From Streptomyces specialis (lineage in GTDB: Bacteria; Actinomycetota; Actinomycetes; Streptomycetales; Streptomycetaceae): a stretch of DNA of 64,000 bases. Below the pieces are notes generated by a model. It was not told where the DNA came from. It saw only the letters and a list, made by a program, of their open reading frames with translations, and made no database searches. The stretch spans positions 166,524 through 230,523 of the forward strand of contig NZ_LN929897.1 of the NCBI RefSeq assembly GCF_001493375.1, given 5' to 3'. Shown in pieces: positions 1-64,000 of the stretch (within the stretch, counting starts at the first letter, position 1; every line of letters begins with the position of its first letter). Position numbers and translations under genes: made by a program.

Positions 1-2
1 GC

Positions 3-809
3 CCCTCGTGGTGGCAGGGCCCGGCGGCCGGCGGCTATCTGTGGGGCCCGGCCGACGCCCGGCCCGGCGACGTCCGCCCGGCGCCGCGCCCCGCGGAGCG
101 GGACCCGGGGGCGGGGGGCGGGGGGCCGCCGCGCGAGGCGGCCGGCCCGGCCGTGCCGGAGGGTCCGCGCGAACTCAGGCTCGGCGGACTGGTGCTGCTG
201 CTGGCGACGCTGGCGGGCGCGGCCGGGACCGCCCTGGCGTGGGACGAGCCGCTGGGCACCGCGCTGGTCGTGGGCCTGTCCGCCGCGCTGGCCGTGCACG
301 GCGCCGGGCTGGTCGTCAGCGCCTTCGCGGGCCGGCTCGGCGCCGGCACGGTCGTCATGGCGGTGCTGACCGGATGTCTGCTGGTGGGCGCCGCGGCGCT
401 GCCCGACACCATCACCACCGACTGGTCCAGCCGCGAGTGGCGTCCGGCCGGCGCGGCGGAGGTACGGGAGACGTACGAGATCGGAACGGGGGACGCGGTG
501 CTCGACCTGTCGGCGCTGGAACTGCCCACCGGGCGGACCGTGCGCACGGCCGTGGAGGCCGGGGCCGGGCAGGTCAGGGTGATCGTGTCGCACGACGTGG
601 AGGTGACGGTGCGTACGGAGATCGGCGCGGGCGTGTTCGAGTACGAGGCGCTGTCGCCCGCCGCCGTGGGCCGGCCGGACGACTCGTGGGGCGGGCTGGG
701 GCAGGAGCGGACGGGCACCTACCTGCCGGAGCCGGGCATCGAACGCGGCGGCACGGTGGAGCTGCGCGTGGAGATGGGCATCGGCCACGTGCTGGTGGAG
801 CGGTCGTGA
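3..809 (+). CDS. PspC-domain membrane protein, C-terminal part
   Basis: The reading frame is open from the left edge of the window, so the gene is 5' truncated. The first residues (PSWWQGPAAGGYLWGPADA) look like the linker that follows the PspC domain in streptomycete PspC proteins. Next come about four hydrophobic segments (around codons 57-140), then a soluble C-terminal stretch rich in alternating V/E residues (GAGQVRVIVSHDVEVTV), resembling the LiaF/toastrack-like C-terminus of envelope-stress proteins. The PspC domain itself lies outside the window, so the name rests on the C-terminal half. The stop overlaps the next start by 4 bp (GTGA), which suggests translational coupling. Confidence 0.7.
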   Translation, partial: PSWWQGPAAGGYLWGPADARPGDVRPAPRPAERDPGAGGGGPPREAAGPAVPEGPRELRLGGLVLLLATLAGAAGTALAWDEPLGTALVVGLSAALAVHGAGLVVSAFAGRLGAGTVVMAVLTGCLLVGAAALPDTITTDWSSREWRPAGAAEVRETYEIGTGDAVLDLSALELPTGRTVRTAVEAGAGQVRVIVSHDVEVTVRTEIGAGVFEYEALSPAAVGRPDDSWGGLGQERTGTYLPEPGIERGGTVELRVEMGIGHVLVERS

Positions 810-1144
810 CCGGCGCGAACCGGGAGAACGCGCCGGTGTGCCGCCGCCGTTTCGAACCCGCCCGGCTCGTCCTCGGGCTGGCGCTGATGGCCGTCGCCGC
901 CGCGCACCTGCTGCGGGCGAGCGGGCGCGGCGACGTGCCGCTGCCCGTGCTCGCCGCGCTGCTGCCGGGCGCGTTGCTGCTCGCGGCCGTGGGGGCGGTC
1001 GTCGCGTTCACGGCCCGGCGCGCCCGCGACCGGTCCCGTGCGGCCCGGGCCGCGCACGGCCCGGGCGGGTCACGCGGGGCGGGTGGCGGCGGCGATGGGC
1101 ATGGAGTCGACGGGGGCCAGGCGGACGGGAGCGCGGGGCCGTGA
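806..1144 (+). CDS. Small two-TM membrane protein
   Basis: This 112-residue protein starts at a GTG that overlaps the stop of the PspC-like gene (GTGA). It has two hydrophobic helices (about residues 19-36 and 44-67), then an Arg-rich stretch and a Gly-rich tail. I do not recognise a domain. Coupling to the PspC-like gene suggests co-expression and perhaps a role in the same envelope function. The last 75 bp overlap the convergent hydrolase gene on the other strand, so the low-complexity tail after about residue 80 should be treated with caution. Confidence 0.6.
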   Translation: MTGANRENAPVCRRRFEPARLVLGLALMAVAAAHLLRASGRGDVPLPVLAALLPGALLLAAVGAVVAFTARRARDRSRAARAAHGPGGSRGAGGGGDGHGVDGGQADGSAGP

Positions 1145-1429
1145 GGCGTGGATGATCTGGCCGTTCCCCACGTAGAGGCCGACGTGGGTGAGGCCGGAGT
1201 AGTAGAACACCAGGTCGCCCGGGGCCAGCCGGTCGGCCGGGATCCGGGTCCCCGCGCCGACCTGGCTGTAGCTGGTGCGGGGCAGCGCGACCCCGGCGGC
1301 CCGCCAGGCGGCCTGGGTGAGGCCGGAGCAGTCGAACGCGTCGGGGCCGGTCGCGCCCCAGCGGTACGGCTTGCCGAGCTGGGCGTAGGCGAACGCGACG
1401 GCGGCGGCGGCGCGTTTGGAGGGCGCGGC
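1070..1429 (-). CDS. NlpC/P60 peptidoglycan endopeptidase, C-terminal fragment
   Basis: About 120 residues of an NlpC/P60 cysteine peptidase domain are present: AYAQLGKPYRWGATGPDAFDCSGL carries the catalytic Cys, and THVGLYVGNGQIIHA the catalytic His. Such enzymes cut the D-Glu-mDAP bond in stem peptides outside the cell. The domain is close to the one in the full-length hydrolase at 3010-4191. Its upstream end runs straight into Nextera adapter sequence at 1430, so residues read beyond that point are not biological. The signal peptide of apparently the same gene reappears at 1506-1649 on the same strand; the coiled-coil middle is missing from the assembly. Confidence 0.85.
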   Translation of the reverse strand, partial: AAPSKRAAAAVAFAYAQLGKPYRWGATGPDAFDCSGLTQAAWRAAGVALPRTSYSQVGAGTRIPADRLAPGDLVFYYSGLTHVGLYVGNGQIIHASRPRAPVRLAPVDSMPIAAATRPA

Positions 1430-1505
1430 CTGTTTCTTTATACACACCTCCGAGGCCACGATTCATGCAGAAAACTCGTATGCCACCTCATGCTGGAAAC
1501 AACAA
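1430..1505. other. Nextera adapter read-through (assembly artefact)
   Basis: The bases from ctgtttctttatacacacct onward match the Nextera mosaic end CTGTCTCTTATACACATCT with a few errors. They continue into the i7-side sequence (ccgaggccacg), an index-like octamer close to AGGCAGAA, and the P7 tail actcgtatgcc. This is library adapter, not genome. It replaces the central part of an NlpC/P60 gene whose two ends flank it. Confidence 0.93.
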
Positions 1506-1649
1506 TCTGGCGGCGGACGCGGCGCCGGCGAGGGTGAGGGTCGCGGCGGTGCGGAAGGCGCCGGGCGCGGCCGGCGGGGGCGGGGACGGCTGGGGTTTCT
1601 TCCGGTGGCCGGGCCTGCGCCACAGACGTTGCCTACGATGCTGAGCCAT
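1506..1649 (-). CDS. Secreted NlpC/P60 hydrolase, N-terminal fragment (signal peptide)
   Basis: Reading from an ATG at 1649, the frame gives MAQHRRQRLWRRPGHRKK, a Pro/Ala linker and then a hydrophobic stretch (TAATLTLAGAASA) that looks like a signal peptide. This resembles the start of streptomycete secreted coiled-coil NlpC/P60 proteins. The frame then runs into adapter sequence. Strand and order match the C-terminal fragment at 1070-1429, so I infer both belong to one gene, with roughly 150-250 residues absent. Confidence 0.6.
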
Positions 1650-1778
1650 GGCCCCGCAGGCTAAACCGGCGCCGCCCCCGGACACGGCCGCCCGACCGGC
1701 ATTGGTGGCAATCGTCCGCAGGAGGGATGAAGATGACCGCTTGGCGTACTTTCGGTGACGATCGCTGACGGCTCGTGA

Positions 1779-2570
1779 TCAGTCGAGTTGCTCGATCAGC
1801 TCCCGGAAGTCCTCGACGGGACGGGCGCCCTGGAGGGGCTGGCCGTTGACCAGGAACGACGGCGTGGTGGTCACCCCGAGGTCGAGCGCCTCCTCCGCGT
1901 CCCGGCCCACGGCCTCGCCCGCCTCCTCCGACTCGGTGTCCTCGGCGAACCGGTCCAGATCGGGGACGCCCGCCTCGGCGGCGAGCGCGCGCAGCCCCTC
2001 GGCGGAGAACCGGCCGCTGTCCTGGTTGAACTCCTCGCCGAGCGCCGCCTCGTAGAACTCCCAGAACTTCCCCTGCTGCCCGGCCGCCCAGGCGGCCCGC
2101 GCGGCGGCGTCGGACTCCGGGCCGTTGACCGGGAAGTTGCGGAACTCGATCCGCAGGACACCGGACTCCACGTACTCCGCGACGAGCAGGTCGTGGGTGT
2201 CGCGGGCGTGGATGCCGGTGAAGGCGTCCTGGAAGTCCGCGTACTCGATCATCACCACCGGGGCGTCGGCGTCCCCGATCGCCAGCGGGTCACCGGCCTC
2301 GCGGCGGGCCAGCGCCAGCGCCGGGTGGTCGGAGGGCAGCGGTTCGACGGCCTGCTCCCCGTCCCCGGCCGCCGGGTCGTCGCCGGAGGAGGAGAGCGCC
2401 GCCAGCGCGCCGATGGCCAGGACGCACACCAGCGCCACGGCCAGCAGCGCGGCGGCGGCCCGCCGCCCGGCGGGCTGCCCCCCGCCGGACCGGCCCCCGG
2501 CGCCGCTCCTGGACTTCTTCCCGGTCTTCTTCCCGGACTTCCCGGTCTTCCGGGTACGCGATACGGGCAT
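1779..2570 (-). CDS. DsbA-like thioredoxin-fold membrane-anchored protein lacking CxxC
   Basis: This 263-residue protein has a Lys/Arg-rich cytoplasmic N-terminus, one TM anchor (about residues 38-60) and an extracytoplasmic DsbA/Thioredoxin_4 domain: DAPVVMIEYADFQ, then FRNFPVNGPESDAAARAAWAAGQQGKFWEF, then the cis-Pro segment GVTTTPSFLVNGQ. The position where family members carry CPxC after YADFQ reads DAFT (residues 115-118), so both catalytic cysteines are gone. The protein cannot act as a classical disulfide oxidase through this site. It may be a structural, binding or chaperone derivative. The cis-proline loop is kept, which argues against simple decay. Confidence 0.8.
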   Translation of the reverse strand: MPVSRTRKTGKSGKKTGKKSRSGAGGRSGGGQPAGRRAAAALLAVALVCVLAIGALAALSSSGDDPAAGDGEQAVEPLPSDHPALALARREAGDPLAIGDADAPVVMIEYADFQDAFTGIHARDTHDLLVAEYVESGVLRIEFRNFPVNGPESDAAARAAWAAGQQGKFWEFYEAALGEEFNQDSGRFSAEGLRALAAEAGVPDLDRFAEDTESEEAGEAVGRDAEEALDLGVTTTPSFLVNGQPLQGARPVEDFRELIEQLD

Positions 2571-2642
2571 GCCGCCAGCCTAGGGCCGGAGCTTCACCTG
2601 AGTCGGGGGAGGGCGTAACGGGCCGGTTGTACACTCCGCGCC

Positions 2643-2993
2643 ATGGACACGCTGATCACGGTCTTCGTCGTTTTACACTTCATCGGCTTCCTCGTCCTGC
2701 TCGCCGACATGGCGCTCCAGTTGCCCGCCGCCATGGCCGGCAGAGCGCGGATGAGACCCGCGATGCGCGCCGGCGCCGCGGTGGCGCTGCTGACGGGCGT
2801 CGTGCTGGTCGCCCTGAACCAGGCGGACGACCAGGACCTCAACAATGTGAAGCTCGCCGTCAAACTCGGCGTGGTCGTCGTCATCCTGGCGCTGATCTAC
2901 GTCAAGCGCGACGAGGAGCGGGTCTCCAACGCGCTGTTCGGGGCGGTCGGCGCGCTGACCGTGGCCAACATCCTGGTGGCGGTCCTGTGGTGA
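2643..2993 (+). CDS. Four-TM integral membrane protein with a TTA codon
   Basis: This 116-residue protein is almost entirely membrane-embedded, with hydrophobic segments at about residues 3-24, 42-59, 68-85 and 94-115. I do not recognise a functional family. Codon 11 (2673-2675) is TTA, read only by the bldA tRNA in Streptomyces, so expression may depend on developmental stage. The preceding gene is divergent, with 72 bp between the two starts. No obvious Shine-Dalgarno precedes the ATG. Confidence 0.75.
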   Translation: MDTLITVFVVLHFIGFLVLLADMALQLPAAMAGRARMRPAMRAGAAVALLTGVVLVALNQADDQDLNNVKLAVKLGVVVVILALIYVKRDEERVSNALFGAVGALTVANILVAVLW

Positions 2994-3009
2994 CGGCGGC
3001 GGTCGGCCG

Positions 3010-4191
3010 TCAGCCGGGGCGGACCGCGCTGTGGAAGGGCATGTAGTCGATCGACTCCACCTTGACCACGTCGCCCGGCTTCGGCGCGTGGATCATCAGA
3101 CCGTCCCCGATGTAGAGACCGACGTGGCTGATGTCGGCGTAGAAGAACACCAGGTCTCCCGGGAGGAGGGCGTCCCGGGAGACCGGGGTGCCGAAGTTCA
3201 CCTGGTCCCACGTGACCCGCGGGATGGACAGCCCGGCGGCCCGCCACGCGGCCTGCGTCAGCCCTGAACAGTCGAAGGCGTTCGGCCCGGTGGCGCCCCA
3301 GACGTACGGCTTGCCGAGCTGCGCCTCCGCGAAGGCGATCGCCTCCTGCGCCGCGCCGGAGACCTCGCCGCCGACGTCCACGCTCTGGCCGCCGCCACCG
3401 CCCGAGGTCGCGTCCTGGGCCTGGCCCTGGGCCGCCTCGCGCTCCTCCTGCGCCCGGCGCGCCTCCTCGGCGAGCCGCTCGGCCTCCTCGCGCTCCAGCC
3501 GCTCCAGCTCCGCGAGTTCGGCCTCCTCCTCGTCGGTGAGCTGCTCCAGCAACTCCCGCGCCTCGGTGAGCTTCCCCTGGACGACGGCCTCCTGCTCGGC
3601 CAGCTCCGTCTCGCGGGCCTCCAGTTCGGCCAGCGCCTCGGACGCCTCCGCGCGCTGGGCGTCCGCCTCCTCCTGCCGCTCGGAGTAGTCCTCGACGGCC
3701 TGCCGCTGCGCCTCCGTCAGCCGGTCGAGCGTGTTCTTGGTGCTGAAGAAGCTCCTGACGTCCGGCGCGAGGATCAGCGCGGCGGTGTCGGAGAGCCCGC
3801 CGCCCAGCCGGTACTGGGCGGTGGCGTACGTGCCCAGCAGCCGGCGGGCCTCGTTGACCTGCTCGGACGCCGCCGCGGCCTCGTCCATCAGCTCGTCGGC
3901 GACCTCCTGCTGCCGGTCGGTCGCCTCCTGGGCCTCGTTGTAGTGCTGGGTGGCGGTGCCGGCCTCGCGGTACAGCTCGTCGACGCGGTCCCTGACCTCC
4001 ACCGCGCGCTCGTGCGCCTCGTCGGCGCGGTCCCGCTGCTCCTCGACGGACGGTGCGTCGTCGTCGTCCGCCCGCGCGGTCGAGCTGAACAGTGACACCG
4101 AGGCCAGCGCCAGCACGCCGACGCCGACGGCGCCCCGGCGGGCGGCGAACGCGGTGAGAAAGCCGGCGCGCGGCTTGCGGTGAGACCCCAA
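3010..4191 (-). CDS. Secreted coiled-coil NlpC/P60 peptidoglycan hydrolase
   Basis: The protein is 393 residues from a TTG start at 4191, chosen because GGAGGG lies about 7 bp upstream; the frame stays open further upstream without a better site. A signal peptide (GAVGVGVLALASVSLFSSTARA) is followed by a long Ala/Glu-rich coiled coil (about residues 45-265), a Gly/Ser/Gln linker and a C-terminal NlpC/P60 domain. Catalytic Cys lies in NAFDCSGL and His in ISHVGLYIGDG. It probably cleaves wall stem peptides during growth or division, with the coiled coil holding the enzyme inactive or docking it to a partner, as in PcsB/RipA-type proteins. It is divergent from pcrA. Confidence 0.92.
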   Translation of the reverse strand: MGSHRKPRAGFLTAFAARRGAVGVGVLALASVSLFSSTARADDDDAPSVEEQRDRADEAHERAVEVRDRVDELYREAGTATQHYNEAQEATDRQQEVADELMDEAAAASEQVNEARRLLGTYATAQYRLGGGLSDTAALILAPDVRSFFSTKNTLDRLTEAQRQAVEDYSERQEEADAQRAEASEALAELEARETELAEQEAVVQGKLTEARELLEQLTDEEEAELAELERLEREEAERLAEEARRAQEEREAAQGQAQDATSGGGGGQSVDVGGEVSGAAQEAIAFAEAQLGKPYVWGATGPNAFDCSGLTQAAWRAAGLSIPRVTWDQVNFGTPVSRDALLPGDLVFFYADISHVGLYIGDGLMIHAPKPGDVVKVESIDYMPFHSAVRPG

Positions 4192-4426
4192 GGCCGGTCC
4201 CTCCTTCGTCCGTTGGGCTTTACGTGCCGGTAACGAAGCTCCGGCGCTGCACGCTAACCATTCGCGGAGCTGTTTGGGAAGGCCGGTGCGCGATCTGACC
4301 GAAACCATTTCGTGACCGGACGGCGGGATTGGCGCGCTCCTGAGCGTTTTCTGTGGCGCCGCTCACACCGCCGCGGTCCGGCCGGAGGCGTTCCGGCGTC
4401 CGCGCCCGCCGGCCCGCCGGGCGGCC

Positions 4427-4432
4427 TAGACT
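4427..4432 (+). promoter_or_regulatory. Putative -10 element of pcrA (leaderless)
   Basis: TAGACT fits the actinobacterial -10 pattern TANNNT. It ends 9 nt before the pcrA ATG at 4442, so transcription would start at or next to the start codon. There is no Shine-Dalgarno, which agrees with a leaderless mRNA. No clear -35 is visible. Confidence 0.5.
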
Positions 4433-4441
4433 CGGACAGCG

Positions 4442-4528
4442 ATGAGCGGCCTCTTCGATGACAACGCGCTGGCGAACCTCGCCCCCCTGCCCGCCCCGGG
4501 CGGTACCGAGCCACCCCCGGAGCCGGAC
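4442..4528 (+). CDS. pcrA: ATP-dependent DNA helicase PcrA, N-terminal fragment
   Basis: From the ATG at 4442 the frame reads MSGLFDDNALANLAPLPAPG and a Pro/Glu-rich stretch, matching the variable N-terminal tail of streptomycete PcrA/UvrD. It then runs into adapter sequence. The helicase resumes in another frame at 4635, so the gene is split by the assembly and is not a pseudogene. A few tens of linker residues are probably missing. Confidence 0.75.
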
Positions 4529-4634
4529 TGGAGTGGAGGGACGGGTGGGGGTATAGAGCTGTGTGTAGATGGGGGATCGACCGGCGGCCGCACTCACCTC
4601 TGCGTCGGCGGCGTCGGATGTATATAAGGGGCAG
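4529..4634. other. Nextera P5/i5 adapter insertion inside pcrA
   Basis: The right end, gcgtcggcggcgtcggatgt followed by atataaggggcag, is the Nextera read-1 adapter TCGTCGGCAGCGTCAGATGT plus GTATAAGAGACAG with scattered errors. Just upstream are a P5-like stretch and an index-like octamer resembling TATCCTCT. The left boundary is uncertain (4525-4563). Translated in frame with the helicase, the adapter gives SAASDVYKGQ, close to the SASDVYKRQ peptide I recall as a Nextera contaminant in protein databases. Confidence 0.93.
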
Positions 4635-6944
4635 GAGCCGAAGCGCGCGGACGAGGACGCCTACCACCGCAACGGCGCCCACCGGACCGTCACCGACCCG
4701 AACGCCCTGCTCGCCGGCCTGAACGAGGCGCAGCGCGCCGCCGTCACCCACAGCGGGGCGCCGCTCCTGATCGTGGCGGGCGCCGGCTCGGGCAAGACCC
4801 GGGTCCTCACCCACCGCATCGCGTACCTGCTGGCCGCCCGCTCCGCCCACCCCGGGCAGATCCTCGCCATCACCTTCACCAACAAGGCCGCCGGTGAGAT
4901 GAAGGAGCGCGTCGAGGAGCTGGTCGGCCCGCGCGCCAAGGCGATGTGGGTGATGACGTTCCACAGCGCCTGCGTGCGGATCCTGCGCCGCGAGAGCAAG
5001 CTGCTCGGCTTCACCTCCAGCTTCTCGATCTACGACGCCGCCGACGCGAAGCGGCTGATGGCCCTGGTCTGCCGCGACCTGGACCTGGACCCCAAGCGGT
5101 TCCCGCCCAAGTCGTTCAGCGCCAAGATCTCGAACCTGAAGAACGAGCTGATCGACCCCGAGGACTTCGCGGGGATGGCGAGCGACGGGTTCGAGAAGAC
5201 CCTCGCCGAGGCGTACACGCTGTACCAGTCGCGGCTGCGCGAGGCCAACGCGCTGGACTTCGACGACATCATCATGACCACCGTGCACCTGCTCGACGCG
5301 TTCCCCGACGTGGCCGAGCACTACCGGCGCCGGTTCCGGCACGTCCTGGTCGACGAGTACCAGGACACCAACATCGCCCAGTACACGCTGATCAAGCATC
5401 TGGTGGGCGCCGACGGGCGGGACGCCGACCCGGCCGAGCTGTGCGTCGTCGGCGACGCCGACCAGTCGATCTACGCCTTCCGCGGCGCGACCATCCGCAA
5501 CATCCTCCAGTTCGAGCAGGACTACCCGGACGCGACGACCCTGCTGCTGGAGCAGAACTACCGCTCCACGCAGACGATCCTCTCCGCCGCCAACGCCGTC
5601 ATCGCGCGCAACGAGGACCGCCGCCCGAAGAACCTGTGGACCAACGAGGGCGCCGGCGCCCGCATCACCGGCTATGTCGCGGACACCGAGCACGACGAGG
5701 CGCAGTTCGTCGCCGACGAGATCGACCGGCTCTCCGACGCGGGCGACGCCCGCGCCGGGGACGTCGCCGTCTTCTACCGCACCAACGCCCAGTCCCGTGT
5801 CTTCGAAGAGGTCTTCATCCGCGTCGGCCTGCCCTACAAGGTCGTCGGCGGTGTCCGCTTCTACGAGCGCCGCGAGGTCCGCGACGTCCTGGCCTATCTG
5901 CGGGTCCTCGCCAACCCCGAGGACACCGTGCCCCTGCGCCGCATCCTCAACGTCCCCAAGCGCGGCATCGGGGACCGGGCCGAGGCCATGATCGAGGCGC
6001 TCGCGCTGCGCGAGCGGATCTCGTTCGCGCAGGCGCTGCGCCGCGTGGACGAGGCGTACGGGATGGCCGCCCGGTCGGCCAACGCGGTCAAGCGGTTCAA
6101 CGTCCTGCTGGAGGAGCTGCGCACGGTCGTCGAGTCGGGTGCCGGACCGGCCACCGTGCTGGAGGCCGTCCTCGAACAGACCGGCTACCTCGCCGAGTTG
6201 CAGGCGTCCACCGATCCGCAGGACGAGACCAGGGTGGAGAACCTCCAGGAGCTGGCGGCCGTGGCCCTGGAGTTCGAGCAGGAGCGCGGCGGCCCCGACA
6301 ACCCCGGTACCCTCGCCGACTTCCTGGAGCAGGTCGCGCTCGTCGCGGACTCCGACGAGATCCCCGACGACGCGGACGGCGGCGGCGTGATCACGCTGAT
6401 GACGCTGCACACCGCGAAGGGCCTGGAGTTCCCCGTCGTCTTCCTCACCGGCATGGAGGACGGCGTCTTCCCGCACATGCGCAGCCTCGGCAAGACCAAG
6501 GAGCTGGAGGAGGAGCGGCGGCTCGCGTACGTCGGCATCACCCGCGCCCGGCAGCGGCTGTACGTGACGCGGTCCGCGCTGCGCAGCGCCTGGGGCCAGC
6601 CGCAGCACAACCCGCCGTCGCGGTTCCTCGACGAGATCCCCGAGCCGTACGTGGAGTGGCGCCGCACCGGCGCCACCGCCGCCGCGCCCGCGCCCTCGGT
6701 CGCGTCGTCGGTCGCGGTCGGCTCGCGCGGTCGGCGGGGCGCGGGCGGGTTCGCCACCGGGCGGCTGACCGACCGGCCGGTCGTCGCGCTCGCGCCGGGC
6801 GACCGGGTCACGCACGACAGCTTCGGCATGGGCACCGTCGTGTCCGTCCAGGGCAGCGGCGACCGGGCGGAGGCCACGATCGACTTCGGTGGTGAGAAGC
6901 CCAAGCGGCTGCTGCTGCGCTACGCCCCGGTGGAAAAGCTCTGA
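4635..6944 (+). CDS. pcrA: ATP-dependent DNA helicase PcrA (UvrD/Rep family), main part
   Basis: The first genomic codons read EPKRADEDAYHRNG and are followed by the complete SF1A helicase: LNEAQRAAV (Q motif), GAGSGKT (Walker A), ILAITFTNKAA (Ia), VDEYQDT (Walker B), GDADQSIYAFRGA (III), QNYRST (IV), LMTLHTAKGLEF (V), EEERRLAYVGITRARQRL (VI), and a C-terminal Tudor-like tail (GDRVTHDSFGMGTV) of the kind that binds RNA polymerase. It unwinds DNA 3'-5' in nucleotide excision and transcription-coupled repair. Apart from the adapter-disrupted N-terminus, nothing appears missing. Confidence 0.95.
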   Translation, partial: EPKRADEDAYHRNGAHRTVTDPNALLAGLNEAQRAAVTHSGAPLLIVAGAGSGKTRVLTHRIAYLLAARSAHPGQILAITFTNKAAGEMKERVEELVGPRAKAMWVMTFHSACVRILRRESKLLGFTSSFSIYDAADAKRLMALVCRDLDLDPKRFPPKSFSAKISNLKNELIDPEDFAGMASDGFEKTLAEAYTLYQSRLREANALDFDDIIMTTVHLLDAFPDVAEHYRRRFRHVLVDEYQDTNIAQYTLIKHLVGADGRDADPAELCVVGDADQSIYAFRGATIRNILQFEQDYPDATTLLLEQNYRSTQTILSAANAVIARNEDRRPKNLWTNEGAGARITGYVADTEHDEAQFVADEIDRLSDAGDARAGDVAVFYRTNAQSRVFEEVFIRVGLPYKVVGGVRFYERREVRDVLAYLRVLANPEDTVPLRRILNVPKRGIGDRAEAMIEALALRERISFAQALRRVDEAYGMAARSANAVKRFNVLLEELRTVVESGAGPATVLEAVLEQTGYLAELQASTDPQDETRVENLQELAAVALEFEQERGGPDNPGTLADFLEQVALVADSDEIPDDADGGGVITLMTLHTAKGLEFPVVFLTGMEDGVFPHMRSLGKTKELEEERRLAYVGITRARQRLYVTRSALRSAWGQPQHNPPSRFLDEIPEPYVEWRRTGATAAAPAPSVASSVAVGSRGRRGAGGFATGRLTDRPVVALAPGDRVTHDSFGMGTVVSVQGSGDRAEATIDFGGEKPKRLLLRYAPVEKL

Positions 6945-7102
6945 CCACCGCCCTGTAGTGTCCCCGCTGTGTCACAGCCGGGGGAAAAGGCTTGTGGTGC
7001 GGGCTCGGGGGGCGATTAGCTGCTTGGCACGGTGCGTACTCCATGCTCGCCGCATCTGTCCCCGGAGTACGGACGATCCGAGATTCCCAGGGGGAACACA
7101 CC

Positions 7103-7774
7103 ATGAGCCAGCCCTGGCCCCAGCAGCCGGACGGCGGATACGGGCAGCAGCCGCAGCAGCCGGGCGGCTACGGTCAGCCGAACCCGTACGGCCAGCCCCA
7201 GCAGCCGTACGGCTACCCGCCCCAGCAGGGTTACGGCTACCCGCCGGGCCAGCCCCAGCCCTACGGCTACCCCGCGCCCCCGCCCGGCCTCCGGAGCCAG
7301 AACAACGCGGGGCTGGCGATCCTCGCCGCCTTCGCCGCCGCGATCATCATGGGCATCCTCTACGGCTATCTCTACAACGCGATGTTCGACGACGAGGAGG
7401 GTGAGTTCCTGCAGCTCACCTATGTCTCGCTCGTCATCGGCGCGGTCGTGGCGATCGGCCCGGCGTTCCTCGCCAAGGGGAATTGGGGCGTCTACGTGCT
7501 GGCCGCCGCGCTGGGCCTGGCGGCGGCGATCTTCGGCGAGCTGTACGGCACGTCGCTGTGGGCGAGCGAGAACTACTTCACCGGGTATACGGATCCCTAC
7601 ACCGGGACGCAGGTCGAGGAACTCAGCGGGATCGAGGTCCTGTTCCAGGAGTTCGAAAGCGTCTGGGACTTCTGGGAGTACGGCAACGAGGCGGTCGACT
7701 ACTTCCTCCTCGCCCTCGCCCCGGTCGGCGCCCTCGTGGTGTGCCTGGTCGCCCAGGGGAGGCGGAAGCACTGA
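7103..7774 (+). CDS. Proline/glutamine/tyrosine-rich membrane protein
   Basis: This 223-residue protein begins at an ATG preceded by GGGGGA. The first 60 or so residues are a disordered cytoplasmic tail of PQQPxGYGQ-type repeats. Four hydrophobic segments follow (roughly residues 72-92, 105-125, 130-150 and 198-216), with an acidic/aromatic loop between the last two. Repeat-rich tails like this are common on streptomycete membrane proteins, but I cannot assign a function. A strong hairpin follows the stop. Confidence 0.75.
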   Translation: MSQPWPQQPDGGYGQQPQQPGGYGQPNPYGQPQQPYGYPPQQGYGYPPGQPQPYGYPAPPPGLRSQNNAGLAILAAFAAAIIMGILYGYLYNAMFDDEEGEFLQLTYVSLVIGAVVAIGPAFLAKGNWGVYVLAAALGLAAAIFGELYGTSLWASENYFTGYTDPYTGTQVEELSGIEVLFQEFESVWDFWEYGNEAVDYFLLALAPVGALVVCLVAQGRRKH

Positions 7775-7801
7775 CCGGATCCGCGTCCCAGCGGAACAGC
7801 G

Positions 7802-7836
7802 GAAGGCCCGGCCACTCCAGAGGAGGCCGGGCCTTC
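7802..7836. terminator. Bidirectional hairpin terminator
   Basis: Twelve-bp perfect arms (gaaggcccggcc / ggccgggccttc) with an 11-nt loop lie between the convergent genes ending at 7774 (+) and 7862 (-). The position suits termination from both sides. Confidence 0.8.
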
Positions 7837-7861
7837 GTGGTCGCGGGACGCGGGCCGTCCG

Positions 7862-9120
7862 TCAGAGGGGCTCAAGCCCCTGGGCGCGCAGCCATTCCAG
7901 GGGGTCGACGGGGGAGCCGCCGGCGGGACGGACCTCGAAGTGCAGGTGCGGGCCGGTGGAGGTACCGGAGTTGCCCGAGTAGGCGATGACCGTGCCGGCC
8001 TGGACCGAGCCGGAGGTGTAGGCGGTGCTGTCGAGGTGCGCGTACCAGGTCTCGGTGCCGTCCGGGGCGGTCAGGATCACCATGTTGCCGTAACTGGGGT
8101 GCCACTGGGTGGTGATCGTGCCGTCCGTGGCCGCCCGGACCGGGGTGCCGTAGCTGACGGGGAAGTCGATGCCGGTGTGCGTGGACATCCAGTTGATGCC
8201 CGACTGCCCGAAGTAGGCGCTGATCCCGTGCTGTTCGACGGGGAGGAAGAACTTCTGCCGCTCGGCCTCCCGGCGGGCCGCCGCCTCCGCCGCGGCCTGC
8301 TCCTCGGCCTCCTGCTGCGCCTGGAGGTCGATCCGGCCCTGGGTGCGGCTGGCGCGGTCGGCGTAGTCGTCGGCGGCGGCCGAGAGGCTGGCGAGCTGGG
8401 TGTCGAACTCGTCGTTCGCGGCGACCGGTTCGGTTCCGGCGGGATCGGGGGCCGCGACGGGGGCGGGCTGCTGGACGAGACGGGGTTGGGGCCACCGGAG
8501 ACGGTGGCGGCGGTCGCGACGGCGGTCACGCCGAGGACGGCCAGGGAGGGGGCGGCGACGCTGAGGAACGCGGACCGGCGGGCCCGCGTCCGCGAGGGCC
8601 GTCGCCGCGACCGGCGGCGGTCGCGCGGCACGTGCGCGACGGCGGGCGGGCTGTCCTCGGCCCCGGACGGATATCCGGGCCCGGGTTCCGGTTCCGGCTC
8701 GGGCTCCGGCTCGGGTTCCGCCCGGTACTCCGGCTCCGGGTCGTACCGCTGCTCCGGGACGAACGCGGTCCCGTACCCCTGCTCCGGCGCGGGATACGAC
8801 GGGTCGGGCTCCTGGTACGCGTACCCGGTCCCGTCATACCCGCCGTATGCGTGGGTCTGGTGCGGATCCGCCGCGGCCTGGTGTCCCGCGTCCCAGCCGC
8901 CGGTTCCGTAGGGCGCCTGCGGGGCCTGCTCGCCGTACCACCCGGCGGCCGGGGGCCGCTGCTCGTGACCCGTCCACTGCTGGTCCATCGTCCCCCAGTA
9001 GTGGGTGGTGGCCTGGTCGTGGTGGCCGTACGAGAGGTCGAGCGGGTCGGGGGCGGCGTAAGAGCCGATGCCGGAGTGATCCGAGTGGTCGGAGACCTCC
9101 GACAACAGACGATCGCTCAC
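7862..9120 (-). CDS. M23 (LytM) peptidase, frameshifted
   Basis: The start is a GTG at 9120 with GAAAGG upstream (VSDRLLSEVSDHSDHSG). A Tyr/Pro/Glu-rich cytoplasmic region and a basic stretch lead to a hydrophobic segment (SVAAPSLAVLGVTAVATAATV). Near 8470-8492 the frame shifts by one: VSGGPNP is in one frame, and VQQPAPVAAPDPAGTEPVAANDEFD with the rest in another. After the shift come a coiled coil and a complete LytM domain with HTGIDF and HLHFEV zinc ligands, ending EWLRAQGLEPL. Related proteins are continuous over this region, so I read this as one gene with a single-base indel at a GGGG run, either an assembly error or a real mutation. The product would hydrolyse wall peptides. Confidence 0.8.
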
Positions 9121-9420
9121 CGAATACGCCTTTCGGCTCGACAACAGGAGCAGGGGTGGGGGCCCGGCGGCTGTAGTGCGGCGACTGTACCTGCCGGTTC
9201 GCTCCGGCCACAATCTTCCGCGGCCTGTTCGTGGGTTTCGAGCGGCAGGAACCGGGCATTAGACCGCCTTTCGGCGGGCGCGCGCATGATCGCGGCACAA
9301 CTCGTTCGACGCTTGTTCGATCGGATGGCACTGCTCGCGGGTGTGATTTCCCCCTCTGAGGCTGCCGCGAGGCCCGTGGTGTGAGAGATCCTGATGACCC
9401 ACGTCCTTGGGAGGATTCAG
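9121..9420. other. Intergenic region, divergent promoters
   Basis: This 300-bp gap separates the divergent M23 and B12-subunit genes and must hold both promoters. I see only a small CCGCC/GGCGG hairpin (9264-9277) and no convincing ORF or conserved promoter pair. Confidence 0.4.
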
Positions 9421-9822
9421 ATGGGTGTTTCGGGTCCGATTCGCGTCGTGGTGGCCAAGCCCGGCCTCGACGGTCACGACCGCGGGGCCAAGGTCATCGC
9501 CCGCGCGCTGCGCGACGCCGGCATGGAGGTCATCTACACCGGGCTGCACCAGACTCCGGAGCAGATCGTGGACACCGCGATCCAGGAGGACGCGGACGCC
9601 ATCGGCATGTCCATCCTCTCCGGTGCGCACAACACGCTGTTCGCGCGCGTCATCGAGCTGCTGAAGGAGCGCGACGCGAGCGACATCACGGTCTTCGGCG
9701 GCGGGATCATCCCGGAGGCGGACATCGCCCCGCTGAAGGCGGCGGGGGTGGCGGAGATCTTCACGCCCGGCGCCCCGACCGGCGAGGTCGTGACCTGGAT
9801 CCGGGAGCACGTCCGCGCGTAG
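9421..9822 (+). CDS. Cobalamin-binding small subunit of an acyl-CoA mutase
   Basis: This 133-residue protein starts at an ATG with GGGAGG 7 bp upstream. It is a stand-alone B12-binding Rossmann domain: [10 protein letters not shown] is the DxHxxG motif whose His replaces dimethylbenzimidazole as the lower cobalt ligand, SILSGAH is the SxL motif, and GGGIIPEAD is the GG motif. Such subunits pair with a separate catalytic subunit in isobutyryl-CoA or related mutases (IcmB type). A large subunit without a B12 domain lies 30 kb away at 39664-41247 and is one possible partner. Confidence 0.9.
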
Positions 9823-10076
9823 CCCGGTCCGGGCCGGACGCGGCGGGGACCGGCCGGGCCCGGCCCCGTGGCCGCGCCCGGACGGCTGCCCGGTTTCGTC
9901 CCGGTCCGCCGGGGCGTGGACTGTGACAGGACTCACCACTCAGGTGTGACCCACGATTCATGACCCGTCCCGGCCCCCCGTTACGCTCATCCCCGGACTT
10001 GCCGCGTGCGCGCGGCCTCGCGGCACGCCCACCGCTGTAAACGATCCGCGATACCACTGATGAGGGACGGACGCGC

Positions 10077-11252
10077 GTGGACCTGTTCGAGTACCAGGCG
10101 AGGGATCTTTTCGCCAAGCATGGCGTACCGGTGCTGGCCGGTGAAGTCATCGACACCCCCGAGGCGGCGCGTGAGGTGACCGAGCGACTCGGTGGTCGCG
10201 CGGTCGTCAAGGCGCAGGTGAAGACCGGTGGGCGGGGCAAGGCCGGCGGTGTGAAGCTCGCCTCCGACCCCGAGGACGCCGTGGCCAAGGCCGGCGCCAT
10301 CCTCGGCATGGACATCAAGGGCCACACGGTCCACAAGGTGATGCTGGCGCAGACCGCCGACATCGCCGAGGAGTACTACGTCTCCTTCCTCCTCGACCGC
10401 ACCAACCGGACGTTCCTGGCCATGGCGTCCGTCGAGGGCGGCGTGGAGATCGAGGAGGTCGCGGTCAGCAACCCCGAGGCGCTGGCCAAGGTCCCGGTGG
10501 ACGCGATCGACGGCGTCACCGAGGAGAAGGCCCGTGAGATCGTCACGGCCGCCCGCTTCCCCGCCGAAATCGCCGACCAGGTGGTCGACGTCCTCCAGAA
10601 GCTGTGGACCGTCTTCATCGCCGAGGACGCGCTGCTGGTCGAGGTCAACCCGCTGGTCAAGACCGGCGACGGCCGCATCGTCGCCCTGGACGGCAAGGTG
10701 TCGCTGGACGCCAACGCCGAGTTCCGCCAGCCGGACCACGCCGCCCTGGAGGACAAGGCCGCGGCCAACCCGCTGGAGGCCGCCGCCAAGGAGCGCGGCC
10801 TGAACTACGTGAAGCTGGAAGGCGGCTCGGTCGGCATCATCGGCAACGGCGCCGGCCTGGTGATGAGCACCCTGGACGTCGTCGCCTACGCGGGCGAGAA
10901 GCACAGCGGTGTGAAGCCCGCCAACTTCCTGGACATCGGCGGCGGCGCCTCCGCCGAGGTGATGGCCAACGGCCTGGAGATCATCCTGGGCGACCCCGAG
11001 GTCAAGTCGGTCTTCGTGAACGTCTTCGGTGGCATCACCGCGTGCGACGCCGTCGCCAACGGCATCGTGCAGGCCCTGGAACTGCTGAAGTCCAAGGGCG
11101 AGAACGTCACCAAGCCGCTGGTCGTCCGGCTGGACGGCAACAACGCGGAGCTGGGCCGGAAGATCCTGACCGACGCCGCCCACCCGCTCGTCGAGCAGGT
11201 GGACACGATGGACGGTGCGGCCGACCGGGCCGCCGAGCTGGCTGCCAAGTAA
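10077..11252 (+). CDS. sucC: Succinyl-CoA synthetase beta subunit (ADP/GDP-forming)
   Basis: The protein has 391 residues from a GTG start with GAGGGACGG about 7 bp upstream. It has the ATP-grasp fold ([37 protein letters not shown]) and the C-terminal ligase domain ([35 protein letters not shown]). With SucD it converts succinyl-CoA to succinate, forming a nucleoside triphosphate in the TCA cycle. sucD follows after 27 bp. Length and motifs are normal for the family. Confidence 0.97.
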
Positions 11253-11279
11253 GGCCGAGTAAAGGAAATCGACACCACC

Positions 11280-12170
11280 ATGGCTATCTTCCTCACCAAG
11301 GAAAGCAAGGTCATCGTCCAGGGGATGACCGGTTCCGAAGGCCAGAAGCACACCAAGCGCATGCTGGCGGCCGGCACCAACATCGTCGGCGGCGTGAACC
11401 CGCGCAAGGCGGGCCAGAAGGTCGACTTCGACGGCACCGAGGTACCGGTCTTCGGCGGCGTGAAGGAGGCCATCGAGGCCACCGGCGCCGACGTCACCGT
11501 GATCTTCGTCCCGGAGAAGTTCACCAAGGACGCCGTCATCGAGGCGATCGACGCCGAGATCCCGCTCGCCGTCGTGATCACCGAGGGCATCGCGGTCCAC
11601 GACACCGCCAACTTCTGGGCGTACGCCGGGAAGAAGGGCAACAAGACCCGCATCATCGGCCCCAACTGCCCCGGCCTGATCACCCCGGGCCAGTCCAACG
11701 CGGGCATCATCCCGGCCGACATCACCAAGCCGGGCCGCATCGGCCTGGTCTCCAAGTCCGGCACGCTGACGTACCAGATGATGTACGAGCTGCGCGACCT
11801 CGGCTTCAGCTCCTGCGTCGGCATCGGTGGCGACCCGATCATCGGGACCACGCACATCGACGCGCTGGCGGCGTTCGAGGCCGACCCCGACACCGACCTG
11901 ATCGTGATGATCGGCGAGATCGGCGGCGACGCCGAGGAGCGGGCGGCCGACTTCATCAAGGCCAACGTCACCAAGCCGGTCGTCGGCTACGTGGCGGGCT
12001 TCACCGCGCCCGAGGGCAAGACGATGGGCCACGCCGGCGCCATCGTCTCCGGCTCCGCCGGTACCGCGCAGGCGAAGAAGGAGGCCCTGGAGGCCGCCGG
12101 GGTGAAGGTCGGCAAGACCCCCTCGGAGACCGCCCTGCTGGCCCGCGAGCTGCTGGCCGCGAGCGCCTGA
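11280..12170 (+). CDS. sucD: Succinyl-CoA synthetase alpha subunit
   Basis: The protein has 296 residues. [11 protein letters not shown] is the CoA-binding N-terminus, [13 protein letters not shown] and [15 protein letters not shown] are core motifs, and [17 protein letters not shown] carries the active-site His that is transiently phosphorylated. It lies 27 bp downstream of sucC with AAAGGAA before the ATG, so the two are co-transcribed. The gene is complete; adapter and poly-T begin only about 16 bp after its stop, so any native terminator is not visible. Confidence 0.97.
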
Positions 12171-12185
12171 GCCCGGGTTCCCGGC

Positions 12186-12271
12186 CTATTTTTTTTTTTT
12201 TTTTCCAACCAGAGGCCGCCATCCGGTTTTCCTCCCTGTCTCGGGGGCCCGGAGATGTGTAAAAGAGCCAG
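12186..12271. other. Poly-T plus Nextera P7/i7 adapter (assembly artefact)
   Basis: A run of about 17 T is followed by ccaaccagaggccgccatcc (P7 oligo CAAGCAGAAGACGGCATACG), an index-like ttcctccct (close to TTCTGCCT), and gtctcgggggcccggagatg ending tgtaaaagagccag (i7-side Nextera read-2 adapter). Genomic sequence resumes at about 12272. The intergenic region after sucD and probably the 5' end of the next gene are lost here. Confidence 0.95.
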
Positions 12272-12280
12272 GCCCTTTTC

Positions 12281-12371
12281 CCCGCCGCGATGCCCTGTTG
12301 TTGGCAGCATGGCCGCGTGCGACACCCACTCCGATGGCTTCTCGAAGGGCTGCTGGCCGCCGGTCTCGGGC
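12281..12371 (+). repeat. 91-bp perfect inverted repeat, left copy
   Basis: This segment is the exact reverse complement of 13904-13994. The left copy encodes RHPLRWLLEGLLAAGLG, which fits the N-terminal membrane helix of the DUF6350-like protein, so I take it as the authentic copy. The adapter ends about 10 bp to its left. Confidence 0.9.
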
Positions 12372-13720
12372 TCGGCGCACTCGCCGCGCTCGTCCTCCTG
12401 CTGTGGACCCTCTCGCCCTACCCCGACAGCGGCGCCGAGGGGGCGCTCCGCGTCGCCGCCGACCTCTGGCTCCTGGCCCACGGCACGGAACTGCTGCGCG
12501 CGGACACCCTCGGCGGCACCCCGGCCCCCGTCGGGGTGACCCCGCTGCTGCTGTGCGCGCTGCCCGGCTGGCTGCTGCTGCGCGCCGTCCGCGCCGTGGA
12601 CTGGGGCACCGAGCCCGCCGGGGCGACGCGCGCGGCCCTGTGGATCAGCGGCGGTTACCTGCTGGCCGGGGCGGTCGCCGTCGTCCACACCCTGCCCGCC
12701 CCGATCGACGCACGCCCGCTGAGCGCCGCCGCGCACCTGCCGGTGTTCGCGCTCGCGGTCACGCTGGGCGGCGCCTGGGCGGCCGTGGGACCGCCCGCGT
12801 TCCTGTCGCGCTTCCGGCCGCCCGCCGCGCTCGACCGCCGCCGGCTGACGACCGCCGTCCGCGTCGCGGCGGCCGGCACCGCCGCGTACTGCGCCGCGGG
12901 GGCGCTGCTGGTGGCCGGCGGTCTCGTGCTCGACGCGCGGGCCGCGCAGGACGGCTTCGGGCAGTTGAGCGGCGAGTGGTCCGGCCGGCTGGCGCTGCTG
13001 CTGCTGGTCCTGGCCCTGGCGCCCAACGCGGCCGTGTGGGGCGCCGCCTACGGACTCGGCCCGGGGTTCGCGGTCGGCGCCGGCGGCGTGGTCGCGCCGC
13101 TGGGGGTGAACGGGGGCCCCGACCTGCCGCCGTTCCCGCTCCTCGCCGCGCTGCCCGTGCGGGACCCCGCGGGCCCGGCCCTGTGGGCGGCGGCCCTCGT
13201 CCCGGCCGCCGGAGTGGTGGCGACGGCGTGGTGTGCCGCCCGCGCCGCCGTGCCCGTACGCGGCGAACGGGTCACCGCGTCGGGCCGGCTGGGGACCGCG
13301 CTCACCGTGCTGCTCGCCGCCTGCGGCACCGGCGCGGCGCTCGGCCTGCTGGCCGCGTGCGCGGGCGGCCCGCTGGGCACCGGCGCGCTGGCGGAGTTCG
13401 GCCCCGACGGCCTGCTGGTGGCCCCGGCCGCCATCGCCTGGACGGCCGTGCTCGGCACCCCGCTGGCCCTCGCCCTGCGGGCCCGCCGGCTGACCGGACC
13501 GCGCCGGCTGCGGCAGTGGGCCGCCGTGCGCGCGACCCGCGCCGCGACCCGGCTGCGCGGACTGCTGCCCCGGCCCCCGCGCCGCCGCCGTGCCACCGGG
13601 ACGACGGACGCCTGGCACACGACGGCCGCCCGCAGGAGCCGCTGGGCGGAGCTGAGGAAGACCTCCGGCGCCCTCGTCCCCGAGATCCCGCCGGTCCCGG
13701 ACCACCCACCGGAGCAATAG
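12290..13720 (+). CDS. DUF6350-like polytopic membrane protein (N-terminus uncertain)
   Basis: About 476 residues with some nine to ten hydrophobic segments, beginning with LLEGLLAAGLGLGALAALVLLLWTLSPYPDSG and LLAHGTELL..PVGVTPLLLCALPGWLL. I recall these as signatures of a conserved actinobacterial membrane family (DUF6350) located between sucCD and purN. The C-terminus is basic and cytoplasmic. The first 10-15 residues are unreliable because an adapter junction lies just upstream, so the true start may be missing; GTG at about 12317 is an alternative. Function unknown. Confidence 0.75.
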   Translation: MPCCWQHGRVRHPLRWLLEGLLAAGLGLGALAALVLLLWTLSPYPDSGAEGALRVAADLWLLAHGTELLRADTLGGTPAPVGVTPLLLCALPGWLLLRAVRAVDWGTEPAGATRAALWISGGYLLAGAVAVVHTLPAPIDARPLSAAAHLPVFALAVTLGGAWAAVGPPAFLSRFRPPAALDRRRLTTAVRVAAAGTAAYCAAGALLVAGGLVLDARAAQDGFGQLSGEWSGRLALLLLVLALAPNAAVWGAAYGLGPGFAVGAGGVVAPLGVNGGPDLPPFPLLAALPVRDPAGPALWAAALVPAAGVVATAWCAARAAVPVRGERVTASGRLGTALTVLLAACGTGAALGLLAACAGGPLGTGALAEFGPDGLLVAPAAIAWTAVLGTPLALALRARRLTGPRRLRQWAAVRATRAATRLRGLLPRPPRRRRATGTTDAWHTTAARRSRWAELRKTSGALVPEIPPVPDHPPEQ

Positions 13721-13732
13721 CCCCGGGGACGG

Positions 13733-13903
13733 TCAGTCCTGTTCGCCCAGGATGCGGCGCAGCTCCTCGGGGAGGAGGGTCTCGCACGCCTCGCGGGAGG
13801 GGGCGGTCAGGGCGTCGTCCACGCAGTCGAAGTAGTCCTTGTAGACGAACTGGACCGTGTACGTCGTCGCCACGATCACCAGCGCGGCCACCGCCAGCAC
13901 GAT
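13733..13903 (-). CDS. Two-TM protein, C-terminal fragment
   Basis: The authentic part reads IVLAVAALVIVATTYTVQFVYKDYFDCVDDALTAPS and ends EELRRILGEQD: one TM helix and a short extracytoplasmic tail with two cysteines. Upstream of 13903 the frame enters the inverted copy of 12281-12371 and encodes nonsense. The N-terminal part of apparently the same protein lies at 14237-14727 on the same strand. From memory, streptomycete homologues upstream of purN have exactly this order: Pro/Gly-rich start, TM hairpin, then VATxTVQxVYxDYxxCxxDAL. I therefore treat it as one gene cut by the assembly. Confidence 0.65.
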   Translation of the reverse strand: MVLAVAALVIVATTYTVQFVYKDYFDCVDDALTAPSREACETLLPEELRRILGEQD

Positions 13904-13994
13904 GCCCGAGACCGGCGGCCAGCAGCCCTTCGAGAAGCCATCGGAGTGGGTGTCGCACGCGGCCATGCTGCCAACAACAGGGCATCGCGGCGGG
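13904..13994 (-). repeat. 91-bp perfect inverted repeat, right copy (fold-back artefact)
   Basis: This is the exact reverse complement of 12281-12371. It lies between the end of a truncated gene and a mosaic-end adapter, and similarity continues imperfectly to the adapter on both sides. This is what a fold-back or chimeric fragment end would give, not a transposon terminus. Confidence 0.85.
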
Positions 13995-14236
13995 TAAAGG
14001 GACAACTGTCTCTTTTAACCATCTCCGGGGCCCCGAGGACGGCAGAAAAATCGTTTTGCGTCTTTTGCTTTAAAAAAAAAAAACAACAGTCAAGCACACT
14101 ATACTGCTTGCTGTCTTGTGTTCTAGTCTCTCATTGTGTGTTTGCGTGCGTCTGTTTTGCTTTTTTCGTTTGTGAGCTCCGAGCGTACTCTCGAGCCAGG
14201 CAAGAGCCAGGGGCGTAAGATGGGTATAAGAGCCAG
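13995..14236. other. Nextera i7 read-through, poly-A, and second adapter (assembly artefact)
   Basis: Starting at 14006, ctgtctcttttaaccatctc plus cggggccccgaggac is the mosaic end and i7-side adapter. It is followed by an index-like ggcagaaa, cgttttgcgtcttttgcttt (P7 tail CGTATGCCGTCTTCTGCTTG) and poly-A. After a low-GC, low-quality stretch, agatgggtataagagccag at 14218-14236 is another mosaic end. The AT-rich appearance comes from this, not from foreign DNA. Confidence 0.93.
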
Positions 14237-14727
14237 GGGGGCTTGCCCTCCAGCGCCTCCAGCCGGCGGTTCCTCGGCTCGGCGTCCGGCTTCGGACCGC
14301 CGCGCAGGGCGCTCACACCCCAGTACAGCGCCAGCGTGCCCAGCAGCAGACCGAGCCACTCCCAGCCGAGCAGCCCGCCGAAGACACCCCACATGCCCGC
14401 CAGCACCGCGTACCTCGCGTGCCGCTGCGCCGGGTCGGCCGGGTCCCAGCGCCCCCGCGGGCCGGGCTTGCCGCCCTGCTCGGGGCCGGTGCCGGGGCCG
14501 CCGGCGCCGGGGTCGCTCTTGGGCTCGCCGAAGGCGCCGCCGTCACGCTTCGGCTGGCGCCTGCTCCACTGGCTGCCCCAGCGCTGCCGCTGATCGTCCT
14601 GGTCGGACCCCTCCGGGTGTCGCGGTCGCCACGGCCGGTCGGGCTCGCCCTCGGGGGGCGGCGCGAAGGGGTTGTCCTCCTCGCCTGGCCGGTCCTGCTG
14701 ACCGGGGGCACGGCGTCGGTCCGTCAT
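14237..14727 (-). CDS. Two-TM protein, N-terminal fragment
   Basis: From ATG 14727 (MTDRRRAPGQQDRPG) there are about 100 residues of hydrophilic Pro/Gly/Arg-rich sequence, including FAPPPEGEPDRPWRPR and WGSQWSRRQP. A hydrophobic hairpin follows (YAVLAGMWGVFGGLLGWEW, then LGLLLGTLALYWGVSALRG) and a short linker that ends at the adapter (EALEGKPP). The C-terminal TM and tail are probably at 13733-13903. The gene is divergent from purN. Function unknown. Confidence 0.65.
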
Positions 14728-14869
14728 CGTGGTCGTCGAATCTCCCTCGTGGCTGCCGGATGGATCCGGTGCCCTCGACCGTACCTGTCCCGGGTGGCCC
14801 CACGGGACGGGGGGAGCGAGGCATGCCGGTATCGTTGCGGCAGACCGTCCCCTCCAGGAAGACCCCATC

Positions 14870-15505
14870 GTGGCCGCTCCACCTGAGCCTTCGTCTCCGG
14901 CACGCGTCGTCGTCCTCGTCTCGGGATCGGGGACCAATCTCCAGGCGCTGCTGGACGCCACGGCCGAACGCGGCCCCGCGTACGGCGCCGAGGTGGTGGC
15001 GGTGGGCGCCGACCGGGACGGCATCGAGGGACTGCGCCGGGCCGAGCGGGCCGGGCTGCCGACGTTCGTCCGCCGGGTCGGGGACTACGGGTCGCGGCGC
15101 GAGTGGGACGAGGCGCTGACCGGCGCGGTCGCCGCCCACCGGCCGGATCTGGTGGTCTCGGCCGGCTTCATGAAGATCGTCGGGAGCGCGTTCCTGGCCA
15201 GGTTCGGCGGCCGGTTCGTCAACACCCACCCGGCGCTGCTGCCCAGCTTCCCGGGGGCGCACGGCGTGCGCGACGCCCTGGCCTACGGCGCCAAGGTGAC
15301 CGGCTGCACGGTCCACTTCGTGGACGACGGCGTGGACACCGGGCCGATCATCGCGCAGGGGGTCGTGGAGATCCGCGACGAGGACGACGAGGCCGCGCTG
15401 CACGAGCGCATCAAGGACGTGGAGCGCCGGCTCCTGGTCGACGTCGTGGGCCGGCTGGCCCGCGACGGGTACAGCATCGAGGGACGAAAGGTGTATATCC
15501 CGTGA
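14870..15505 (+). CDS. purN: Phosphoribosylglycinamide formyltransferase
   Basis: The protein has 211 residues from GTG 14870 (AGGAAG about 8 bp upstream). [17 protein letters not shown] is the GAR/folate-binding start, [10 protein letters not shown] and [22 protein letters not shown] hold the catalytic Asn/His region, and the conserved Asp is in [12 protein letters not shown]. It transfers a formyl group from 10-formyl-THF to GAR in purine synthesis. The stop overlaps the purH start (GTGA), so the two are translationally coupled. Confidence 0.96.
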
Positions 15506-17103
15506 CCGCCGAAGAGACCGCCCGCGAGGCGCAGCGGCCCATCCGCCGCGCTCTGGTCAGCGTCTACGACAAGACCGGACTGGAGGAGCTGGCCCGGGGC
15601 CTGCACGCGGCGGGGGTGGGGATCGTGTCCACCGGCTCGACGGCCGGCAGGATCGCCGCCGCCGGGGTGCCCGTCACCCCGGTCGAGGAGCTGACCGGCT
15701 TCCCCGAGTGCCTCGACGGCCGGGTCAAGACCCTGCACCCGCGCGTGCACGCGGGCATCCTCGCCGACCTGCGCAAGCCGGAGCACCGCGCGCAGCTCGA
15801 CGACCTCGGCGTCGAACCGTTCGACCTGGTCGTGGTGAACCTCTACCCGTTCCAGCTCACCGTCGAGTCCGGCGCCTCGCCCGACGAGTGCGTGGAGCAG
15901 ATCGACATCGGCGGCCCGTCGATGGTCCGCGCGGCGGCGAAGAACCACCCCTCCGTCGCGGTCGTCACCGACCCGGAGCGTTACGCGGACGTGCTGGCGG
16001 CCGTCGCGGACGGCGGGTTCACGCTGACCGAGCGGCGCCGGCTGGCCGCCCGCGCGTTCCAGCACACGGCCGCCTACGACGCGGCGGTGGCCGGCTGGTT
16101 CGCGCAGCTCGACGCAGTGGACGCGGCGGACGAGGGCGAGAAGGCCGAGGGCGAGCTGTTCGTCGAGCAGGCCCGGCTGACCTTCGGCCTCGAACGGGTG
16201 CTGCGCTACGGCGAGAACCCGCACCAGGCCGCCGCGCTGTACACCGACGGCAGCGGCACCGGCCTGGCTGCCGCCGAGCAGATGCACGGCAAGGAGATGT
16301 CCTACAACAACTACGTGGACACCGAGGCCGCCCGCCGGGCCGCCTACGATCACGAGGCGCCGTGCGTCGCGATCATCAAGCACACCAACCCGTGCGGCAT
16401 CGCGGTCGGCGCGGACGTCGCCGAGGCGCACCGCAAGGCGCACGCCTGCGACCCGCTCTCCGCGTTCGGCGGGGTCATCGCCGTCAACCGGCCGGTGTCG
16501 GTGGCCATGGCCGAGCAGGTCGCGGACATCTTCACCGAGGTGATCGTCGCCCCGGAGTACGAGGACGGCGCCGTGGACGTGCTGGCCCGCAAGAAGAACA
16601 TCCGGGTGCTGCGCTGCCCCGACCGCCCCGAGGCGGTCACCGAGTACCGGCCGGTCGACGGCGGGACGCTGGTCCAGGTCACCGACCGGCTCCAGGCCCC
16701 CGGGGACGACCCGGCCGCGTGGCGGCTGGTGACCGGCGAGGCGCTGGACGCGGACGGGCTGGCCGACCTGGCGTTCGCCTGGCGCGCCTGCCGGGCCGTG
16801 AAGTCGAACGCGATCCTGCTGGTCAAGGACGGCGCCACGGTCGGCGTCGGGATGGGCCAGGTGAACCGCGTGGACTCGGCCAGGCTCGCGGTCCAGCGGG
16901 CGGGCGCGGAGCGGGCGGCGGGGGCCTTCGCCGCCTCGGACGCCTTCTTCCCGTTCCCCGACGGCCTGGAGGTCCTCGTCGAGGCGGGCGTCAAGGCCGT
17001 GGTGCAGCCGGGCGGTTCGGTCCGTGACGAGCTGGTGGTCGAGGCCGCCCGCGCGGCCGGGATCGCGCTCTACCTCACCGGGACCCGGCACTTCTACCAC
17101 TGA
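15502..17103 (+). CDS. purH: Bifunctional AICAR formyltransferase/IMP cyclohydrolase
   Basis: The protein has 533 residues. The N-terminal MGS-like cyclohydrolase domain ([42 protein letters not shown]) is followed by the AICARFT domain ([57 protein letters not shown]) and ends in TGTRHFYH. It catalyses the last two steps of IMP synthesis, using the same folate pool as PurN. The start is GTG 15502, overlapping the purN stop. Confidence 0.97.
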
Positions 17104-17389
17104 CCCCGGAACTCCCGGGGGCCGGCGGGGAGGCCGGCGTCAGCGGCGGCCGGTGCAGGAGGTCGATCACGACCTCGTGCACCACCTCGTGGTCGCGCGG
17201 GTCGTGCAGCGTGTACGGCCCGCCCTCCGGCGTGTACCACTCGTCGGCCCCCGCGTAACGGACGCGGAGGCTCAGCGAACCGTCCTGCCCGGCGCGGGTG
17301 TGCAGCTCCAGTTCGCCGGTGATCACGCCGACTTCCTTGGTCATCACACCGCCGCGTGGCGCGGTGAAGACCGAGTACTTCTCGCTCAT
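17075..17389 (-). CDS. Conserved small hypothetical protein
   Basis: This protein of about 104 residues begins [34 protein letters not shown] and has a [13 protein letters not shown] segment. I recall it as a widespread streptomycete small protein of unknown function next to purH. It looks soluble, with alternating hydrophobic residues suggesting a beta-rich fold. The Pro/Ser-rich C-terminal tail overlaps the convergent purH end by 29 bp and may be lineage-specific. Confidence 0.7.
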
Positions 17390-17430
17390 ACCGGATATTC
17401 GACCACGGACGGTGCGTGATCGCCCCTCAA

Positions 17431-17477
17431 CGCGACGTCCGCGCGCCGGGCTTGGGCCCGTGCGCGCGGACGTCGCG
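17431..17477 (-). terminator. Strong hairpin terminator of the DUF4234 gene
   Basis: Fifteen-bp perfect arms (cgcgacgtccgcgcg / cgcgcggacgtcgcg) enclose a 17-nt loop that itself contains a gggc/gccc mini-stem. The hairpin starts 13 nt beyond the stop of the minus-strand gene at 17490. Confidence 0.85.
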
Positions 17478-17489
17478 GCGAAGTGGCGG

Positions 17490-18158
17490 TCAGGCGACCA
17501 GCGGGAGCTGGGTGCCCTCCGGCGGGTTCTGGTAGTGCGTGTTGATCTTGTTCAGCTCGGACTGGTAGTAGATCGTGTGCGTCCCGAGCAGGATGTACAG
17601 CAGGATGCCGAGGCCGCCGCTGCACGACTGCGGCAGGCCCGCCGCGCGCTGGGCGGTCTGGATCCGGGTGGCCGTGTTGTAGACCGACACGAACGGCGGG
17701 ACGATCAGGTACCCGCCGGGGAGGAACGCCAGCACGCTCACCGCGGGGTTGACCTGGATCCGCTGGTCGAACAGCGCGAGCTGCTTCTGCACCTTGTACC
17801 ACCACACCAGGCCGTAGATGCCGAGGGTGATGAGGGTCAGGCCCCAGACGCCGAGCGGGTTGCGCGTCTTCATCGCCAGACCGAAGCCGGCCGGCGACAT
17901 GGGCATGCCGGGCGGTACCGGACCGGGCGCCACCGGGTACGGGCCCGGCTGCGGCGGGCCCTGCGGCGCGCCCTGGGGCGGGTAGGGGCCGGACTGGCCG
18001 CCGGGGTAGGGCCCCGGCTGACCGCCCGGCTGACCGCCGGGGTACGGGCCGGGCTGGCCGCCCTTGTGCGGTCCCTGACCGGGTGCGCCCTGCGGCGGGT
18101 ACGGGCCCGGCTGTCCGCCGTGCGGCGGCGGCCCGGGGGGCGGCGGATAGTTGCTCAC
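17490..18158 (-). CDS. DUF4234-like membrane protein with Pro/Gly repeat tail
   Basis: The protein has 222 residues from GTG 18158, chosen for GAGGAG 8 bp upstream; the frame stays open far upstream only because of GC bias. The first 95 or so residues are GGQPGPYPxG repeats. Then comes a compact membrane domain: RNPLGVWGLTLITLGIYGLVWWYKVQKQLALFD is typical of DUF4234, followed by two further hydrophobic segments. The cytoplasmic function is unknown. It is divergent from folD. Confidence 0.8.
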   Translation of the reverse strand: MSNYPPPPGPPPHGGQPGPYPPQGAPGQGPHKGGQPGPYPGGQPGGQPGPYPGGQSGPYPPQGAPQGPPQPGPYPVAPGPVPPGMPMSPAGFGLAMKTRNPLGVWGLTLITLGIYGLVWWYKVQKQLALFDQRIQVNPAVSVLAFLPGGYLIVPPFVSVYNTATRIQTAQRAAGLPQSCSGGLGILLYILLGTHTIYYQSELNKINTHYQNPPEGTQLPLVA

Positions 18159-18491
18159 GTCTGTGGGCTCCTCGTGAATCGTGTGCTCTCGTCCGGGGAT
18201 CCCGTCCGGAGAACGGGCGGCCACGGCCATGGTGTGCGGCCGGGCTGACAAGGGCCTGGGAAGCCGGGGCTGGGGACGTGTGCGTGACGACGCCGTACCG
18301 CGCGTACTTCCCCCCGGGTCGGCCCAGCGCGTCATTTGATCCTTTCGCCGGGCCCGCTGTCCACCCGGGCGGGTGGACTGTGGCGAAGATGAAACATGCC
18401 GCTGGTCCCGATACGGCACGGGGCAGCGCGGGACGGGGGGACACCGGGGGCTGATTGGTGACCTGGGCCCCCCATCCGCGAGGATGGGGAC
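18159..18491. other. Divergent intergenic region upstream of folD
   Basis: This 333-bp region lies between the divergent DUF4234 and folD starts. It contains a perfect 8-bp hairpin (gtccaccc GGGC gggtggac, 18359-18378) and the SD-covering hairpin listed separately. I see no ORF with support and no clear -35/-10 pair. Confidence 0.5.
18470..18489 (+). promoter_or_regulatory. GNRA-tetraloop hairpin sequestering the folD ribosome binding site
   Basis: Perfect 8-bp arms ccccatcc / ggatgggg are closed by a GCGA tetraloop and end 2 nt before the folD ATG. The only SD-like sequence (GGATGGGG) is the 3' arm, so it would be fully paired in the mRNA. This could damp or regulate folD translation. Confidence 0.55.
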
Positions 18492-19349
18492 ATGAGCGCC
18501 CAGATTCTCGACGGCAAGGCAACCGCCGCCGCGATCAAGTCCGATCTGTCCGTCCGGGTCGCCGCCCTCGCGGAGCGCGGCGTGGTCCCCGGTCTCGGCA
18601 CGCTGCTCGTCGGGGAGGACGTCGGCAGCCAGAAGTACGTGGCCGGCAAGCACCGCGACTGCGCGGCTGTCGGGATCGCCTCCATCCAGCGGGAGTTGCC
18701 GGCGACCGCGACGCAGGAGGAGATCGAGGCGGTCGTCCACGAGCTGAACGCGGACCCGGCCTGCACCGGCTACCTGGGCCAGCTCCCGCTGCCGCGCGGC
18801 ATCGACGTCAACCGTGTGCTGGAGCTGATCGACCCGGCCAAGGACGCCGACGGCCTCCACCCGACCAACCTCGGCCGGCTCGTGCTGGGCGAGGCCGCGC
18901 CGCTGCCCTGCACCCCGAACGGCATCATCCACCTCCTGCGCCACCACGGCGTGGAGCTGGCCGGCGCGCACGTGGTCGTGGTCGGGCGCGGGGTCACCGT
19001 GGGCCGTTCCATCCCGCTGATGCTGACCCGCCGCTCCGAGAACGCGACGGTGACCCAGGTCCACACCGGCACCCGCGAGCTGTCCGCGCACCTGCGCCGG
19101 GCCGACATCGTCGTCGCGGCGGCCGGTGTGCCGCATCTGGTGAAGCCGGAGGACGTGAAGCCGGGCGCGGCCGTTCTCGACGTCGGCGTCAGCCGCGACG
19201 AGCACGGCAAGATCGTGGGCGACGTGCACCCGGGCGTGGCCGAGGTCGCGGGCTGGCTCTCCCCGAACCCCGGCGGCGTCGGGCCGATGACCCGGGCGAT
19301 GCTCCTGCAGAACGTGGTGGAGGCCGCCGAGCGCGCGGTCACCGGGTGA
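18492..19349 (+). CDS. folD: Bifunctional methylene-THF dehydrogenase/cyclohydrolase
   Basis: The protein has 285 residues. The N-terminal catalytic domain has [23 protein letters not shown] (with the catalytic Lys) and [13 protein letters not shown]; the Rossmann half has [21 protein letters not shown] and [14 protein letters not shown]. It interconverts 5,10-methylene-THF and 10-formyl-THF, supplying the cofactor used by PurN and PurH upstream. Its ribosome binding site lies within a hairpin. The stop overlaps a downstream GTG (GTGA). Confidence 0.97.
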
Positions 19350-19819
19350 CCGGATCGGGACCGGACGCGGCGGACCGGGAACAGCACGACCGGGAAGGGG
19401 AACGGCGGCCCATGGGGGCGAACGGCACGACGTGGCGCAGGCGCAGGCAGTACCCCACGCGGGGGACGGCCAGGCCGGAGGGCGGCCGGCGCAGCGCGGG
19501 CGGCGACGCGCCCGCGCCGATACGGCAGTGGCCCCTGCTCGCCGTGCTGGGCGCCACCGTCGCGGGGCTGCTGATCACGCTGGCGGACTTCCGCGTCGGC
19601 CTGCTGACGGTGGGCACCGCCCTGCTGCTGGGCGCGCTGCTGCGCGGCTGGCTGCCCGCCGTGGGCATGCTGGCGGTCCGCTCGCGGTTCACGGACGTGC
19701 TGACCTACGGGGTGCTGGGCGGCCTGATCGTCCTGCTGACGCTGATGGCCGAGCCCGACCCGTGGCTGGAGGTCCCCCTCCTCAACGACGTCCTCCGCTT
19801 CTCGGCGGGCCAGGGCTAG
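19346..19819 (+). CDS. DUF3017-like membrane protein
   Basis: The protein has 157 residues from GTG 19346, which overlaps the folD stop. An internal ATG at 19412 ([14 protein letters not shown]) with GGAAGGGG nearby is an alternative start. A basic N-terminus is followed by three hydrophobic segments ([48 protein letters not shown]). I recall this small membrane family (DUF3017) downstream of folD in actinobacteria. Function unknown. Confidence 0.75.
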
Positions 19820-19858
19820 GGTTCTGTTCCGGTTCCGGGAAGCAGGCCGGGGCCGGTG

Positions 19859-20770
19859 TCAGCCGTCGGTCTCCGCGTCCGTGTCCGTGTCCGGGAGCCA
19901 GGTGGCGACGGTGTCCGGGTGGTCGGCGACCCATTGCGCGGCGGCGGCGTCCGGGGAGAGGCCCTCGTTGGCTATCAGCTCGGCGACCGTGTTCTGGTCG
20001 TCGGCGGTCCAGGAGAAGTTCCGCAGGAACGCGGCGGCCGGGCCGCCGTCCGCCGCGAAGTCGGCGTTGAGGTACTTCCGCAGGTCGATGCGCGGGTAGT
20101 AGCCCGGGAGCGGGACCTCCGTCAGCTCCACCTCGGTGGCCAGCCAGTGTGGCTGCCAGAAGTAGGTCAGCAGGGGGGCGCCGCCGGTGCCCGCCTCGTA
20201 TATCTCCTCGACCAGCGCGTCCTCGCTGCCCGCCGCCACGGTCCGCAGGTCGAGCCCGAGTTCCTCGATGATCGTCTCGTCGCGGGTGGCGTACTGCGGG
20301 TCGCCCTGGAGGATCCGGCCGCCGAGCAGGTCGGCGAAGTCGTTGAGCTGGTCCCACCGGAGGGCCCGCGGGTGTGCCTCGGCGAAGCCCGCGGGCACGA
20401 ACCAGCCGACGTGGCCGGTGATGCCGAGCCCGCCGGCGTCCACCACGTCCCGGCGCCGCTCGACGTGCAGCTCGGTCTCCTCCGGCAGCGCGCCCCAGTC
20501 CTCCAGGATCGCCTGCACGCTTCCGGAGCCGATCGCGTCCCAGGCGGTGGCCTGGTCCACCGGCCAGGTCACCGCGTCCACGCCCAGCTCGGTCCTGAGC
20601 ACGTGGGCGGCGACGGCCGCGTTGGCCTGTCCGCCCGGCCAGTCCGGCATCGCGATGCGGACCGGTTCGGCCTCCGCGCCGCTCGTCACCCTCTCGGCGA
20701 CGCTGCACGCGCTCGTCGCGACCAGACACAGGGCGCCCGCTCCGGCGAGGAGAGGGTGACGTTTGGGCAT
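19859..20770 (-). CDS. Glycine betaine/choline-type ABC substrate-binding lipoprotein
   Basis: The protein has 303 residues. A lipoprotein signal (LCLVATSACS) precedes an OpuAC-type binding domain: RIAMPDWPGGQANAAVAAHVL, WPVDQATAWDAIGSGSVQAILEDWG, GLGITGHVGWFVP, LLTYFWQPHWLATEVELTEVPLP and NFSWTADDQNTVAELIA. The aromatic residues fit quaternary ammonium binding, probably for osmoprotectant uptake. No permease or ATPase gene is adjacent, so it must work with a transporter encoded elsewhere or act as a sensor. Confidence 0.85.
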   Translation of the reverse strand: MPKRHPLLAGAGALCLVATSACSVAERVTSGAEAEPVRIAMPDWPGGQANAAVAAHVLRTELGVDAVTWPVDQATAWDAIGSGSVQAILEDWGALPEETELHVERRRDVVDAGGLGITGHVGWFVPAGFAEAHPRALRWDQLNDFADLLGGRILQGDPQYATRDETIIEELGLDLRTVAAGSEDALVEEIYEAGTGGAPLLTYFWQPHWLATEVELTEVPLPGYYPRIDLRKYLNADFAADGGPAAAFLRNFSWTADDQNTVAELIANEGLSPDAAAAQWVADHPDTVATWLPDTDTDAETDG

Positions 20771-20898
20771 GACCTGGCTTTCCTCACGGCTTACGGCTTG
20801 CGCCGGGCGGGATCCGGGGACGCGTGTGGCCCCGACAACGGCGTGTGGGGGCCACAGGTCCGACGATATTACGTCCGCGAATCGTCCCGTACCGGAAC

Positions 20899-22068
<1,170 letters not shown>

Positions 22069-23289
22069 TCAGGAGGACGCGATCTTCTTCTTCAGGTTCT
22101 CGTCGAGGGCCGCGAGGAACTCCTCGGTGGTCAGCCAGGGCTGGTCCTTGCCGATGAGCAGCGCGAGGTCCTTTGTCATCTGGCCGCCCTCGACGGTCTC
22201 GACGCAGACCTGCTCCAGCTTCTCGGCGAAGGCGGTGACCTCGGGCGTGTTGTCGAGCTTGCCGCGGTGGGCGAGGCCACGGGTCCAGGCGAAGATCGAC
22301 GCGATCGGGTTGGTCGAGGTCGCCTTGCCCTGCTGGTGCTGGCGGTAGTGGCGGGTGACGGTGCCGTGCGCGGCCTCCGCCTCGACGGTGCGGCCGTCGG
22401 GGGTCATCAGCACGGAGGTCATCAGGCCCAGCGAGCCGAAGCCCTGCGCGACGATGTCGGACTGCACGTCGCCGTCGTAGTTCTTGCAGGCCCACACGTA
22501 GCCGCCCTCCCACTTCAGGGCGGCGGCGACCATGTCGTCGATCAGGCGGTGCTCGTAGGTCAGGCCCTTGGCGTCGAACTCCGCCTTGAACTCGCTGTCG
22601 AAGATCTCCTGGAACAGGTCCTTGAAGCGGCCGTCGTACGCCTTGAGGATCGTGTTCTTGGTCGACATGTAGACCGGGTAGTTCCGCTGGAGGCCGTAGC
22701 GGAACGAGGCGCGGGCGAAGTCGCGGATCGAGTCGTCCAGGTTGTACATGGCCAGCGCGACGCCGGAGCCGGGGAAGTCGTAGACCTCCAGCTCGATCGG
22801 CTCCGAGCCGTCCTTCGGGGTGTAGGACAGCGTCAGCGTGCCCTCGCCCGGGATGCGCAGGTCCGTCGCGCGGTACTGGTCGCCGAACGCGTGACGGCCG
22901 ACGACGATCGGCTGGGTCCAGCCCGGGACCAGCCGCGGCACGTTGCTCATGATGATCGGCTCGCGGAAGATCACGCCGCCGAGGATGTTCCGGATCGTCC
23001 CGTTCGGGGAGCGGTACATCTTCTTCAGGCCGAACTCCTCGACCCGGGCCTCGTCCGGCGTGATGGTGGCGCACTTGACGCCGACGCCGTACTGCTTGAT
23101 CGCGTTCGCCGCGTCGACCGTGACCTGGTCGTCCGTCGCGTCGCGGTGCTCGATCCCGAGGTCGTAGTACTTCAGGTCGACATCGAGGTACGGAAGGATC
23201 AGCTTGTCCTTGATGAACTGCCAGATGATGCGCGTCATCTCGTCCCCGTCGAGCTCCACGACGGGGTTGGCTACCTTGATCTTGGCCAT
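22069..23289 (-). CDS. icd: NADP-dependent isocitrate dehydrogenase, eukaryote-like dimeric type
   Basis: The protein has 406 residues from ATG 23289 ([31 protein letters not shown]). [34 protein letters not shown] carries the substrate Ser/Arg residues, [28 protein letters not shown] the metal Asp residues, and [11 protein letters not shown] is the NADP-specificity region. Length and motifs match the homodimeric type II enzyme found in mitochondria and some bacteria, not the 740-residue monomeric enzyme I recall from S. coelicolor. It makes 2-oxoglutarate and NADPH. Confidence 0.96.
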
Positions 23290-23404
23290 GAGTGCGGTCT
23301 GTCCCTCTCCAGCGGCTGGGTCCGGGCATCTCGATATCTCGCCATCAAGATACCCGGGACCCAGGGTAGCCTCCCGGGGCGGCGGAGCCCCACCGGGCAC
23401 CTGA

Positions 23405-24433
<1,029 letters not shown>

Positions 24434-24468
24434 CTCCAGGGACGACGACAGGGAGAGTCGACAGGGAG

Positions 24469-25053
24469 ATGGAGCACGTGGGGACCGTCACGCTCGGCGT
24501 GTCGATCGCGGTCCCGGAGCCGCACGGAAGCCTGCTTCAGCGCTGCCGTCTGGGCTTCGGGGACGCCGCCGCGGCCGGCATCTTCACCCATGTGACCCTG
24601 CTGCCGCCCACCGAGGTGGACGCCGCGTGCCGCGCGGCCATCGACGAGCACCTCGCCCGGGTCGCGGCGGCGGCGCGGCCGTTCCGGATGCGGCTGTCGG
24701 GCACGGGCACCTTCCGGCCGCTGTCGCCCGTGGTCTATCTGCGCGTCGTGGAGGGCGGCCCGGTCTGCGGCCGGCTCCAGGAGCGCGTCAGGGAACGCGG
24801 CGGCCCGCTGGCCCGCGAGCTCCAGTACCCCTACCACCCGCACGTCACCGTCGCCCACGGCGTCCCGGAGAGCGCGATGGATCTCGCGCAGGCCGAGCTG
24901 GCGGACTACGAGGCGGCGTGGACCGTCGGCGGTTTCTCGCTCTACGAGCAGGGGCCAGGCGGGGTCTGGGAGCCGCGCCGGGAGTTCCGGTTCGCGCCCT
25001 CCCCGCGGCAGCGCGCGCCCCGGCCCCGGCAGTGGGCGCCGGAGGCGGCGTGA
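24469..25053 (+). CDS. 2'-5' RNA ligase-like 2H phosphoesterase
   Basis: This protein of about 194 residues has the two HxT motifs that define the 2H superfamily: THVTLL (about residues 40-45) and PHVTVAH (about 124-130). Such enzymes open or form cyclic or 2'-5' phosphodiesters in RNA or nucleotides; the substrate is unknown. ATG 24469 has GGGAGAG 8 bp upstream; GTG 24478 is an alternative. It begins 35 bp after trpS and is probably co-transcribed, hinting at an RNA-related role. Confidence 0.87.
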   Translation: MEHVGTVTLGVSIAVPEPHGSLLQRCRLGFGDAAAAGIFTHVTLLPPTEVDAACRAAIDEHLARVAAAARPFRMRLSGTGTFRPLSPVVYLRVVEGGPVCGRLQERVRERGGPLARELQYPYHPHVTVAHGVPESAMDLAQAELADYEAAWTVGGFSLYEQGPGGVWEPRREFRFAPSPRQRAPRPRQWAPEAA

Positions 25054-25137
25054 TCCCGGGCGGCGCGCGTTCGGGCGGCACAGGATAGCCACCCCCGGAC
25101 GCGTGTCAACCGCGCGATACGGGGCACACCGCCCAGC

Positions 25138-26103
25138 GTGGTCGACGTGATGCAGAAACTGACCCGGACGCCGGGACTGGGGCCCGCGGTGGCGTGGTTC
25201 TTCCGCAGCCGTGTGTGGCAGGTGTACCAGCATCTCGACGCGCGGCAGTGGACGCGGCTGGCCGCGGCGATCACGTTCACCAGCTTCGTCACGCTCTTCC
25301 CCGCCCTCGGGCTCGCGGCGGCCATCGGCGCGGCGCTGCTGGACGAGCGGCGCCTGGACGACGTGGAGCAGTGGTTCTCCGACCAGGTGCCCGGCATCTC
25401 CGACCAGCTCGACCTGGCGGCGTTCTTCGACCACGCGGGGACCATCGGGCTCGTCTCGGCGCTGCTGGTGGTCTCCACCGGCGCCAACTGGGTGGACGCG
25501 CTGCGCGGCTGTCTGCGGACCGTGTGGGACCTGCCAGAGCCGGAGGAGAACTTCGTCCAGCGGCGGATCAGGGACGTGGGCGTGCTGGCCGGGCTCGGCG
25601 GGGTGACCGCCGTGTCGCTGGCCGCCTCCGCGCTCGGCATGAACGCCCTGCACTGGGCCGGCGACTGGGTCGGGGCCGGGGTCTTCGCCCAGATCGTGGC
25701 CTACCTGCTGGCGGTGACCGTCACGTTCTTCCTGCTGGCGTACATGCTGGTGTGGATGCCGGGCGTCCGGCCGCCGAAGCACGCCGTGGTCGCGGCGTGC
25801 CTGATCGGCGCGGGCGGCTTCGAACTGCTGAAGCTGCTGCTCGGCGGCTATCTGACCGGTGTCGCCGGCCGGAACGTGTACGGCGCCTTCGGGGTGCCCA
25901 TCGCCCTGCTCGTCTGGATCAACCTGATGGCCAAGCTGCTGCTGTGGTGCTGCGCCTGGACCGCCACCGCCGTCAGTCCGGAGGAGCGTCCCTGCGTCGA
26001 CGCGCTGGAAGGGGAAGCCGAAGCGCCACCGGAACCGGAAGAGGATGCCGCCGGTGGAACAGATACGCGCCGGCCCCCAGCAGTGCCGCGCTCCCGGCCG
26101 TGA
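25138..26103 (+). CDS. YihY/virulence factor BrkB family membrane protein
   Basis: The protein has 321 residues with six predicted TM helices and the family pattern LAAAITFTSFVTLFPALGLAAAIGAALL, ALLVVSTGANWVDALRGCLRTVWDLPE and YGAFGVPIALLVWINLMAKLLLW. The acidic Pro-rich C-terminal tail overlaps the convergent DD-carboxypeptidase gene by 131 bp. YihY proteins are inner-membrane proteins without a settled biochemical role. The start is GTG 25138, with ATG 25150 as an alternative. Confidence 0.88.
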   Translation: MVDVMQKLTRTPGLGPAVAWFFRSRVWQVYQHLDARQWTRLAAAITFTSFVTLFPALGLAAAIGAALLDERRLDDVEQWFSDQVPGISDQLDLAAFFDHAGTIGLVSALLVVSTGANWVDALRGCLRTVWDLPEPEENFVQRRIRDVGVLAGLGGVTAVSLAASALGMNALHWAGDWVGAGVFAQIVAYLLAVTVTFFLLAYMLVWMPGVRPPKHAVVAACLIGAGGFELLKLLLGGYLTGVAGRNVYGAFGVPIALLVWINLMAKLLLWCCAWTATAVSPEERPCVDALEGEAEAPPEPEEDAAGGTDTRRPPAVPRSRP

Positions 26104-27247
26104 CGCCGAGCACCAGGAAGCCGCTGGCCGGGCCGCCGCCGTCCGCGGAGCCCGCCGCGCCGTCGAAGGTGACGTCCTCGCCGGTGTTCTTGCCGCCGTC
26201 GTCCTCGGTGGTCACGGGCCCGTCGGGCAGTTCGCTCAGCGGCGGCACCAGCTCGCCGACCGGCTCCACCGTCCCGGCCGCCTCGAACCCCCAGTCCAGC
26301 AGGTCGGCGGCCTCCCGGTAGACGGCGAGGTTGTCGTCCTCGTCGGGGCTCATGACGGTCACCAGCAGGACCCGGTCGTCGCGTTCGGCGACGCCGGTGA
26401 AGGTGTGGCCGGCGTTCGAGGTGTAGCCGTTCTTGACGCCGGCGATGCCGTCGTAGGTGTCGAGACCGGGGGCGCCGACCAGGAGCCGGTTGGTGTTCTG
26501 GATCTCGTACGACTCGCGGTCCTCGCCCTCCCCGTCGCCCGGGAACTCGGCGCGGACGGTGGCGGCGTACGCGCGGAAGTCGGGGTTCTGCATGCCGGAC
26601 CTGGCGATCAGGGTCAGGTCGTAGGCCGAGGAGGTCTGGCCGCGCGCGTCGTAGCCGTCCGGGTTCACCACGTGGGTGTCGCCCGCCTGCAACTCCTCGG
26701 CGCGCTCGTTCATCGCGGCGACCGTGCGCTCGGTGCCGCCGTTCATGGCGCTGAGCGCGTACACGGCGTCGTTGCCGGAGACCAGGAAGACGCCGCGCCA
26801 CAGGTCCTCGACGGTGTACGTGCGGCCGTCCGCGATGCCGACCGCGCTGCTGCCCTCTCCCATCTCCTCGAAGTCCTCCGGGCGCGCCCGGTAGACCTCG
26901 TCGCTCTCGAACGCGGGGAGCAGGGTGTCCGCGAACAGCATCTTGAGGGTGCTGGCGGGCGGCAGCGGCCAGTGCGCGTTGCGGGCGGCGAGGACCTCGC
27001 CGGTCTCGGCGTCGGCGACGATCCACGACTTCGCCGTCAGGTCGTCCGGCAGCTCCGGCACCCCGGGGCCGTCGTGGACCTGGGTCCCGGATCTGCCGAG
27101 CAGTTCGCCGCCGACGGTCGACATCCGCTTCGGCGGGCCCTCGTCGGCCGCCTGGGCGGAGGTGAGCAGTGCGGGAGTGGCGGCGACCACCGCGACGGCG
27201 AGGGCGCGAACGGACATCCGAAAAGAGGACGAGCGATTGAACGGCAC
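25973..27247 (-). CDS. D-alanyl-D-alanine carboxypeptidase (low-molecular-weight PBP)
   Basis: The protein has 424 residues. A signal peptide (VRALAVAVVAATPALLTSAQA) is followed by an S11 peptidase domain with the three penicillin-binding motifs: STLK (99-102), SGN and KNG (in GVKNGYTSNAGHTF, replacing KTG). A single TM near the C-terminus (FLVLGVTAGSAALLGAGAYLF) and a basic tail anchor it. It trims the terminal D-Ala of stem peptides. KNG for KTG is tolerated in related enzymes but could alter beta-lactam affinity. The start is GTG 27247; ATG at codon 11 is also possible. Confidence 0.92.
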   Translation of the reverse strand: MPFNRSSSFRMSVRALAVAVVAATPALLTSAQAADEGPPKRMSTVGGELLGRSGTQVHDGPGVPELPDDLTAKSWIVADAETGEVLAARNAHWPLPPASTLKMLFADTLLPAFESDEVYRARPEDFEEMGEGSSAVGIADGRTYTVEDLWRGVFLVSGNDAVYALSAMNGGTERTVAAMNERAEELQAGDTHVVNPDGYDARGQTSSAYDLTLIARSGMQNPDFRAYAATVRAEFPGDGEGEDRESYEIQNTNRLLVGAPGLDTYDGIAGVKNGYTSNAGHTFTGVAERDDRVLLVTVMSPDEDDNLAVYREAADLLDWGFEAAGTVEPVGELVPPLSELPDGPVTTEDDGGKNTGEDVTFDGAAGSADGGGPASGFLVLGVTAGSAALLGAGAYLFHRRHPLPVPVALRLPLPARRRRDAPPD

Positions 27248-27383
27248 ACGGTGAACTTACCGTTGCTTCCCGGAGCGGCGGCCAGCGGAGCGGCCCGAAC
27301 CGGTGAGTGCCCCCGGGCAAACGGGCGACGGGCGTCCCGGATACTTGCGGTGGGGGACGACTGACAGCACAGAGGGGATCTTC

Positions 27384-28673
27384 ATGCTCATCGGCGCGGC
27401 CGTCGTCTTCACGCTGCTCCTCGGGGGAACGCACTGGTACCTGTGGCGGCGCCTGGTGCGCGACGTCTCCGCGCCCGGCGGCTGGTACCGCAAGGTGGCC
27501 ACGGTGGCGGCGGTGCTGCTGCCCGTGCTGTCGCTGCTGGCGCTCACCGGCCGCGAACTGGGCGTACCGTTCGGCGCCCTCCAGGTCGTCTCGTGGCCCG
27601 GCTACTACTGGCTGGCCATGCTGCTCTACCTGATGCTGTTCCTGGTCCCGGCGGAGCTGCTCCGCTGGGCGCTGCTGCGCCGCCGCGCCGCCCGGACCCA
27701 GGAGGCCGCCGCGACGACGCCCGCGCCCGTGCCGGTCGCGGCCGGCGCCCCGGGGACCAGCGCCGGAGGCGATACCCCGGACGGCACCCCGGACGAGGCC
27801 CCGGACGCCTCGGCCGCGCCGGAGCCCGCCGCGCCCGAGGCGGCGGCGCTCAGCCGCAGGCTGGTCGTCTCGCGGGGCATAGCCGTGGGCACCGGGGTCC
27901 TCGCGACCGGGGTCGTCGGGTACGGCGCGTACGCCGCGCGGCGGCTGACCACGAAGCGGGTCGGCGTCACCCTGGCCAAACTGCCGCGCGCCGCGCACGG
28001 CTACCGCATCGCCGTCGTCAGCGACATCCACCTCGGGCCCATCATGGGCCGCGCCCACTGCCAGAACGTCGTGGACCACATCAACCGCGCCCAGCCCGAC
28101 CTGATCACCGTCGTGGGCGACCTCGTGGACGCCGAGGTGGACGACCTGCGGTCCGCCGTCGCGCCGCTGGCCGGGCTGCGGGCCAGGGACGGGGCCTACT
28201 TCGTGACCGGCAACCACGAGTACTACCTCGACACCGCCGCCTGGGTGGACCACGTCCGGGAGCTGGGCCTGATCCCCCTGGCCAACGCCCGGGACGAGCT
28301 GCCGTACTTCGACCTCGCCGGGGTCAACGACGTGGACGGCGAGGGCAGCGCCTTCGGCGGGCCCGACTTCGAGGCCGCCCTCGGCGACCGCGACCGGACG
28401 CGGGCGACCGTCCTCATGGCCCACCAGCCCGTGCAGATCCACGACGCCGTCGACCACGGGGTGGATCTCCAGCTTTCCGGCCACACGCACGGCGGCCAGA
28501 TGTGGCCGTTCACCTACCTCGCCGCCCTGTCCAACCCGACGCTGGCCGGCCTCGAACGCTACGGCGACACCCAGCTCTACGTCTCGCGCGGCGCCGGGGC
28601 CTGGGGGCCGCCGGTCCGGGTAGGCGCGGACCCGGACGTCACGATCATCGAGCTGGCGTCGGCCCAGGCATGA
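27384..28673 (+). CDS. Membrane-anchored calcineurin-like metallophosphoesterase
   Basis: The protein has 429 residues, with GAGGGG before ATG 27384. Three or four N-terminal TM helices (residues 1-95), an Ala/Pro-rich linker and another TM lead to the phosphoesterase domain. Metal ligands: SDIHLG, VGDLVD, GNHEYY, LMAHQP and SGHTHGGQ. This arrangement matches the YkuE/YpbG-type membrane phosphohydrolases proposed to act on lipid or wall precursors. It is divergent from the DD-carboxypeptidase gene, so both are plausibly envelope functions. Confidence 0.92.
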   Translation: MLIGAAVVFTLLLGGTHWYLWRRLVRDVSAPGGWYRKVATVAAVLLPVLSLLALTGRELGVPFGALQVVSWPGYYWLAMLLYLMLFLVPAELLRWALLRRRAARTQEAAATTPAPVPVAAGAPGTSAGGDTPDGTPDEAPDASAAPEPAAPEAAALSRRLVVSRGIAVGTGVLATGVVGYGAYAARRLTTKRVGVTLAKLPRAAHGYRIAVVSDIHLGPIMGRAHCQNVVDHINRAQPDLITVVGDLVDAEVDDLRSAVAPLAGLRARDGAYFVTGNHEYYLDTAAWVDHVRELGLIPLANARDELPYFDLAGVNDVDGEGSAFGGPDFEAALGDRDRTRATVLMAHQPVQIHDAVDHGVDLQLSGHTHGGQMWPFTYLAALSNPTLAGLERYGDTQLYVSRGAGAWGPPVRVGADPDVTIIELASAQA

Positions 28674-28694
28674 TCGACATGAAGGGGCGGTGAA

Positions 28695-28714
28695 CGGACC
28701 CCTGTCCGGTTTTT
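28695..28714 (+). terminator. Rho-independent terminator
   Basis: A cggac / gtccg stem with a ccct loop is followed by GGTTTTT, 19 nt after the phosphoesterase stop. A classic U-tract is unusual in this GC-rich window. Confidence 0.7.
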
Positions 28715-28831
28715 GTCCCGGACTCTCTTCCGAGTCAACTATTCGGGCCAAGCTGGTGTCCTGGATAACGACCGGAGAACAAACTGACAGCGTGACGGCA
28801 ACGCGACCACGGCGACGGAGGAGTGAGGGGC

Positions 28832-29131
28832 ATGACGGACGAGTCCGGGGCGGAGGCGGCCTTCGTCATCCGGGGCCAGGTGCGCGACTCCCTGGGAGTC
28901 GCGCTGCCACGCGCCGTGGTGACGCTCAGCGGCGCCGAGGGCGGCCGGAATCTGGTGAAGACGCGCAGCGCGGACGACGGCGGCTTCACCGTCACCGCGC
29001 CCGGCCACGGGGAGTACCTGCTGGTCGCGTTCTCCCCGCAGCTCGGCAGCCAGAGCATCCTGATCAGTCTCGACGGCCGTCCCGTCGAGGTGGAGTTCCG
29101 CATGGACGTGCCGGGCGCCGTAGTGGAGTGA
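28832..29131 (+). CDS. Carboxypeptidase-regulatory-like (CnaB-type) single-domain protein
   Basis: The protein has 99 residues from ATG 28832 with GGAGGAG about 8 bp upstream. The pattern IRGQVRDSLGVALPRAVVTL..DDGGFTVTAPGHGEYLLVAFSPQLG is that of a prealbumin-like beta-sandwich domain found in carboxypeptidase D and surface proteins. There is no signal peptide or TM, so this copy is apparently cytoplasmic. Streptomycetes carry several such stand-alone domains, usually of unknown role. Confidence 0.75.
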   Translation: MTDESGAEAAFVIRGQVRDSLGVALPRAVVTLSGAEGGRNLVKTRSADDGGFTVTAPGHGEYLLVAFSPQLGSQSILISLDGRPVEVEFRMDVPGAVVE

Positions 29132-29160
29132 TCACCCCGCGAGTTGTGGCCGGTCCGTTG

Positions 29161-29181
29161 CCCCCTGCGTCACGCGGGGGG
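29161..29181 (+). terminator. Hairpin terminator
   Basis: ccccctgcg / cgcgggggg pairs over nine positions (one G-U) with a 3-nt loop, 30 nt after the preceding stop and before the next operon. Confidence 0.6.
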
Positions 29182-29237
29182 TGAACCCCTGTGGTTGGCT
29201 GGGCGCGGCGAGCAGCTCGGGAGAGGGGGCACGGGGA

Positions 29238-30878
29238 GTGCGACGAATCCGGGCCAGAGCGGTCATGGGGATCGGACTGGCCGTCGTGCTGGTGGTGGGG
29301 GCGATCGGCGGATGGATGCTCCTGCGTCCGGACGAGGGCGGCAAGGAGCCCATCGTGGTGGGCAGCACCGAGGCGCCGACGCTGATCGATCCCGGCGGCG
29401 CCTACGACGCGGGCGGCTGGGCCCTGATGAGCAACCTCTACCAGTCGCTGCTGACCTTCGTGCCCGGCCGCGAGGAGCCCGTGCCCGACGCCGCCGAGAG
29501 CTGCGGGTTCACCGACAACGACCTGACGGTCTTCCGCTGCCGGCTCCGCGACGACCTCACGTTCAGCGACGGCGACCCGGTGACCCCGGAAGACGTCGAG
29601 TTCTCCTACGAACGCATCCTCGCGATGGCCGAGCGCGCCGAGCGGGAGGCCGCGGACGACAGCGTCCCCGAGGGCGACAAGTTCGTCTCCACGGGCCCCG
29701 CGTCGCTCCTGGAGAGCCTGGTGGAGGTGCGGACCGAAGGGCAGGACATCGTGTTCGAACTCGGCCGGCCCGACGCGACCTTCCCGTTCGTCGTCGCCGG
29801 CAGCGCCGGGGCCATCGTCGACAAGGACAGCTACCCGGAGCTGGAACCGCGCACCGACGGACAGGTCGTCGGCTCGGGCCCCTACCTGCTCACCCGCTAC
29901 GAGGAGGGCGCCCTCGCCGAGCTGGAGCCCAACCCGGACTACCGCGGCGCCGCCGAGGTCCCCGAATTCCCGGTCACCATCCGGTACTTCGAGCAGGGCC
30001 GGGACGGCAGCCCGGCCGAGCGGCTGCTGGCCGAGGCGTGGGACGCCGGTGAACTCGACGTCAACGCCGGCAAGATGCCGCCGCAGGCCATGGCGGAGAT
30101 CAACACCAGCGACCCCGACTTCCGCTTCTCGGAGACCACCGACGGCTCCATCCGCGTCATGGCCTTCAACACCCGCGAGGGCGCGCCCATGGCGGAGGAC
30201 ACCGCCCGCCAGGTCGCCGCCTCCCTGCTGGACCGCGAGGCGATCAGCCGCCATGTGCAGCAGGACACCGTCGAGCCGCTGTACTCCCTCATCCCGGTGG
30301 GCTACACCGGACACGGCACCCCGTACTACGACCGGTACCGCGATCTCTCCGCCGACGAACTCCGCGCCGAGCTGGAGGACGCGGGCCTCGACGTGCCGGT
30401 CCCGTTCGACCTCGCCTACTCGCGCGGCGCCGCCGCGAACGAGGAAGCCGACCTGATCCAGCGGCAGTTGGAGGCCGACGGCCTGTTCGAGGTCGATATC
30501 CAGTACTACGACTGGGACGAGTTCGTGCCCACCGTGTACGGCTCCCATCCCTACGACGCCTATCTCGTGGGCTGGACCCCGGACTTCCCGGACCCGGCCA
30601 CCTTCACCGCCTCCCTCCTCGGCGTCGGCGACGGCCTCAACACCGGCTACCACAACGACACCATCGACGACCTGATCGCCGAGACCCAGACCGAGTCCGA
30701 CCGGGGCCGGGCCGCCGCCGACTTCAGGACCATCCACGAGATCGCCGCCGACGAGGCGCCGATCGTCCCGATCTGGCAGGCCAAACAGATCACCATCAGC
30801 CGGCCGGAGATCACCGGCATCCAGCATCTGTCGTCCTCCAGCGGCGTGTGGCGCCTGTGGGAGCTGCGCCGCATCTGA
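29238..30878 (+). CDS. Oligopeptide-type (family 5) extracellular solute-binding protein
   Basis: The protein has 546 residues from GTG 29238 with GGGGG upstream. A hydrophobic anchor (VMGIGLAVVLVVGAIGGWMLL) without a lipobox cysteine is followed by an SBP_bac_5 domain: YDAGGWALMSNLYQSLLTF, FRCRLRDDLTFSDGDPVTPEDVEFSYERI, VGSGPYLLTRYEEG, DAYLVGWTPDFPDP and EAPIVPIWQAK. These proteins deliver peptides or nickel to ABC transporters, but no permease or ATPase is adjacent. The lipobox is apparently replaced by an uncleaved anchor. Confidence 0.88.
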   Translation: MRRIRARAVMGIGLAVVLVVGAIGGWMLLRPDEGGKEPIVVGSTEAPTLIDPGGAYDAGGWALMSNLYQSLLTFVPGREEPVPDAAESCGFTDNDLTVFRCRLRDDLTFSDGDPVTPEDVEFSYERILAMAERAEREAADDSVPEGDKFVSTGPASLLESLVEVRTEGQDIVFELGRPDATFPFVVAGSAGAIVDKDSYPELEPRTDGQVVGSGPYLLTRYEEGALAELEPNPDYRGAAEVPEFPVTIRYFEQGRDGSPAERLLAEAWDAGELDVNAGKMPPQAMAEINTSDPDFRFSETTDGSIRVMAFNTREGAPMAEDTARQVAASLLDREAISRHVQQDTVEPLYSLIPVGYTGHGTPYYDRYRDLSADELRAELEDAGLDVPVPFDLAYSRGAAANEEADLIQRQLEADGLFEVDIQYYDWDEFVPTVYGSHPYDAYLVGWTPDFPDPATFTASLLGVGDGLNTGYHNDTIDDLIAETQTESDRGRAAADFRTIHEIAADEAPIVPIWQAKQITISRPEITGIQHLSSSSGVWRLWELRRI

Positions 30879-30900
30879 CCGGTACGGCAGGATGCGGGAT

Positions 30901-31725
30901 ATGGCACGACTACGGCACACGATCGTTCTCGCACCCGTCAGCCGCCGCCGCGTCGACAGCGCCGTCGGCGTGGTCCACGACATCGCGGAGAGCATGCGGG
31001 CGGAACCGGACGGCACGCTGGTCGCCGAGGACGGCAGGCCCGTCGTCGAGGCGCGGCTCACCGCCGGTGAGCATCTGCGGCCGGGCGCCCGGTACGGGTT
31101 CACGCCCTCCGGCTCCCACCTCACCGGGGCCGAGCTGCTGGCCTGGGACCGGCGGGAGGAGACCGGCGTCCGCTTCGACGTCACGGAACCCCCGCAGGCG
31201 GTGCCCGAGGGCGGGCCTAACTCCGGCGCGCACGTCTCCTCCGCCGTCCGGCTGCGCAGCGCGGAACGGCCGGAGCACGTCGCGGTGACGGTGGACGCGG
31301 CGCTGACCCGGCCGGACGGGCGGCGCAGGCGGCTGCGCTGGTTCACCGTGCACGGCGATCTGGACCTGGCCCGCTGGTGGGAAGCGGTGGAGAGCGGCCC
31401 GCACGCCCCGGGCGGGCCCGCGCTGACCGTCGACATCCGGCACCCGATACTGCGGGCCGGTGTGCGGGCCGTGCCGCGCAGGGACCCGGCGGACGGCACG
31501 TGGCGGCTCGACGTGGAGATCATGCTGCGCGGCCGGGGACTGGCCCGCCCGGTGGCGGCCGTGCCGCTGCTGGTGACGCGGCGGATGCTGCACCGGGCCG
31601 TCGGCGAGGCCCTGGACCGGCTCGCGGACGACTGGCGGGCGGTGCTGCTGCCCGAACTCGACCGGGAGCCCGAGGACTTCAGGCGGCGGCTGCTGGACGA
31701 GCTGTGCACGGGGTCCGTGGACTGA
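30901..31725 (+). CDS. Conserved hypothetical protein
   Basis: This protein of about 274 residues begins MARLRHTIVLAPVSRRRVDS. It has no TM segment or signal peptide and no motif I recognise; it is Arg-rich, with repeated VRAVPRRDPADGTWRLDVEI-like beta stretches. I chose ATG 30901 because GGCAGG lies 9 bp upstream; ATG 30892 is in frame. It follows the solute-binding gene after about 20 bp, so co-transcription is likely. I recall homologues only in streptomycetes. Confidence 0.7.
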   Translation: MARLRHTIVLAPVSRRRVDSAVGVVHDIAESMRAEPDGTLVAEDGRPVVEARLTAGEHLRPGARYGFTPSGSHLTGAELLAWDRREETGVRFDVTEPPQAVPEGGPNSGAHVSSAVRLRSAERPEHVAVTVDAALTRPDGRRRRLRWFTVHGDLDLARWWEAVESGPHAPGGPALTVDIRHPILRAGVRAVPRRDPADGTWRLDVEIMLRGRGLARPVAAVPLLVTRRMLHRAVGEALDRLADDWRAVLLPELDREPEDFRRRLLDELCTGSVD

Positions 31726-31771
31726 GACCACCGCGAGCCCCCTGAGACCTCGGGACCGGCGCGGGGAGCCC

Positions 31772-33139
31772 TCAGAACACCTTGCCCGGGTTGAGGATGC
31801 CCAGCGGGTCGAAGACCCGGCGCAGCGAGCGCTGGAGCTCCAGGCCCACCGGGCCCAGCTCCCGGGCGAGCCACTCCCGCTTCAGCAGCCCCACGCCGTG
31901 CTCGCCGGTGATGGTGCCGCCCAGCTCCAGACCGAGCGCCATGATCTCGTCGAACGACTCCCGGGCGCGCCGCGCCTCGTCCGCGTCGGCCGCGTCGAAG
32001 CAGACGGTGGGGTGCGTGTTGCCGTCCCCGGCGGGCGCGCACACGCCGATGACGAGGCCGTGCCGCTCGGCGATGGCCGCGACGCCCTCCAGCAGATCGG
32101 CCAGCCGGTCGCGGGGCACGCACACGTCGTCGATCATCGTGGTGCCCTTCACCCCCTCCAGCGCGGGCAGCGCCGCCCGCCGGGCCGCGAGCAGCAGCTC
32201 CGACTCGGCGGCGTCGCCGGCCGGGACCACCTCGGTGGCGCCCGCGTCCCGGCAGAGCGCCGCCACGGCGGCCAGGTCGGCGGCCGGGTCCGGGGTGTCG
32301 AACGCGGCCAGCAGCAGCGCCCGCGTCGACTCCGGCAGCCCCATCCGGGTCATCCGGTTGACGGCCTTCACCGTGGTCGCGTCCATCAGCTCCAGCAGCG
32401 CCGGCGTGTGCCCGGCGGCCATGATCCGGCACACGGCGTCCCCGGCGGCCCTCGTCGAGGGAAACTCGGCGCCCAGCGCCAGACTCGGCGGCGGCGCGGG
32501 CCGCAGCGCCAGCACCGCCCGGACGACGACGCCGAGCGTGCCCTCGGAGCCCACGAAGAGCCGGGTCAGGTCGTACCCGGCGACGCCCTTGGCGGTGCGG
32601 CGCCCGGTCGACAGCAGCCGCCCGTCGGCCAGCACCACGTCCAGACCGAGCACGTACTCGGCGGTCACCCCGTACTTGACGCAGCACAGGCCGCCGGAGC
32701 CGGTGCCGATGTTCCCACCGATCGTGCACTGCTCCCAGCTCGACGGGTCCGGGGGATAGGCCAGCCCCCGCGCGGCCACCGCCCGGGACAGGTCGGCGTT
32801 GACGACACCCGGCTCGACCACCGCGACCCGGTTCACCGGGTCGATGTCGAGGATGCGGTCCATCCGGACCAGCGACAGGACGACGCAGCCGTCCACCGCG
32901 TTCGCCGCCCCCGACAACCCGGTCCGCGCGCCCTGCGGCACCACCGGCACCCGCAGCGCGGTCGCGACACGCATCACGTGCCGCACCTGCTCCACGGTGC
33001 GCGGCAGCACCACGGCGGCGGGGGTCCCGGCCGGGCAGAAACCGGCCATGTCGTGCGCGTAGGAGGCGGTCACCCCGGGATCGGTCAGGACCGCCCCGGC
33101 CGGCAGCCCCTCGCGCAGCCGCGCGACAAGAGTGCTCAT
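31772..33139 (-). CDS. FAD-binding oxidase, GlcD/D-lactate dehydrogenase family
   Basis: The protein has 455 residues. The VAO-type FAD-binding domain includes VVPQGARTGLSGAANAVDGCVVLSLVRMDRIL and DPSSWEQCTIGGNIGTGSGGL, plus AKGVAGYDLTRLFVGSEGTLGVV. The C-terminal cap has CAPAGDGNTHPTVCFD, TITGEHGVGLLKREWL and RVFDPLGILNPGKVF. It probably oxidises D-lactate, glycolate or a related 2-hydroxy acid, passing electrons to quinone or cytochrome. It is on the same strand as sdh, downstream of the strong sdhB terminator, so expressed separately. Confidence 0.93.
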   Translation of the reverse strand: MSTLVARLREGLPAGAVLTDPGVTASYAHDMAGFCPAGTPAAVVLPRTVEQVRHVMRVATALRVPVVPQGARTGLSGAANAVDGCVVLSLVRMDRILDIDPVNRVAVVEPGVVNADLSRAVAARGLAYPPDPSSWEQCTIGGNIGTGSGGLCCVKYGVTAEYVLGLDVVLADGRLLSTGRRTAKGVAGYDLTRLFVGSEGTLGVVVRAVLALRPAPPPSLALGAEFPSTRAAGDAVCRIMAAGHTPALLELMDATTVKAVNRMTRMGLPESTRALLLAAFDTPDPAADLAAVAALCRDAGATEVVPAGDAAESELLLAARRAALPALEGVKGTTMIDDVCVPRDRLADLLEGVAAIAERHGLVIGVCAPAGDGNTHPTVCFDAADADEARRARESFDEIMALGLELGGTITGEHGVGLLKREWLARELGPVGLELQRSLRRVFDPLGILNPGKVF

Positions 33140-33181
33140 ACCGGCAGCTTCCCACCTCGCCGCCGGAAAACCCACGGCGGG

Positions 33182-33220
33182 CGGCCCGGCGCCCCGGACC
33201 GCGTCCGGGGCGCCGGGCCG
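33182..33220 (-). terminator. 17-bp perfect hairpin terminator of the sdh operon
   Basis: Arms cggcccggcgccccgga / tccggggcgccgggccg pair over 17 bp with a 5-nt loop, starting 5 nt after the sdhB stop. This is the longest perfect stem I found in the window. Confidence 0.88.
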
Positions 33221-33225
33221 AGCCG

Positions 33226-34008
33226 TCAGAAACGACGGGTGATCAGGGCCTGCTTGACTTCCTGGATCGCCTTGGTGACCTCGATGCCGCGCGGGCAGGC
33301 GTCCGTGCAGTTGAACACCGTGCGGCAGCGCCACACGCCGTCGCGGTCGTTGAGGATCTCCAGCCGCTGCTCGGCGCCCTCGTCACGGGAGTCGAAGATG
33401 AAGCGGTGGGCGTTGACGATCGCCGCCGGGCCGAAGTACTGCCCGTCGCTCCAGAACACCGGGCACGACGAGGTGCACGCCGCGCACAGGATGCACTTGG
33501 TGGTGTCGTCGAAACGCTCCCGGTCCGCCGCGGACTGAAGCCGCTCACGGGTCGGCTCGTTGCCCTTGGTGATCAGGAACGGCATCACGTCCCGGTACGC
33601 CTGGAAGAACGGGTCCATGTCCACGACCAGGTCCTTCAGGACGGTCAGACCCTTTATCGGCTCGACCGAGATCGGCTTGGTGCCCACGCCGTTCTTCAGG
33701 CCGACGATGTCCTTGATCAGCGTCTTGCACGCCAGCCGGTTCTTGCCGTTGATCCGCATCGCGTCCGAGCCGCAGATGCCGTGGGCGCAGGAACGGCGGA
33801 ACGTCAGGGTGCCGTCCAGCTCCCACTTGATCTGGTGCAGCGCGTCGAGGACGCGCTCCTTCGGGTCGATACGGATCTCGAAGTCCTGCCAGAACGCCTC
33901 GGCCGCCTCCTCCGGGTTGAACCGGCGGATCCGGAAGGTGACGGTGACCAGGTGCTCGTCCGCCGAGGGGGCCGTGCCGGAGGTCTTCTCCAGAGTCGGG
34001 GTAGCCAT
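33226..34008 (-). CDS. sdhB: Succinate dehydrogenase iron-sulfur subunit
   Basis: The protein has 260 residues. The N-terminal 2Fe-2S domain has RRSCAHGICGSDAMRINGKNRLAC; the C-terminal 4Fe-4S/3Fe-4S domain has CILCAACTSSCPVFW and CRTVFNCTDACPRGI. It relays electrons from FAD in SdhA to quinone. The start overlaps the sdhA stop by 1 nt (TGATG), so translation is coupled. It is the last gene of sdhCDAB. Confidence 0.97.
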   Translation of the reverse strand: MATPTLEKTSGTAPSADEHLVTVTFRIRRFNPEEAAEAFWQDFEIRIDPKERVLDALHQIKWELDGTLTFRRSCAHGICGSDAMRINGKNRLACKTLIKDIVGLKNGVGTKPISVEPIKGLTVLKDLVVDMDPFFQAYRDVMPFLITKGNEPTRERLQSAADRERFDDTTKCILCAACTSSCPVFWSDGQYFGPAAIVNAHRFIFDSRDEGAEQRLEILNDRDGVWRCRTVFNCTDACPRGIEVTKAIQEVKQALITRRF

Positions 34009-35762
34009 CAGTACTTACGCTCCATCGGCTGGTAGCGGGTCTGGACGACCGGCTTGTAGTCCAGGCGGATCGACTGGTTGCCGTCGGCGTCCACCTCGCG
34101 GTAAGCCATCGTGTGCCGCATGAAGTTGACGTCGTCGCGGTTCGGGTAGTCCTCGCGGTAGTGACCGCCGCGCGACTCGTTGCGGGCCAGGGCGGACACG
34201 ACGAGCACCTCGGCCAGCTCCAGCAGGTTGCCCAGCTCCAGGGCCTCCAGCAGGTCGGTGTTGAACCGCCTGCCCTTGTCCTGGACCGACACGTTGCGGT
34301 AGCGGGCGCGCAGCTCGGCGATGTCCTCCAGCGCCTCCTTGAGCGTCTGCTCGGTGCGGAAGACCATGGCGTTCTTGTCCATCGTCTCCTGGAGGGCCTT
34401 GCGGAGCACCGGGACCCGCTCCTCGCCCGTGGAGTTCCGCATCCGCTCCACCTCGGTGGACACGAACCGCTCCGGCTCCGGCGGGAGCTCGACGAAGTCG
34501 GCGGTGGCCGCGTACTCGGCGGCGGCGATGCCGGCCCGGCGGCCGAAGACGTTGATGTCCAGCAGCGAGTTGGTGCCCAGGCGGTTCGCGCCGTGCACGG
34601 AGACGCAGGCGACCTCGCCGGCCGCGTACAGGCCGGGCACCACGGTCGTGTTGTCGGCCAGCACCTCGCCCCGCACGTTGGTGGGGATGCCGCCCATCGC
34701 GTAGTGCGCGGTCGGCTGGATCGGGATCGGGTCGGTGTACGGCTCGATGCCCAGGTACGTGCGGGCGAACTCGGTGATGTCCGGCAGCTTCGCGTCGAGC
34801 TGCTCCGGCGGCAGGTGGGTGAGGTCCAGGTACACGTGATCGCCGTCGGGGCCGCAGCCGCGCCCCTCGCGGATCTCGGTGTAGATCGAGCGGGAGACGA
34901 CGTCGCGGGAGGCGAGGTCCTTCATGACGGGCGCGTACTTCTCCATGAAGCGCTCGCCGTCCTTGTTCCGCAGGATGCCGCCCTCGCCGCGCGCGCCCTC
35001 GGTGAGCAGGATGCCCATCTTCCAGATGCCGGTCGGGTGGAACTGGAAGAACTCCATGTCCTCCAGCGGCAGCCCGCGCCGGAACGCCGCCGCCTGGCCG
35101 TCGCCGGTCAGGGTGTGGGCGTTGGAGGTCACCTTGTAGAACTTGCCGTTGCCGCCGGACGCGAAGACCACGGCCTTCGCCCGGAAGACGTGCAGCTCAC
35201 CGGTGGCCAGCTCGTACGCCACGACGCCCGCGGTGCGCTTGACGCCGTCCACCTCGCTCAGCAGCAGGTCCAGGACGTAGAACTCGTTGTAGAACTCCAC
35301 GCCCTCCTTGACGCAGTTCTGGTACAGCGTCTGGAGGATCATGTGCCCGGTGCGGTCGGCCGCGTAGCAGGAGCGGCGCACGGGCGCCTCGCCGTGGTTG
35401 CGGCTGTGCCCGCCGAAGCGCCGCTGGTCGATCCGGCCCTCGGGGGTGCGGTTGAAGGGCAGGCCCATCTTCTCCAGGTCGAGGACGGAGTCGATGGCCT
35501 CCTTCGCCAGGATCTCGGCGGCGTCCTGGTCCACCAGGTAGTCGCCGCCCTTGACGGTGTCGAAGGTGTGCCACTCCCAGTTGTCGTCCTCGACGTTGGC
35601 GAGGGCCGCGGCCATGCCGCCCTGGGCGGCGCCCGTGTGGGAGCGGGTCGGGTACAGCTTGGTCAGCACGGCGGTGCGGCTGCGCTTGGTCGCCTCGATG
35701 GCCGCGCGCATCCCCGCGCCGCCGGCGCCGACGATGACGGTGTCGTACTTGTGGATCTGCAT
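34008..35762 (-). CDS. sdhA: Succinate dehydrogenase flavoprotein subunit
   Basis: The protein has 584 residues. [22 protein letters not shown] binds [18 protein letters not shown] contains the His region for covalent flavin, and [30 protein letters not shown] plus HPTGI and [13 protein letters not shown] hold substrate and catalytic residues. It oxidises succinate to fumarate and is the third gene of sdhCDAB. Confidence 0.98.
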
Positions 35763-35786
35763 TGGCTTCTCGTCTGCCCCGCTGCG

Positions 35787-36254
35787 CTAGCTGATGTTCG
35801 GGTCGAAGGTGAAGATCACCAGGGTGCCCAGCAGCACGGTGAAGACCGTGGCCGTGTACAGGAGCATCTTCAGCCAGAAACGCGTCGTGTCGCGCTCCGC
35901 GTAGTCGTTGATGATCGTCCGCAGTCCGTTGCCGCCGTGCAGCATCGCGAGCCACAGCATGATCAGGTCCCACGCCTGCCAGAACGGCGACGCCCAGCGG
36001 CCCGCGACGAACGCGAAGCTCACCTTGCTGACGCCGCCGTCCAGCACGAGCTGGATCAGCAGGTGGGTGATGACGAGCACCACGAGCAGGATGCCGGACA
36101 TCCGCATGAACACCCAGCCGTACAGCTCGTAGTTCGTGCGGCTGGTGCGCGGGGACCTGCCGGTGCGGGCGCGGGGCGGTTCGATGACCGGCGCCGGGTG
36201 GTCGGGCCCGTAGGTCGCGTCGGCGGGGTCGGTGGTCTCGATGGCCTTGTTCAT
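35787..36254 (-). CDS. sdhD: Succinate dehydrogenase membrane anchor subunit
   Basis: The protein has 155 residues. A Pro-rich N-terminus is followed by three TM helices (VFMRMSGILLVVLVITHLLIQLVL; FWQAWDLIMLWLAMLHGGNGLRTII; FWLKMLLYTATVFTVLLGTLVIF). The conserved His and Arg residues could ligate heme b and shape the quinone site. It lies 6 bp after sdhC and 24 bp before sdhA. Confidence 0.92.
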   Translation of the reverse strand: MNKAIETTDPADATYGPDHPAPVIEPPRARTGRSPRTSRTNYELYGWVFMRMSGILLVVLVITHLLIQLVLDGGVSKVSFAFVAGRWASPFWQAWDLIMLWLAMLHGGNGLRTIINDYAERDTTRFWLKMLLYTATVFTVLLGTLVIFTFDPNIS

Positions 36255-36260
36255 CGTTCC

Positions 36261-36641
36261 TCAGCTCCCGAACAGCTCACGGAAGGCGTGCCCCAGAACC
36301 GGGTACGCCGCCCCGGCCATGGTCAGGGCCCACAGGCCCACCACGGTCCACAGCATCTGGCGCTGGTAACGGGCGCCCCTGGCCCAGAAGTCGACGGCGA
36401 TCACCCGCAGCCCGTTGAGGGCGTGGAAAAGGACGGCGGCGACCAGCCCGTACTCCATCACGGCGACGATCGGTGTCTTGTACACCGCGATGGTGTCGTC
36501 GTAGGCCTCGGGCGAGACACGGACCAGCGCGGTGTCCAGCACATGGACGAACAGGAAGAAGAAAACGGTGACACCGGTGACGCGGTGCGCCACCCATGAC
36601 CACATGCCTTCCCGGCCGCGGTACAACGTTCCTGCCGGCAC
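36261..36641 (-). CDS. sdhC: Succinate dehydrogenase cytochrome b556 subunit
   Basis: The protein has 126 residues from GTG 36641 (VPAGTLYRGREGMWSWVAHRVTG), chosen because AGGG lies about 7 bp upstream and homologues begin here; the frame can extend five codons to GTG 36656. Three TM helices are present, including the HRVTG heme/quinone motif and LFHALNGLRVIAVDF. First gene of the sdhCDAB operon. Confidence 0.93.
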   Translation of the reverse strand: MPAGTLYRGREGMWSWVAHRVTGVTVFFFLFVHVLDTALVRVSPEAYDDTIAVYKTPIVAVMEYGLVAAVLFHALNGLRVIAVDFWARGARYQRQMLWTVVGLWALTMAGAAYPVLGHAFRELFGS

Positions 36642-36885
36642 GGAAGAACCCTTCACAAGCGTTTCAGGAGGGCCGGCCGGCAGCTCCTCGCTTCTGACGG
36701 ATGTCGGTCAGGCCCGGCCGGGTACGGTCCACCGGCCGCGCACATGGTATCGACGGGCTCCGGGTACTTCAGCGCGGGGGCCGGTCCTGTGACCAATCAG
36801 GCACGCGCGTCATCCATTTGCCCGGGCTTCCTGCCCGGGCTTCCGCCCGGCTTGCCGCGTCACGGCCAGCGGTTACCGTCGAGGT

Positions 36886-38538
36886 ATGCGACGTGCGCCG
36901 CTGCGAATACCCGCGCTGGTCGTGGCCGTGCTCGTCCTGGCCGCGGTGGCCGTGGCCGTCCGCTGGGTCGTGGACGGCGCCGGGACCGGCGGCTCCGGCG
37001 CCGCCGGGCACGCGTCGGCGTCGCCCACGCCCGGGGCCGGCCCCAGCCCGACCCCGGTCCCCTCGCCCCTGCCGACCGGTCCCGCCGGGGACCCGGCCAC
37101 CATCCCCTCCGTCCGCTCCTTCGACGCCGAGCCGGGTCCCGGCTGGGCGCCGGCCGACTCCACCCGGGTGGTCGCCGACCCCGGCGGGCCGCTGGCCGAC
37201 GAGGCCGACCGGCTGGCCGACGAGCTGGACGCGGACCGCGCCCCGGACGGCGCCCGCGCCGGGGACGTGGCGCTCGTCCTGGACCCGGACGCGGACACCG
37301 GGGACGAGGGCTACACGCTGGTGACCGACGACCAGCGGGTCACCATCACCGCCGCGACCGACGCGGGCGTCTTCTACGGCACCCGGACCCTCGTCCAGGC
37401 CGTCAACGGGCGCGGCGGCCTCCCGCAGGGCACCGTCGAGGACCGTCCCGACCGGCCGCAGCGCGGCCTGTCGCTGGACATCGCGCGCAAGCACTTCCCC
37501 GCCGCGTGGATAGAGGACCGGCTGCGCGAGATGGCCGACCTCAAGCTCAACCAGCTCCAGCTCCACCTCAGCGACGACCAGGCGTTCCGCGTGGAGAGCG
37601 ACACCCATCCCGAGATCGTCTCGGAGACGCACCTGACCAAGGACGAGGTGCGCGGCATCGTGGACCTCGCCGCGTCGCTGCACATCGAGGTCATCCCCGA
37701 GATCGACTCGCCCGGCCACCTGGGCGCCGTGCTCGACGCCCACCCCGGGCTGCGGCTGACGCGCGCCGACGGCAGCGTCGCCCCCGGCGCCATCGACATC
37801 GCCGACCCGGCGGCGGGCGAGCTGATCGACGACCTGCTGCGCGAGTACGACGACCTGTTCCCCAGCCGCCTGTGGCACCTGGGCGGCGACGAGTACGTGG
37901 CGCTGCTCGCCTCCGACCCGGAGGCCACCTACCCGGGGCTGGCCGAGGCGGCGCGCGAGAGGCACGGACCCGGCGCCACGGTCCGCGACCTGGCCACCGG
38001 CTGGCTCAACGACCGCGCCGAGACCGTACGGGAGCTGGGCCGCGTCCCGCAGGTGTGGAACGACGGCATGCACCGCGGCGGGACCGTCGCCCCGGACCAG
38101 GACCGGCAGGTCGCCTACTGGACGGGCCGCGAGTACGGCGCCCGCGAGCCCGTGGAGTACCTGGAGGCCGGGTACCAGGTCGTCAACCTCAACTCCGAGT
38201 ACCTGTACTACGTGCTGGGCGAGCCCAACGGCTTCACCTACCCGACCGGCGAGCGGATCTACCAGGAGTGGACCCCCGACGTGCTGCGCGGTTCGGAGCC
38301 GGTGCCGGACGAGTACGCCGGCGCCTCCCGCATACCGGGCGGGCGGCTGGCCGTCTGGTGCGACCTGGCCGACGCCCAGACCACCGCAGAGGTGGCCGAG
38401 GGCATCCGGATGCCGCTGCGCGCGGTGGCGCAAAAGCTCTGGGACCCCGCCGACCCGGCGCGGGACTGGCAGGAGTTCACGGCGCTCGCCGACGAGGTGG
38501 CGTCCGGCGCGGACCAGCGGACCGGCCGGGCCTCCTGA
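36886..38538 (+). CDS. Secreted GH20 beta-N-acetylhexosaminidase
   Basis: The protein has 550 residues. An N-terminal TM or uncleaved signal (LRIPALVVAVLVLAAVAVAVRWV) and a Pro/Ser linker are followed by the GH20b domain (about 75-185) and the catalytic barrel: RGLSLDIARKHFPAAWIEDRLREMADLKLNQLQLHLSDDQAFRVE, HIEVIPEIDSPGHLGAVL, and LWHLGGDEY with the catalytic Asp-Glu pair. It removes terminal GlcNAc/GalNAc from chitin or wall fragments. A hairpin terminator follows. Confidence 0.95.
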   Translation: MRRAPLRIPALVVAVLVLAAVAVAVRWVVDGAGTGGSGAAGHASASPTPGAGPSPTPVPSPLPTGPAGDPATIPSVRSFDAEPGPGWAPADSTRVVADPGGPLADEADRLADELDADRAPDGARAGDVALVLDPDADTGDEGYTLVTDDQRVTITAATDAGVFYGTRTLVQAVNGRGGLPQGTVEDRPDRPQRGLSLDIARKHFPAAWIEDRLREMADLKLNQLQLHLSDDQAFRVESDTHPEIVSETHLTKDEVRGIVDLAASLHIEVIPEIDSPGHLGAVLDAHPGLRLTRADGSVAPGAIDIADPAAGELIDDLLREYDDLFPSRLWHLGGDEYVALLASDPEATYPGLAEAARERHGPGATVRDLATGWLNDRAETVRELGRVPQVWNDGMHRGGTVAPDQDRQVAYWTGREYGAREPVEYLEAGYQVVNLNSEYLYYVLGEPNGFTYPTGERIYQEWTPDVLRGSEPVPDEYAGASRIPGGRLAVWCDLADAQTTAEVAEGIRMPLRAVAQKLWDPADPARDWQEFTALADEVASGADQRTGRAS

Positions 38539-38565
38539 CCTGGCCGGCCGGACGCGGAACCGGGA

Positions 38566-38605
38566 CGGCCGGGGCCGCCACCCCCCACAGGAGAGACCCC
38601 GGCCG
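38566..38605 (+). terminator. Hairpin terminator after the hexosaminidase
   Basis: Nine-bp perfect arms cggccgggg / ccccggccg with a 22-nt loop begin 27 nt after the stop. Confidence 0.6.
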
Positions 38606-38810
38606 CCACCGGACGGGAGCCTGATCCGGCTTCCGTCCGCACCCCCTACAGCGCTCTCGAACTGGTTTCTGTTACCGAGCGGATACGTCCGAATGCGCCA
38701 TGGACTCAGCCATGCGGAACGCGTAGCGTTCAGACTCCACAGACTCACAGTCACCAGCCTTGGGAAGTACTTGGGGAGTACGCGGCGCCAGCCGCAAAGG
38801 GGGGCCGGGA

Positions 38811-39380
38811 GTGCAGGGGGCAGACATCGACCTGACCGCGGCGGTGCACGCGGCTCAGGGTGGGGACGAGACCGCGTTCCGGGCGGTGTTCAGGGCCGTT
38901 CATCCGCGACTGCTGGGCTATGTGCGCACCATCGTCGCCGAGCCCGACGCCGAGGACGTGACGGCGGAGGCGTGGCTGCACATATCGCGTGATCTGGGGA
39001 GGTTCAGCGGCGACGCCGACCGTTTCCGCGGCTGGACGGCACGGATCGCGCGGAACCGCGCGCTGGACCACCTGCGGGCGCGCGGCCGGCGGCCCCAGGA
39101 GTGCGGCACCGAGGAAGCCGGGCTGACCGACGTCGCCTCCTCGGCCGACACCGCGGAGGAGGCCATAGCCTCCCTGTCCACCTCGGAGGCGTTCGCGCTG
39201 GTCGCGAAGCTGCCGCAGGAGCAGGCGGAGGCCGTGGTGCTGCGCACGATGCTCGGTCTGGACGCCAAGCGCGCGGCCACGGTCCTGGGCTGCCGGCCCG
39301 GCGCGGTGCGCACCGCGAACCACCGGGGGCTGCGCCGGCTCGCCGAGCTGGTCGAGCTGTGGGGCGAGGGCCGGCTGTGA
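38811..39380 (+). CDS. ECF-type RNA polymerase sigma factor
   Basis: The protein has 189 residues from GTG 38811 (VQGADIDLTAAVHAAQGGDETAF). Sigma region 2 (FRAVFRAVHPRLLGYVRTIVAEPDAEDVTAEAWLHISRDLGRFSG, then RGWTARIARNRALDHLR) and region 4 (AFALVAKLPQEQAEAVVLRTMLGLDAKRAATVLGCRPGAVRTANHRGLRRL) are clear. No anti-sigma gene is adjacent; only a 17-codon ORF overlaps the stop. A perfect inverted repeat gaacgc-gta-gcgttc lies about 80 bp upstream (38717-38731) and may be a regulatory site. Confidence 0.92.
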   Translation: MQGADIDLTAAVHAAQGGDETAFRAVFRAVHPRLLGYVRTIVAEPDAEDVTAEAWLHISRDLGRFSGDADRFRGWTARIARNRALDHLRARGRRPQECGTEEAGLTDVASSADTAEEAIASLSTSEAFALVAKLPQEQAEAVVLRTMLGLDAKRAATVLGCRPGAVRTANHRGLRRLAELVELWGEGRL

Positions 39381-39430
39381 CCGGCACCACGCCGGAACCT
39401 GTAACGGAAATCGGGACTACGGCGCAGTAA
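39377..39430 (+). CDS. Possible 17-codon coupled ORF
   Basis: A GTG overlapping the sigma-factor stop (GTGA) opens a 17-codon frame, VTGTTPEPVTEIGTTAQ, ending at TAA. The overlap and the TAA stop, rare at this GC content, suggest it could be translated, but such short frames arise by chance. No homology is known to me. Confidence 0.2.
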   Translation: MTGTTPEPVTEIGTTAQ

Positions 39431-39499
39431 GAAGCAGGCCGACTGGTCATCGGCCGCGGGGCATTCCCGAGGTCCCCCCCGTACCTCAGGGAGCCCCAG

Positions 39500-39548
39500 G
39501 CGCGGGCGGGGCGGCTTTCCCCCTAGTCCCGCCCGCGCATCTCCACCG
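39500..39548 (+). terminator. Hairpin terminator after the sigma factor
   Basis: Perfect 11-bp arms gcgcgggcggg / cccgcccgcgc enclose a 27-nt loop, 120 nt after the sigma stop and before the mutase promoter region. Confidence 0.65.
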
Positions 39549-39663
39549 TCCCTTCCCGCGCGCCGGGTTGTGACGCTTCTCCCAGCCGTGCCCCCTCCCA
39601 CGGGGAGGTTGCCGGTCGCTACAGTCCGTTGCGGCAGGGGCGCGATGATGCGGGAGGCTGACC

Positions 39664-41247
<1,584 letters not shown>

Positions 41248-41265
41248 GCCCGTTGGCTCCAGCCT

Positions 41266-41300
41266 CCCCCGGTAGATGAACACAGGGTGTCCACCGGGGG
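41266..41300 (+). terminator. Hairpin terminator after the mutase
   Basis: Perfect 8-bp arms cccccggt / accggggg with a 19-nt loop start about 19 nt after the stop; a second 8-bp hairpin (gccggtgg / ccaccggc) follows at 41323-41345. Confidence 0.65.
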
Positions 41301-41423
41301 ATTTCTCCGCGAACGACTCTTCGCCGGTGGGGCGCCGCCACCGGCCCGATCCGTGCCGGACCGGCCCCGCGGGCACCCCGGAGCTGAGTTCGTCTTTACT
41401 TGTCATGCTGTTAACTGGTTGTT

Positions 41424-42830
41424 GTGACTGAGTTGGCCCAGCACTCGACACCGCTCCCTAGCCTGGAAGCCGTGCCCGTTTCATCCCCCACCCCACTCCG
41501 TGTGGCCGTGCTGGCGGATTCCGATACCCGGTGGAAGTGGGGCGCGCTGACGGCGCGCCGGATCGCCCCGGAGTCGACCGTCCATGGCTACCTGCTGTGG
41601 GGGCGCGCCACGCCCACCGAGCGGCAGTTGGCGGGGATCGGGGCCGAGGCGGACGTCCTGCGCGAGGTCAGCGCGGCGGATTTCCTCGCCGACCTCGGTG
41701 AGCGCGCCCACGGCGACGGCGGCAAGGAGCCGATCGACGTCCTGATCCTCGCCTGTGTGGGCGGCACCATCCAGGCCATGCTGCACGGGCTCGCCCGCGC
41801 CTGGCGCACCGCCGACCGGCGGCCGGTCGTCGTGACCGGATATGTCGGGGTCGTGTACGAGAAGCTGCCCGACGGGCTGCTGCTGCGGCACGGCGCGGAC
41901 ATGGTCCTGGCGAACAGCCCCTTCGACGCGCGGCGCTTCCGCGCGGTCTACGACGGCGTCCGCGCCGACAGCTCATCCGTCACCGAGTGCGCCTTGCCGT
42001 TCCTCGACGGACGCGCCTACGACCCCGGCCCCGCCGCACGTGGCGAGCGGCCGTACCGCGTGGTCTTCGCCGTCCAGCCCTCGGTGCCCGACAGCCGCAA
42101 GGACCGGGTGTACCTGCTGGAGCGCGCCGTGGAGCACGCCCGCAGGCACCCCGAGCGGGAGGTCGTGCTCAAGCTGCGCAGCAAGCCCAGCGAGCACACC
42201 ACGCACATCGAGGAGCTGCCCTACCAGCGGCTGGCCGAGCGGGCGAAGGATGAGCTGCCGGCCAACTTCCGCCTCGCCTACGGGAACATGGGGGAGGTCC
42301 TGGACGGGACCGACCTGCTGGTCACGGTGAGCTCCACCGCCGCGCTGGAGTCGCTGCACCGCTCCATCCCCACCGCCGTCCTGACCGACCTCGGCGTGCG
42401 CGAATCCCTCGGCAACCACTACTTCATCGGCTCCGGCTGCTTCGCCTCCTGGGACGAGCTGGACGCGGGCCACCTGCCCGAGCCCGACCCGGAGTGGCTG
42501 GCCGACCAGGGCGTGGCCACCTCGCACGACCGGGCCTTCGCCGGGGCGCGCGACCGGCTCGACGCGCTGCTCGGCGTGCGGCGCGAGAAGGGGCTGCCGC
42601 CCCTCGCGCCCTACTACGCGGCCCGCACCGCCCCCGGGTATCTGCCCGGCGTGCTGGCCCGCCACGGCCTCGACCTCAAGGGCGAGCCCGTCGCCGGGCC
42701 CCAGGCGCCCGTTCCGCAGGCGGGCATGCGCGCCGCCTCCCGCCGGCTGCTGCGCCGCACGGCGCGCGGCGCCTACCGGGCCGGTGTGCAGCGGGTCGCG
42801 CCGCTCATCCGGCGCTGGGGGCAGTTGTGA
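41424..42830 (+). CDS. Putative glycosyltransferase (DUF6716-like) of the nonulosonate locus
   Basis: The protein has 468 residues. It begins PLRVAVLADSDTRWKWGALTARRI and has a two-domain Rossmann layout resembling GT-B enzymes: VDVLILACVGGTIQAMLHGL, YVGVVYEKLPDGLLLRHGADMVLANSPFDARRF, VVLKLRSKPSEHTTHIEELPY and TDLLVTVSSTAALESLHRSIPTAV. I recall the label DUF6716 for such proteins near sialic-acid-type genes. The C-terminus is basic, suggesting membrane association. The start is uncertain: GTG 41424, or GTG 41473 with TAGCCT nine nt upstream (leaderless). It probably adds a sugar to a wall polymer. Confidence 0.72.
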   Translation: MTELAQHSTPLPSLEAVPVSSPTPLRVAVLADSDTRWKWGALTARRIAPESTVHGYLLWGRATPTERQLAGIGAEADVLREVSAADFLADLGERAHGDGGKEPIDVLILACVGGTIQAMLHGLARAWRTADRRPVVVTGYVGVVYEKLPDGLLLRHGADMVLANSPFDARRFRAVYDGVRADSSSVTECALPFLDGRAYDPGPAARGERPYRVVFAVQPSVPDSRKDRVYLLERAVEHARRHPEREVVLKLRSKPSEHTTHIEELPYQRLAERAKDELPANFRLAYGNMGEVLDGTDLLVTVSSTAALESLHRSIPTAVLTDLGVRESLGNHYFIGSGCFASWDELDAGHLPEPDPEWLADQGVATSHDRAFAGARDRLDALLGVRREKGLPPLAPYYAARTAPGYLPGVLARHGLDLKGEPVAGPQAPVPQAGMRAASRRLLRRTARGAYRAGVQRVAPLIRRWGQL

Positions 42831-42919
42831 GCGCGCCGGCTCCCGAGATCCCGGACCTCACGACCGCCACCCCCGAGATTCCGAACGACGAGCACCTCCG
42901 ATCGAAGGCATGTTCATGA
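42827..42919 (+). CDS. Putative 30-codon ORF coupled on both sides
   Basis: A GTG overlapping the stop of the glycosyltransferase (GTGA) opens a 30-codon frame (VSAPAPEIPDLTTATPEIPN, then DEHLRSKACS). Its stop overlaps the ATG of the CMP-sugar synthase (ATGA). Exact 4-bp overlaps at both ends fit a translated coupling peptide. It contains a repeated PEIP motif and a terminal Cys. It could be a small protein or only a device that carries ribosomes across the gap. Confidence 0.45.
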   Translation: MSAPAPEIPDLTTATPEIPNDEHLRSKACS

Positions 42920-44121
42920 GCACTGTGCTGGCTGTGATCCCCGCGCGCGGGGGCTCCAAGGGGGTGCCCGGGAAGAACCTCGCGCCGGTCGGGGACGCCC
43001 CCCTGGTCACGCGCGCCGTCCGCGCCTGCCGCGCCGCGCGGCTGCTCACCTCCGTGATCGTCTCCACCGACGACCCGGGGATAGCGGCGGCCGGGCACGC
43101 CGCCGGTGCCGAGGTCGTGGAGCGGCCCTCCGACATCGCCGGGGACACCGCCACCAGCGAGGCGGCGGTGCTGCACGCCATGGAGGTCTACGAGCGGCGG
43201 CACGGCGTGACGGTCGACGTGGTCCTGCTGGTCCAGTGCACCAGCCCGTTCCTGACCCGCGAGGAGATCGACGGGGTCGCCGCCGCCGTCCTCGACGGCG
43301 CCGACACCGCCCTCACGGTCGCCCCGTTCCACGGCTTCCTGTGGCGCGACGCCCCCGACGCCGGCGCCCACGGCGTCAACCACGACAAGGCGTACCGGCC
43401 CCGCCGCCAGGACCGGCCGCAGGACCTGCTGGAGACGGGCGCCGCCTACGCGATGCGCGCCGACGGGTTCCGCGAGGAGAAGCACCGCTTCTTCGGCCGG
43501 ACCGAGCTGGTGCGCACCGACCCCGCGCGCGTGCTGGAGATCGACGATCCGCACGATCTCGCCCGCGCCCGGGCCCTGGCGCCGCTCTTCGACGGCGGCA
43601 AGGAGTCCGTTCCCAGCGGACCCTTTCCCGACTACCTCCCGACCCGCGCCGACATCGACGCGGTCGTGCTCGACTTCGACGGCACCCAGACGGACGACAG
43701 GGTGCTCGTCGACTCCGACGGACGGGAGCTCGTAGCCGTGCACCGCGGCGACGGGCTCGGCATCGCCGCACTGCGGCGTGCCGGTCTGCCCCTGCTGATC
43801 CTGTCCACGGAGGAGAACCCGGTCGTCGCCGCACGGGCGCGCAAGCTGCGCATCCCCGTGCTCCACGGCATCGACCGGAAGGACCTCGCCCTCAAGCAGT
43901 GGTGCGAGGAGCAGGGAATCGCGCCGGAGCGCGTGCTCTACGCGGGCAATGACGTCAACGACCTGCCGTGCTTCGACCTCGTCGGCTGGCCGGTCGCCGT
44001 CGCCAGCGCCCATGACGTCGTGCGCGGCGCCGCTCGCGCGGTCACCTCCGCGCCCGGTGGCGCAGGCGCGATCCGCGAGATCGCCTCGTGGATCCTCGGA
44101 AAGGAACTGACCACATCATGA
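42916..44121 (+). CDS. CMP-nonulosonate (Kdn/sialic acid-type) synthase fused to a HAD phosphatase
   Basis: The protein has 401 residues from ATG 42916 (AAGG about 7 bp upstream). The N-terminal cytidylyltransferase (about 1-225) has IPARGGSKGVPGKN, VIVSTDD, VVLLVQCTSPFLT and LETGAAYAM. The C-terminal HAD domain (about 245-401) resembles KdsC/acylneuraminate phosphatases: DFDGTQTDD (252-260), VHRGDGLGI, KDLALKQW and YAGNDVNDLPC. The fusion predicts dephosphorylation of a nonulosonate 9-phosphate followed by activation with CTP. The stop overlaps the synthase start (ATGA). Together these give a complete pathway to the CMP-sugar. Confidence 0.9.
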   Translation: MSTVLAVIPARGGSKGVPGKNLAPVGDAPLVTRAVRACRAARLLTSVIVSTDDPGIAAAGHAAGAEVVERPSDIAGDTATSEAAVLHAMEVYERRHGVTVDVVLLVQCTSPFLTREEIDGVAAAVLDGADTALTVAPFHGFLWRDAPDAGAHGVNHDKAYRPRRQDRPQDLLETGAAYAMRADGFREEKHRFFGRTELVRTDPARVLEIDDPHDLARARALAPLFDGGKESVPSGPFPDYLPTRADIDAVVLDFDGTQTDDRVLVDSDGRELVAVHRGDGLGIAALRRAGLPLLILSTEENPVVAARARKLRIPVLHGIDRKDLALKQWCEEQGIAPERVLYAGNDVNDLPCFDLVGWPVAVASAHDVVRGAARAVTSAPGGAGAIREIASWILGKELTTS

Positions 44122-45053
44122 CCCCAGGCAACCGCCTTCGTGACTTCGGCGACCGTGTCGTGGGACCGGGCCGCCCGGTGTACATCACCGGTGAGATCGG
44201 CATCAACCACAACGGCGATCTGGAGAACGCGCTCGCGCTGATCGACGCCGCGGTGGAAGCCGGCTGCGACGCCGTGAAGTTCCAGAAGCGGACGCCGGAG
44301 ATCTGCACTCCGCGCGACCAGTGGGACATCGAGCGGGACACCCCGTGGGGCCGGATGACCTACATCGACTACCGGCACCGCGTCGAGTTCGGCGAGGACG
44401 AGTACCGGGCCATCGACGAGTACTGCAAGAAGCGCGGCATCCACTGGTTCGCCTCGCCCTGGGACACCGAGGCCGTCGCGTTCCTGGAGCGGTTCGACCT
44501 GCCGGCCCACAAGGTCGCCTCGGCATCGCTCACCGACGACGAGCTGCTGCGCGCCCTGCGCGCCACGGGCCGCACGATCATCCTGTCCACCGGGATGTCG
44601 ACGCCCCAGCAGATCCGGCACGCGGTGGAGGTCCTCGGCAGCGAGAACATCCTGCTCTGCCACGCCACCAGCACCTACCCGGCCAAGGCCGAGGAGCTGA
44701 ACCTGCGGGTGATCCACACCCTCCAGGCCGAGTACCCGAACGTGCCCATCGGCTACTCGGGCCACGAGACCGGCCTGCAGACCACGCTGGCCGCCGTCGC
44801 CCTCGGCGCCACCTTCGTCGAGCGGCACATCACCCTCGACCGCGCGATGTGGGGCTCCGACCAGGCCGCCTCCGTCGAGCCGCAGGGCCTGACCCGGCTG
44901 GTGCGCGACATCCGCATCATCGAGGAGTCCCTCGGTGACGGCGTCAAGCGCGTCTACGACAGCGAGCTGGGCCCGATGAAGAAGCTGCGCCGCGTCAAGG
45001 GCGTGGTCGCCGGCCGCGAGGACAGCACCGAGGCCGCGACCGCCTCGGTCTGA
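44118..45053 (+). CDS. NeuB-family nonulosonate synthase without SAF domain
   Basis: The protein has 311 residues. The TIM barrel carries YITGEIGINHNGDLENALALIDAAVEAGCDAVKFQKR, HWFASPWDTEAV, KVASASLTDDELL, ILSTGMSTPQQI, LLCHATSTYPAKAEELNLR, IGYSGHETGL and VERHITLDR. It condenses PEP with a hexosamine or mannose (6-phosphate) to make sialic acid or Kdn. Most NeuB proteins are about 345 residues with a C-terminal antifreeze-like SAF domain; this one stops after KKLRRVKGVVAG with no SAF. It is coupled to the CMP synthase gene by ATGA. Confidence 0.92.
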   Translation: MTPGNRLRDFGDRVVGPGRPVYITGEIGINHNGDLENALALIDAAVEAGCDAVKFQKRTPEICTPRDQWDIERDTPWGRMTYIDYRHRVEFGEDEYRAIDEYCKKRGIHWFASPWDTEAVAFLERFDLPAHKVASASLTDDELLRALRATGRTIILSTGMSTPQQIRHAVEVLGSENILLCHATSTYPAKAEELNLRVIHTLQAEYPNVPIGYSGHETGLQTTLAAVALGATFVERHITLDRAMWGSDQAASVEPQGLTRLVRDIRIIEESLGDGVKRVYDSELGPMKKLRRVKGVVAGREDSTEAATASV

Positions 45054-45080
45054 GCCGCCGGGACGACGAGTCCGGCCCGA

Positions 45081-45100
45081 GGGAGCCCATCGGGGCTCCC
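45081..45100 (+). terminator. Intra-locus hairpin (possible attenuator)
   Basis: Perfect 8-bp arms gggagccc / gggctccc with an atcg loop lie between the synthase stop (45053) and the next start (45135). It may partially terminate or stabilise the upstream mRNA. Confidence 0.5.
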
Positions 45101-45134
45101 TGGGGCTCGCAGGGAAGGACAGACGGGAGACCGC

Positions 45135-46184
45135 ATGACCGACGACGCGTGCGAGCGGACACTGGCGTTCGCCGAGAGCCCGGTCCAGTTGCTGAACACG
45201 CTGGAGTGGGCCCACGCCACCGGGCCGGGCGGCTTCACCGTCGTCATCCTTCCGCCCCAGGAGCCCACCAGCAGGGGGCAGTTGCGCCGCATGGCGCAGC
45301 TCGCCCGGGACTCCGGGTGCCGCGTGCTGTGGCGCGAGGCCCGCGGTGGCGCGCTGACGCCGTCGCGGGCCCTGGCCGCCCTGGCCGGGCCGCTGCGCAG
45401 GGCCGGGCGGCTGGTCATCGGGGACCCGTTCTCCCACTATCTCCAGCTCCTGCTCTCCATGGTCGGCAGCCCGGACATCGTGGTCGTGGACGACGGGACG
45501 GCGACCATGGAGTTCACCGCGCAGCTCTCGCGCGGCGAGCGGCTGGTGCGCTGGCACCGCCCCCGGGCCAGGGGGCCGCGCGCCGTGCTGTTCACGCCGG
45601 TCGCCCGGCGCGCGGTGCGGCGCCTCACCCCGGCGGCCGACCGGTCCGTCGAGGTGTTCACCGCGATGCCCGTGCAGGCCATGCCGGGCGTCGAGGTCAC
45701 GGCCAACACGTTCTCCTGGACCCGGTCCCGCTTCGGCGCGCCCCGGCTCACCGGCGGCGCCGACCTGGTCGGCACCTCGCTGGTGGAGACCGGCGTGCTG
45801 CACGAGGAGGGCTATACGGCCGCGGTCGCCGCGCTCGTCGAGGAGCACGGCATAACCCGGTACTTCGCGCACCGCAAGGAGAGCGGCGAGAAGCTGCGGC
45901 GGCTGAGCCGCGCGGCGCGCGTGGAGATAGTCCGGCCCGATCTGCCGCTGGAGCTGGTGGCGCGGCGCGGGCCGATCGGGTCGAAGATCGTCAGCTTCCC
46001 CTCCACGGTGGTGCACACGCTGCCGCGCGTGCTCGCGGACACCGGGGTGGAGGTCGTGGTCTGCGATGTCGCCGAGTCCCTCTTCACGGAACGGGTGACC
46101 GAGCGCGCCAGCGGCTTCCTCGCCACCGTCACCAGCACGGCGCGTGCCGCGCACAGCCCGGCGCCGCCGCCCGCCGCGCCCTGA
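45135..46184 (+). CDS. Putative polysialyltransferase-like glycosyltransferase
   Basis: The protein has 349 residues. LAFAESPVQLLNTLEWAHATG resembles the SPxQ start of bacterial sialyl- and polysialyltransferases; the central VIGDPFSHYLQLLLSMVGSPDIVVVDDGTATMEF and C-terminal TRYFAHRKESGEKLRRL (HRxE-like), SKIVSFPSTVVHTLP and VEVVVCD also fit that superfamily. I infer that it uses the CMP-sugar made by the adjacent genes to extend a wall polymer. Family assignment is by pattern only. The C-terminus is Ala/Pro-rich. Confidence 0.68.
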   Translation: MTDDACERTLAFAESPVQLLNTLEWAHATGPGGFTVVILPPQEPTSRGQLRRMAQLARDSGCRVLWREARGGALTPSRALAALAGPLRRAGRLVIGDPFSHYLQLLLSMVGSPDIVVVDDGTATMEFTAQLSRGERLVRWHRPRARGPRAVLFTPVARRAVRRLTPAADRSVEVFTAMPVQAMPGVEVTANTFSWTRSRFGAPRLTGGADLVGTSLVETGVLHEEGYTAAVAALVEEHGITRYFAHRKESGEKLRRLSRAARVEIVRPDLPLELVARRGPIGSKIVSFPSTVVHTLPRVLADTGVEVVVCDVAESLFTERVTERASGFLATVTSTARAAHSPAPPPAAP

Positions 46185-46326
46185 GTGACCTATTCCACAC
46201 GCGCGGCTGAATCAAGCAGTCATACCCAGTCACAGTCGGTCCCATGCGGGCGCGGCCACGTCTCGGAGTGTGAACTTTCCACGACGAGCGTCCTGTTGAC
46301 CCCTGTTCGGGGCTACGCTCGATCAC

Positions 46327-47532
46327 GTGAGTGATCTGCTGTCCCCGGAGCCCACCGCGTTCCCGTCGTTCGACGACGCGCTGCGGGCCGAGCTCGTCGC
46401 GTTCCGCCGGGATCTGCACATGCATCCCGAGCTGGGCAACCAGGAAGTCCGCACCACCGCCGTCATCAAGGAGCGCCTGGAGCGCGCCGGTCTCGCGCCG
46501 CGCGTCCTGGACAGCGGCACCGGCCTGATGTGCGACATACGGTCGCCGGGCGCGGACGGCCCGATCCTCGCGCTGCGCGCCGACATCGACGCGCTCCCCA
46601 TCCCGGACACCAAGACCGTGCCGTACCGCTCGACCGTTCCCGGCCGGGCCCACGCCTGCGGCCACGACGTGCACGCCACCGTCGTCCTCGGCGCGGGCCT
46701 GCTGCTGGCCCGGCTGGCCGCGAGCGGTCTGCTGCTCCGCCCGGTCCGGCTGATCTTCCAGCCCGCCGAGGAGGTGCTGCCCGGCGGAGCGCCCGACGCC
46801 ATCGAGTCCGGCGTGCTGGAGGGCGTGGCCCGCATCCTCGCCCTGCACTGCGACCCCCGGCTGGAGGCCGGCCGCATCGGCGTGCGCACCGGCGCCATCA
46901 CCTCCGCCTGCGACCGCATCGAGGTCAGACTCGCGGGGCCCGGCGGCCACACCGCCCGCCCGCACCTGACGACCGACCTGGTCACGGCGGCGGCCAGGGT
47001 GGCCACCGAGGTCCCGGCGCTGATCGCCCGCCGTGTGGACACCCGGGCGGGCATGGCCATCACCTGGGGCCGGCTCACCACAGGGCACGCGCCCAATGTC
47101 ATTCCCCAGGTGGCGGAGCTGTCCGGCACGATGCGCTGCCTCGACCTGGACGCCTGGCACGCCGCGCCCGATCTGGTGCTCGCCGCCGTGGACGAGGTGG
47201 CGACGATGTACCGGGCCAAGCCCGAGATCCAGTACGTGCGGGGCGTGCCGCCCGTGGTCAACGACGCGGCCTCCACCGCGCTGCTGGCCGAGGCGATGAC
47301 CTCCCGGTTCGGCGCGGACGCGGTGACCGGCACCGAGCAGAGCCTCGGCGGCGAGGACTTCTCGTGGTACCTCCAGCAGGTGCCGGGCGCGATGGCCCGG
47401 CTCGGCGTCCGCCCGCCCGGCGACCCCTCGGCGGCTCCGCGCGACATCCATCAGGGTGACTTCGACGTGGACGAGCGGGCGATCGGGGTCGGCGTGGAGC
47501 TGCTGACCCAGGCGGCGCTCCTCGACCGGTGA
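46327..47532 (+). CDS. M20 family amidohydrolase/peptidase
   Basis: The protein has 401 residues from GTG 46327. Metal ligands: ALRADIDALPI, HACGHDVHATVVLGA, FQPAEEVLPGGA, ILALHCDP and SLGGEDFSWYLQ. The dimerisation insert is present (GPGGHTARPH). Members hydrolyse N-acyl amino acids, hippurate or N-acetyl groups of small metabolites. TACGCT ends 7 nt before the start with no SD, so the mRNA may be leaderless. The substrate is unknown. Confidence 0.92.
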   Translation: MSDLLSPEPTAFPSFDDALRAELVAFRRDLHMHPELGNQEVRTTAVIKERLERAGLAPRVLDSGTGLMCDIRSPGADGPILALRADIDALPIPDTKTVPYRSTVPGRAHACGHDVHATVVLGAGLLLARLAASGLLLRPVRLIFQPAEEVLPGGAPDAIESGVLEGVARILALHCDPRLEAGRIGVRTGAITSACDRIEVRLAGPGGHTARPHLTTDLVTAAARVATEVPALIARRVDTRAGMAITWGRLTTGHAPNVIPQVAELSGTMRCLDLDAWHAAPDLVLAAVDEVATMYRAKPEIQYVRGVPPVVNDAASTALLAEAMTSRFGADAVTGTEQSLGGEDFSWYLQQVPGAMARLGVRPPGDPSAAPRDIHQGDFDVDERAIGVGVELLTQAALLDR

Positions 47533-47652
47533 CCCCGCCGCCGTGAGGCCGCCCCGGGGCGCGGTTCCGGTGGGGGAACAGGTGTGGGGGCGGTGCTGAT
47601 GTTGCGTACAGGTTGCGTTAACACCGATCTGATAACAGGACGAACTGTGGGG

Positions 47653-47680
47653 TTCGCTCCTGGTCTACGCGCGTTACGAT
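47653..47680 (+). promoter_or_regulatory. Possible promoter of the nucleoside uptake operon
   Basis: TTCGCT and TACGAT are separated by 16 bp and lie about 50 bp upstream of the BMP lipoprotein start. TACGAT is a good -10; the -35 is weak. Confidence 0.35.
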
Positions 47681-47729
47681 CTGCGCAACAGCGCCGTAAG
47701 AGGCGCGTTCGACCGAAGGGAAAGCCCTC

Positions 47730-48782
47730 TTGCGCCGCGTATCGAGGATTGCAGCAACGGTCGCCGTCTCGGCGGTCCTCGCGCTCACCGCCAGCGCCTG
47801 TGGTGAGAGCTCCACCGAATCGAACGGGAACGACAGCAACGAGACCGGCGGCGCGTCGCACGGCGTCGGCATCGCCTTCGACGTCGGCGGTCGGAACGAC
47901 CACTCGTTCAACGAGTCCGCCGCCCGTGGCGGCGACCGGGCCGAGGAGGAGCTCGGCGTCCACGTCGAGTACCAGACGGCCCGCAACGGCGAGACGGACG
48001 CCGACCGCGTCCAACGCCTGACCTCCCTGGCCCAGGAGGGCTACGACCCGGTGATCGGCGTCGGCTTCCTCTACGGCAACGCGGTCGCCGAGGTCGCCCA
48101 GGACTTCCCGGACACCACCTTCGGCGTCGTGGACTCGGCCCCCGAGGGCGACAACGTCTATGGCATGGTCTTCGCCGAGCACGAGGGCTCCTACCTCGCC
48201 GGGGTCGCCGCGGCCCTGAAGAGCGAGTCCGGCCAGGTCGGCTTCATCGGCGGCGTGCAGAACCCGCTGATCCAGAAGTTCGAGGCGGGCTTCGTCCAGG
48301 GCGTCGAGGACACCGACCCGGACATCGAGGTCGAGGTCAACTACCTCTACCGCGACGACGACCGGGGCTTCAGCGACCCGGCCCGCGCGGCCGAGCAGGC
48401 CGACGGCATGCTGGAGCGCGGCGTGGACGTGATCTACACCGCGGCCGGCTCCTCCGGCCAGGGCTCGATCGAGGAGGTCGCCGGCGTCGAGGGCGCCTGG
48501 GCGATCGGCGTGGACTCCGACCAGTACGCGCAGCCGGGGCTGGCCGAGTTCCAGGACTCGATCCTGACCTCGGTGGTCAAGGGCGTGGACGTGGCGGTGT
48601 ACGACCTGATCGAGTCGGTCGTCGGCGGTGAGGCGCCGTCCGGCGTCCACGAGTACACGCTCGCCGAGGACGGCGTCTCGCTGTCCACCTCCGGCGGGTT
48701 CATCGACGACATCCAGGCCGAGATCGACGAGGCCACCCGGCGGATCGTGGACGGCGAGATCACCGTCGCCGACACCCCCTAG
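47730..48782 (+). CDS. BMP-family nucleoside-binding lipoprotein
   Basis: The protein has 350 residues from TTG 47730 (AAGGGAAAG about 9 bp upstream). The signal peptide ends in a lipobox-like LTASAC. The BMP/PnrA domain shows VGIAFDVGGRNDHSFNESAARGGDRAEEELG, VIGVGFLYGNAVAEVAQDFPDTTFGVVD, GFIGGVQNPLIQKFEAGFVQGV, DVIYTAAGSSGQGSIEEV and AIGVDSDQYAQPGL. It captures purine or pyrimidine nucleosides outside the membrane for the ABC importer encoded next. Confidence 0.93.
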   Translation: MRRVSRIAATVAVSAVLALTASACGESSTESNGNDSNETGGASHGVGIAFDVGGRNDHSFNESAARGGDRAEEELGVHVEYQTARNGETDADRVQRLTSLAQEGYDPVIGVGFLYGNAVAEVAQDFPDTTFGVVDSAPEGDNVYGMVFAEHEGSYLAGVAAALKSESGQVGFIGGVQNPLIQKFEAGFVQGVEDTDPDIEVEVNYLYRDDDRGFSDPARAAEQADGMLERGVDVIYTAAGSSGQGSIEEVAGVEGAWAIGVDSDQYAQPGLAEFQDSILTSVVKGVDVAVYDLIESVVGGEAPSGVHEYTLAEDGVSLSTSGGFIDDIQAEIDEATRRIVDGEITVADTP

Positions 48783-49041
48783 TCCGCCCGGTCCCCGACG
48801 GACCACCCGCGGTACCCCGTACCGCCGGCGCCCTGGTGGGCGCCGGCGGGCGGGCGGTCGGCCGCACCGGGACATGTCGCTCCGGCCGGCGTCCACCGCC
48901 TGCGCGGCACCCGGCCCGGCAGGTGTTTCTACGCGAGTAGAAGATCCGGTGGGCCCACCCGGCCGGCGCCCGGCGCGGTAGCGTTCGGCTGATCACGCGC
49001 CACGCCCGGCTACACTCCGCAGGCTTCAAGGAGAGTGCGTC

Positions 49042-50631
49042 ATCCCAGCTCCCAGCAGCCGAGCGCGCCTCGGCGAGGACCCCGGCGTCCCCGCCGTCGC
49101 CCTGCGCGGCATCACCAAACGGTTCCCCGGCGTCGTCGCCAACCACGACATCGACATCACGGTCGCCCGTGGCACGGTGCACGCCCTCGTCGGCGAGAAC
49201 GGCGCGGGCAAGTCGACCCTGATGAAGATCCTGTACGGCATGCAGCGGCCGGACGAGGGCACGATCACCATCGACGGCGAGCAGGTCTCGTTCCGCGGCC
49301 CGGCCGACGCCATCGCGCGCGGCATCGGCATGGTGCACCAGCACTTCATGCTCGCGGACAACCTGACCGTCCTGGAGAACGTGGTCCTCGGCGCCGAGAA
49401 GCTCCACGGCATCGGCGCCCGCGCCCGCCGCCGGATCGTGGAGCTGTCCGACGCGTACGGGCTGGGCGTCCGGCCCGACGTGCTGGTCGAGGAGATCGGC
49501 GTCGCGGACCGGCAGCGCGTGGAGATCCTGAAGGTCCTCTACCGGGGTGCCCGGACGCTGATCCTGGACGAGCCGACGGCCGTTCTCGTGCCGCAGGAGG
49601 TCGACGCGCTCTTCGGCAACCTGCGGGAGCTGACCGCCGAGGGCCTGACCGTCCTGTTCATCTCGCACAAGCTGGGCGAGGTGCTCTCCGTCGCCGACGA
49701 CATCACCGTCATCCGGCGCGGCACCACCGTCGGCACGGTCGCCCCCTCGGGGACCACCCCGCGGCAGCTCGCCGAGCTGATGGTGGGCAGCGAACTGCCC
49801 ACGCCCGAGACCCGCGAGTCGACCGTCACCCGGGAGCCGGTGCTGACCGTCACCGGCCTGCACCTGTCGGGCCGGGACGCGGACGGGGTGTCGCGGGCGA
49901 TCCTGTCCGGCGTCGACCTCACCATCCACAAGGGTGAGGTGCTGGGCATCGCGGGCGTGGAGGGCAACGGCCAGGCCGAGCTGGTCGAGGCCATCATGGG
50001 CATCCGCCACCCCGACTCCGGCGTGATCACCATGGACGGCGACGACATCTCGCGCGCCTCCACCCGCGCGCGCCGCGAGCGCGGCATCGGGTACGTCCCG
50101 GAGGACCGGCACCGGCACGGCCTGCTCCTGGAGGCGCCGCTGTGGGAGAACCGGATGCTGGGCCATGTCACCGAGCCGCCCAACAGCCGCGGCCCGCTGC
50201 TGACGGCGCGGGAGGCGCGGGCGGACACGCGGCGGATCGTGACCGAGTACGACGTGCGCACCCCCGGTATCGACGTCACCGCCGGATCGCTGTCCGGCGG
50301 CAACCAGCAGAAGCTGATCGTCGGCCGGGAGATGAGCCACCGCCCGAAGGTGTTGATCGCCGCCCACCCGACGCGCGGCGTCGACGTCGGCGCCCAGGCG
50401 CAGATCTGGGACCACATCAAGGAGGCCCGCCGTGAGGGGCTGGCCGTGCTGCTGATCTCGGCGGACCTGGACGAGCTGATCGGCCTGTCGGACACCCTGA
50501 AGGTGATGTACCGGGGCCGGTTCGTCGCGGACGCCGACCCGGCGACCATCACCCCCGAGGAGCTGGGGACGGCCATGACCGGCGCCTCCGCGCCGGGGGC
50601 CGCCGGGACGCGAGAAGGGGAGGCCGAGTGA
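49042..50631 (+). CDS. Nucleoside ABC importer ATPase (two ATPase domains), apparent ATC start
   Basis: About 529 residues with two ABC domains: VALRGITKRFPGVVANHDIDITV, Walker A GENGAGKST, GEIGVADRQRVEILKVLYRGARTLILDEPTAVL in the first; the second has the degenerate P-loop GVEGNGQAEL and SLSGGNQQKLIVGREMSHRPKVLIAAHPTRGVDVGA. No ATG, GTG or TTG occurs in frame between the stop at 48979 and GTG 49177, which is too late, leaving Walker A at residue 6. The best site is ATC 49042, 8 nt after AGGAG. Either a rare ATC start or a sequencing error for ATG. Confidence 0.88.
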   Translation: MPAPSSRARLGEDPGVPAVALRGITKRFPGVVANHDIDITVARGTVHALVGENGAGKSTLMKILYGMQRPDEGTITIDGEQVSFRGPADAIARGIGMVHQHFMLADNLTVLENVVLGAEKLHGIGARARRRIVELSDAYGLGVRPDVLVEEIGVADRQRVEILKVLYRGARTLILDEPTAVLVPQEVDALFGNLRELTAEGLTVLFISHKLGEVLSVADDITVIRRGTTVGTVAPSGTTPRQLAELMVGSELPTPETRESTVTREPVLTVTGLHLSGRDADGVSRAILSGVDLTIHKGEVLGIAGVEGNGQAELVEAIMGIRHPDSGVITMDGDDISRASTRARRERGIGYVPEDRHRHGLLLEAPLWENRMLGHVTEPPNSRGPLLTAREARADTRRIVTEYDVRTPGIDVTAGSLSGGNQQKLIVGREMSHRPKVLIAAHPTRGVDVGAQAQIWDHIKEARREGLAVLLISADLDELIGLSDTLKVMYRGRFVADADPATITPEELGTAMTGASAPGAAGTREGEAE

Positions 50632-51749
50632 TGAGGGCCGTGCCGATGCGGCTGGACCGGGAGAAGCTGGTCCTGGGCCTGGCCGCGCCACTGCTGTCGA
50701 TCGTGACGGCGCTGGCCATCACCTCCGCCGTCATGGGCATCACCGGGGACAACCCGTTCCGCGCGTTCGGGGTGATGCTCGACTACGGCAGCAAGAGCGA
50801 CAGCCAGGTCTGGATCATCAACAAGTCGATCCCGTACTACCTGTCGGCGGTCGCCGTCGCCATCGGCTTCCGGATGAACCTGTTCAACATCGGTGTCGAC
50901 GGCCAGTACCGCGTCGCCGCGTTCTTCGCGGCCGTGGTGGGCGGCGCGCTGAGCGTGCCGGGCATCGTGCGGATCCCGGTCATCCTGCTGGTCGCGATGG
51001 CCTGCGGCGCGATCTGGGCGGGCATCGCCGGCTATCTGAAGGCGACGCGCGGGGTCAGCGAGGTCATCACCACGATCATGCTGAACTTCATCGGCGGCTC
51101 GCTGATCGCGTACTTCCTCCAGGAGGGCCGGCTGGCGGAGCGGGACGAGAACATCATCCACACCGCCGACATCCCCGAATCCAGCTTCTTCTTCGAGTTC
51201 CCGACCAACCCCGATCCGGTCCACGGCACGATCCTGGTCGCCGTGGCGATCGGCGTCCTGTACTGGTTCGTGCTGGGCCGCACCCGGTTCGGGTTCGACC
51301 TGCGGGCCGTGGGGCGTTCGGAGCCCGCCGCCGAGGCGAGCGGCGTCAGCGTCAGGCGCACGGTCGTCACCGCGATGCTGCTGTCCGGCGCGGTCGCCGG
51401 GCTGGTCGGCATGCCGACCCTGCTGAACGAGTCCGGCAACTACGGCAACGACTTCCCCGAGGGCATCGGGTTCACCGGCATCGCCATCGCGCTGCTGGGC
51501 CGCAACCACCCCGTGGGCATGGGCCTGGCCGCCCTGCTGTGGGGCTTCCTGGAGCGGACCGGCACCCAGCTCGAATTCGAGGGCTACGACCAGGAGATCG
51601 TCGGCGTGATGCAGGGCGTCATCGTGCTCTCCGTCGTCGTCGCCTACGAGATCGTCCGCCGCTGGGGCATCAGGCGCCAGCAGCGCCAGGTGGGCGAGCA
51701 GCTCGCCGCCCAGTCCCGGAAGAACGAAGCGGCGGAGGTGCCCGCGTGA
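50631..51749 (+). CDS. Nucleoside ABC transporter permease 1
   Basis: The protein has 372 residues from ATG 50631, overlapping the ATPase stop (TGATG) with GGAGG about 7 bp upstream; GTG 50628 is one codon earlier. About eight to nine TM helices are present, with BPD_transp_2 features: VAIGFRMNLFNIGVDGQYRVAAFFAAV, GVSEVITTIMLNFIGGSLIAYFL, FDLRAVGRSEPAAEASGVSV and FTGIAIALLGRNHPVGMGLAALLWGFL. It forms the membrane pore with the next permease. Confidence 0.94.
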   Translation: MRAVPMRLDREKLVLGLAAPLLSIVTALAITSAVMGITGDNPFRAFGVMLDYGSKSDSQVWIINKSIPYYLSAVAVAIGFRMNLFNIGVDGQYRVAAFFAAVVGGALSVPGIVRIPVILLVAMACGAIWAGIAGYLKATRGVSEVITTIMLNFIGGSLIAYFLQEGRLAERDENIIHTADIPESSFFFEFPTNPDPVHGTILVAVAIGVLYWFVLGRTRFGFDLRAVGRSEPAAEASGVSVRRTVVTAMLLSGAVAGLVGMPTLLNESGNYGNDFPEGIGFTGIAIALLGRNHPVGMGLAALLWGFLERTGTQLEFEGYDQEIVGVMQGVIVLSVVVAYEIVRRWGIRRQQRQVGEQLAAQSRKNEAAEVPA

Positions 51750-53035
51750 CCACCACCCTGTCCACCGCCACCGATCAGGTCCCGCCGGGCGGCGGCCGGG
51801 CCGGGACGGGCCGCCGCGGGCCGAGCTACCCCGTGGTGCTGCTGATCGTGGCCGGCGCCCTGCTGCTGCTCTCCGTCGTGCGGGCGGTCACCGACCAGTC
51901 GAGCCTGACCTCCACCGCCCAGTGGGGCGCGGCCCTGGGGTTCGCCGTCCCGATCGGTTTGGCCGGTCTGGGCGGGCTGTGGGCGGAGCGGGCCGGCGTG
52001 GTCAACATCGGTCTGGAGGGCATGATGATGCTCGGCCTGTTCGGCGCCGGCTGGATGGGCTGGCAGCACGGGCCGTGGGCCGCCGTCCTCGCGGGCGTCG
52101 TCGGCGGCGCGCTCGGCGGTCTGCTGCACGCCGTGGCCACGGTCACGTTCGGCGTCGACCACATCATCTCCGGTGTCGCCATCAACATCCTCGCCCTGGG
52201 CGTCGTGCAGTATCTGGCGAAGCTGTGGTTCGCGGCCGAGGGCAGCGAGGCCGCCGCCCTGGGCGGCAACGACAAGCAGTCGCCGCCGATGGAGCGGATG
52301 GAGCCGTTCACCGTGCCCGGGATCGCCGACGGGCTGGGGGACCTGGCGGACAAGCAGTGGTTCCTGATCTCGGACCTCGCGGGCATCCTGGGCGCGGCCG
52401 TCCACGAGGTCTCCTGGCTGACGCTGCTCGCGGTGGTGCTGTTCACCGGCACGTATCTGGTGCTGTGGAGGACGTCGTTCGGGCTGCGGCTGCGCTCCTG
52501 CGGCGAGAACCCGCAGGCCGCCGAGTCCCTCGGGGTGAACGTCTACCTGTACAAGTACGCCGCGCTCGCCGTCTCCGGCGCGCTGGCCGGGCTCGGCGGC
52601 GCGTATCTGGCGGTGCTGATCCGCATGTACCAGGACGGCCAGACCGGTGGGCGCGGCTATCTGGGCCTGGCCACCATGATCTTCGGCAACTGGCGACCGG
52701 GCGGCGTCGCGGCGGGCGCCGGCCTGTTCGGCTTCATGGACGTGCTCCAGACCCGTGACCGGCCCGTCGTCCACGCGACGCTGCTGCTGTTCGCCGTGGG
52801 CCTGCTGGCCCTGGCGGTCTGGCAGTTCTACCGGGGCAAGCGGGTCCAGGCGCTGGTCGTGGCCGCGACCGCCGGTCTGCTGTGGCTCTGGTACGCGACG
52901 ACCGACACGCTGCCGCTGGAGCTGGTCACCGCCAGCCCGTATCTGACGACGCTGCTGGTCCTCACCCTCTTCGCCCAGCGGCTGCGCATGCCGAAGGCGG
53001 ACGGCCGGCCCTACCGCAGGGGGCAGGCCACATGA
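51746..53035 (+). CDS. Nucleoside ABC transporter permease 2
   Basis: The protein has 429 residues from GTG 51746 (GTGA overlap; GGAGG 7-8 bp upstream). About ten TM helices are present, with GLGGLWAERAGVVNIGLEGMMMLGLF, GVDHIISGVAINILALGVVQYL, LRSCGENPQAAESLGVNVYLYKYAALAVSGALAGLGGAYLAV and GYLGLATMIFGNWRPGGVAAGAGLFGF. It is somewhat longer than typical, with two extra C-terminal hydrophobic segments. The stop overlaps the cdd ATG (ATGA). Confidence 0.94.
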   Translation: MTTTLSTATDQVPPGGGRAGTGRRGPSYPVVLLIVAGALLLLSVVRAVTDQSSLTSTAQWGAALGFAVPIGLAGLGGLWAERAGVVNIGLEGMMMLGLFGAGWMGWQHGPWAAVLAGVVGGALGGLLHAVATVTFGVDHIISGVAINILALGVVQYLAKLWFAAEGSEAAALGGNDKQSPPMERMEPFTVPGIADGLGDLADKQWFLISDLAGILGAAVHEVSWLTLLAVVLFTGTYLVLWRTSFGLRLRSCGENPQAAESLGVNVYLYKYAALAVSGALAGLGGAYLAVLIRMYQDGQTGGRGYLGLATMIFGNWRPGGVAAGAGLFGFMDVLQTRDRPVVHATLLLFAVGLLALAVWQFYRGKRVQALVVAATAGLLWLWYATTDTLPLELVTASPYLTTLLVLTLFAQRLRMPKADGRPYRRGQAT

Positions 53036-53415
53036 CGGCGACGCCCGACTGGGACGCCCTGCGCGCGGCGGCCCGGGACGCGATGTCCCGGGCCTACGCC
53101 CCCTACTCGTCCTACCCGGTGGGCGCCGCCGCGCTGGTGGACGACGGGCGGACGGTGACCGGCTGCAACGTGGAGAACGCCTCCTACGGCCTGGGCCTGT
53201 GCGCCGAGTGCGGCCTGGTCTCCGCCCTGCACGCCTCGGGCGGCGGCCGGCTGACCCACTTCACCTGCTGCGACGGCCGGGGCGGCGTGATCACGCCGTG
53301 CGGGCGCTGCCGTCAACTGCTGATGGAGCACGGCGGCCCGACGCTGCTGGTGGACACGGCGGACGGGATCCGGCCGCTGTCCGACCTGCTCCCCGACGCC
53401 TGGCACCTCGACTAG
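53032..53415 (+). CDS. cdd: Cytidine deaminase
   Basis: The protein has 127 residues. SRAYAPYSSYPVGAAALVDDGRTVTGCNVENASYG binds substrate, CAECGLVSAL contains the catalytic Glu and a zinc Cys, and PCGRCRQLL carries the two other zinc cysteines. It converts cytidine and deoxycytidine to uridine forms after import by the upstream transporter, to which it is coupled by ATGA. Confidence 0.96.
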   Translation: MTATPDWDALRAAARDAMSRAYAPYSSYPVGAAALVDDGRTVTGCNVENASYGLGLCAECGLVSALHASGGGRLTHFTCCDGRGGVITPCGRCRQLLMEHGGPTLLVDTADGIRPLSDLLPDAWHLD

Positions 53416-53431
53416 TGGAGAGCCGTACCCC

Positions 53432-54709
53432 ATGGACGCCATCACCATCATCCGCGCCAAGCGCGACGGCGGGGCCCTGACCCCCGAGCAGATCGACTGG
53501 ATCATCGCCGCGTACACCGCCGGCGAGGTCGCCGACGAGCAGATGGCGGCGCTGGCCATGGCCATCCTGCTCAACGGCATGACCCGTCCGGAGATCGCCC
53601 GCTGGACGGCGGCGATGATCGCCTCCGGCGAGCGGATGGACTTCTCCCGCCTGCCGCTGCCGACGACCGACAAGCACTCGACGGGCGGTGTCGGGGACAA
53701 GATCACGCTGCCGCTGGCCCCGCTGGTGGCGGCCTGCGGCGCGGCCGTTCCGCAGTTGTCGGGCCGGGGCCTCGGCCACTCGGGCGGCACGCTCGACAAG
53801 CTGGAGTCCATCCCCGGCTGGCGGGCCTCGCTGGACAACGACGAGATGCTGGACGTGCTGCGCGAGGCCGGGGCCGTGGTGTGCGCGGCGGGTGCCGGGC
53901 TGGCCCCGGCGGACCGGAAGCTGTACGCGCTGCGCGACGTGACCGGGACCGTCGAGTCGATCCCGCTCATCGCCTCCTCGATCATGTCCAAGAAGATCGC
54001 GGAGGGCACGGGCGCGCTGGTGCTGGACGTGAAGGCGGGCTCGGGCGCGTTCATGAAGACGGTCGAGGACGCCCGCGAACTCGCCGAGACGATGGTCGAG
54101 ATCGGCACCGACCACGGCGTGCGGACGGTCGCCCTGCTGACGGACATGAGCACGCCGCTGGGTCTGACGGCGGGCAACGCGCTGGAGGTGCGGGAGTCGG
54201 TCGAGGTGCTGGCGGGCGGCGGGCCGGCGGACGTGGTGGAGCTGACGCTGGCGCTGGCCCGGGAGATGCTGGACGCCGCCGGGCTGACCGACGCCGACCC
54301 GGCGCGGGCACTGGCGGACGGGTCGGCGATGGACCGCTGGCGCCGCATGATCACCGCCCAGGGCGGCGACCCGGACGCCCCGCTGCCGACCGCGCGGGAG
54401 ACGCATGTCCTGACCGCGCCGGCCTCCGGGGTCCTCACCGGGCTGGACGCGTACGCGGTGGGCGTGGCGGCCTGGCGCCTGGGGGCGGGCCGTACCCGCA
54501 AGGAGGACCCGGTGCAGGCGGGCGCGGGTGTGGAGCTGCACGCCAAGCCGGGGGACCGGGTGACGGCCGGGGCGCCGCTGCTGACGCTGCACACGGACAC
54601 CCCGGAGCGGTTCGACGCGGCCCTCGCCGAGCTGGCGGGGGACGCGATCCGGATCGAGGAGGAGGCAACAGCGCGAACGACTCCGATCGTGCTGGGTCGT
54701 ATCGCGTAG
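53432..54709 (+). CDS. deoA: Thymidine phosphorylase
   Basis: The protein has 425 residues. It has the NP-II family pattern: IIRAKRDGGALTPEQIDWIIAAYTAG, MDFSRLPLPTTDKHSTGGVGDKITLPLAPLVAACG (phosphate site), SGRGLGHSGGTLDKLESIPGW and LVLDVKAGSGAFMKTVEDA. It splits thymidine or deoxyuridine into base and deoxyribose-1-phosphate, the step after import and deamination. It follows cdd by 16 bp and is the last gene of the nucleoside salvage operon. Confidence 0.97.
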   Translation: MDAITIIRAKRDGGALTPEQIDWIIAAYTAGEVADEQMAALAMAILLNGMTRPEIARWTAAMIASGERMDFSRLPLPTTDKHSTGGVGDKITLPLAPLVAACGAAVPQLSGRGLGHSGGTLDKLESIPGWRASLDNDEMLDVLREAGAVVCAAGAGLAPADRKLYALRDVTGTVESIPLIASSIMSKKIAEGTGALVLDVKAGSGAFMKTVEDARELAETMVEIGTDHGVRTVALLTDMSTPLGLTAGNALEVRESVEVLAGGGPADVVELTLALAREMLDAAGLTDADPARALADGSAMDRWRRMITAQGGDPDAPLPTARETHVLTAPASGVLTGLDAYAVGVAAWRLGAGRTRKEDPVQAGAGVELHAKPGDRVTAGAPLLTLHTDTPERFDAALAELAGDAIRIEEEATARTTPIVLGRIA

Positions 54710-54863
54710 CGTTTCCGACCGGTCCTTTCACGGTCTCGCAACGTTCATGCCAAACCCATAGCCGACTGTCCGTAATGTCGGAATTTTTGCCATGATCGTT
54801 GCTGATGCCTTGTACCCTGAAGAACGGTTTCGGCGGACCGACACGGCAGGAGGTGAGACTGCG

Positions 54864-54917
54864 ATGCGCAGTGAACCTCCCAGTCATCCCCCGCGCCGCG
54901 TCATCCCGCCCAGGTAG
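54864..54917 (+). CDS. Proline-rich leader peptide upstream of mgtE
   Basis: ATG 54864 is preceded by AGGAGGTGA (54848-54856), a nine-base exact complement of the 16S rRNA 3' end, at 7-nt spacing. The frame encodes MRSEPPSHPPRRVIPPR and stops at TAG 54915-54917. Six of 17 residues are Pro, in three PP pairs, one after Glu. The last three codons (ccg ccc agg) form the 5' arm of a hairpin. The arrangement recalls the Salmonella mgtL leader, where Pro- and acid-rich nascent chains make translation Mg2+-sensitive. I infer a Mg2+-responsive control element; there is no experimental basis here. Confidence 0.6.
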   Translation: MRSEPPSHPPRRVIPPR

Positions 54918-54954
54918 TCGAGCGGCCTGGGGCGGCAGGCGTGTGCGCGCACAC
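54906..54954 (+). promoter_or_regulatory. Tandem hairpins in the mgtE leader
   Basis: Hairpin 1 pairs ccgcccagg (54906-54914, the end of the leader ORF) with cctggggcgg (54926-54935, one bulged G). Hairpin 2 is the perfect palindrome gtgtgcgcgcacac (54941-54954). mgtE starts 44 nt later. A ribosome near the leader stop codon would block hairpin 1, so translation of the leader could set the downstream RNA fold. Confidence 0.5.
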
Positions 54955-54998
54955 CGGATGCCCGTGATCGCCTTCCGTCTCCTGGGGGTTCCTCCGTC

Positions 54999-56324
54999 AT
55001 GACCCACCTGCCCGCCCTGCTGGAAGAGCACGACCTCGCGGGGGCACTGGAGTGGCTGGAGACGCAGCCACCGTACGCCATCGCGGACGAGATCGCCCGG
55101 ATGGACGCCGTCGAGTCCGTCATCACCTTCCGGCTGCTGGACAAGGACCGCGCGCTGGAGGTCTTCGAGGAGCTGGAGCCCGTCGACCAGCAGCAGATCC
55201 TGGAGGGCCTGCGCGACCAGGCGTTCCGCGACCTGGTCGAGAACATGGACCCCGACGACCGGGCCCGGATGCTGAAGGAGGCCCCGGCCAAGGTCGCCAA
55301 GCGGGTGCTGGCCGGGCTGAGCGCGCACGAGCGGCAGATGACCGCCGCCCTGCTGGGATACCCCGAGGGGTCCGTCGGCCGGTTCATGACCCCCGAGACG
55401 GTCGCGCTCCAGCAGGACCTGACCGTGGGTCAGGCGCTGGAGGTGGTCCGCCGCCGGGGCGCCCACGCCGAGACCATCTACACCCTTCCGGTGGTGGACC
55501 GAGGGCGCCGGCTGACCGGCATCGTGGAACTGCGCGAGCTGGTGCTGAGCGAGCCGGACGCCATGGTCTCCGACCTGGTGGTGACCGAGCCGCCCAAGGC
55601 CAGGGCCACCGCCCGCGCCGAGGACGCGGCGCGGCTGATGCGCGAGACGAACGTGCTCGACCTGCCGGTCGTGGACAGCGAGGACCGGCTCGTCGGACTG
55701 CTGACCAGCGACGACGCGTTCGAGGTCATCGAGGCGGCGGACACCGAGGACGTCGCCCGCCAGGCCGGCGCCGAGCCGCTGGAGCGGCACTACATGTCGG
55801 CCAGCGTCTTCCAGTTGTCCCGCACCCGCATGATGTGGCTGATGCTGCTGCTGGTGGCCGCGACGCTGACCGTGTCCGTCACCCAGATGTACGAGGGCGA
55901 GCTGAACGCGGTCACCGATCTGGCCCTCTTCGTCCCCCTGTTGATCGGCACCGGCGGCAACGCGGGCGCCCAGGCCGCCACGGCGGCGGTCCGGGCCCTG
56001 GCGGTCGGCGAGGTGCGGACCTCCGACCTGATCCGGGTCATCTGGCGCGAGTGCCGGACCGGTCTGCTGCTCGGCTGCATGCTGGCGGGCGTCGGCTTCG
56101 TCGTCGGCGCGTTCTTCGTCGGTCTCGACGTGGCGGCCGTGGTCGGCCTGACCCTGATCGTGATCTGCGCCTGGGCCTCGACGGTGGGCGGCACGATGCC
56201 GCTGCTCGCGAAGAAGCTGCGCATCGACCCGGCCGTGGTCTCGGCCCCGATGGTCACCACGCTGGTGGACGCCACCGGCCTGGTCATCTACTTCTCGATC
56301 GCCAAGGCGGTGCTGGGTATCTGA
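54999..56324 (+). CDS. mgtE: Magnesium transporter MgtE
   Basis: The protein has 441 residues. An N-terminal MgtE_N helical domain (about 1-125, ending RVLAGLSAHERQMTAALLGYP) is followed by two CBS domains (about 130-250: RFMTPETVALQQDLTVGQALEVV; ARATARAEDAARLMRETNVLDLPVVDSEDRLVGLL) and five TM helices with the signature PLLIGTGGNAGAQAATAAVRAL. The cytoplasmic domains gate the channel by binding Mg2+. The start has only a weak GGGGG upstream, unlike the near-perfect SD of the leader peptide before it. Confidence 0.96.
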   Translation: MTHLPALLEEHDLAGALEWLETQPPYAIADEIARMDAVESVITFRLLDKDRALEVFEELEPVDQQQILEGLRDQAFRDLVENMDPDDRARMLKEAPAKVAKRVLAGLSAHERQMTAALLGYPEGSVGRFMTPETVALQQDLTVGQALEVVRRRGAHAETIYTLPVVDRGRRLTGIVELRELVLSEPDAMVSDLVVTEPPKARATARAEDAARLMRETNVLDLPVVDSEDRLVGLLTSDDAFEVIEAADTEDVARQAGAEPLERHYMSASVFQLSRTRMMWLMLLLVAATLTVSVTQMYEGELNAVTDLALFVPLLIGTGGNAGAQAATAAVRALAVGEVRTSDLIRVIWRECRTGLLLGCMLAGVGFVVGAFFVGLDVAAVVGLTLIVICAWASTVGGTMPLLAKKLRIDPAVVSAPMVTTLVDATGLVIYFSIAKAVLGI

Positions 56325-56387
56325 CGGCGGATCGGGCCCGGCCCGGCGCCGGTGCCGACCGGGAGCCGAGCGCCTACGCTGGGTGGC

Positions 56388-56822
56388 ATGGCTGACACAG
56401 ACATCCACGACAGCCCGGCGAGCTGGGTGAACGACCATATCCGCCGCTATGTCGAGACGGACGGCCGCGAGGGACACCTCTGGCGGGACGGCGTCCCGAC
56501 GCTGCTGCTGACCACGCGCGGCCGCAAATCCGGCCTGCTGCGCCGGACCGCCCTGATCTACGGCCGGGACGGCGACGACTATCTGGTCGTCGCCTCCCAG
56601 GGCGGCAAGCCGGAGCACCCCGCCTGGTACCACAACCTGGTGGCCGACCCGGAGGTCCGGCTCCAGGTGGGGGCCGACAAGTTCCGGGCCCGCGCCCGCA
56701 CGGCCACCCCGGAGGAGCGGGCCCGCCTCTGGCCGCGGATGACGGAGATCTGGCCCGACTACGACGAGTACCAGACGAAGACGAGCCGGGAGATCCCGAT
56801 CGTCGTCCTGACCCGCCTCTGA
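56388..56822 (+). CDS. Deazaflavin (F420)-dependent nitroreductase-family protein
   Basis: The protein has 144 residues. The Ddn/FDOR-A pattern is present: WVNDHIRRYVETDGREGHLWRDGVPTLLLTTRGRKSGLLRRTALIYGRDGDDYLVVASQGGKPEHPAWYHNLVADPEVRLQVG. Such proteins use F420H2 to reduce quinones or other small molecules. TACGCT ends 7 nt before ATG 56388 and there is no SD, so a leaderless transcript is plausible. Confidence 0.9.
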   Translation: MADTDIHDSPASWVNDHIRRYVETDGREGHLWRDGVPTLLLTTRGRKSGLLRRTALIYGRDGDDYLVVASQGGKPEHPAWYHNLVADPEVRLQVGADKFRARARTATPEERARLWPRMTEIWPDYDEYQTKTSREIPIVVLTRL

Positions 56823-56871
56823 CCCGCCTCCGACCCGTCTCCGCCTGCGAGCCGGCCGGGCGCCGCGACCG

Positions 56872-57330
56872 TCACCGCACCGGGAGCGGCGCCCCCGGCT
56901 CGCCGGCGGGCCGGGGGCCGTGGACGCGGCGGTCCGCCTCGGCGATGCGGACGTCGTTGATGCTCGCCTCGCGGCGCCGCATCAGGCCGTCGTCGGCGAA
57001 CTCCCACAGCTCGTTCCCGTAGCTGCGCCACCACTGACCGGCCGCGTCGTGGTGCTCGTACTGGAACCGCACCGCGATCCGGTTGTCCCGGAACCCCCAC
57101 AGCTCCTTGCGCAGCGCGTAGTCCAGCTCGCGCTCCCACTTCTCGCGCAGGAAGGCCACGATCGCGGGCCGGCCGGTGATGAACCGGTCCCGGTTCCGCC
57201 AGACCGAGTCCTCCGTGTAGGCGAGCGCGACCCGCTCGGGATCGCGCGTGTTCCACGCGTCCTCGGCGGCCTGGACCTTCTGGGCGGCGGTGTGCTCGTC
57301 GAAGGGCGGGAACGGGGGGCGGGGTGCCAT
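56872..57330 (-). CDS. DUF1348 (SnoaL-like) family protein
   Basis: The protein has 152 residues, with AGGAG 7 bp before ATG 57330. [71 protein letters not shown] and [24 protein letters not shown] are typical of the DUF1348 branch of the NTF2-like fold. Its function is unknown; these genes are often beside TetR regulators. Two palindromic operators lie in the 103 bp between it and the divergent tetR gene, so it is probably the regulator's target. Confidence 0.88.
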
Positions 57331-57361
57331 GGGCGGACTCCTGTCGATCGGCGCCGCAGGT

Positions 57362-57413
57362 GGAGAACGGTCGTTCTCCGGGCTGTCGGTTAGTGTAGAG
57401 AACGCACGTTCTC
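57362..57413. promoter_or_regulatory. Pair of TetR operators between divergent genes
   Basis: Two near-identical palindromes: ggagaacg-gt-cgttctcc (57362-57379, 8-bp arms) and gagaacg-ca-cgttctc (57398-57413, 7-bp arms), 36 bp centre to centre. TAGTGT (57391-57396), a likely -10 for the tetR gene, lies between them, so binding would block RNA polymerase. Confidence 0.8.
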
Positions 57414-57433
57414 AGGGGTAGGGCGGAGGGGCC

Positions 57434-57933
57434 GTGGATCACGAGGAAGCGCGAACCCGGCTGCTCGACGCCGCCGAGGCGCTGTTCTACGAGCGCGGTG
57501 TCCAGGCCGTGGGCATGGACGAACTCCGCGCCGCGTCCGGGGTCTCGCTCAAGCGGCTGTACCAGTGCTTCCCCGCCAAGGCCGACCTGGTCGAGGCATA
57601 TCTGCGCCGCCGCGACGAGCGCTGGCGCGCGTCCCTCGCCGCGTTCGTCGCCGAACGGACCGCGCGGCCGGAGGACGGACCACCGGCGGTGTTCGACTGG
57701 CTGCACGCGTGGTTCGCCGACCCCGGCTTCCGGGGCTGCGCCTTCATCAACGCGTTCGGCGAGCTGGGCGCCGTCTCGGACGCGGTGGTCCGCGCGGCCC
57801 GCGACCACAAGCGGGCGCTCCTGGACTACATCACCGGTCTCGTCCGCGCCCTGCCCGTCCACGACGCCCCCGCGCTGGCCGGGCAGGTCGTGCTGCTGAT
57901 CGAGGGCGCGATCACCACGGCCGCCATCACCGC
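57434..57933 (+). CDS. TetR family regulator, C-terminally truncated by adapter
   Basis: The protein starts at GTG 57434 with GGAGG closely upstream. The N-terminal HTH is clear: EEARTRLLDAAEALFYERGVQAVGMDELRAASGVSLKRLYQCFPAKADLVEAYLRRRDERW. The ligand-binding domain runs to about residue 165 (GQVVLLIEGAITTAAIT), where Nextera adapter begins; about 20-30 C-terminal residues are lost. It probably represses itself and the divergent DUF1348 gene through the two palindromes between them. No further part of the gene appears after the adapter. Confidence 0.9.
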
Positions 57934-57999
57934 CGACCCCACCCCCCTAGCTCTACACTCTCCTCCTCGTCGGCATCGTCCGATGTGTCTAACAGACAC
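57934..57999. other. Nextera P5/i5 adapter (assembly artefact)
   Basis: gctctacac, an index-like tctcctcc, then tcgtcggcatcgtccgatgt and gtctaacagacac match the i5 oligo end and read-1 adapter TCGTCGGCAGCGTCAGATGT plus GTATAAGAGACAG with few errors. The sequences on either side are therefore not proven to be neighbours in the genome. Confidence 0.95.
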
Positions 58000-58029
58000 C
58001 CCCACCCCCCACGGCGCGGACGAGTTCCA

Positions 58030-60420
58030 TCAGCCCCCGTTCAATGCCTCGCTGATCCGCTCACGGAGACGGGTCGCCCGCGCGTCGTCGTACCCGGTGA
58101 GGGCGCGCAGCGCTTCCGACCAAGTCTCGCGCGCCTTGTCGCCCTCGTCCGATGCCCGCTGCGCGAGGGCGAGCCCGTGCAGCGCGTTGGCCCGGTGCCA
58201 GCCGTCCCCGAGCGCCGCGTAGGCGGTGGCCGCGTTGCGGTGGAAGTCCGCCGCCTCCTCATGGCGTCCCGTCTCCCGGTACGCCTCGCCCGCGCGATGC
58301 CAGGCGGCTGCCTCCCGGGGACGGTCCCCGAGCCGGCGCTGGATCACGGCCGACCGGTGGAAGGTCTCCAGCGCCTCGTGTACCTGTCCGTTGGCCACCT
58401 GGGCGGCGCCGAGCTCCAGCAGCCAGTACCCCTCCCAGGACTGGTTACGGTGGCTCCGCGCGATGTCCACCGCCCGCCGGGCATGGTCGAGTGCTTTCTC
58501 CGGCCGGCCGTCCTCGCGTTCGACGGCGGCCAGAATGCGCAGGACATTGCCCTGTCCCCGTTCGTCCTCCCGTGCCGCGTACTGGCTCAGCGCCTCGTGC
58601 GCATGAGTCCGCGCCTCGGACAGCGCTCCCCGCTCGTAGGCGACTTCGGCCATGTTCGACCGCACGACGGCAAGCCATTCCTGCCCGGCCGTCAGCTCAT
58701 CGAGCAGCGCCAGGGCGTCGCCGAACAGGCTTGCGGCTTCGTCCAGCCGCCGTTGCCGGAGCCGGAGCAACCCGATGTCGTTGAGGGACAGGGCCTCGTT
58801 CACCCGATCGCCGAGCTCGCGACGGATGGCCAGGCATGCCTCGTGGTACTGCCCCGCCTCGTCCAGCCGGCCGGTCTGCGTGCGGACCATGCCCAGGCTC
58901 TCCAGCAGATCGGCCTCGCCCGCCCGGTCTCCGAGCCGACGGGCCGCGCGCAGACCGATCTCGCCCATCGCCAGCCACTCCTCGAAGGGGTTGAGCCGCA
59001 TCTGCACGCCGCGCAGGACGGCCGGCAACTGCCAGGCGATCCGGTCGAGCCCCGCTGCCTCGGCCGCCCGGACCGCCGCCAGAAGGTTCCGGCGCTCCTG
59101 CTCGTACCACTGGGCCGCGTCGGCGTAGTCGGTGAACTCCAGCGGTGTCACGCCCTGCCCGGGCGGGTCCAGCGCGACGTGCTGTTCCTGCGGATTGACG
59201 CGGGTCTGCGCCGCGTCCGACGTGTGCAGATACCAGTCGAGCACCCGGTGGAGAGCCGACGCCCGCTCGTCGTCCGAAAGCTCGCTCTGGGCCTGATCGG
59301 CGGCGTAGGCCCGTAGCAGGTCGTGGAACTCGTACCGTTCGGGGCCCGTCTGCTCGAGCAGGTGGGCACCCACCAGGACATCGAGCAACTGCCGGGTCCT
59401 GCTCACCGGCATGGCCGCGAGGGCGGCGGCCGCGCTCGTGTGGAAGGCGGAGCCCGGGTGCAGGCCGAGGGCGCGGAAGAGCGCGGCGGCGTCCTGCGGC
59501 AGGGCGCGATAGGACCACGCGAAAACCGTGCGCACGGCGTCCGCCTCCTCATCGTCCTCGGCGCTGAGGGCCTCCCACAGGTGGGACTCGTCGCGCAGGG
59601 CCCCGATCAGGTCGTCCAACCGCATCCGGGGCCGGCTGGCGGCCCGCTCGGCGGCGATGCGCAGCGCCAACGGCAGCCGGGCGCACAGCCGGGCCAGCTC
59701 CACGAGCCTGCTCTCGTCGTCCGCCGGGCGGTAGTCGGCGGTCACCGCTCGCAGCAGGGCCACCGCCTCCGGCTCGGGAAGCACGCCCAGAGTGATGCGC
59801 CGCGCGCCGTCGCGGACGACGAGCCCTGACAGCCGGCTGCGGCTCGTGACGATGGCCAGGCAACCGGGCGAACCGGGCAGCAGCGGCCGGACCTGGCTCA
59901 CGGTGGCCGCGTTGTCCAGAACGATCAGCATCTTCCGCCCCGCCAGGCACGAGCGGTACAGGGCGGCCCTGGCCTCCGGGTCCGCCGGGATGGCACGGGC
60001 CGGCACATGGAGCGCGGTGAGGAAGTGGTGCAGCGCTTCCTGGGCGGTGAGGGGCTCGCCCGGGTCGTGTCCGCGCAGGTTGACGTAGAGCTGTCCGTCC
60101 GGGAAGTGCTCCCGCGCCTGATGCGCCCAGCGGACGGCCAGCGATGTCTTGCCGACCCCGGCCGTGCCCGCGATCAGCACGGACAGCACCAGCCGGTCGC
60201 CGGCCTCGCCCGCCAGAACGGCGTCGAGTTGCCGCAGCTCGCCCTCTCTGTTCACGAACCCCACGACGTCTCCCGGCAGTTGCCGGGGCGTTGGCTCGTC
60301 CGGCCGTCCGCCGGGACGGCGCCCGTCATGGAAGTGGATGTCCCCCGTGACGTTGCCCGCCTGCACCACATGCCGCGCGGTCCCCGACATCTCCGCGTGG
60401 GAACCGCCGGGGGGCCGCAC
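58030..60420 (-). CDS. STAND (NB-ARC) NTPase with TPR array
   Basis: The protein has 796 residues from GTG 60420 (GGAG 8 bp upstream). A short N-terminal tag (VVQAGNVTGDIHFH, about 18-31) is followed by the NB-ARC NTPase: Walker A GTAGVGKT (85-92), Walker B KMLIVLDNA (163-171), TSRSRL sensor and LPLALRIAAERAA. A winged-helix region and about seven TPRs (roughly 440-790) follow. It resembles AfsR/SARP proteins without the DNA-binding domain, so it is probably a ligand-triggered oligomerising switch in signalling or defence. It lies 21 bp after the DUF6879 gene on the same strand. Confidence 0.88.
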   Translation of the reverse strand: MRPPGGSHAEMSGTARHVVQAGNVTGDIHFHDGRRPGGRPDEPTPRQLPGDVVGFVNREGELRQLDAVLAGEAGDRLVLSVLIAGTAGVGKTSLAVRWAHQAREHFPDGQLYVNLRGHDPGEPLTAQEALHHFLTALHVPARAIPADPEARAALYRSCLAGRKMLIVLDNAATVSQVRPLLPGSPGCLAIVTSRSRLSGLVVRDGARRITLGVLPEPEAVALLRAVTADYRPADDESRLVELARLCARLPLALRIAAERAASRPRMRLDDLIGALRDESHLWEALSAEDDEEADAVRTVFAWSYRALPQDAAALFRALGLHPGSAFHTSAAAALAAMPVSRTRQLLDVLVGAHLLEQTGPERYEFHDLLRAYAADQAQSELSDDERASALHRVLDWYLHTSDAAQTRVNPQEQHVALDPPGQGVTPLEFTDYADAAQWYEQERRNLLAAVRAAEAAGLDRIAWQLPAVLRGVQMRLNPFEEWLAMGEIGLRAARRLGDRAGEADLLESLGMVRTQTGRLDEAGQYHEACLAIRRELGDRVNEALSLNDIGLLRLRQRRLDEAASLFGDALALLDELTAGQEWLAVVRSNMAEVAYERGALSEARTHAHEALSQYAAREDERGQGNVLRILAAVEREDGRPEKALDHARRAVDIARSHRNQSWEGYWLLELGAAQVANGQVHEALETFHRSAVIQRRLGDRPREAAAWHRAGEAYRETGRHEEAADFHRNAATAYAALGDGWHRANALHGLALAQRASDEGDKARETWSEALRALTGYDDARATRLRERISEALNGG

Positions 60421-60441
60421 TCCGTCTTCTCCGCCGATTTC

Positions 60442-61065
60442 CTACTCCACCCGTGGTGGCGGCAGATGAGCGATCTCCCGTTGGAAATAGGTCAGGAGGT
60501 CTTCGCCCGCCGCGTAGACGCTCTTGCACAGTTCTACGAAAGAGGCTACTACGTGAGGGTCCGTATAGCGCACGCCCCCTTCGATGACGCCCTCGTCGTC
60601 ATAGAGGATTTCGTACAGCGTGTCGCCGCCGAGATTGATCAGCTCCGGGAGCGGCCTGTCCCTTTCCAGCGCGCCGATCGCCTCGGGGCCGACAACTCTG
60701 ATCGCCTCGCCGCACTCCGCGCGAAGCTTGAGCGTGTGCATCTCCCACTGCAAATACGGGACCAGTGGTTTCTCGACCACCCGTACCCGGTACAGCCCGA
60801 CACCGCGCTTGTCGCACATCGCGCCGAATTCCGAGAGAGAGGCACGCCGTTCCTCGTTGAGTCGGAGAGCCTCGCTCCAATCGCCTCGCGCGAACGCCTC
60901 CCAACTGGGGTCTCCGGGCTCCTCGAAATGCTGCTGTCGCTCCAGCTTCCAGGAATCCTGGGCGGACAGCCCGTCCTCCCGCCTCCGGAAGTCCGCCCGG
61001 TAGTCGGCGAGGGACAGCCGTTCACCGGACGCGCTTTCGAGGCCCAGGTCGTCAAGCGTCAGCAT
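60442..61065 (-). CDS. DUF6879 family protein
   Basis: The protein has 207 residues. WEAFARGDWSEALRLNEERRASLSEFGAMCDKRGVGLYRVRVVEKPLVPYLQWEMHTLKLRAECGEAIRVV and LPELINLGGDTLYEILYDDEGVIEGGVRYTDPHVVASFVELCKSVYAAGEDL match the family I recall as DUF6879, common in actinomycetes beside small regulators. No catalytic residues are known to me. The start overlaps the upstream gene by 14 bp, so translation is coupled. Base composition is less GC-rich than in the core genes. Confidence 0.8.
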   Translation of the reverse strand: MLTLDDLGLESASGERLSLADYRADFRRREDGLSAQDSWKLERQQHFEEPGDPSWEAFARGDWSEALRLNEERRASLSEFGAMCDKRGVGLYRVRVVEKPLVPYLQWEMHTLKLRAECGEAIRVVGPEAIGALERDRPLPELINLGGDTLYEILYDDEGVIEGGVRYTDPHVVASFVELCKSVYAAGEDLLTYFQREIAHLPPPRVE

Positions 61066-61363
61066 CGGGGATGTCTTTCTTCGCAGAGCTCAGCATGGCT
61101 CCGGGGATGATGACCAGCCGCTCGTCGGCGGCCAGCGTCACGTCCTCAGGAAGTCGCTGGGCGTATGTCGTTGTCAGGTCGCGGCCGATTACTGCGATAT
61201 CGCCGTTCTCGAGCTGCCAGATATCGGGGCAGCCGTCACGGCCGCCCGTGCTCCCTAACTCACGCGCCGACTTTCCCAGCCGGCGCAGGAATCCCGCTGA
61301 GGGATCTGCTTCCCATGCGCGTCGCATGTCGCTCTCCGCTCGCCAGACGTGACGTTCTGTCAC
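61052..61363 (-). CDS. Small hypothetical protein with TTA codon, first gene of the STAND cassette
   Basis: The protein has 103 residues from GTG 61363 (MTERHVWRAESDMRRAWEAD). The middle reads GCPDIWQLENGDIAVIGRDLT, typical of small actinobacterial proteins that accompany DUF6879 or helix-turn-helix genes. Codon 36 is TTA (61256-61258 on the plus strand), making the cassette potentially dependent on the bldA tRNA. The start region carries a short inverted repeat, gtgac-agaac-gtcac. Function unknown. Confidence 0.7.
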   Translation of the reverse strand: MTERHVWRAESDMRRAWEADPSAGFLRRLGKSARELGSTGGRDGCPDIWQLENGDIAVIGRDLTTTYAQRLPEDVTLAADERLVIIPGAMLSSAKKDIPDADA

Positions 61364-61647
61364 TTCGGCTTACTCTAGCCGCGCACGGATTGCCATGCAA
61401 TGGCGACAAGATGCAATAGCGGAGAGGTCGTTGACGCATATGCGTCCGGCAAAATTGAACGCTTTCGATCGTGAGTCGCGCCGAGTGCGCCGTTCGTGAG
61501 CACGTTCGACGGAGGAGACGACGCGCGGGCGCGGCCGGACCGGAACCGCCGGGGTCGGACGGTGCCGCGATGACGCCGACTCCCGATCGCCTTCGGCCTT
61601 CCGGACCCAGCGGACCTCGCACCGGGACCACCTCCCGGGGTCTCCGG
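61364..61647. other. Intergenic region upstream of the STAND cassette
   Basis: The 284 bp hold the promoter of the minus-strand cassette and the 3' flank of the SDR gene. AT-rich patches around 61380-61470 (for example gcatatgcg and caaaattgaacg) stand out from the neighbourhood, consistent with an acquired segment. I see no supported ORF. Confidence 0.4.
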
Positions 61648-62568
61648 TCAGGCCAAGGGCTCGGGTTCGGTGGTGATCCAGTCTGTGACCGAGGTGTGGG
61701 TGGGGGTCCAGGCGAGGTGGGTGTGGGTGCGGGTGGTGCGGGTGCGGCTGTTGGAGCCGAGGGCGTAGACCGCCGGCTCGTAGCCCCATGCCGCGATGGC
61801 CTGTTCCACGTCCCACGGCTCGGGGCCGGGCAGGTTCAGGGCTCTGGCGAGGGCTTCGGTGATGGCGCCGAAGGACTCCTCGCCGTTCTCCACGAAGTAG
61901 AACGATCCGGCGGGGGAGCGCTCCAGGGCGAGCAGGTAGAGGTCGGCGACATCGTCGATGTGGACGTTCGACCAGATGTTGCGGCCCGGGCCGATGTGGC
62001 GGACGACTCCGCTCGCCGTGGCCTGGCGGACCAGGGCCGGGATCTGGACGCTGTCGCGGCTCGGGCCCCGGCCGTGGCCGTAGATCAGCGTGTTGCACAG
62101 GACGCTGGAACGGACGTCCAGGTCGGCCGCCGCGCTCAGCACCAGGCGGTCGATCGCGACCCGGGCGGCCTTGTCCGCGGTGGGGCGCCAGGTCGAGCCG
62201 GGGTCGTGCAGGGACTCGTCGAAGACCGCGTCGGACGCCTCGCCCCTGGCGTCGTCGCCGACCACGCTGGAGCCGCTGGTGTGGAGGAACGGCTTGCCGG
62301 AGCCGGCCAGGCCGGCGAGCAGCGCCTCCACCGCGCCGCGGTGGTCGCTGTCCGCCGCGTTGATCACGGCGTCGGCCCGGCGCGCCCGCTCGGTCAGCAG
62401 GTCCGCGTCGTCCAGGGTGCCGGTGACCGGCTCCACGCCGAGGGCGGTCAGCGCCTCCGCCTTCGGGCCGCCGCGGGTGAGGCCGCTGACCGTGTGGCCG
62501 GCCCGGAGGAGCCGGACGGCCACCGAGCCGCCGATGTACCCGGTCGCGCCGGTGACGAAGACCTTCAT
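61648..62568 (-). CDS. NAD-dependent epimerase/dehydratase family protein
   Basis: The protein has 306 residues from ATG 62568 with GAGAGGAG upstream. The extended-SDR Rossmann motif (MKVFVTGATGYIGGSVAVRLL) is clear, with DAVINAADSDH and HTSGSSVVGDDA. The usual YxxxK is not obvious; the corresponding region reads WRPTADKAARVAIDRLVL with a Lys but no Tyr. It may be an atypical reductase or NmrA-like sensor. It follows the next SDR gene by 20 bp, so the two form an operon. Confidence 0.85.
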   Translation of the reverse strand: MKVFVTGATGYIGGSVAVRLLRAGHTVSGLTRGGPKAEALTALGVEPVTGTLDDADLLTERARRADAVINAADSDHRGAVEALLAGLAGSGKPFLHTSGSSVVGDDARGEASDAVFDESLHDPGSTWRPTADKAARVAIDRLVLSAAADLDVRSSVLCNTLIYGHGRGPSRDSVQIPALVRQATASGVVRHIGPGRNIWSNVHIDDVADLYLLALERSPAGSFYFVENGEESFGAITEALARALNLPGPEPWDVEQAIAAWGYEPAVYALGSNSRTRTTRTHTHLAWTPTHTSVTDWITTEPEPLA

Positions 62569-62588
62569 CGGACTCCTCTCCCGATCCG

Positions 62589-63515
62589 TCAGGGGGACGC
62601 CCGGTGTCCCTCGGCCATCTCCAGGAGGACCTGGTCCAGGGGCGTGGGCCTGACGCCGAGTACCCGCTCGGCCGCCTCCGCATTCAGCACCAGCGGACGC
62701 CGGTCCAGATAGAGGATCTCGGGCAGCTCGGCGATGATCGAGTCGGCCCGGCCCGCCAGCGCGACCTCCTCGTCCGTCATCTCGCGCAGCTTCGGGGCGG
62801 GGGGGCCGGTCAGCTCGGCCAGCCGCGCGGTCAGCTCCCGGGCCGGGGCGTGCGAGGTGGACGGCACGTGCCAGGCACGGCCGAACGCCTCGTCGGTCCT
62901 GGCCGCCGCCACCATCGTGGCGGCGGCGTCGCCCGTGTACGTCCAGGCGTGCGGCGCGTCCAGATCCGCCGGGTAGGCGGCAGGCCGCCCGGCCAGTATG
63001 TCGTCGGTCACCATCAGGTTGTAGAGCGATCCCGCGCCCCGGCCCAGGTAGTCGCTGCCCCTGATCTCCGTGGCCCGCAGCCGGCCGGCCTCGTGGGCGG
63101 CCAGCGCGTCCAGCCACATCCGCGCCCGCACCCGGCCCTTGCGGGAGGTCGGCGCCGCCGGCAGATCGTCGGTCAGCGGGCCGTCCACCGGGCCGTACCC
63201 GTACAGGTTGCCCATCAGGACATACCGCGCCCCGGTGCGCTCGGCGGCGGTGATCGCCGCGTCGGACAGCGGCGGGAACATCTCGGGCCAGCGGTCGTAC
63301 GGCGGCATGGCGCAGTTGAACAGGGTGGCGGCGCCGGTGGTCAGCGCGGTCAGCCGGGCGGCGTCCGACGCGTCGGCGGCCACCCGTTCGACCGCCGGGT
63401 GGTCGGGGCCGCTTCCGCTCCGGGTGACGACGCGGACCCGGTCGCCGGAGGCGGCGAGCAGGCGGGCGACGCCCGAACCGATGGGTCCGGCGCCGAGGAC
63501 GACATGCGTGGGCAT
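62589..63515 (-). CDS. NAD-dependent epimerase-like protein (atypical SDR)
   Basis: The protein has 308 residues, with AGGAG 7 bp before ATG 63515. The nucleotide site is GAGPIGSG (MPTHVVLGAGPIGSGVARLLA), an NmrA/epimerase-like variant. YVLMGNLYGYGPVDGPLTDDLPAAPTSRKGRVRARMWLDAL and RGSDYLGRGA follow. I recall such proteins annotated as NAD-dependent epimerases of unknown substrate. It is divergent from the GlxA-like regulator gene at 63635, which may control both SDR genes. Confidence 0.82.
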   Translation of the reverse strand: MPTHVVLGAGPIGSGVARLLAASGDRVRVVTRSGSGPDHPAVERVAADASDAARLTALTTGAATLFNCAMPPYDRWPEMFPPLSDAAITAAERTGARYVLMGNLYGYGPVDGPLTDDLPAAPTSRKGRVRARMWLDALAAHEAGRLRATEIRGSDYLGRGAGSLYNLMVTDDILAGRPAAYPADLDAPHAWTYTGDAAATMVAAARTDEAFGRAWHVPSTSHAPARELTARLAELTGPPAPKLREMTDEEVALAGRADSIIAELPEILYLDRRPLVLNAEAAERVLGVRPTPLDQVLLEMAEGHRASP

Positions 63516-63634
63516 GCGGGTGCTCCTGATCCGTGGAAGGGAGGGGATGAGAGGGAATATCCGGTGGCCAACTCTGCTTGCGCCGAAGAGGGTCCGACAG
63601 GGATCCGCGGGCCGATCAACCGGAGGTTCGGGCC

Positions 63635-64000
63635 ATGGCCGAGACCCCGCATCGCGTCGCCGTGGTCGCCGTGCCGCCCGTGACGACGTTCGACTTGTCC
63701 ATCCCCGGGCTCGTGCTCGGCGAGCCGGAGGTGGACGGCGGGCCCGCCTACGAGGTGCGCGTCTGCACCGCGCGCCCCGGTGTCGTCCCGGGGCTCGGCG
63801 GCCCCGACGTCGTCGTCCCGCACGGTCTGGGGGTGATCGCCGAGGCGGACACGGTCATCGTCAGCGGCATCGGCGAGCGCGGGGACACCGACGCCGGGGT
63901 GCTCGGCGCGCTCCGCGAGGCCGCCGGGGCGGGCAAACGGATCGCGTCGATCTGCTCCGGCTCGTTCGTCCTCGCCGAGGCCGGGCTGCTGGACGGCCGC
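63635..64000 (+). CDS. GlxA-type AraC regulator (DJ-1/PfpI N-terminal domain), 3' truncated
   Basis: The frame runs from ATG 63635 (GGAGG 8 bp upstream) to the window edge, 122 codons. VAVVAVPPVTTFDLSIPGLVLGEP, VSGIGERGDTDAGVLGALREAAGAGKRIASICSGSFVLAEAGLLDGR match the amidotransferase-like domain that precedes an AraC HTH in GlxA-family activators. The DNA-binding part lies outside the window. It is divergent from the two SDR genes with a 119-bp gap. Confidence 0.85.
   Translation, partial: MAETPHRVAVVAVPPVTTFDLSIPGLVLGEPEVDGGPAYEVRVCTARPGVVPGLGGPDVVVPHGLGVIAEADTVIVSGIGERGDTDAGVLGALREAAGAGKRIASICSGSFVLAEAGLLDGR

Follow-up and report, generated by a model that had tools for sequence, protein, structure and literature searches.

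A family of Glu-Pro-Pro-Ser leader peptides upstream of mgtE and corA genes in Actinobacteria: a candidate Mg2+-responsive attenuator

Short leader open reading frames (ORFs) have been described in front of genes for Mg2+ transport in several organisms, and the account given here follows excerpts of the cited reports. For MgtL, the leader of mgtA in Salmonella and E. coli, good translation of the leader is reported to lower expression of the transporter (PMC11552253, PMC11282234), and two versions of the sensor have been published. In the first, an early motif of acidic residues and proline destabilises the ribosome (PMC11282234); in the second, the proline codons CC[C/U], found at codons 3, 5 and 7 of MgtL, are read slowly by tRNA-Pro without m1G37, a modification that the Mg2+-dependent TrmD makes (PMC6335274). 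CorL, a leader ORF that stands before corA in E. coli and Salmonella, is described as inversely related to corA expression, with involvement of Rho (PMC11552253). The mgtE gene of M. abscessus is reported to carry an M-box and a ribosome-protected upstream ORF (uORF) of the VcgB type (PMC4974804), and conserved small uORFs in mycobacterial M-box leaders are reported for pe20 and rv1535 (PMC12810186). Pro-Pro stalling in a short leader is also a feature of the RAPP-type arrest peptides (PMC10951233, PMC10987492), and in animals a uORF is said to confer a Mg2+ response on the mRNA of the Mg2+ channel TRPM7 (PMC4227784).

The leader ORF that we describe has a Glu-Pro-Pro-Ser core (EPPS leader) and was analysed in a window of 64,000 nucleotides of Streptomyces DNA, by which we mean the whole stretch that was studied. 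Like MgtL, as described, it is a short ORF with an early acidic residue and proline before a gene for a Mg2+ transporter, and its two conserved proline codons are of the CC[C/U] type in 72/72 and 66/72 distinct leaders, respectively; like CorL, it also precedes corA. It differs from MgtL, with which it is compared by description, in belonging to another phylum, in its near-invariant EPPS with AGU at residues 4–7, in the possible helix of its distal codons and in having no gene for a P-type ATPase (mgtA) downstream, the identified genes being mgtE, corA and an MgtE_N/CBS gene with an Nramp gene. CorL has fewer proline or acidic residues and no EPPS core in the part of its description considered (PMC11552253). 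The mycobacterial M-box uORFs share with the EPPS leader the occurrence in Actinobacteria and the association with Mg2+-related genes, but they are described as lying downstream of an M-box and encoding a peptide of the VcgB/Rv1805A type, and on that description we set them apart, as the EPPS loci searched have no M-box match. Within the window, no match to the M-box (RF00380) was found in 53500–56500 up to E 5; all Rfam matches in that segment up to E 5 were below threshold and none lay over the leader, and no Rfam family reached the gathering threshold at 35 loci including mgtE, corA and MgtE_N leader loci. The RAPP-type peptides are reported with protein-localisation genes, whereas the EPPS core goes with Mg2+ transporter genes; the TRPM7 uORF is eukaryotic and resembles the EPPS leader by description only. 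In contrast to amino-acid attenuators, two prolines are conserved without a run of regulatory codons, and the identified downstream genes encode transporters. A survey of Streptomyces lividans describes amino-acid leaders, and the words 'corA' and 'magnesium' are absent from its main text as far as this was available (PMC8079986); an mgtE motif is described as confined to Thioalkalivibrio (PMC11109978), the part of PMC3388012 considered contains nothing on an EPPS leader, and literature searches by peptide string and topic, which covered few subscription journals and no preprints, gave no description of one among the matches listed. The best reading of these comparisons is that the EPPS leader would work like MgtL and CorL, yet constitutes a separate actinobacterial family when judged on its downstream genes and on the features that were compared.

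The features of the locus are collected in Table 1. A thymidine phosphorylase gene lies upstream of the leader, and the gene downstream encodes a full MgtE (TIGR00400 404 bits with a cut-off of 233; PF01769 plus MgtE_N and CBS). The original prediction, made from the letters of this DNA, had proposed a 17-codon ORF 7 nt after a nine-base Shine-Dalgarno sequence (SD), and direct reading confirmed its coordinates, with the start codon ATG at 54864 and the stop codon TAG at 54915–54917, 81 nt ahead of the mgtE start; it was also correct in regarding mgtE's own SD as weak, the run of five G being all that is present. The three Pro-Pro pairs that it emphasised are all there (residues 5–6, 9–10 and 15–16), but only the pair at residues 5–6 is conserved, the other two being lineage-specific. 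Its hairpin, formed between the final three codons, CCGCCCAGG, and CCTGGGGCGG (54926–54935), does exist, but it is not perfect because one G is bulged, and it would be only the tip of a longer helix that could extend from 54885 to 54960. The second palindrome that it noted is indeed perfect over 14 nt but is poorly conserved, and its left half lies inside the 3' arm of the longer helix.

Table 1. Positions of the leader, the candidate regulatory elements and mgtE in the window.
Feature	Position	Strand	Basis
Leader SD, AGGAGGTGA	54848..54856	+	Read directly; GGAGGTG-type SD in 37 aligned relatives
Leader ORF, 17 codons, MRSEPPSHPPRRVIPPR*	54864..54917	+	Peptide family before 80/81 mgtE loci, also before corA
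Proposed sensor core, codons 4–7, GAA CCT CCC AGT (Glu-Pro-Pro-Ser)	54873..54884	+	72 distinct leaders
Long helix, 5' arm: leader codons 8–17 plus one base	54885..54915	+	Folds, arm swap tests
Long helix, 3' arm, with the partner of the originally predicted hairpin and the left palindrome half	54924..54960	+	Folds
Palindrome of 14 nt, GTGTGCGCGCACAC	54941..54954	.	Retained by some members of the window's clade only
rut-like candidate, C-rich and G-poor, ahead of the mgtE ribosome site	54962..54983	+	Base counts
Weak SD of mgtE, GGGGG	54984..54988	+	By eye
mgtE, Mg2+ transporter, 441 aa	54999..56324	+	TIGR00400; PF01769, PF03448, PF00571

The upstream regions of mgtE relatives, for which we took the best 80 of 128 (from Streptomyces, Nocardia and one Nocardiopsis), contain the leader at 80/81 loci when the window is included, the exception being locus L021. 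The pattern used for these regions tolerated up to 5 changes in the 22-nt ORF part and up to 2 in the SD part, and this looseness, together with retrieval by protein, left room for other codons to appear. The SD, the ORF and the Pro-Pro pair, which the original prediction proposed to follow through relatives, are thus conserved; typical peptides are MRSEPPSHPPR.. in the window's clade, MRSEPPSRRPRG.. in Nocardia and MSSEPPSRPPRG.. in Nocardiopsis. Of 61 genomes of the window's genus, eight have a full mgtE (E ≤ 1e-60); the leader was found at five of these eight loci and was not found at three, whose proteins are 63–69% identical. The genome of the window itself has no CorA match at E ≤ 1e-80, and mgtE may be a main Mg2+ route there; all 30 other genomes searched in the genus have such a match. 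A strict IUPAC pattern of the SD and the ORF core gave four matches in 396 Actinomycetota genomes (the locus of the window, two further ones at mgtE genes and one at an MgtE_N/CBS gene), and the same pattern read backwards gave none among the matches listed in the same genomes. In the genomes compared, conservation of the leader is beyond chance. The MgtE_N/CBS gene belongs to a genome of another class (G382), where the leader is followed by a gene for a protein with MgtE_N and CBS, whose TIGR00400 match is partial and under the cut-off, and then by a gene for an Nramp-type transporter (PF01566).

When 393 genomes of the class were searched with a model of 37 leaders (R1), this yielded 31 matches with E ≤ 3e-5, all of which were examined: 7 lie ahead of mgtE, 21 ahead of corA and three, from family f6, ahead of a 28-aa ORF (L125, L126 and L127). 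One of the CorA proteins (L106) was identified by TIGR00383 and PF01544, and the other 20 are 64–93% identical to it. In the family f6 loci, no MgtE, CorA, MgtE_N/CBS or Nramp match was found within the 6 kb taken. The leader there reads VRDSDPPSRGR.. and the 28-aa ORF is conserved and hydrophobic (MSRYVAPLSFTLAAVWVAVVFVLAGGGH in L125); it may encode a small membrane protein that belongs to this regulon. Among 17 weaker matches that were examined (L128–L144, E 3e-4 to 0.008, a range shared by several others), none was convincing and none had MgtE, CorA, MgtE_N/CBS or Nramp nearby, short Pro-Pro ORFs being found in L129, inside an opposite-strand gene, and in L143.

A second model, built from 28 diverse leaders (R2), gave 19 matches in 150 Streptomyces genomes, of which 12 precede mgtE and 5 precede corA, the remaining two being L158, ahead of an insertion-like sequence, and one match without a leader. 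In L158 the leader MHGEPPSRTPRG.. is followed, as judged by eye, by an apparent insertion sequence at the position where corA would be expected. The same model matched 14/22 genomes of family f89 and 13/100 genomes of family f7, with a leader in six of the latter (one before mgtE, five before corA), and two of 148 genomes of the class of G382, where only G382 was convincing. When 34 loci from the R2 searches were scanned, 12 had no MgtE, CorA, MgtE_N/CBS or Nramp, L158 among them; eight of the 12 have no EPP-type ORF, and in L181, L186 and L193 an EPP ORF is present but no Mg2+ gene, the serine codon being AGC in two of them and Ala replacing Ser in the third. The presence of the leader is patchy: among the fifteen closest corA loci of Streptomyces it was not found at 13, one has it and one has a variant with Arg, and no EPPS leader was found at six mgtE loci from another genus, of family f3. 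Taken together, the searches indicate that one leader family stands before genes for MgtE, CorA and the MgtE_N/CBS–Nramp pair.

The composition of the core was counted in 133 accepted leaders, 72 of them distinct over the first ten codons; the ORFs of L181, L186 and L193 as well as L208 fall outside this set, so the counts describe accepted leaders, and those found with a model resemble that model by construction. Among the 72 distinct leaders, Pro-Pro occupies residues 5–6 in 69 and residues 6–7 in 3, the preceding residue is Glu in 68, Asp in 3 and Gln in one, and the following residue is Ser in 71 and Gly in one. The first proline codon is CCT in 54 and CCC in 18 (CC[CU] throughout), the second is CCC in 44, CCT in 22 and CCG in 6 (CC[CU] in 66), and the serine codon is AGT in 71/72, the single glycine being GGT. 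For comparison, the proline codons of mgtE itself at the first 80 loci are CCG in 63%, CCC in 34% and CCT in 1.3%, and AGT accounts for 5.4% of its serines. At the first core proline, CC[CU] is used in 55/55 distinct cores compared to 65/165 other proline codons of the leaders (114 leaders, the window's own left out; Fisher 3e-18, a p-value that is overstated because related leaders are treated as independent). What is conserved is a single [E/D]-Pro-Pro-Ser core and not three Pro-Pro pairs, and these counts show conservation of that core in coding, position and codon choice among the leaders aligned. The C-terminal half of the leader varies in sequence, and the leader itself measures 9 to 28 residues in nearly every case, with short forms of 9–12 residues among them and 54 residues in L160. 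Individual corA loci depart from the common form: in L165 the leader (MCGEPPSRVP..) meets no stop codon ahead of corA, so that the two overlap in different frames, in L208 the variant MSGGGSRPPSPCPG has Arg before the Pro-Pro and retains CCTCCCAGT, and in L190 the leader is the nine-residue MSSQPPSTR.

The codons beyond the core may also form one arm of an RNA helix. Where the leader precedes mgtE, those that follow the core (CCG CGC GG..) lie opposite a downstream element, GGNGCC-CGCGGTG, and the 7-mer CGCGGTG occurs in 21/55 dereplicated downstream regions compared to about 2.4 expected from shuffles. The duplex energy of native arms, when compared with that of arms swapped between leaders, was −36.4 vs −32.4 (sd 0.49) for 63 dereplicated leaders, −38.6 vs −34.8 for the mgtE leaders alone (n=42) and −39.7 vs −37.2 (sd 0.60) for Nocardia leaders alone (n=26), and in none of 5000 permutations for each of these three sets did swapped arms pair as well as native ones. 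Covariation was weak in the corA leaders alone (n=17), with −32.9 vs −31.0 and p 0.008, and in the corA leaders of family f89 a consensus pairing CGCAGGG:TCCTGCG shows one-sided changes only. Two positions with two-sided changes were found among 34 distinct arm pairs, the first being G-C in 17, A-U in 10 and G-U in 7 (34/34 paired) and the second C-G in 19, U-G in 7 and U-A in 6 (32/34 paired), where the better of two registers was taken for each leader, a choice that leans towards pairing. These comparisons show that the distal codons can pair with the downstream element and that the two arms covary in mgtE leaders.

Other measures of the same helix are less favourable. Against shuffled downstream sequence, the native arms have a mean z of −1.7, with z < −2 in 30/63 leaders, and L090, L112 and L155 show no pairing signal in this comparison. 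The stability of the stem in the window is unexceptional by energy (z −0.72), and although the helix is present in the consensus fold computed for the window's clade, its covariation term there is unfavourable (+0.33) and two-sided change is seen in only 3/45 pairs. The helix is missing from the consensus fold obtained for 18 Nocardia leaders, where the 5' arm is paired with the SD and start region of the leader instead, which may represent a competing fold.

We consider that the best explanation of these observations, with a probability of roughly 70%, is a Mg2+-responsive leader-peptide attenuator of transporter genes. The conserved features suggest that the ease with which the ribosome translates the leader would serve as a gauge of magnesium. 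The strong SD would load a ribosome onto the leader, where it would reach Glu-Pro-Pro-Ser within six codons, a motif presumably difficult for a ribosome whose nascent chain is still very short, and spelled in CC[C/U] proline codons and the rare AGU serine codon. With ample Mg2+, the ribosome would pass on to the stop codon and keep the distal codons, i.e., the 5' arm, unpaired, and transporter expression would be low; with low Mg2+, it would stall or drop off at Pro-Pro, and the distal part of the leader, left by the stalled or lost ribosome, would pair with the arm that lies downstream, and expression of mgtE or corA would follow. The geometry fits a classical attenuator, since a stop at residues 5–6 would free most of the 5' arm and a ribosome at the stop codon would cover it. 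Translation of the leader is itself presumed here, and the direction of control, in which good translation of the leader would mean little transporter, is adopted by analogy from MgtL and CorL. The strongest pointer to Mg2+ as the probable signal is the position of the leader before Mg2+-type genes, although the Nramp partner could carry another metal. The putative sensor would be ribosome drop-off or a slow tRNA-Pro: the E/D residue and the early position of the core fit ribosome destabilisation, the CC[C/U] bias fits sensing through m1G37 and tRNA-Pro, and both chemistries may act.

The original prediction of an attenuator of mgtE has thus gained from the conservation of residues and codons and from the association with CorA and MgtE_N/CBS–Nramp genes, and has lost its details of the hairpin and the Pro-Pro pairs. 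Against a Mg2+ attenuator count the disagreeing folds, the z of −0.72 in the window, the restriction of clear pairing to 30/63 leaders, the weak covariation in corA leaders, the patchy presence at Streptomyces mgtE and corA loci and in family f3, and the family f6 loci, which are without a MgtE, CorA or Nramp match. The leader family nonetheless is real and conserved, and a Mg2+ attenuator is its best explanation as far as sequence comparison goes. A more far-reaching form of the proposal, which we put forward tentatively and would not bet on, is that of a portable Mg2+ gauge that Actinobacteria evolved independently of MgtL, in which an early Glu-Pro-Pro-Ser stop-point, coded as CCY-CCY-AGU, would stand before three unrelated transporter types and be read by its own distal-codon helix, the ribosome failing when tRNA-Pro(GGG) is poorly methylated (TrmD needs Mg2+) or when Mg2+ is short.

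With regard to the output step, the region between the helix and the main SD contains more C than G in 43/43 dereplicated leaders, with C exceeding 1.5 times G in 38 of them. A rough control, made up of 23 sites that precede other ORFs in the window and in many cases lie inside genes, gives 14 and 7 for the same two counts. Such a C-rich gap fits loading of Rho, without constituting proof, and a Rho-type output is what we infer for the attenuator. Neither an intrinsic terminator nor a sigma-70 consensus promoter was found in 54700–55020. That either arm, 3' or 5', conceals the ribosome site of mgtE was considered and rejected, as native pairing was no better than swapped, and given neither this nor an intrinsic terminator, the output step is putative.

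The alternative closest to the proposed attenuator keeps the sensor and changes the output, so that the freed 3' arm would cover the ribosome site of the transporter gene. In the consensus fold of the 18 Nocardia leaders, the GAGG ahead of mgtE is indeed paired with a portion of the 3' arm, but among 36 dereplicated mgtE leaders the native energy of −21.1 compares to −21.5 for swapped sequences (p 0.81), and we regard a translational output as rather unlikely. Somewhat less likely again is an attenuator that responds to prolyl-tRNA or EF-P (translation stress), with the Mg2+ genes downstream being incidental. The Pro-Pro core and the CC[CU] bias would also fit sensing of one tRNA-Pro, and control of mgtA by EF-P through the proline codons of mgtL is reported (PMC6460261, in the part considered). 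This explanation is at odds with the genomic context, where 28/31 of the strongest matches adjoin MgtE or CorA genes and the other three a 28-aa ORF, and with the conservation of two prolines and no proline run.

It is improbable that the locus is a structured RNA regulator, based on pairing of the SD with the proline codons (GGAGGU:ACCUCC) or of the start region with the distal codons, in which the ORF would be incidental. The 6-bp pairing of the SD is possible in 93.7% of cells, and native cores, with relatedness ignored in both comparisons, fold a little more favourably than synonymous codings drawn with mgtE usage (mean z −0.34, p 0.004) and markedly more so than evenly drawn codings (mean z −0.80, p 6e-11). 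The helix of SD and proline codons, however, has no two-sided change and its A-U pair is broken in 13/37 leaders, the pattern of conservation is that of coding (E/D, Pro-Pro at residues 5–6, third-base changes), and none of the 35 loci scanned, some of which are not leader loci, has an Rfam family at the gathering threshold. Action of the peptide in trans, or +1 frameshifting on CC[CU] that would deliver ribosomes to the mgtE start, is very improbable, since conservation does not extend to the peptide's C-terminal half and the +1 frame, although open from the core to an ATGA overlap with mgtE in 8/10 leaders of the window's clade (54864–55002, L001–L009), ends likewise only in L011 among the other 70 mgtE loci, in a scan that took first in-frame ATGs as main-gene starts, some of them wrong (L077 surely).

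If a Mg2+-responsive attenuator is the true explanation, sensing of Mg2+ by leader peptides would have arisen separately in two phyla with the same ingredients, namely an early acidic residue, proline and CC[C/U] codons, and this would suggest that what actually senses Mg2+ is some physical property of the ribosome or tRNA-Pro. The natural variants of the core, in codons and in residues, provide a ready series of mutants with which the two published hypotheses on the mgtL sensor could be separated. The leader would also serve as a marker of the Mg2+ regulon in Streptomyces, Nocardia and their relatives.

Leaders of other types were encountered near the same kinds of genes. In one genus of family f3 (g3, locus L225), a short ORF close to mgtE, with its own SD, encodes MSSPGPPERRTSAVKVTADV, which is without the EPPS core. 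In the window's genus, a second group of CorA proteins, starting with MSMIRDLRA, is adjoined at 14/15 loci (L210–L223; L224 is without it) by a different conserved leader ORF, MD[RP]S[RH]P.S.., which has a strong SD and begins with ATGGAC or GTGGAT in four loci, and which is possibly a second Mg2+-related leader.
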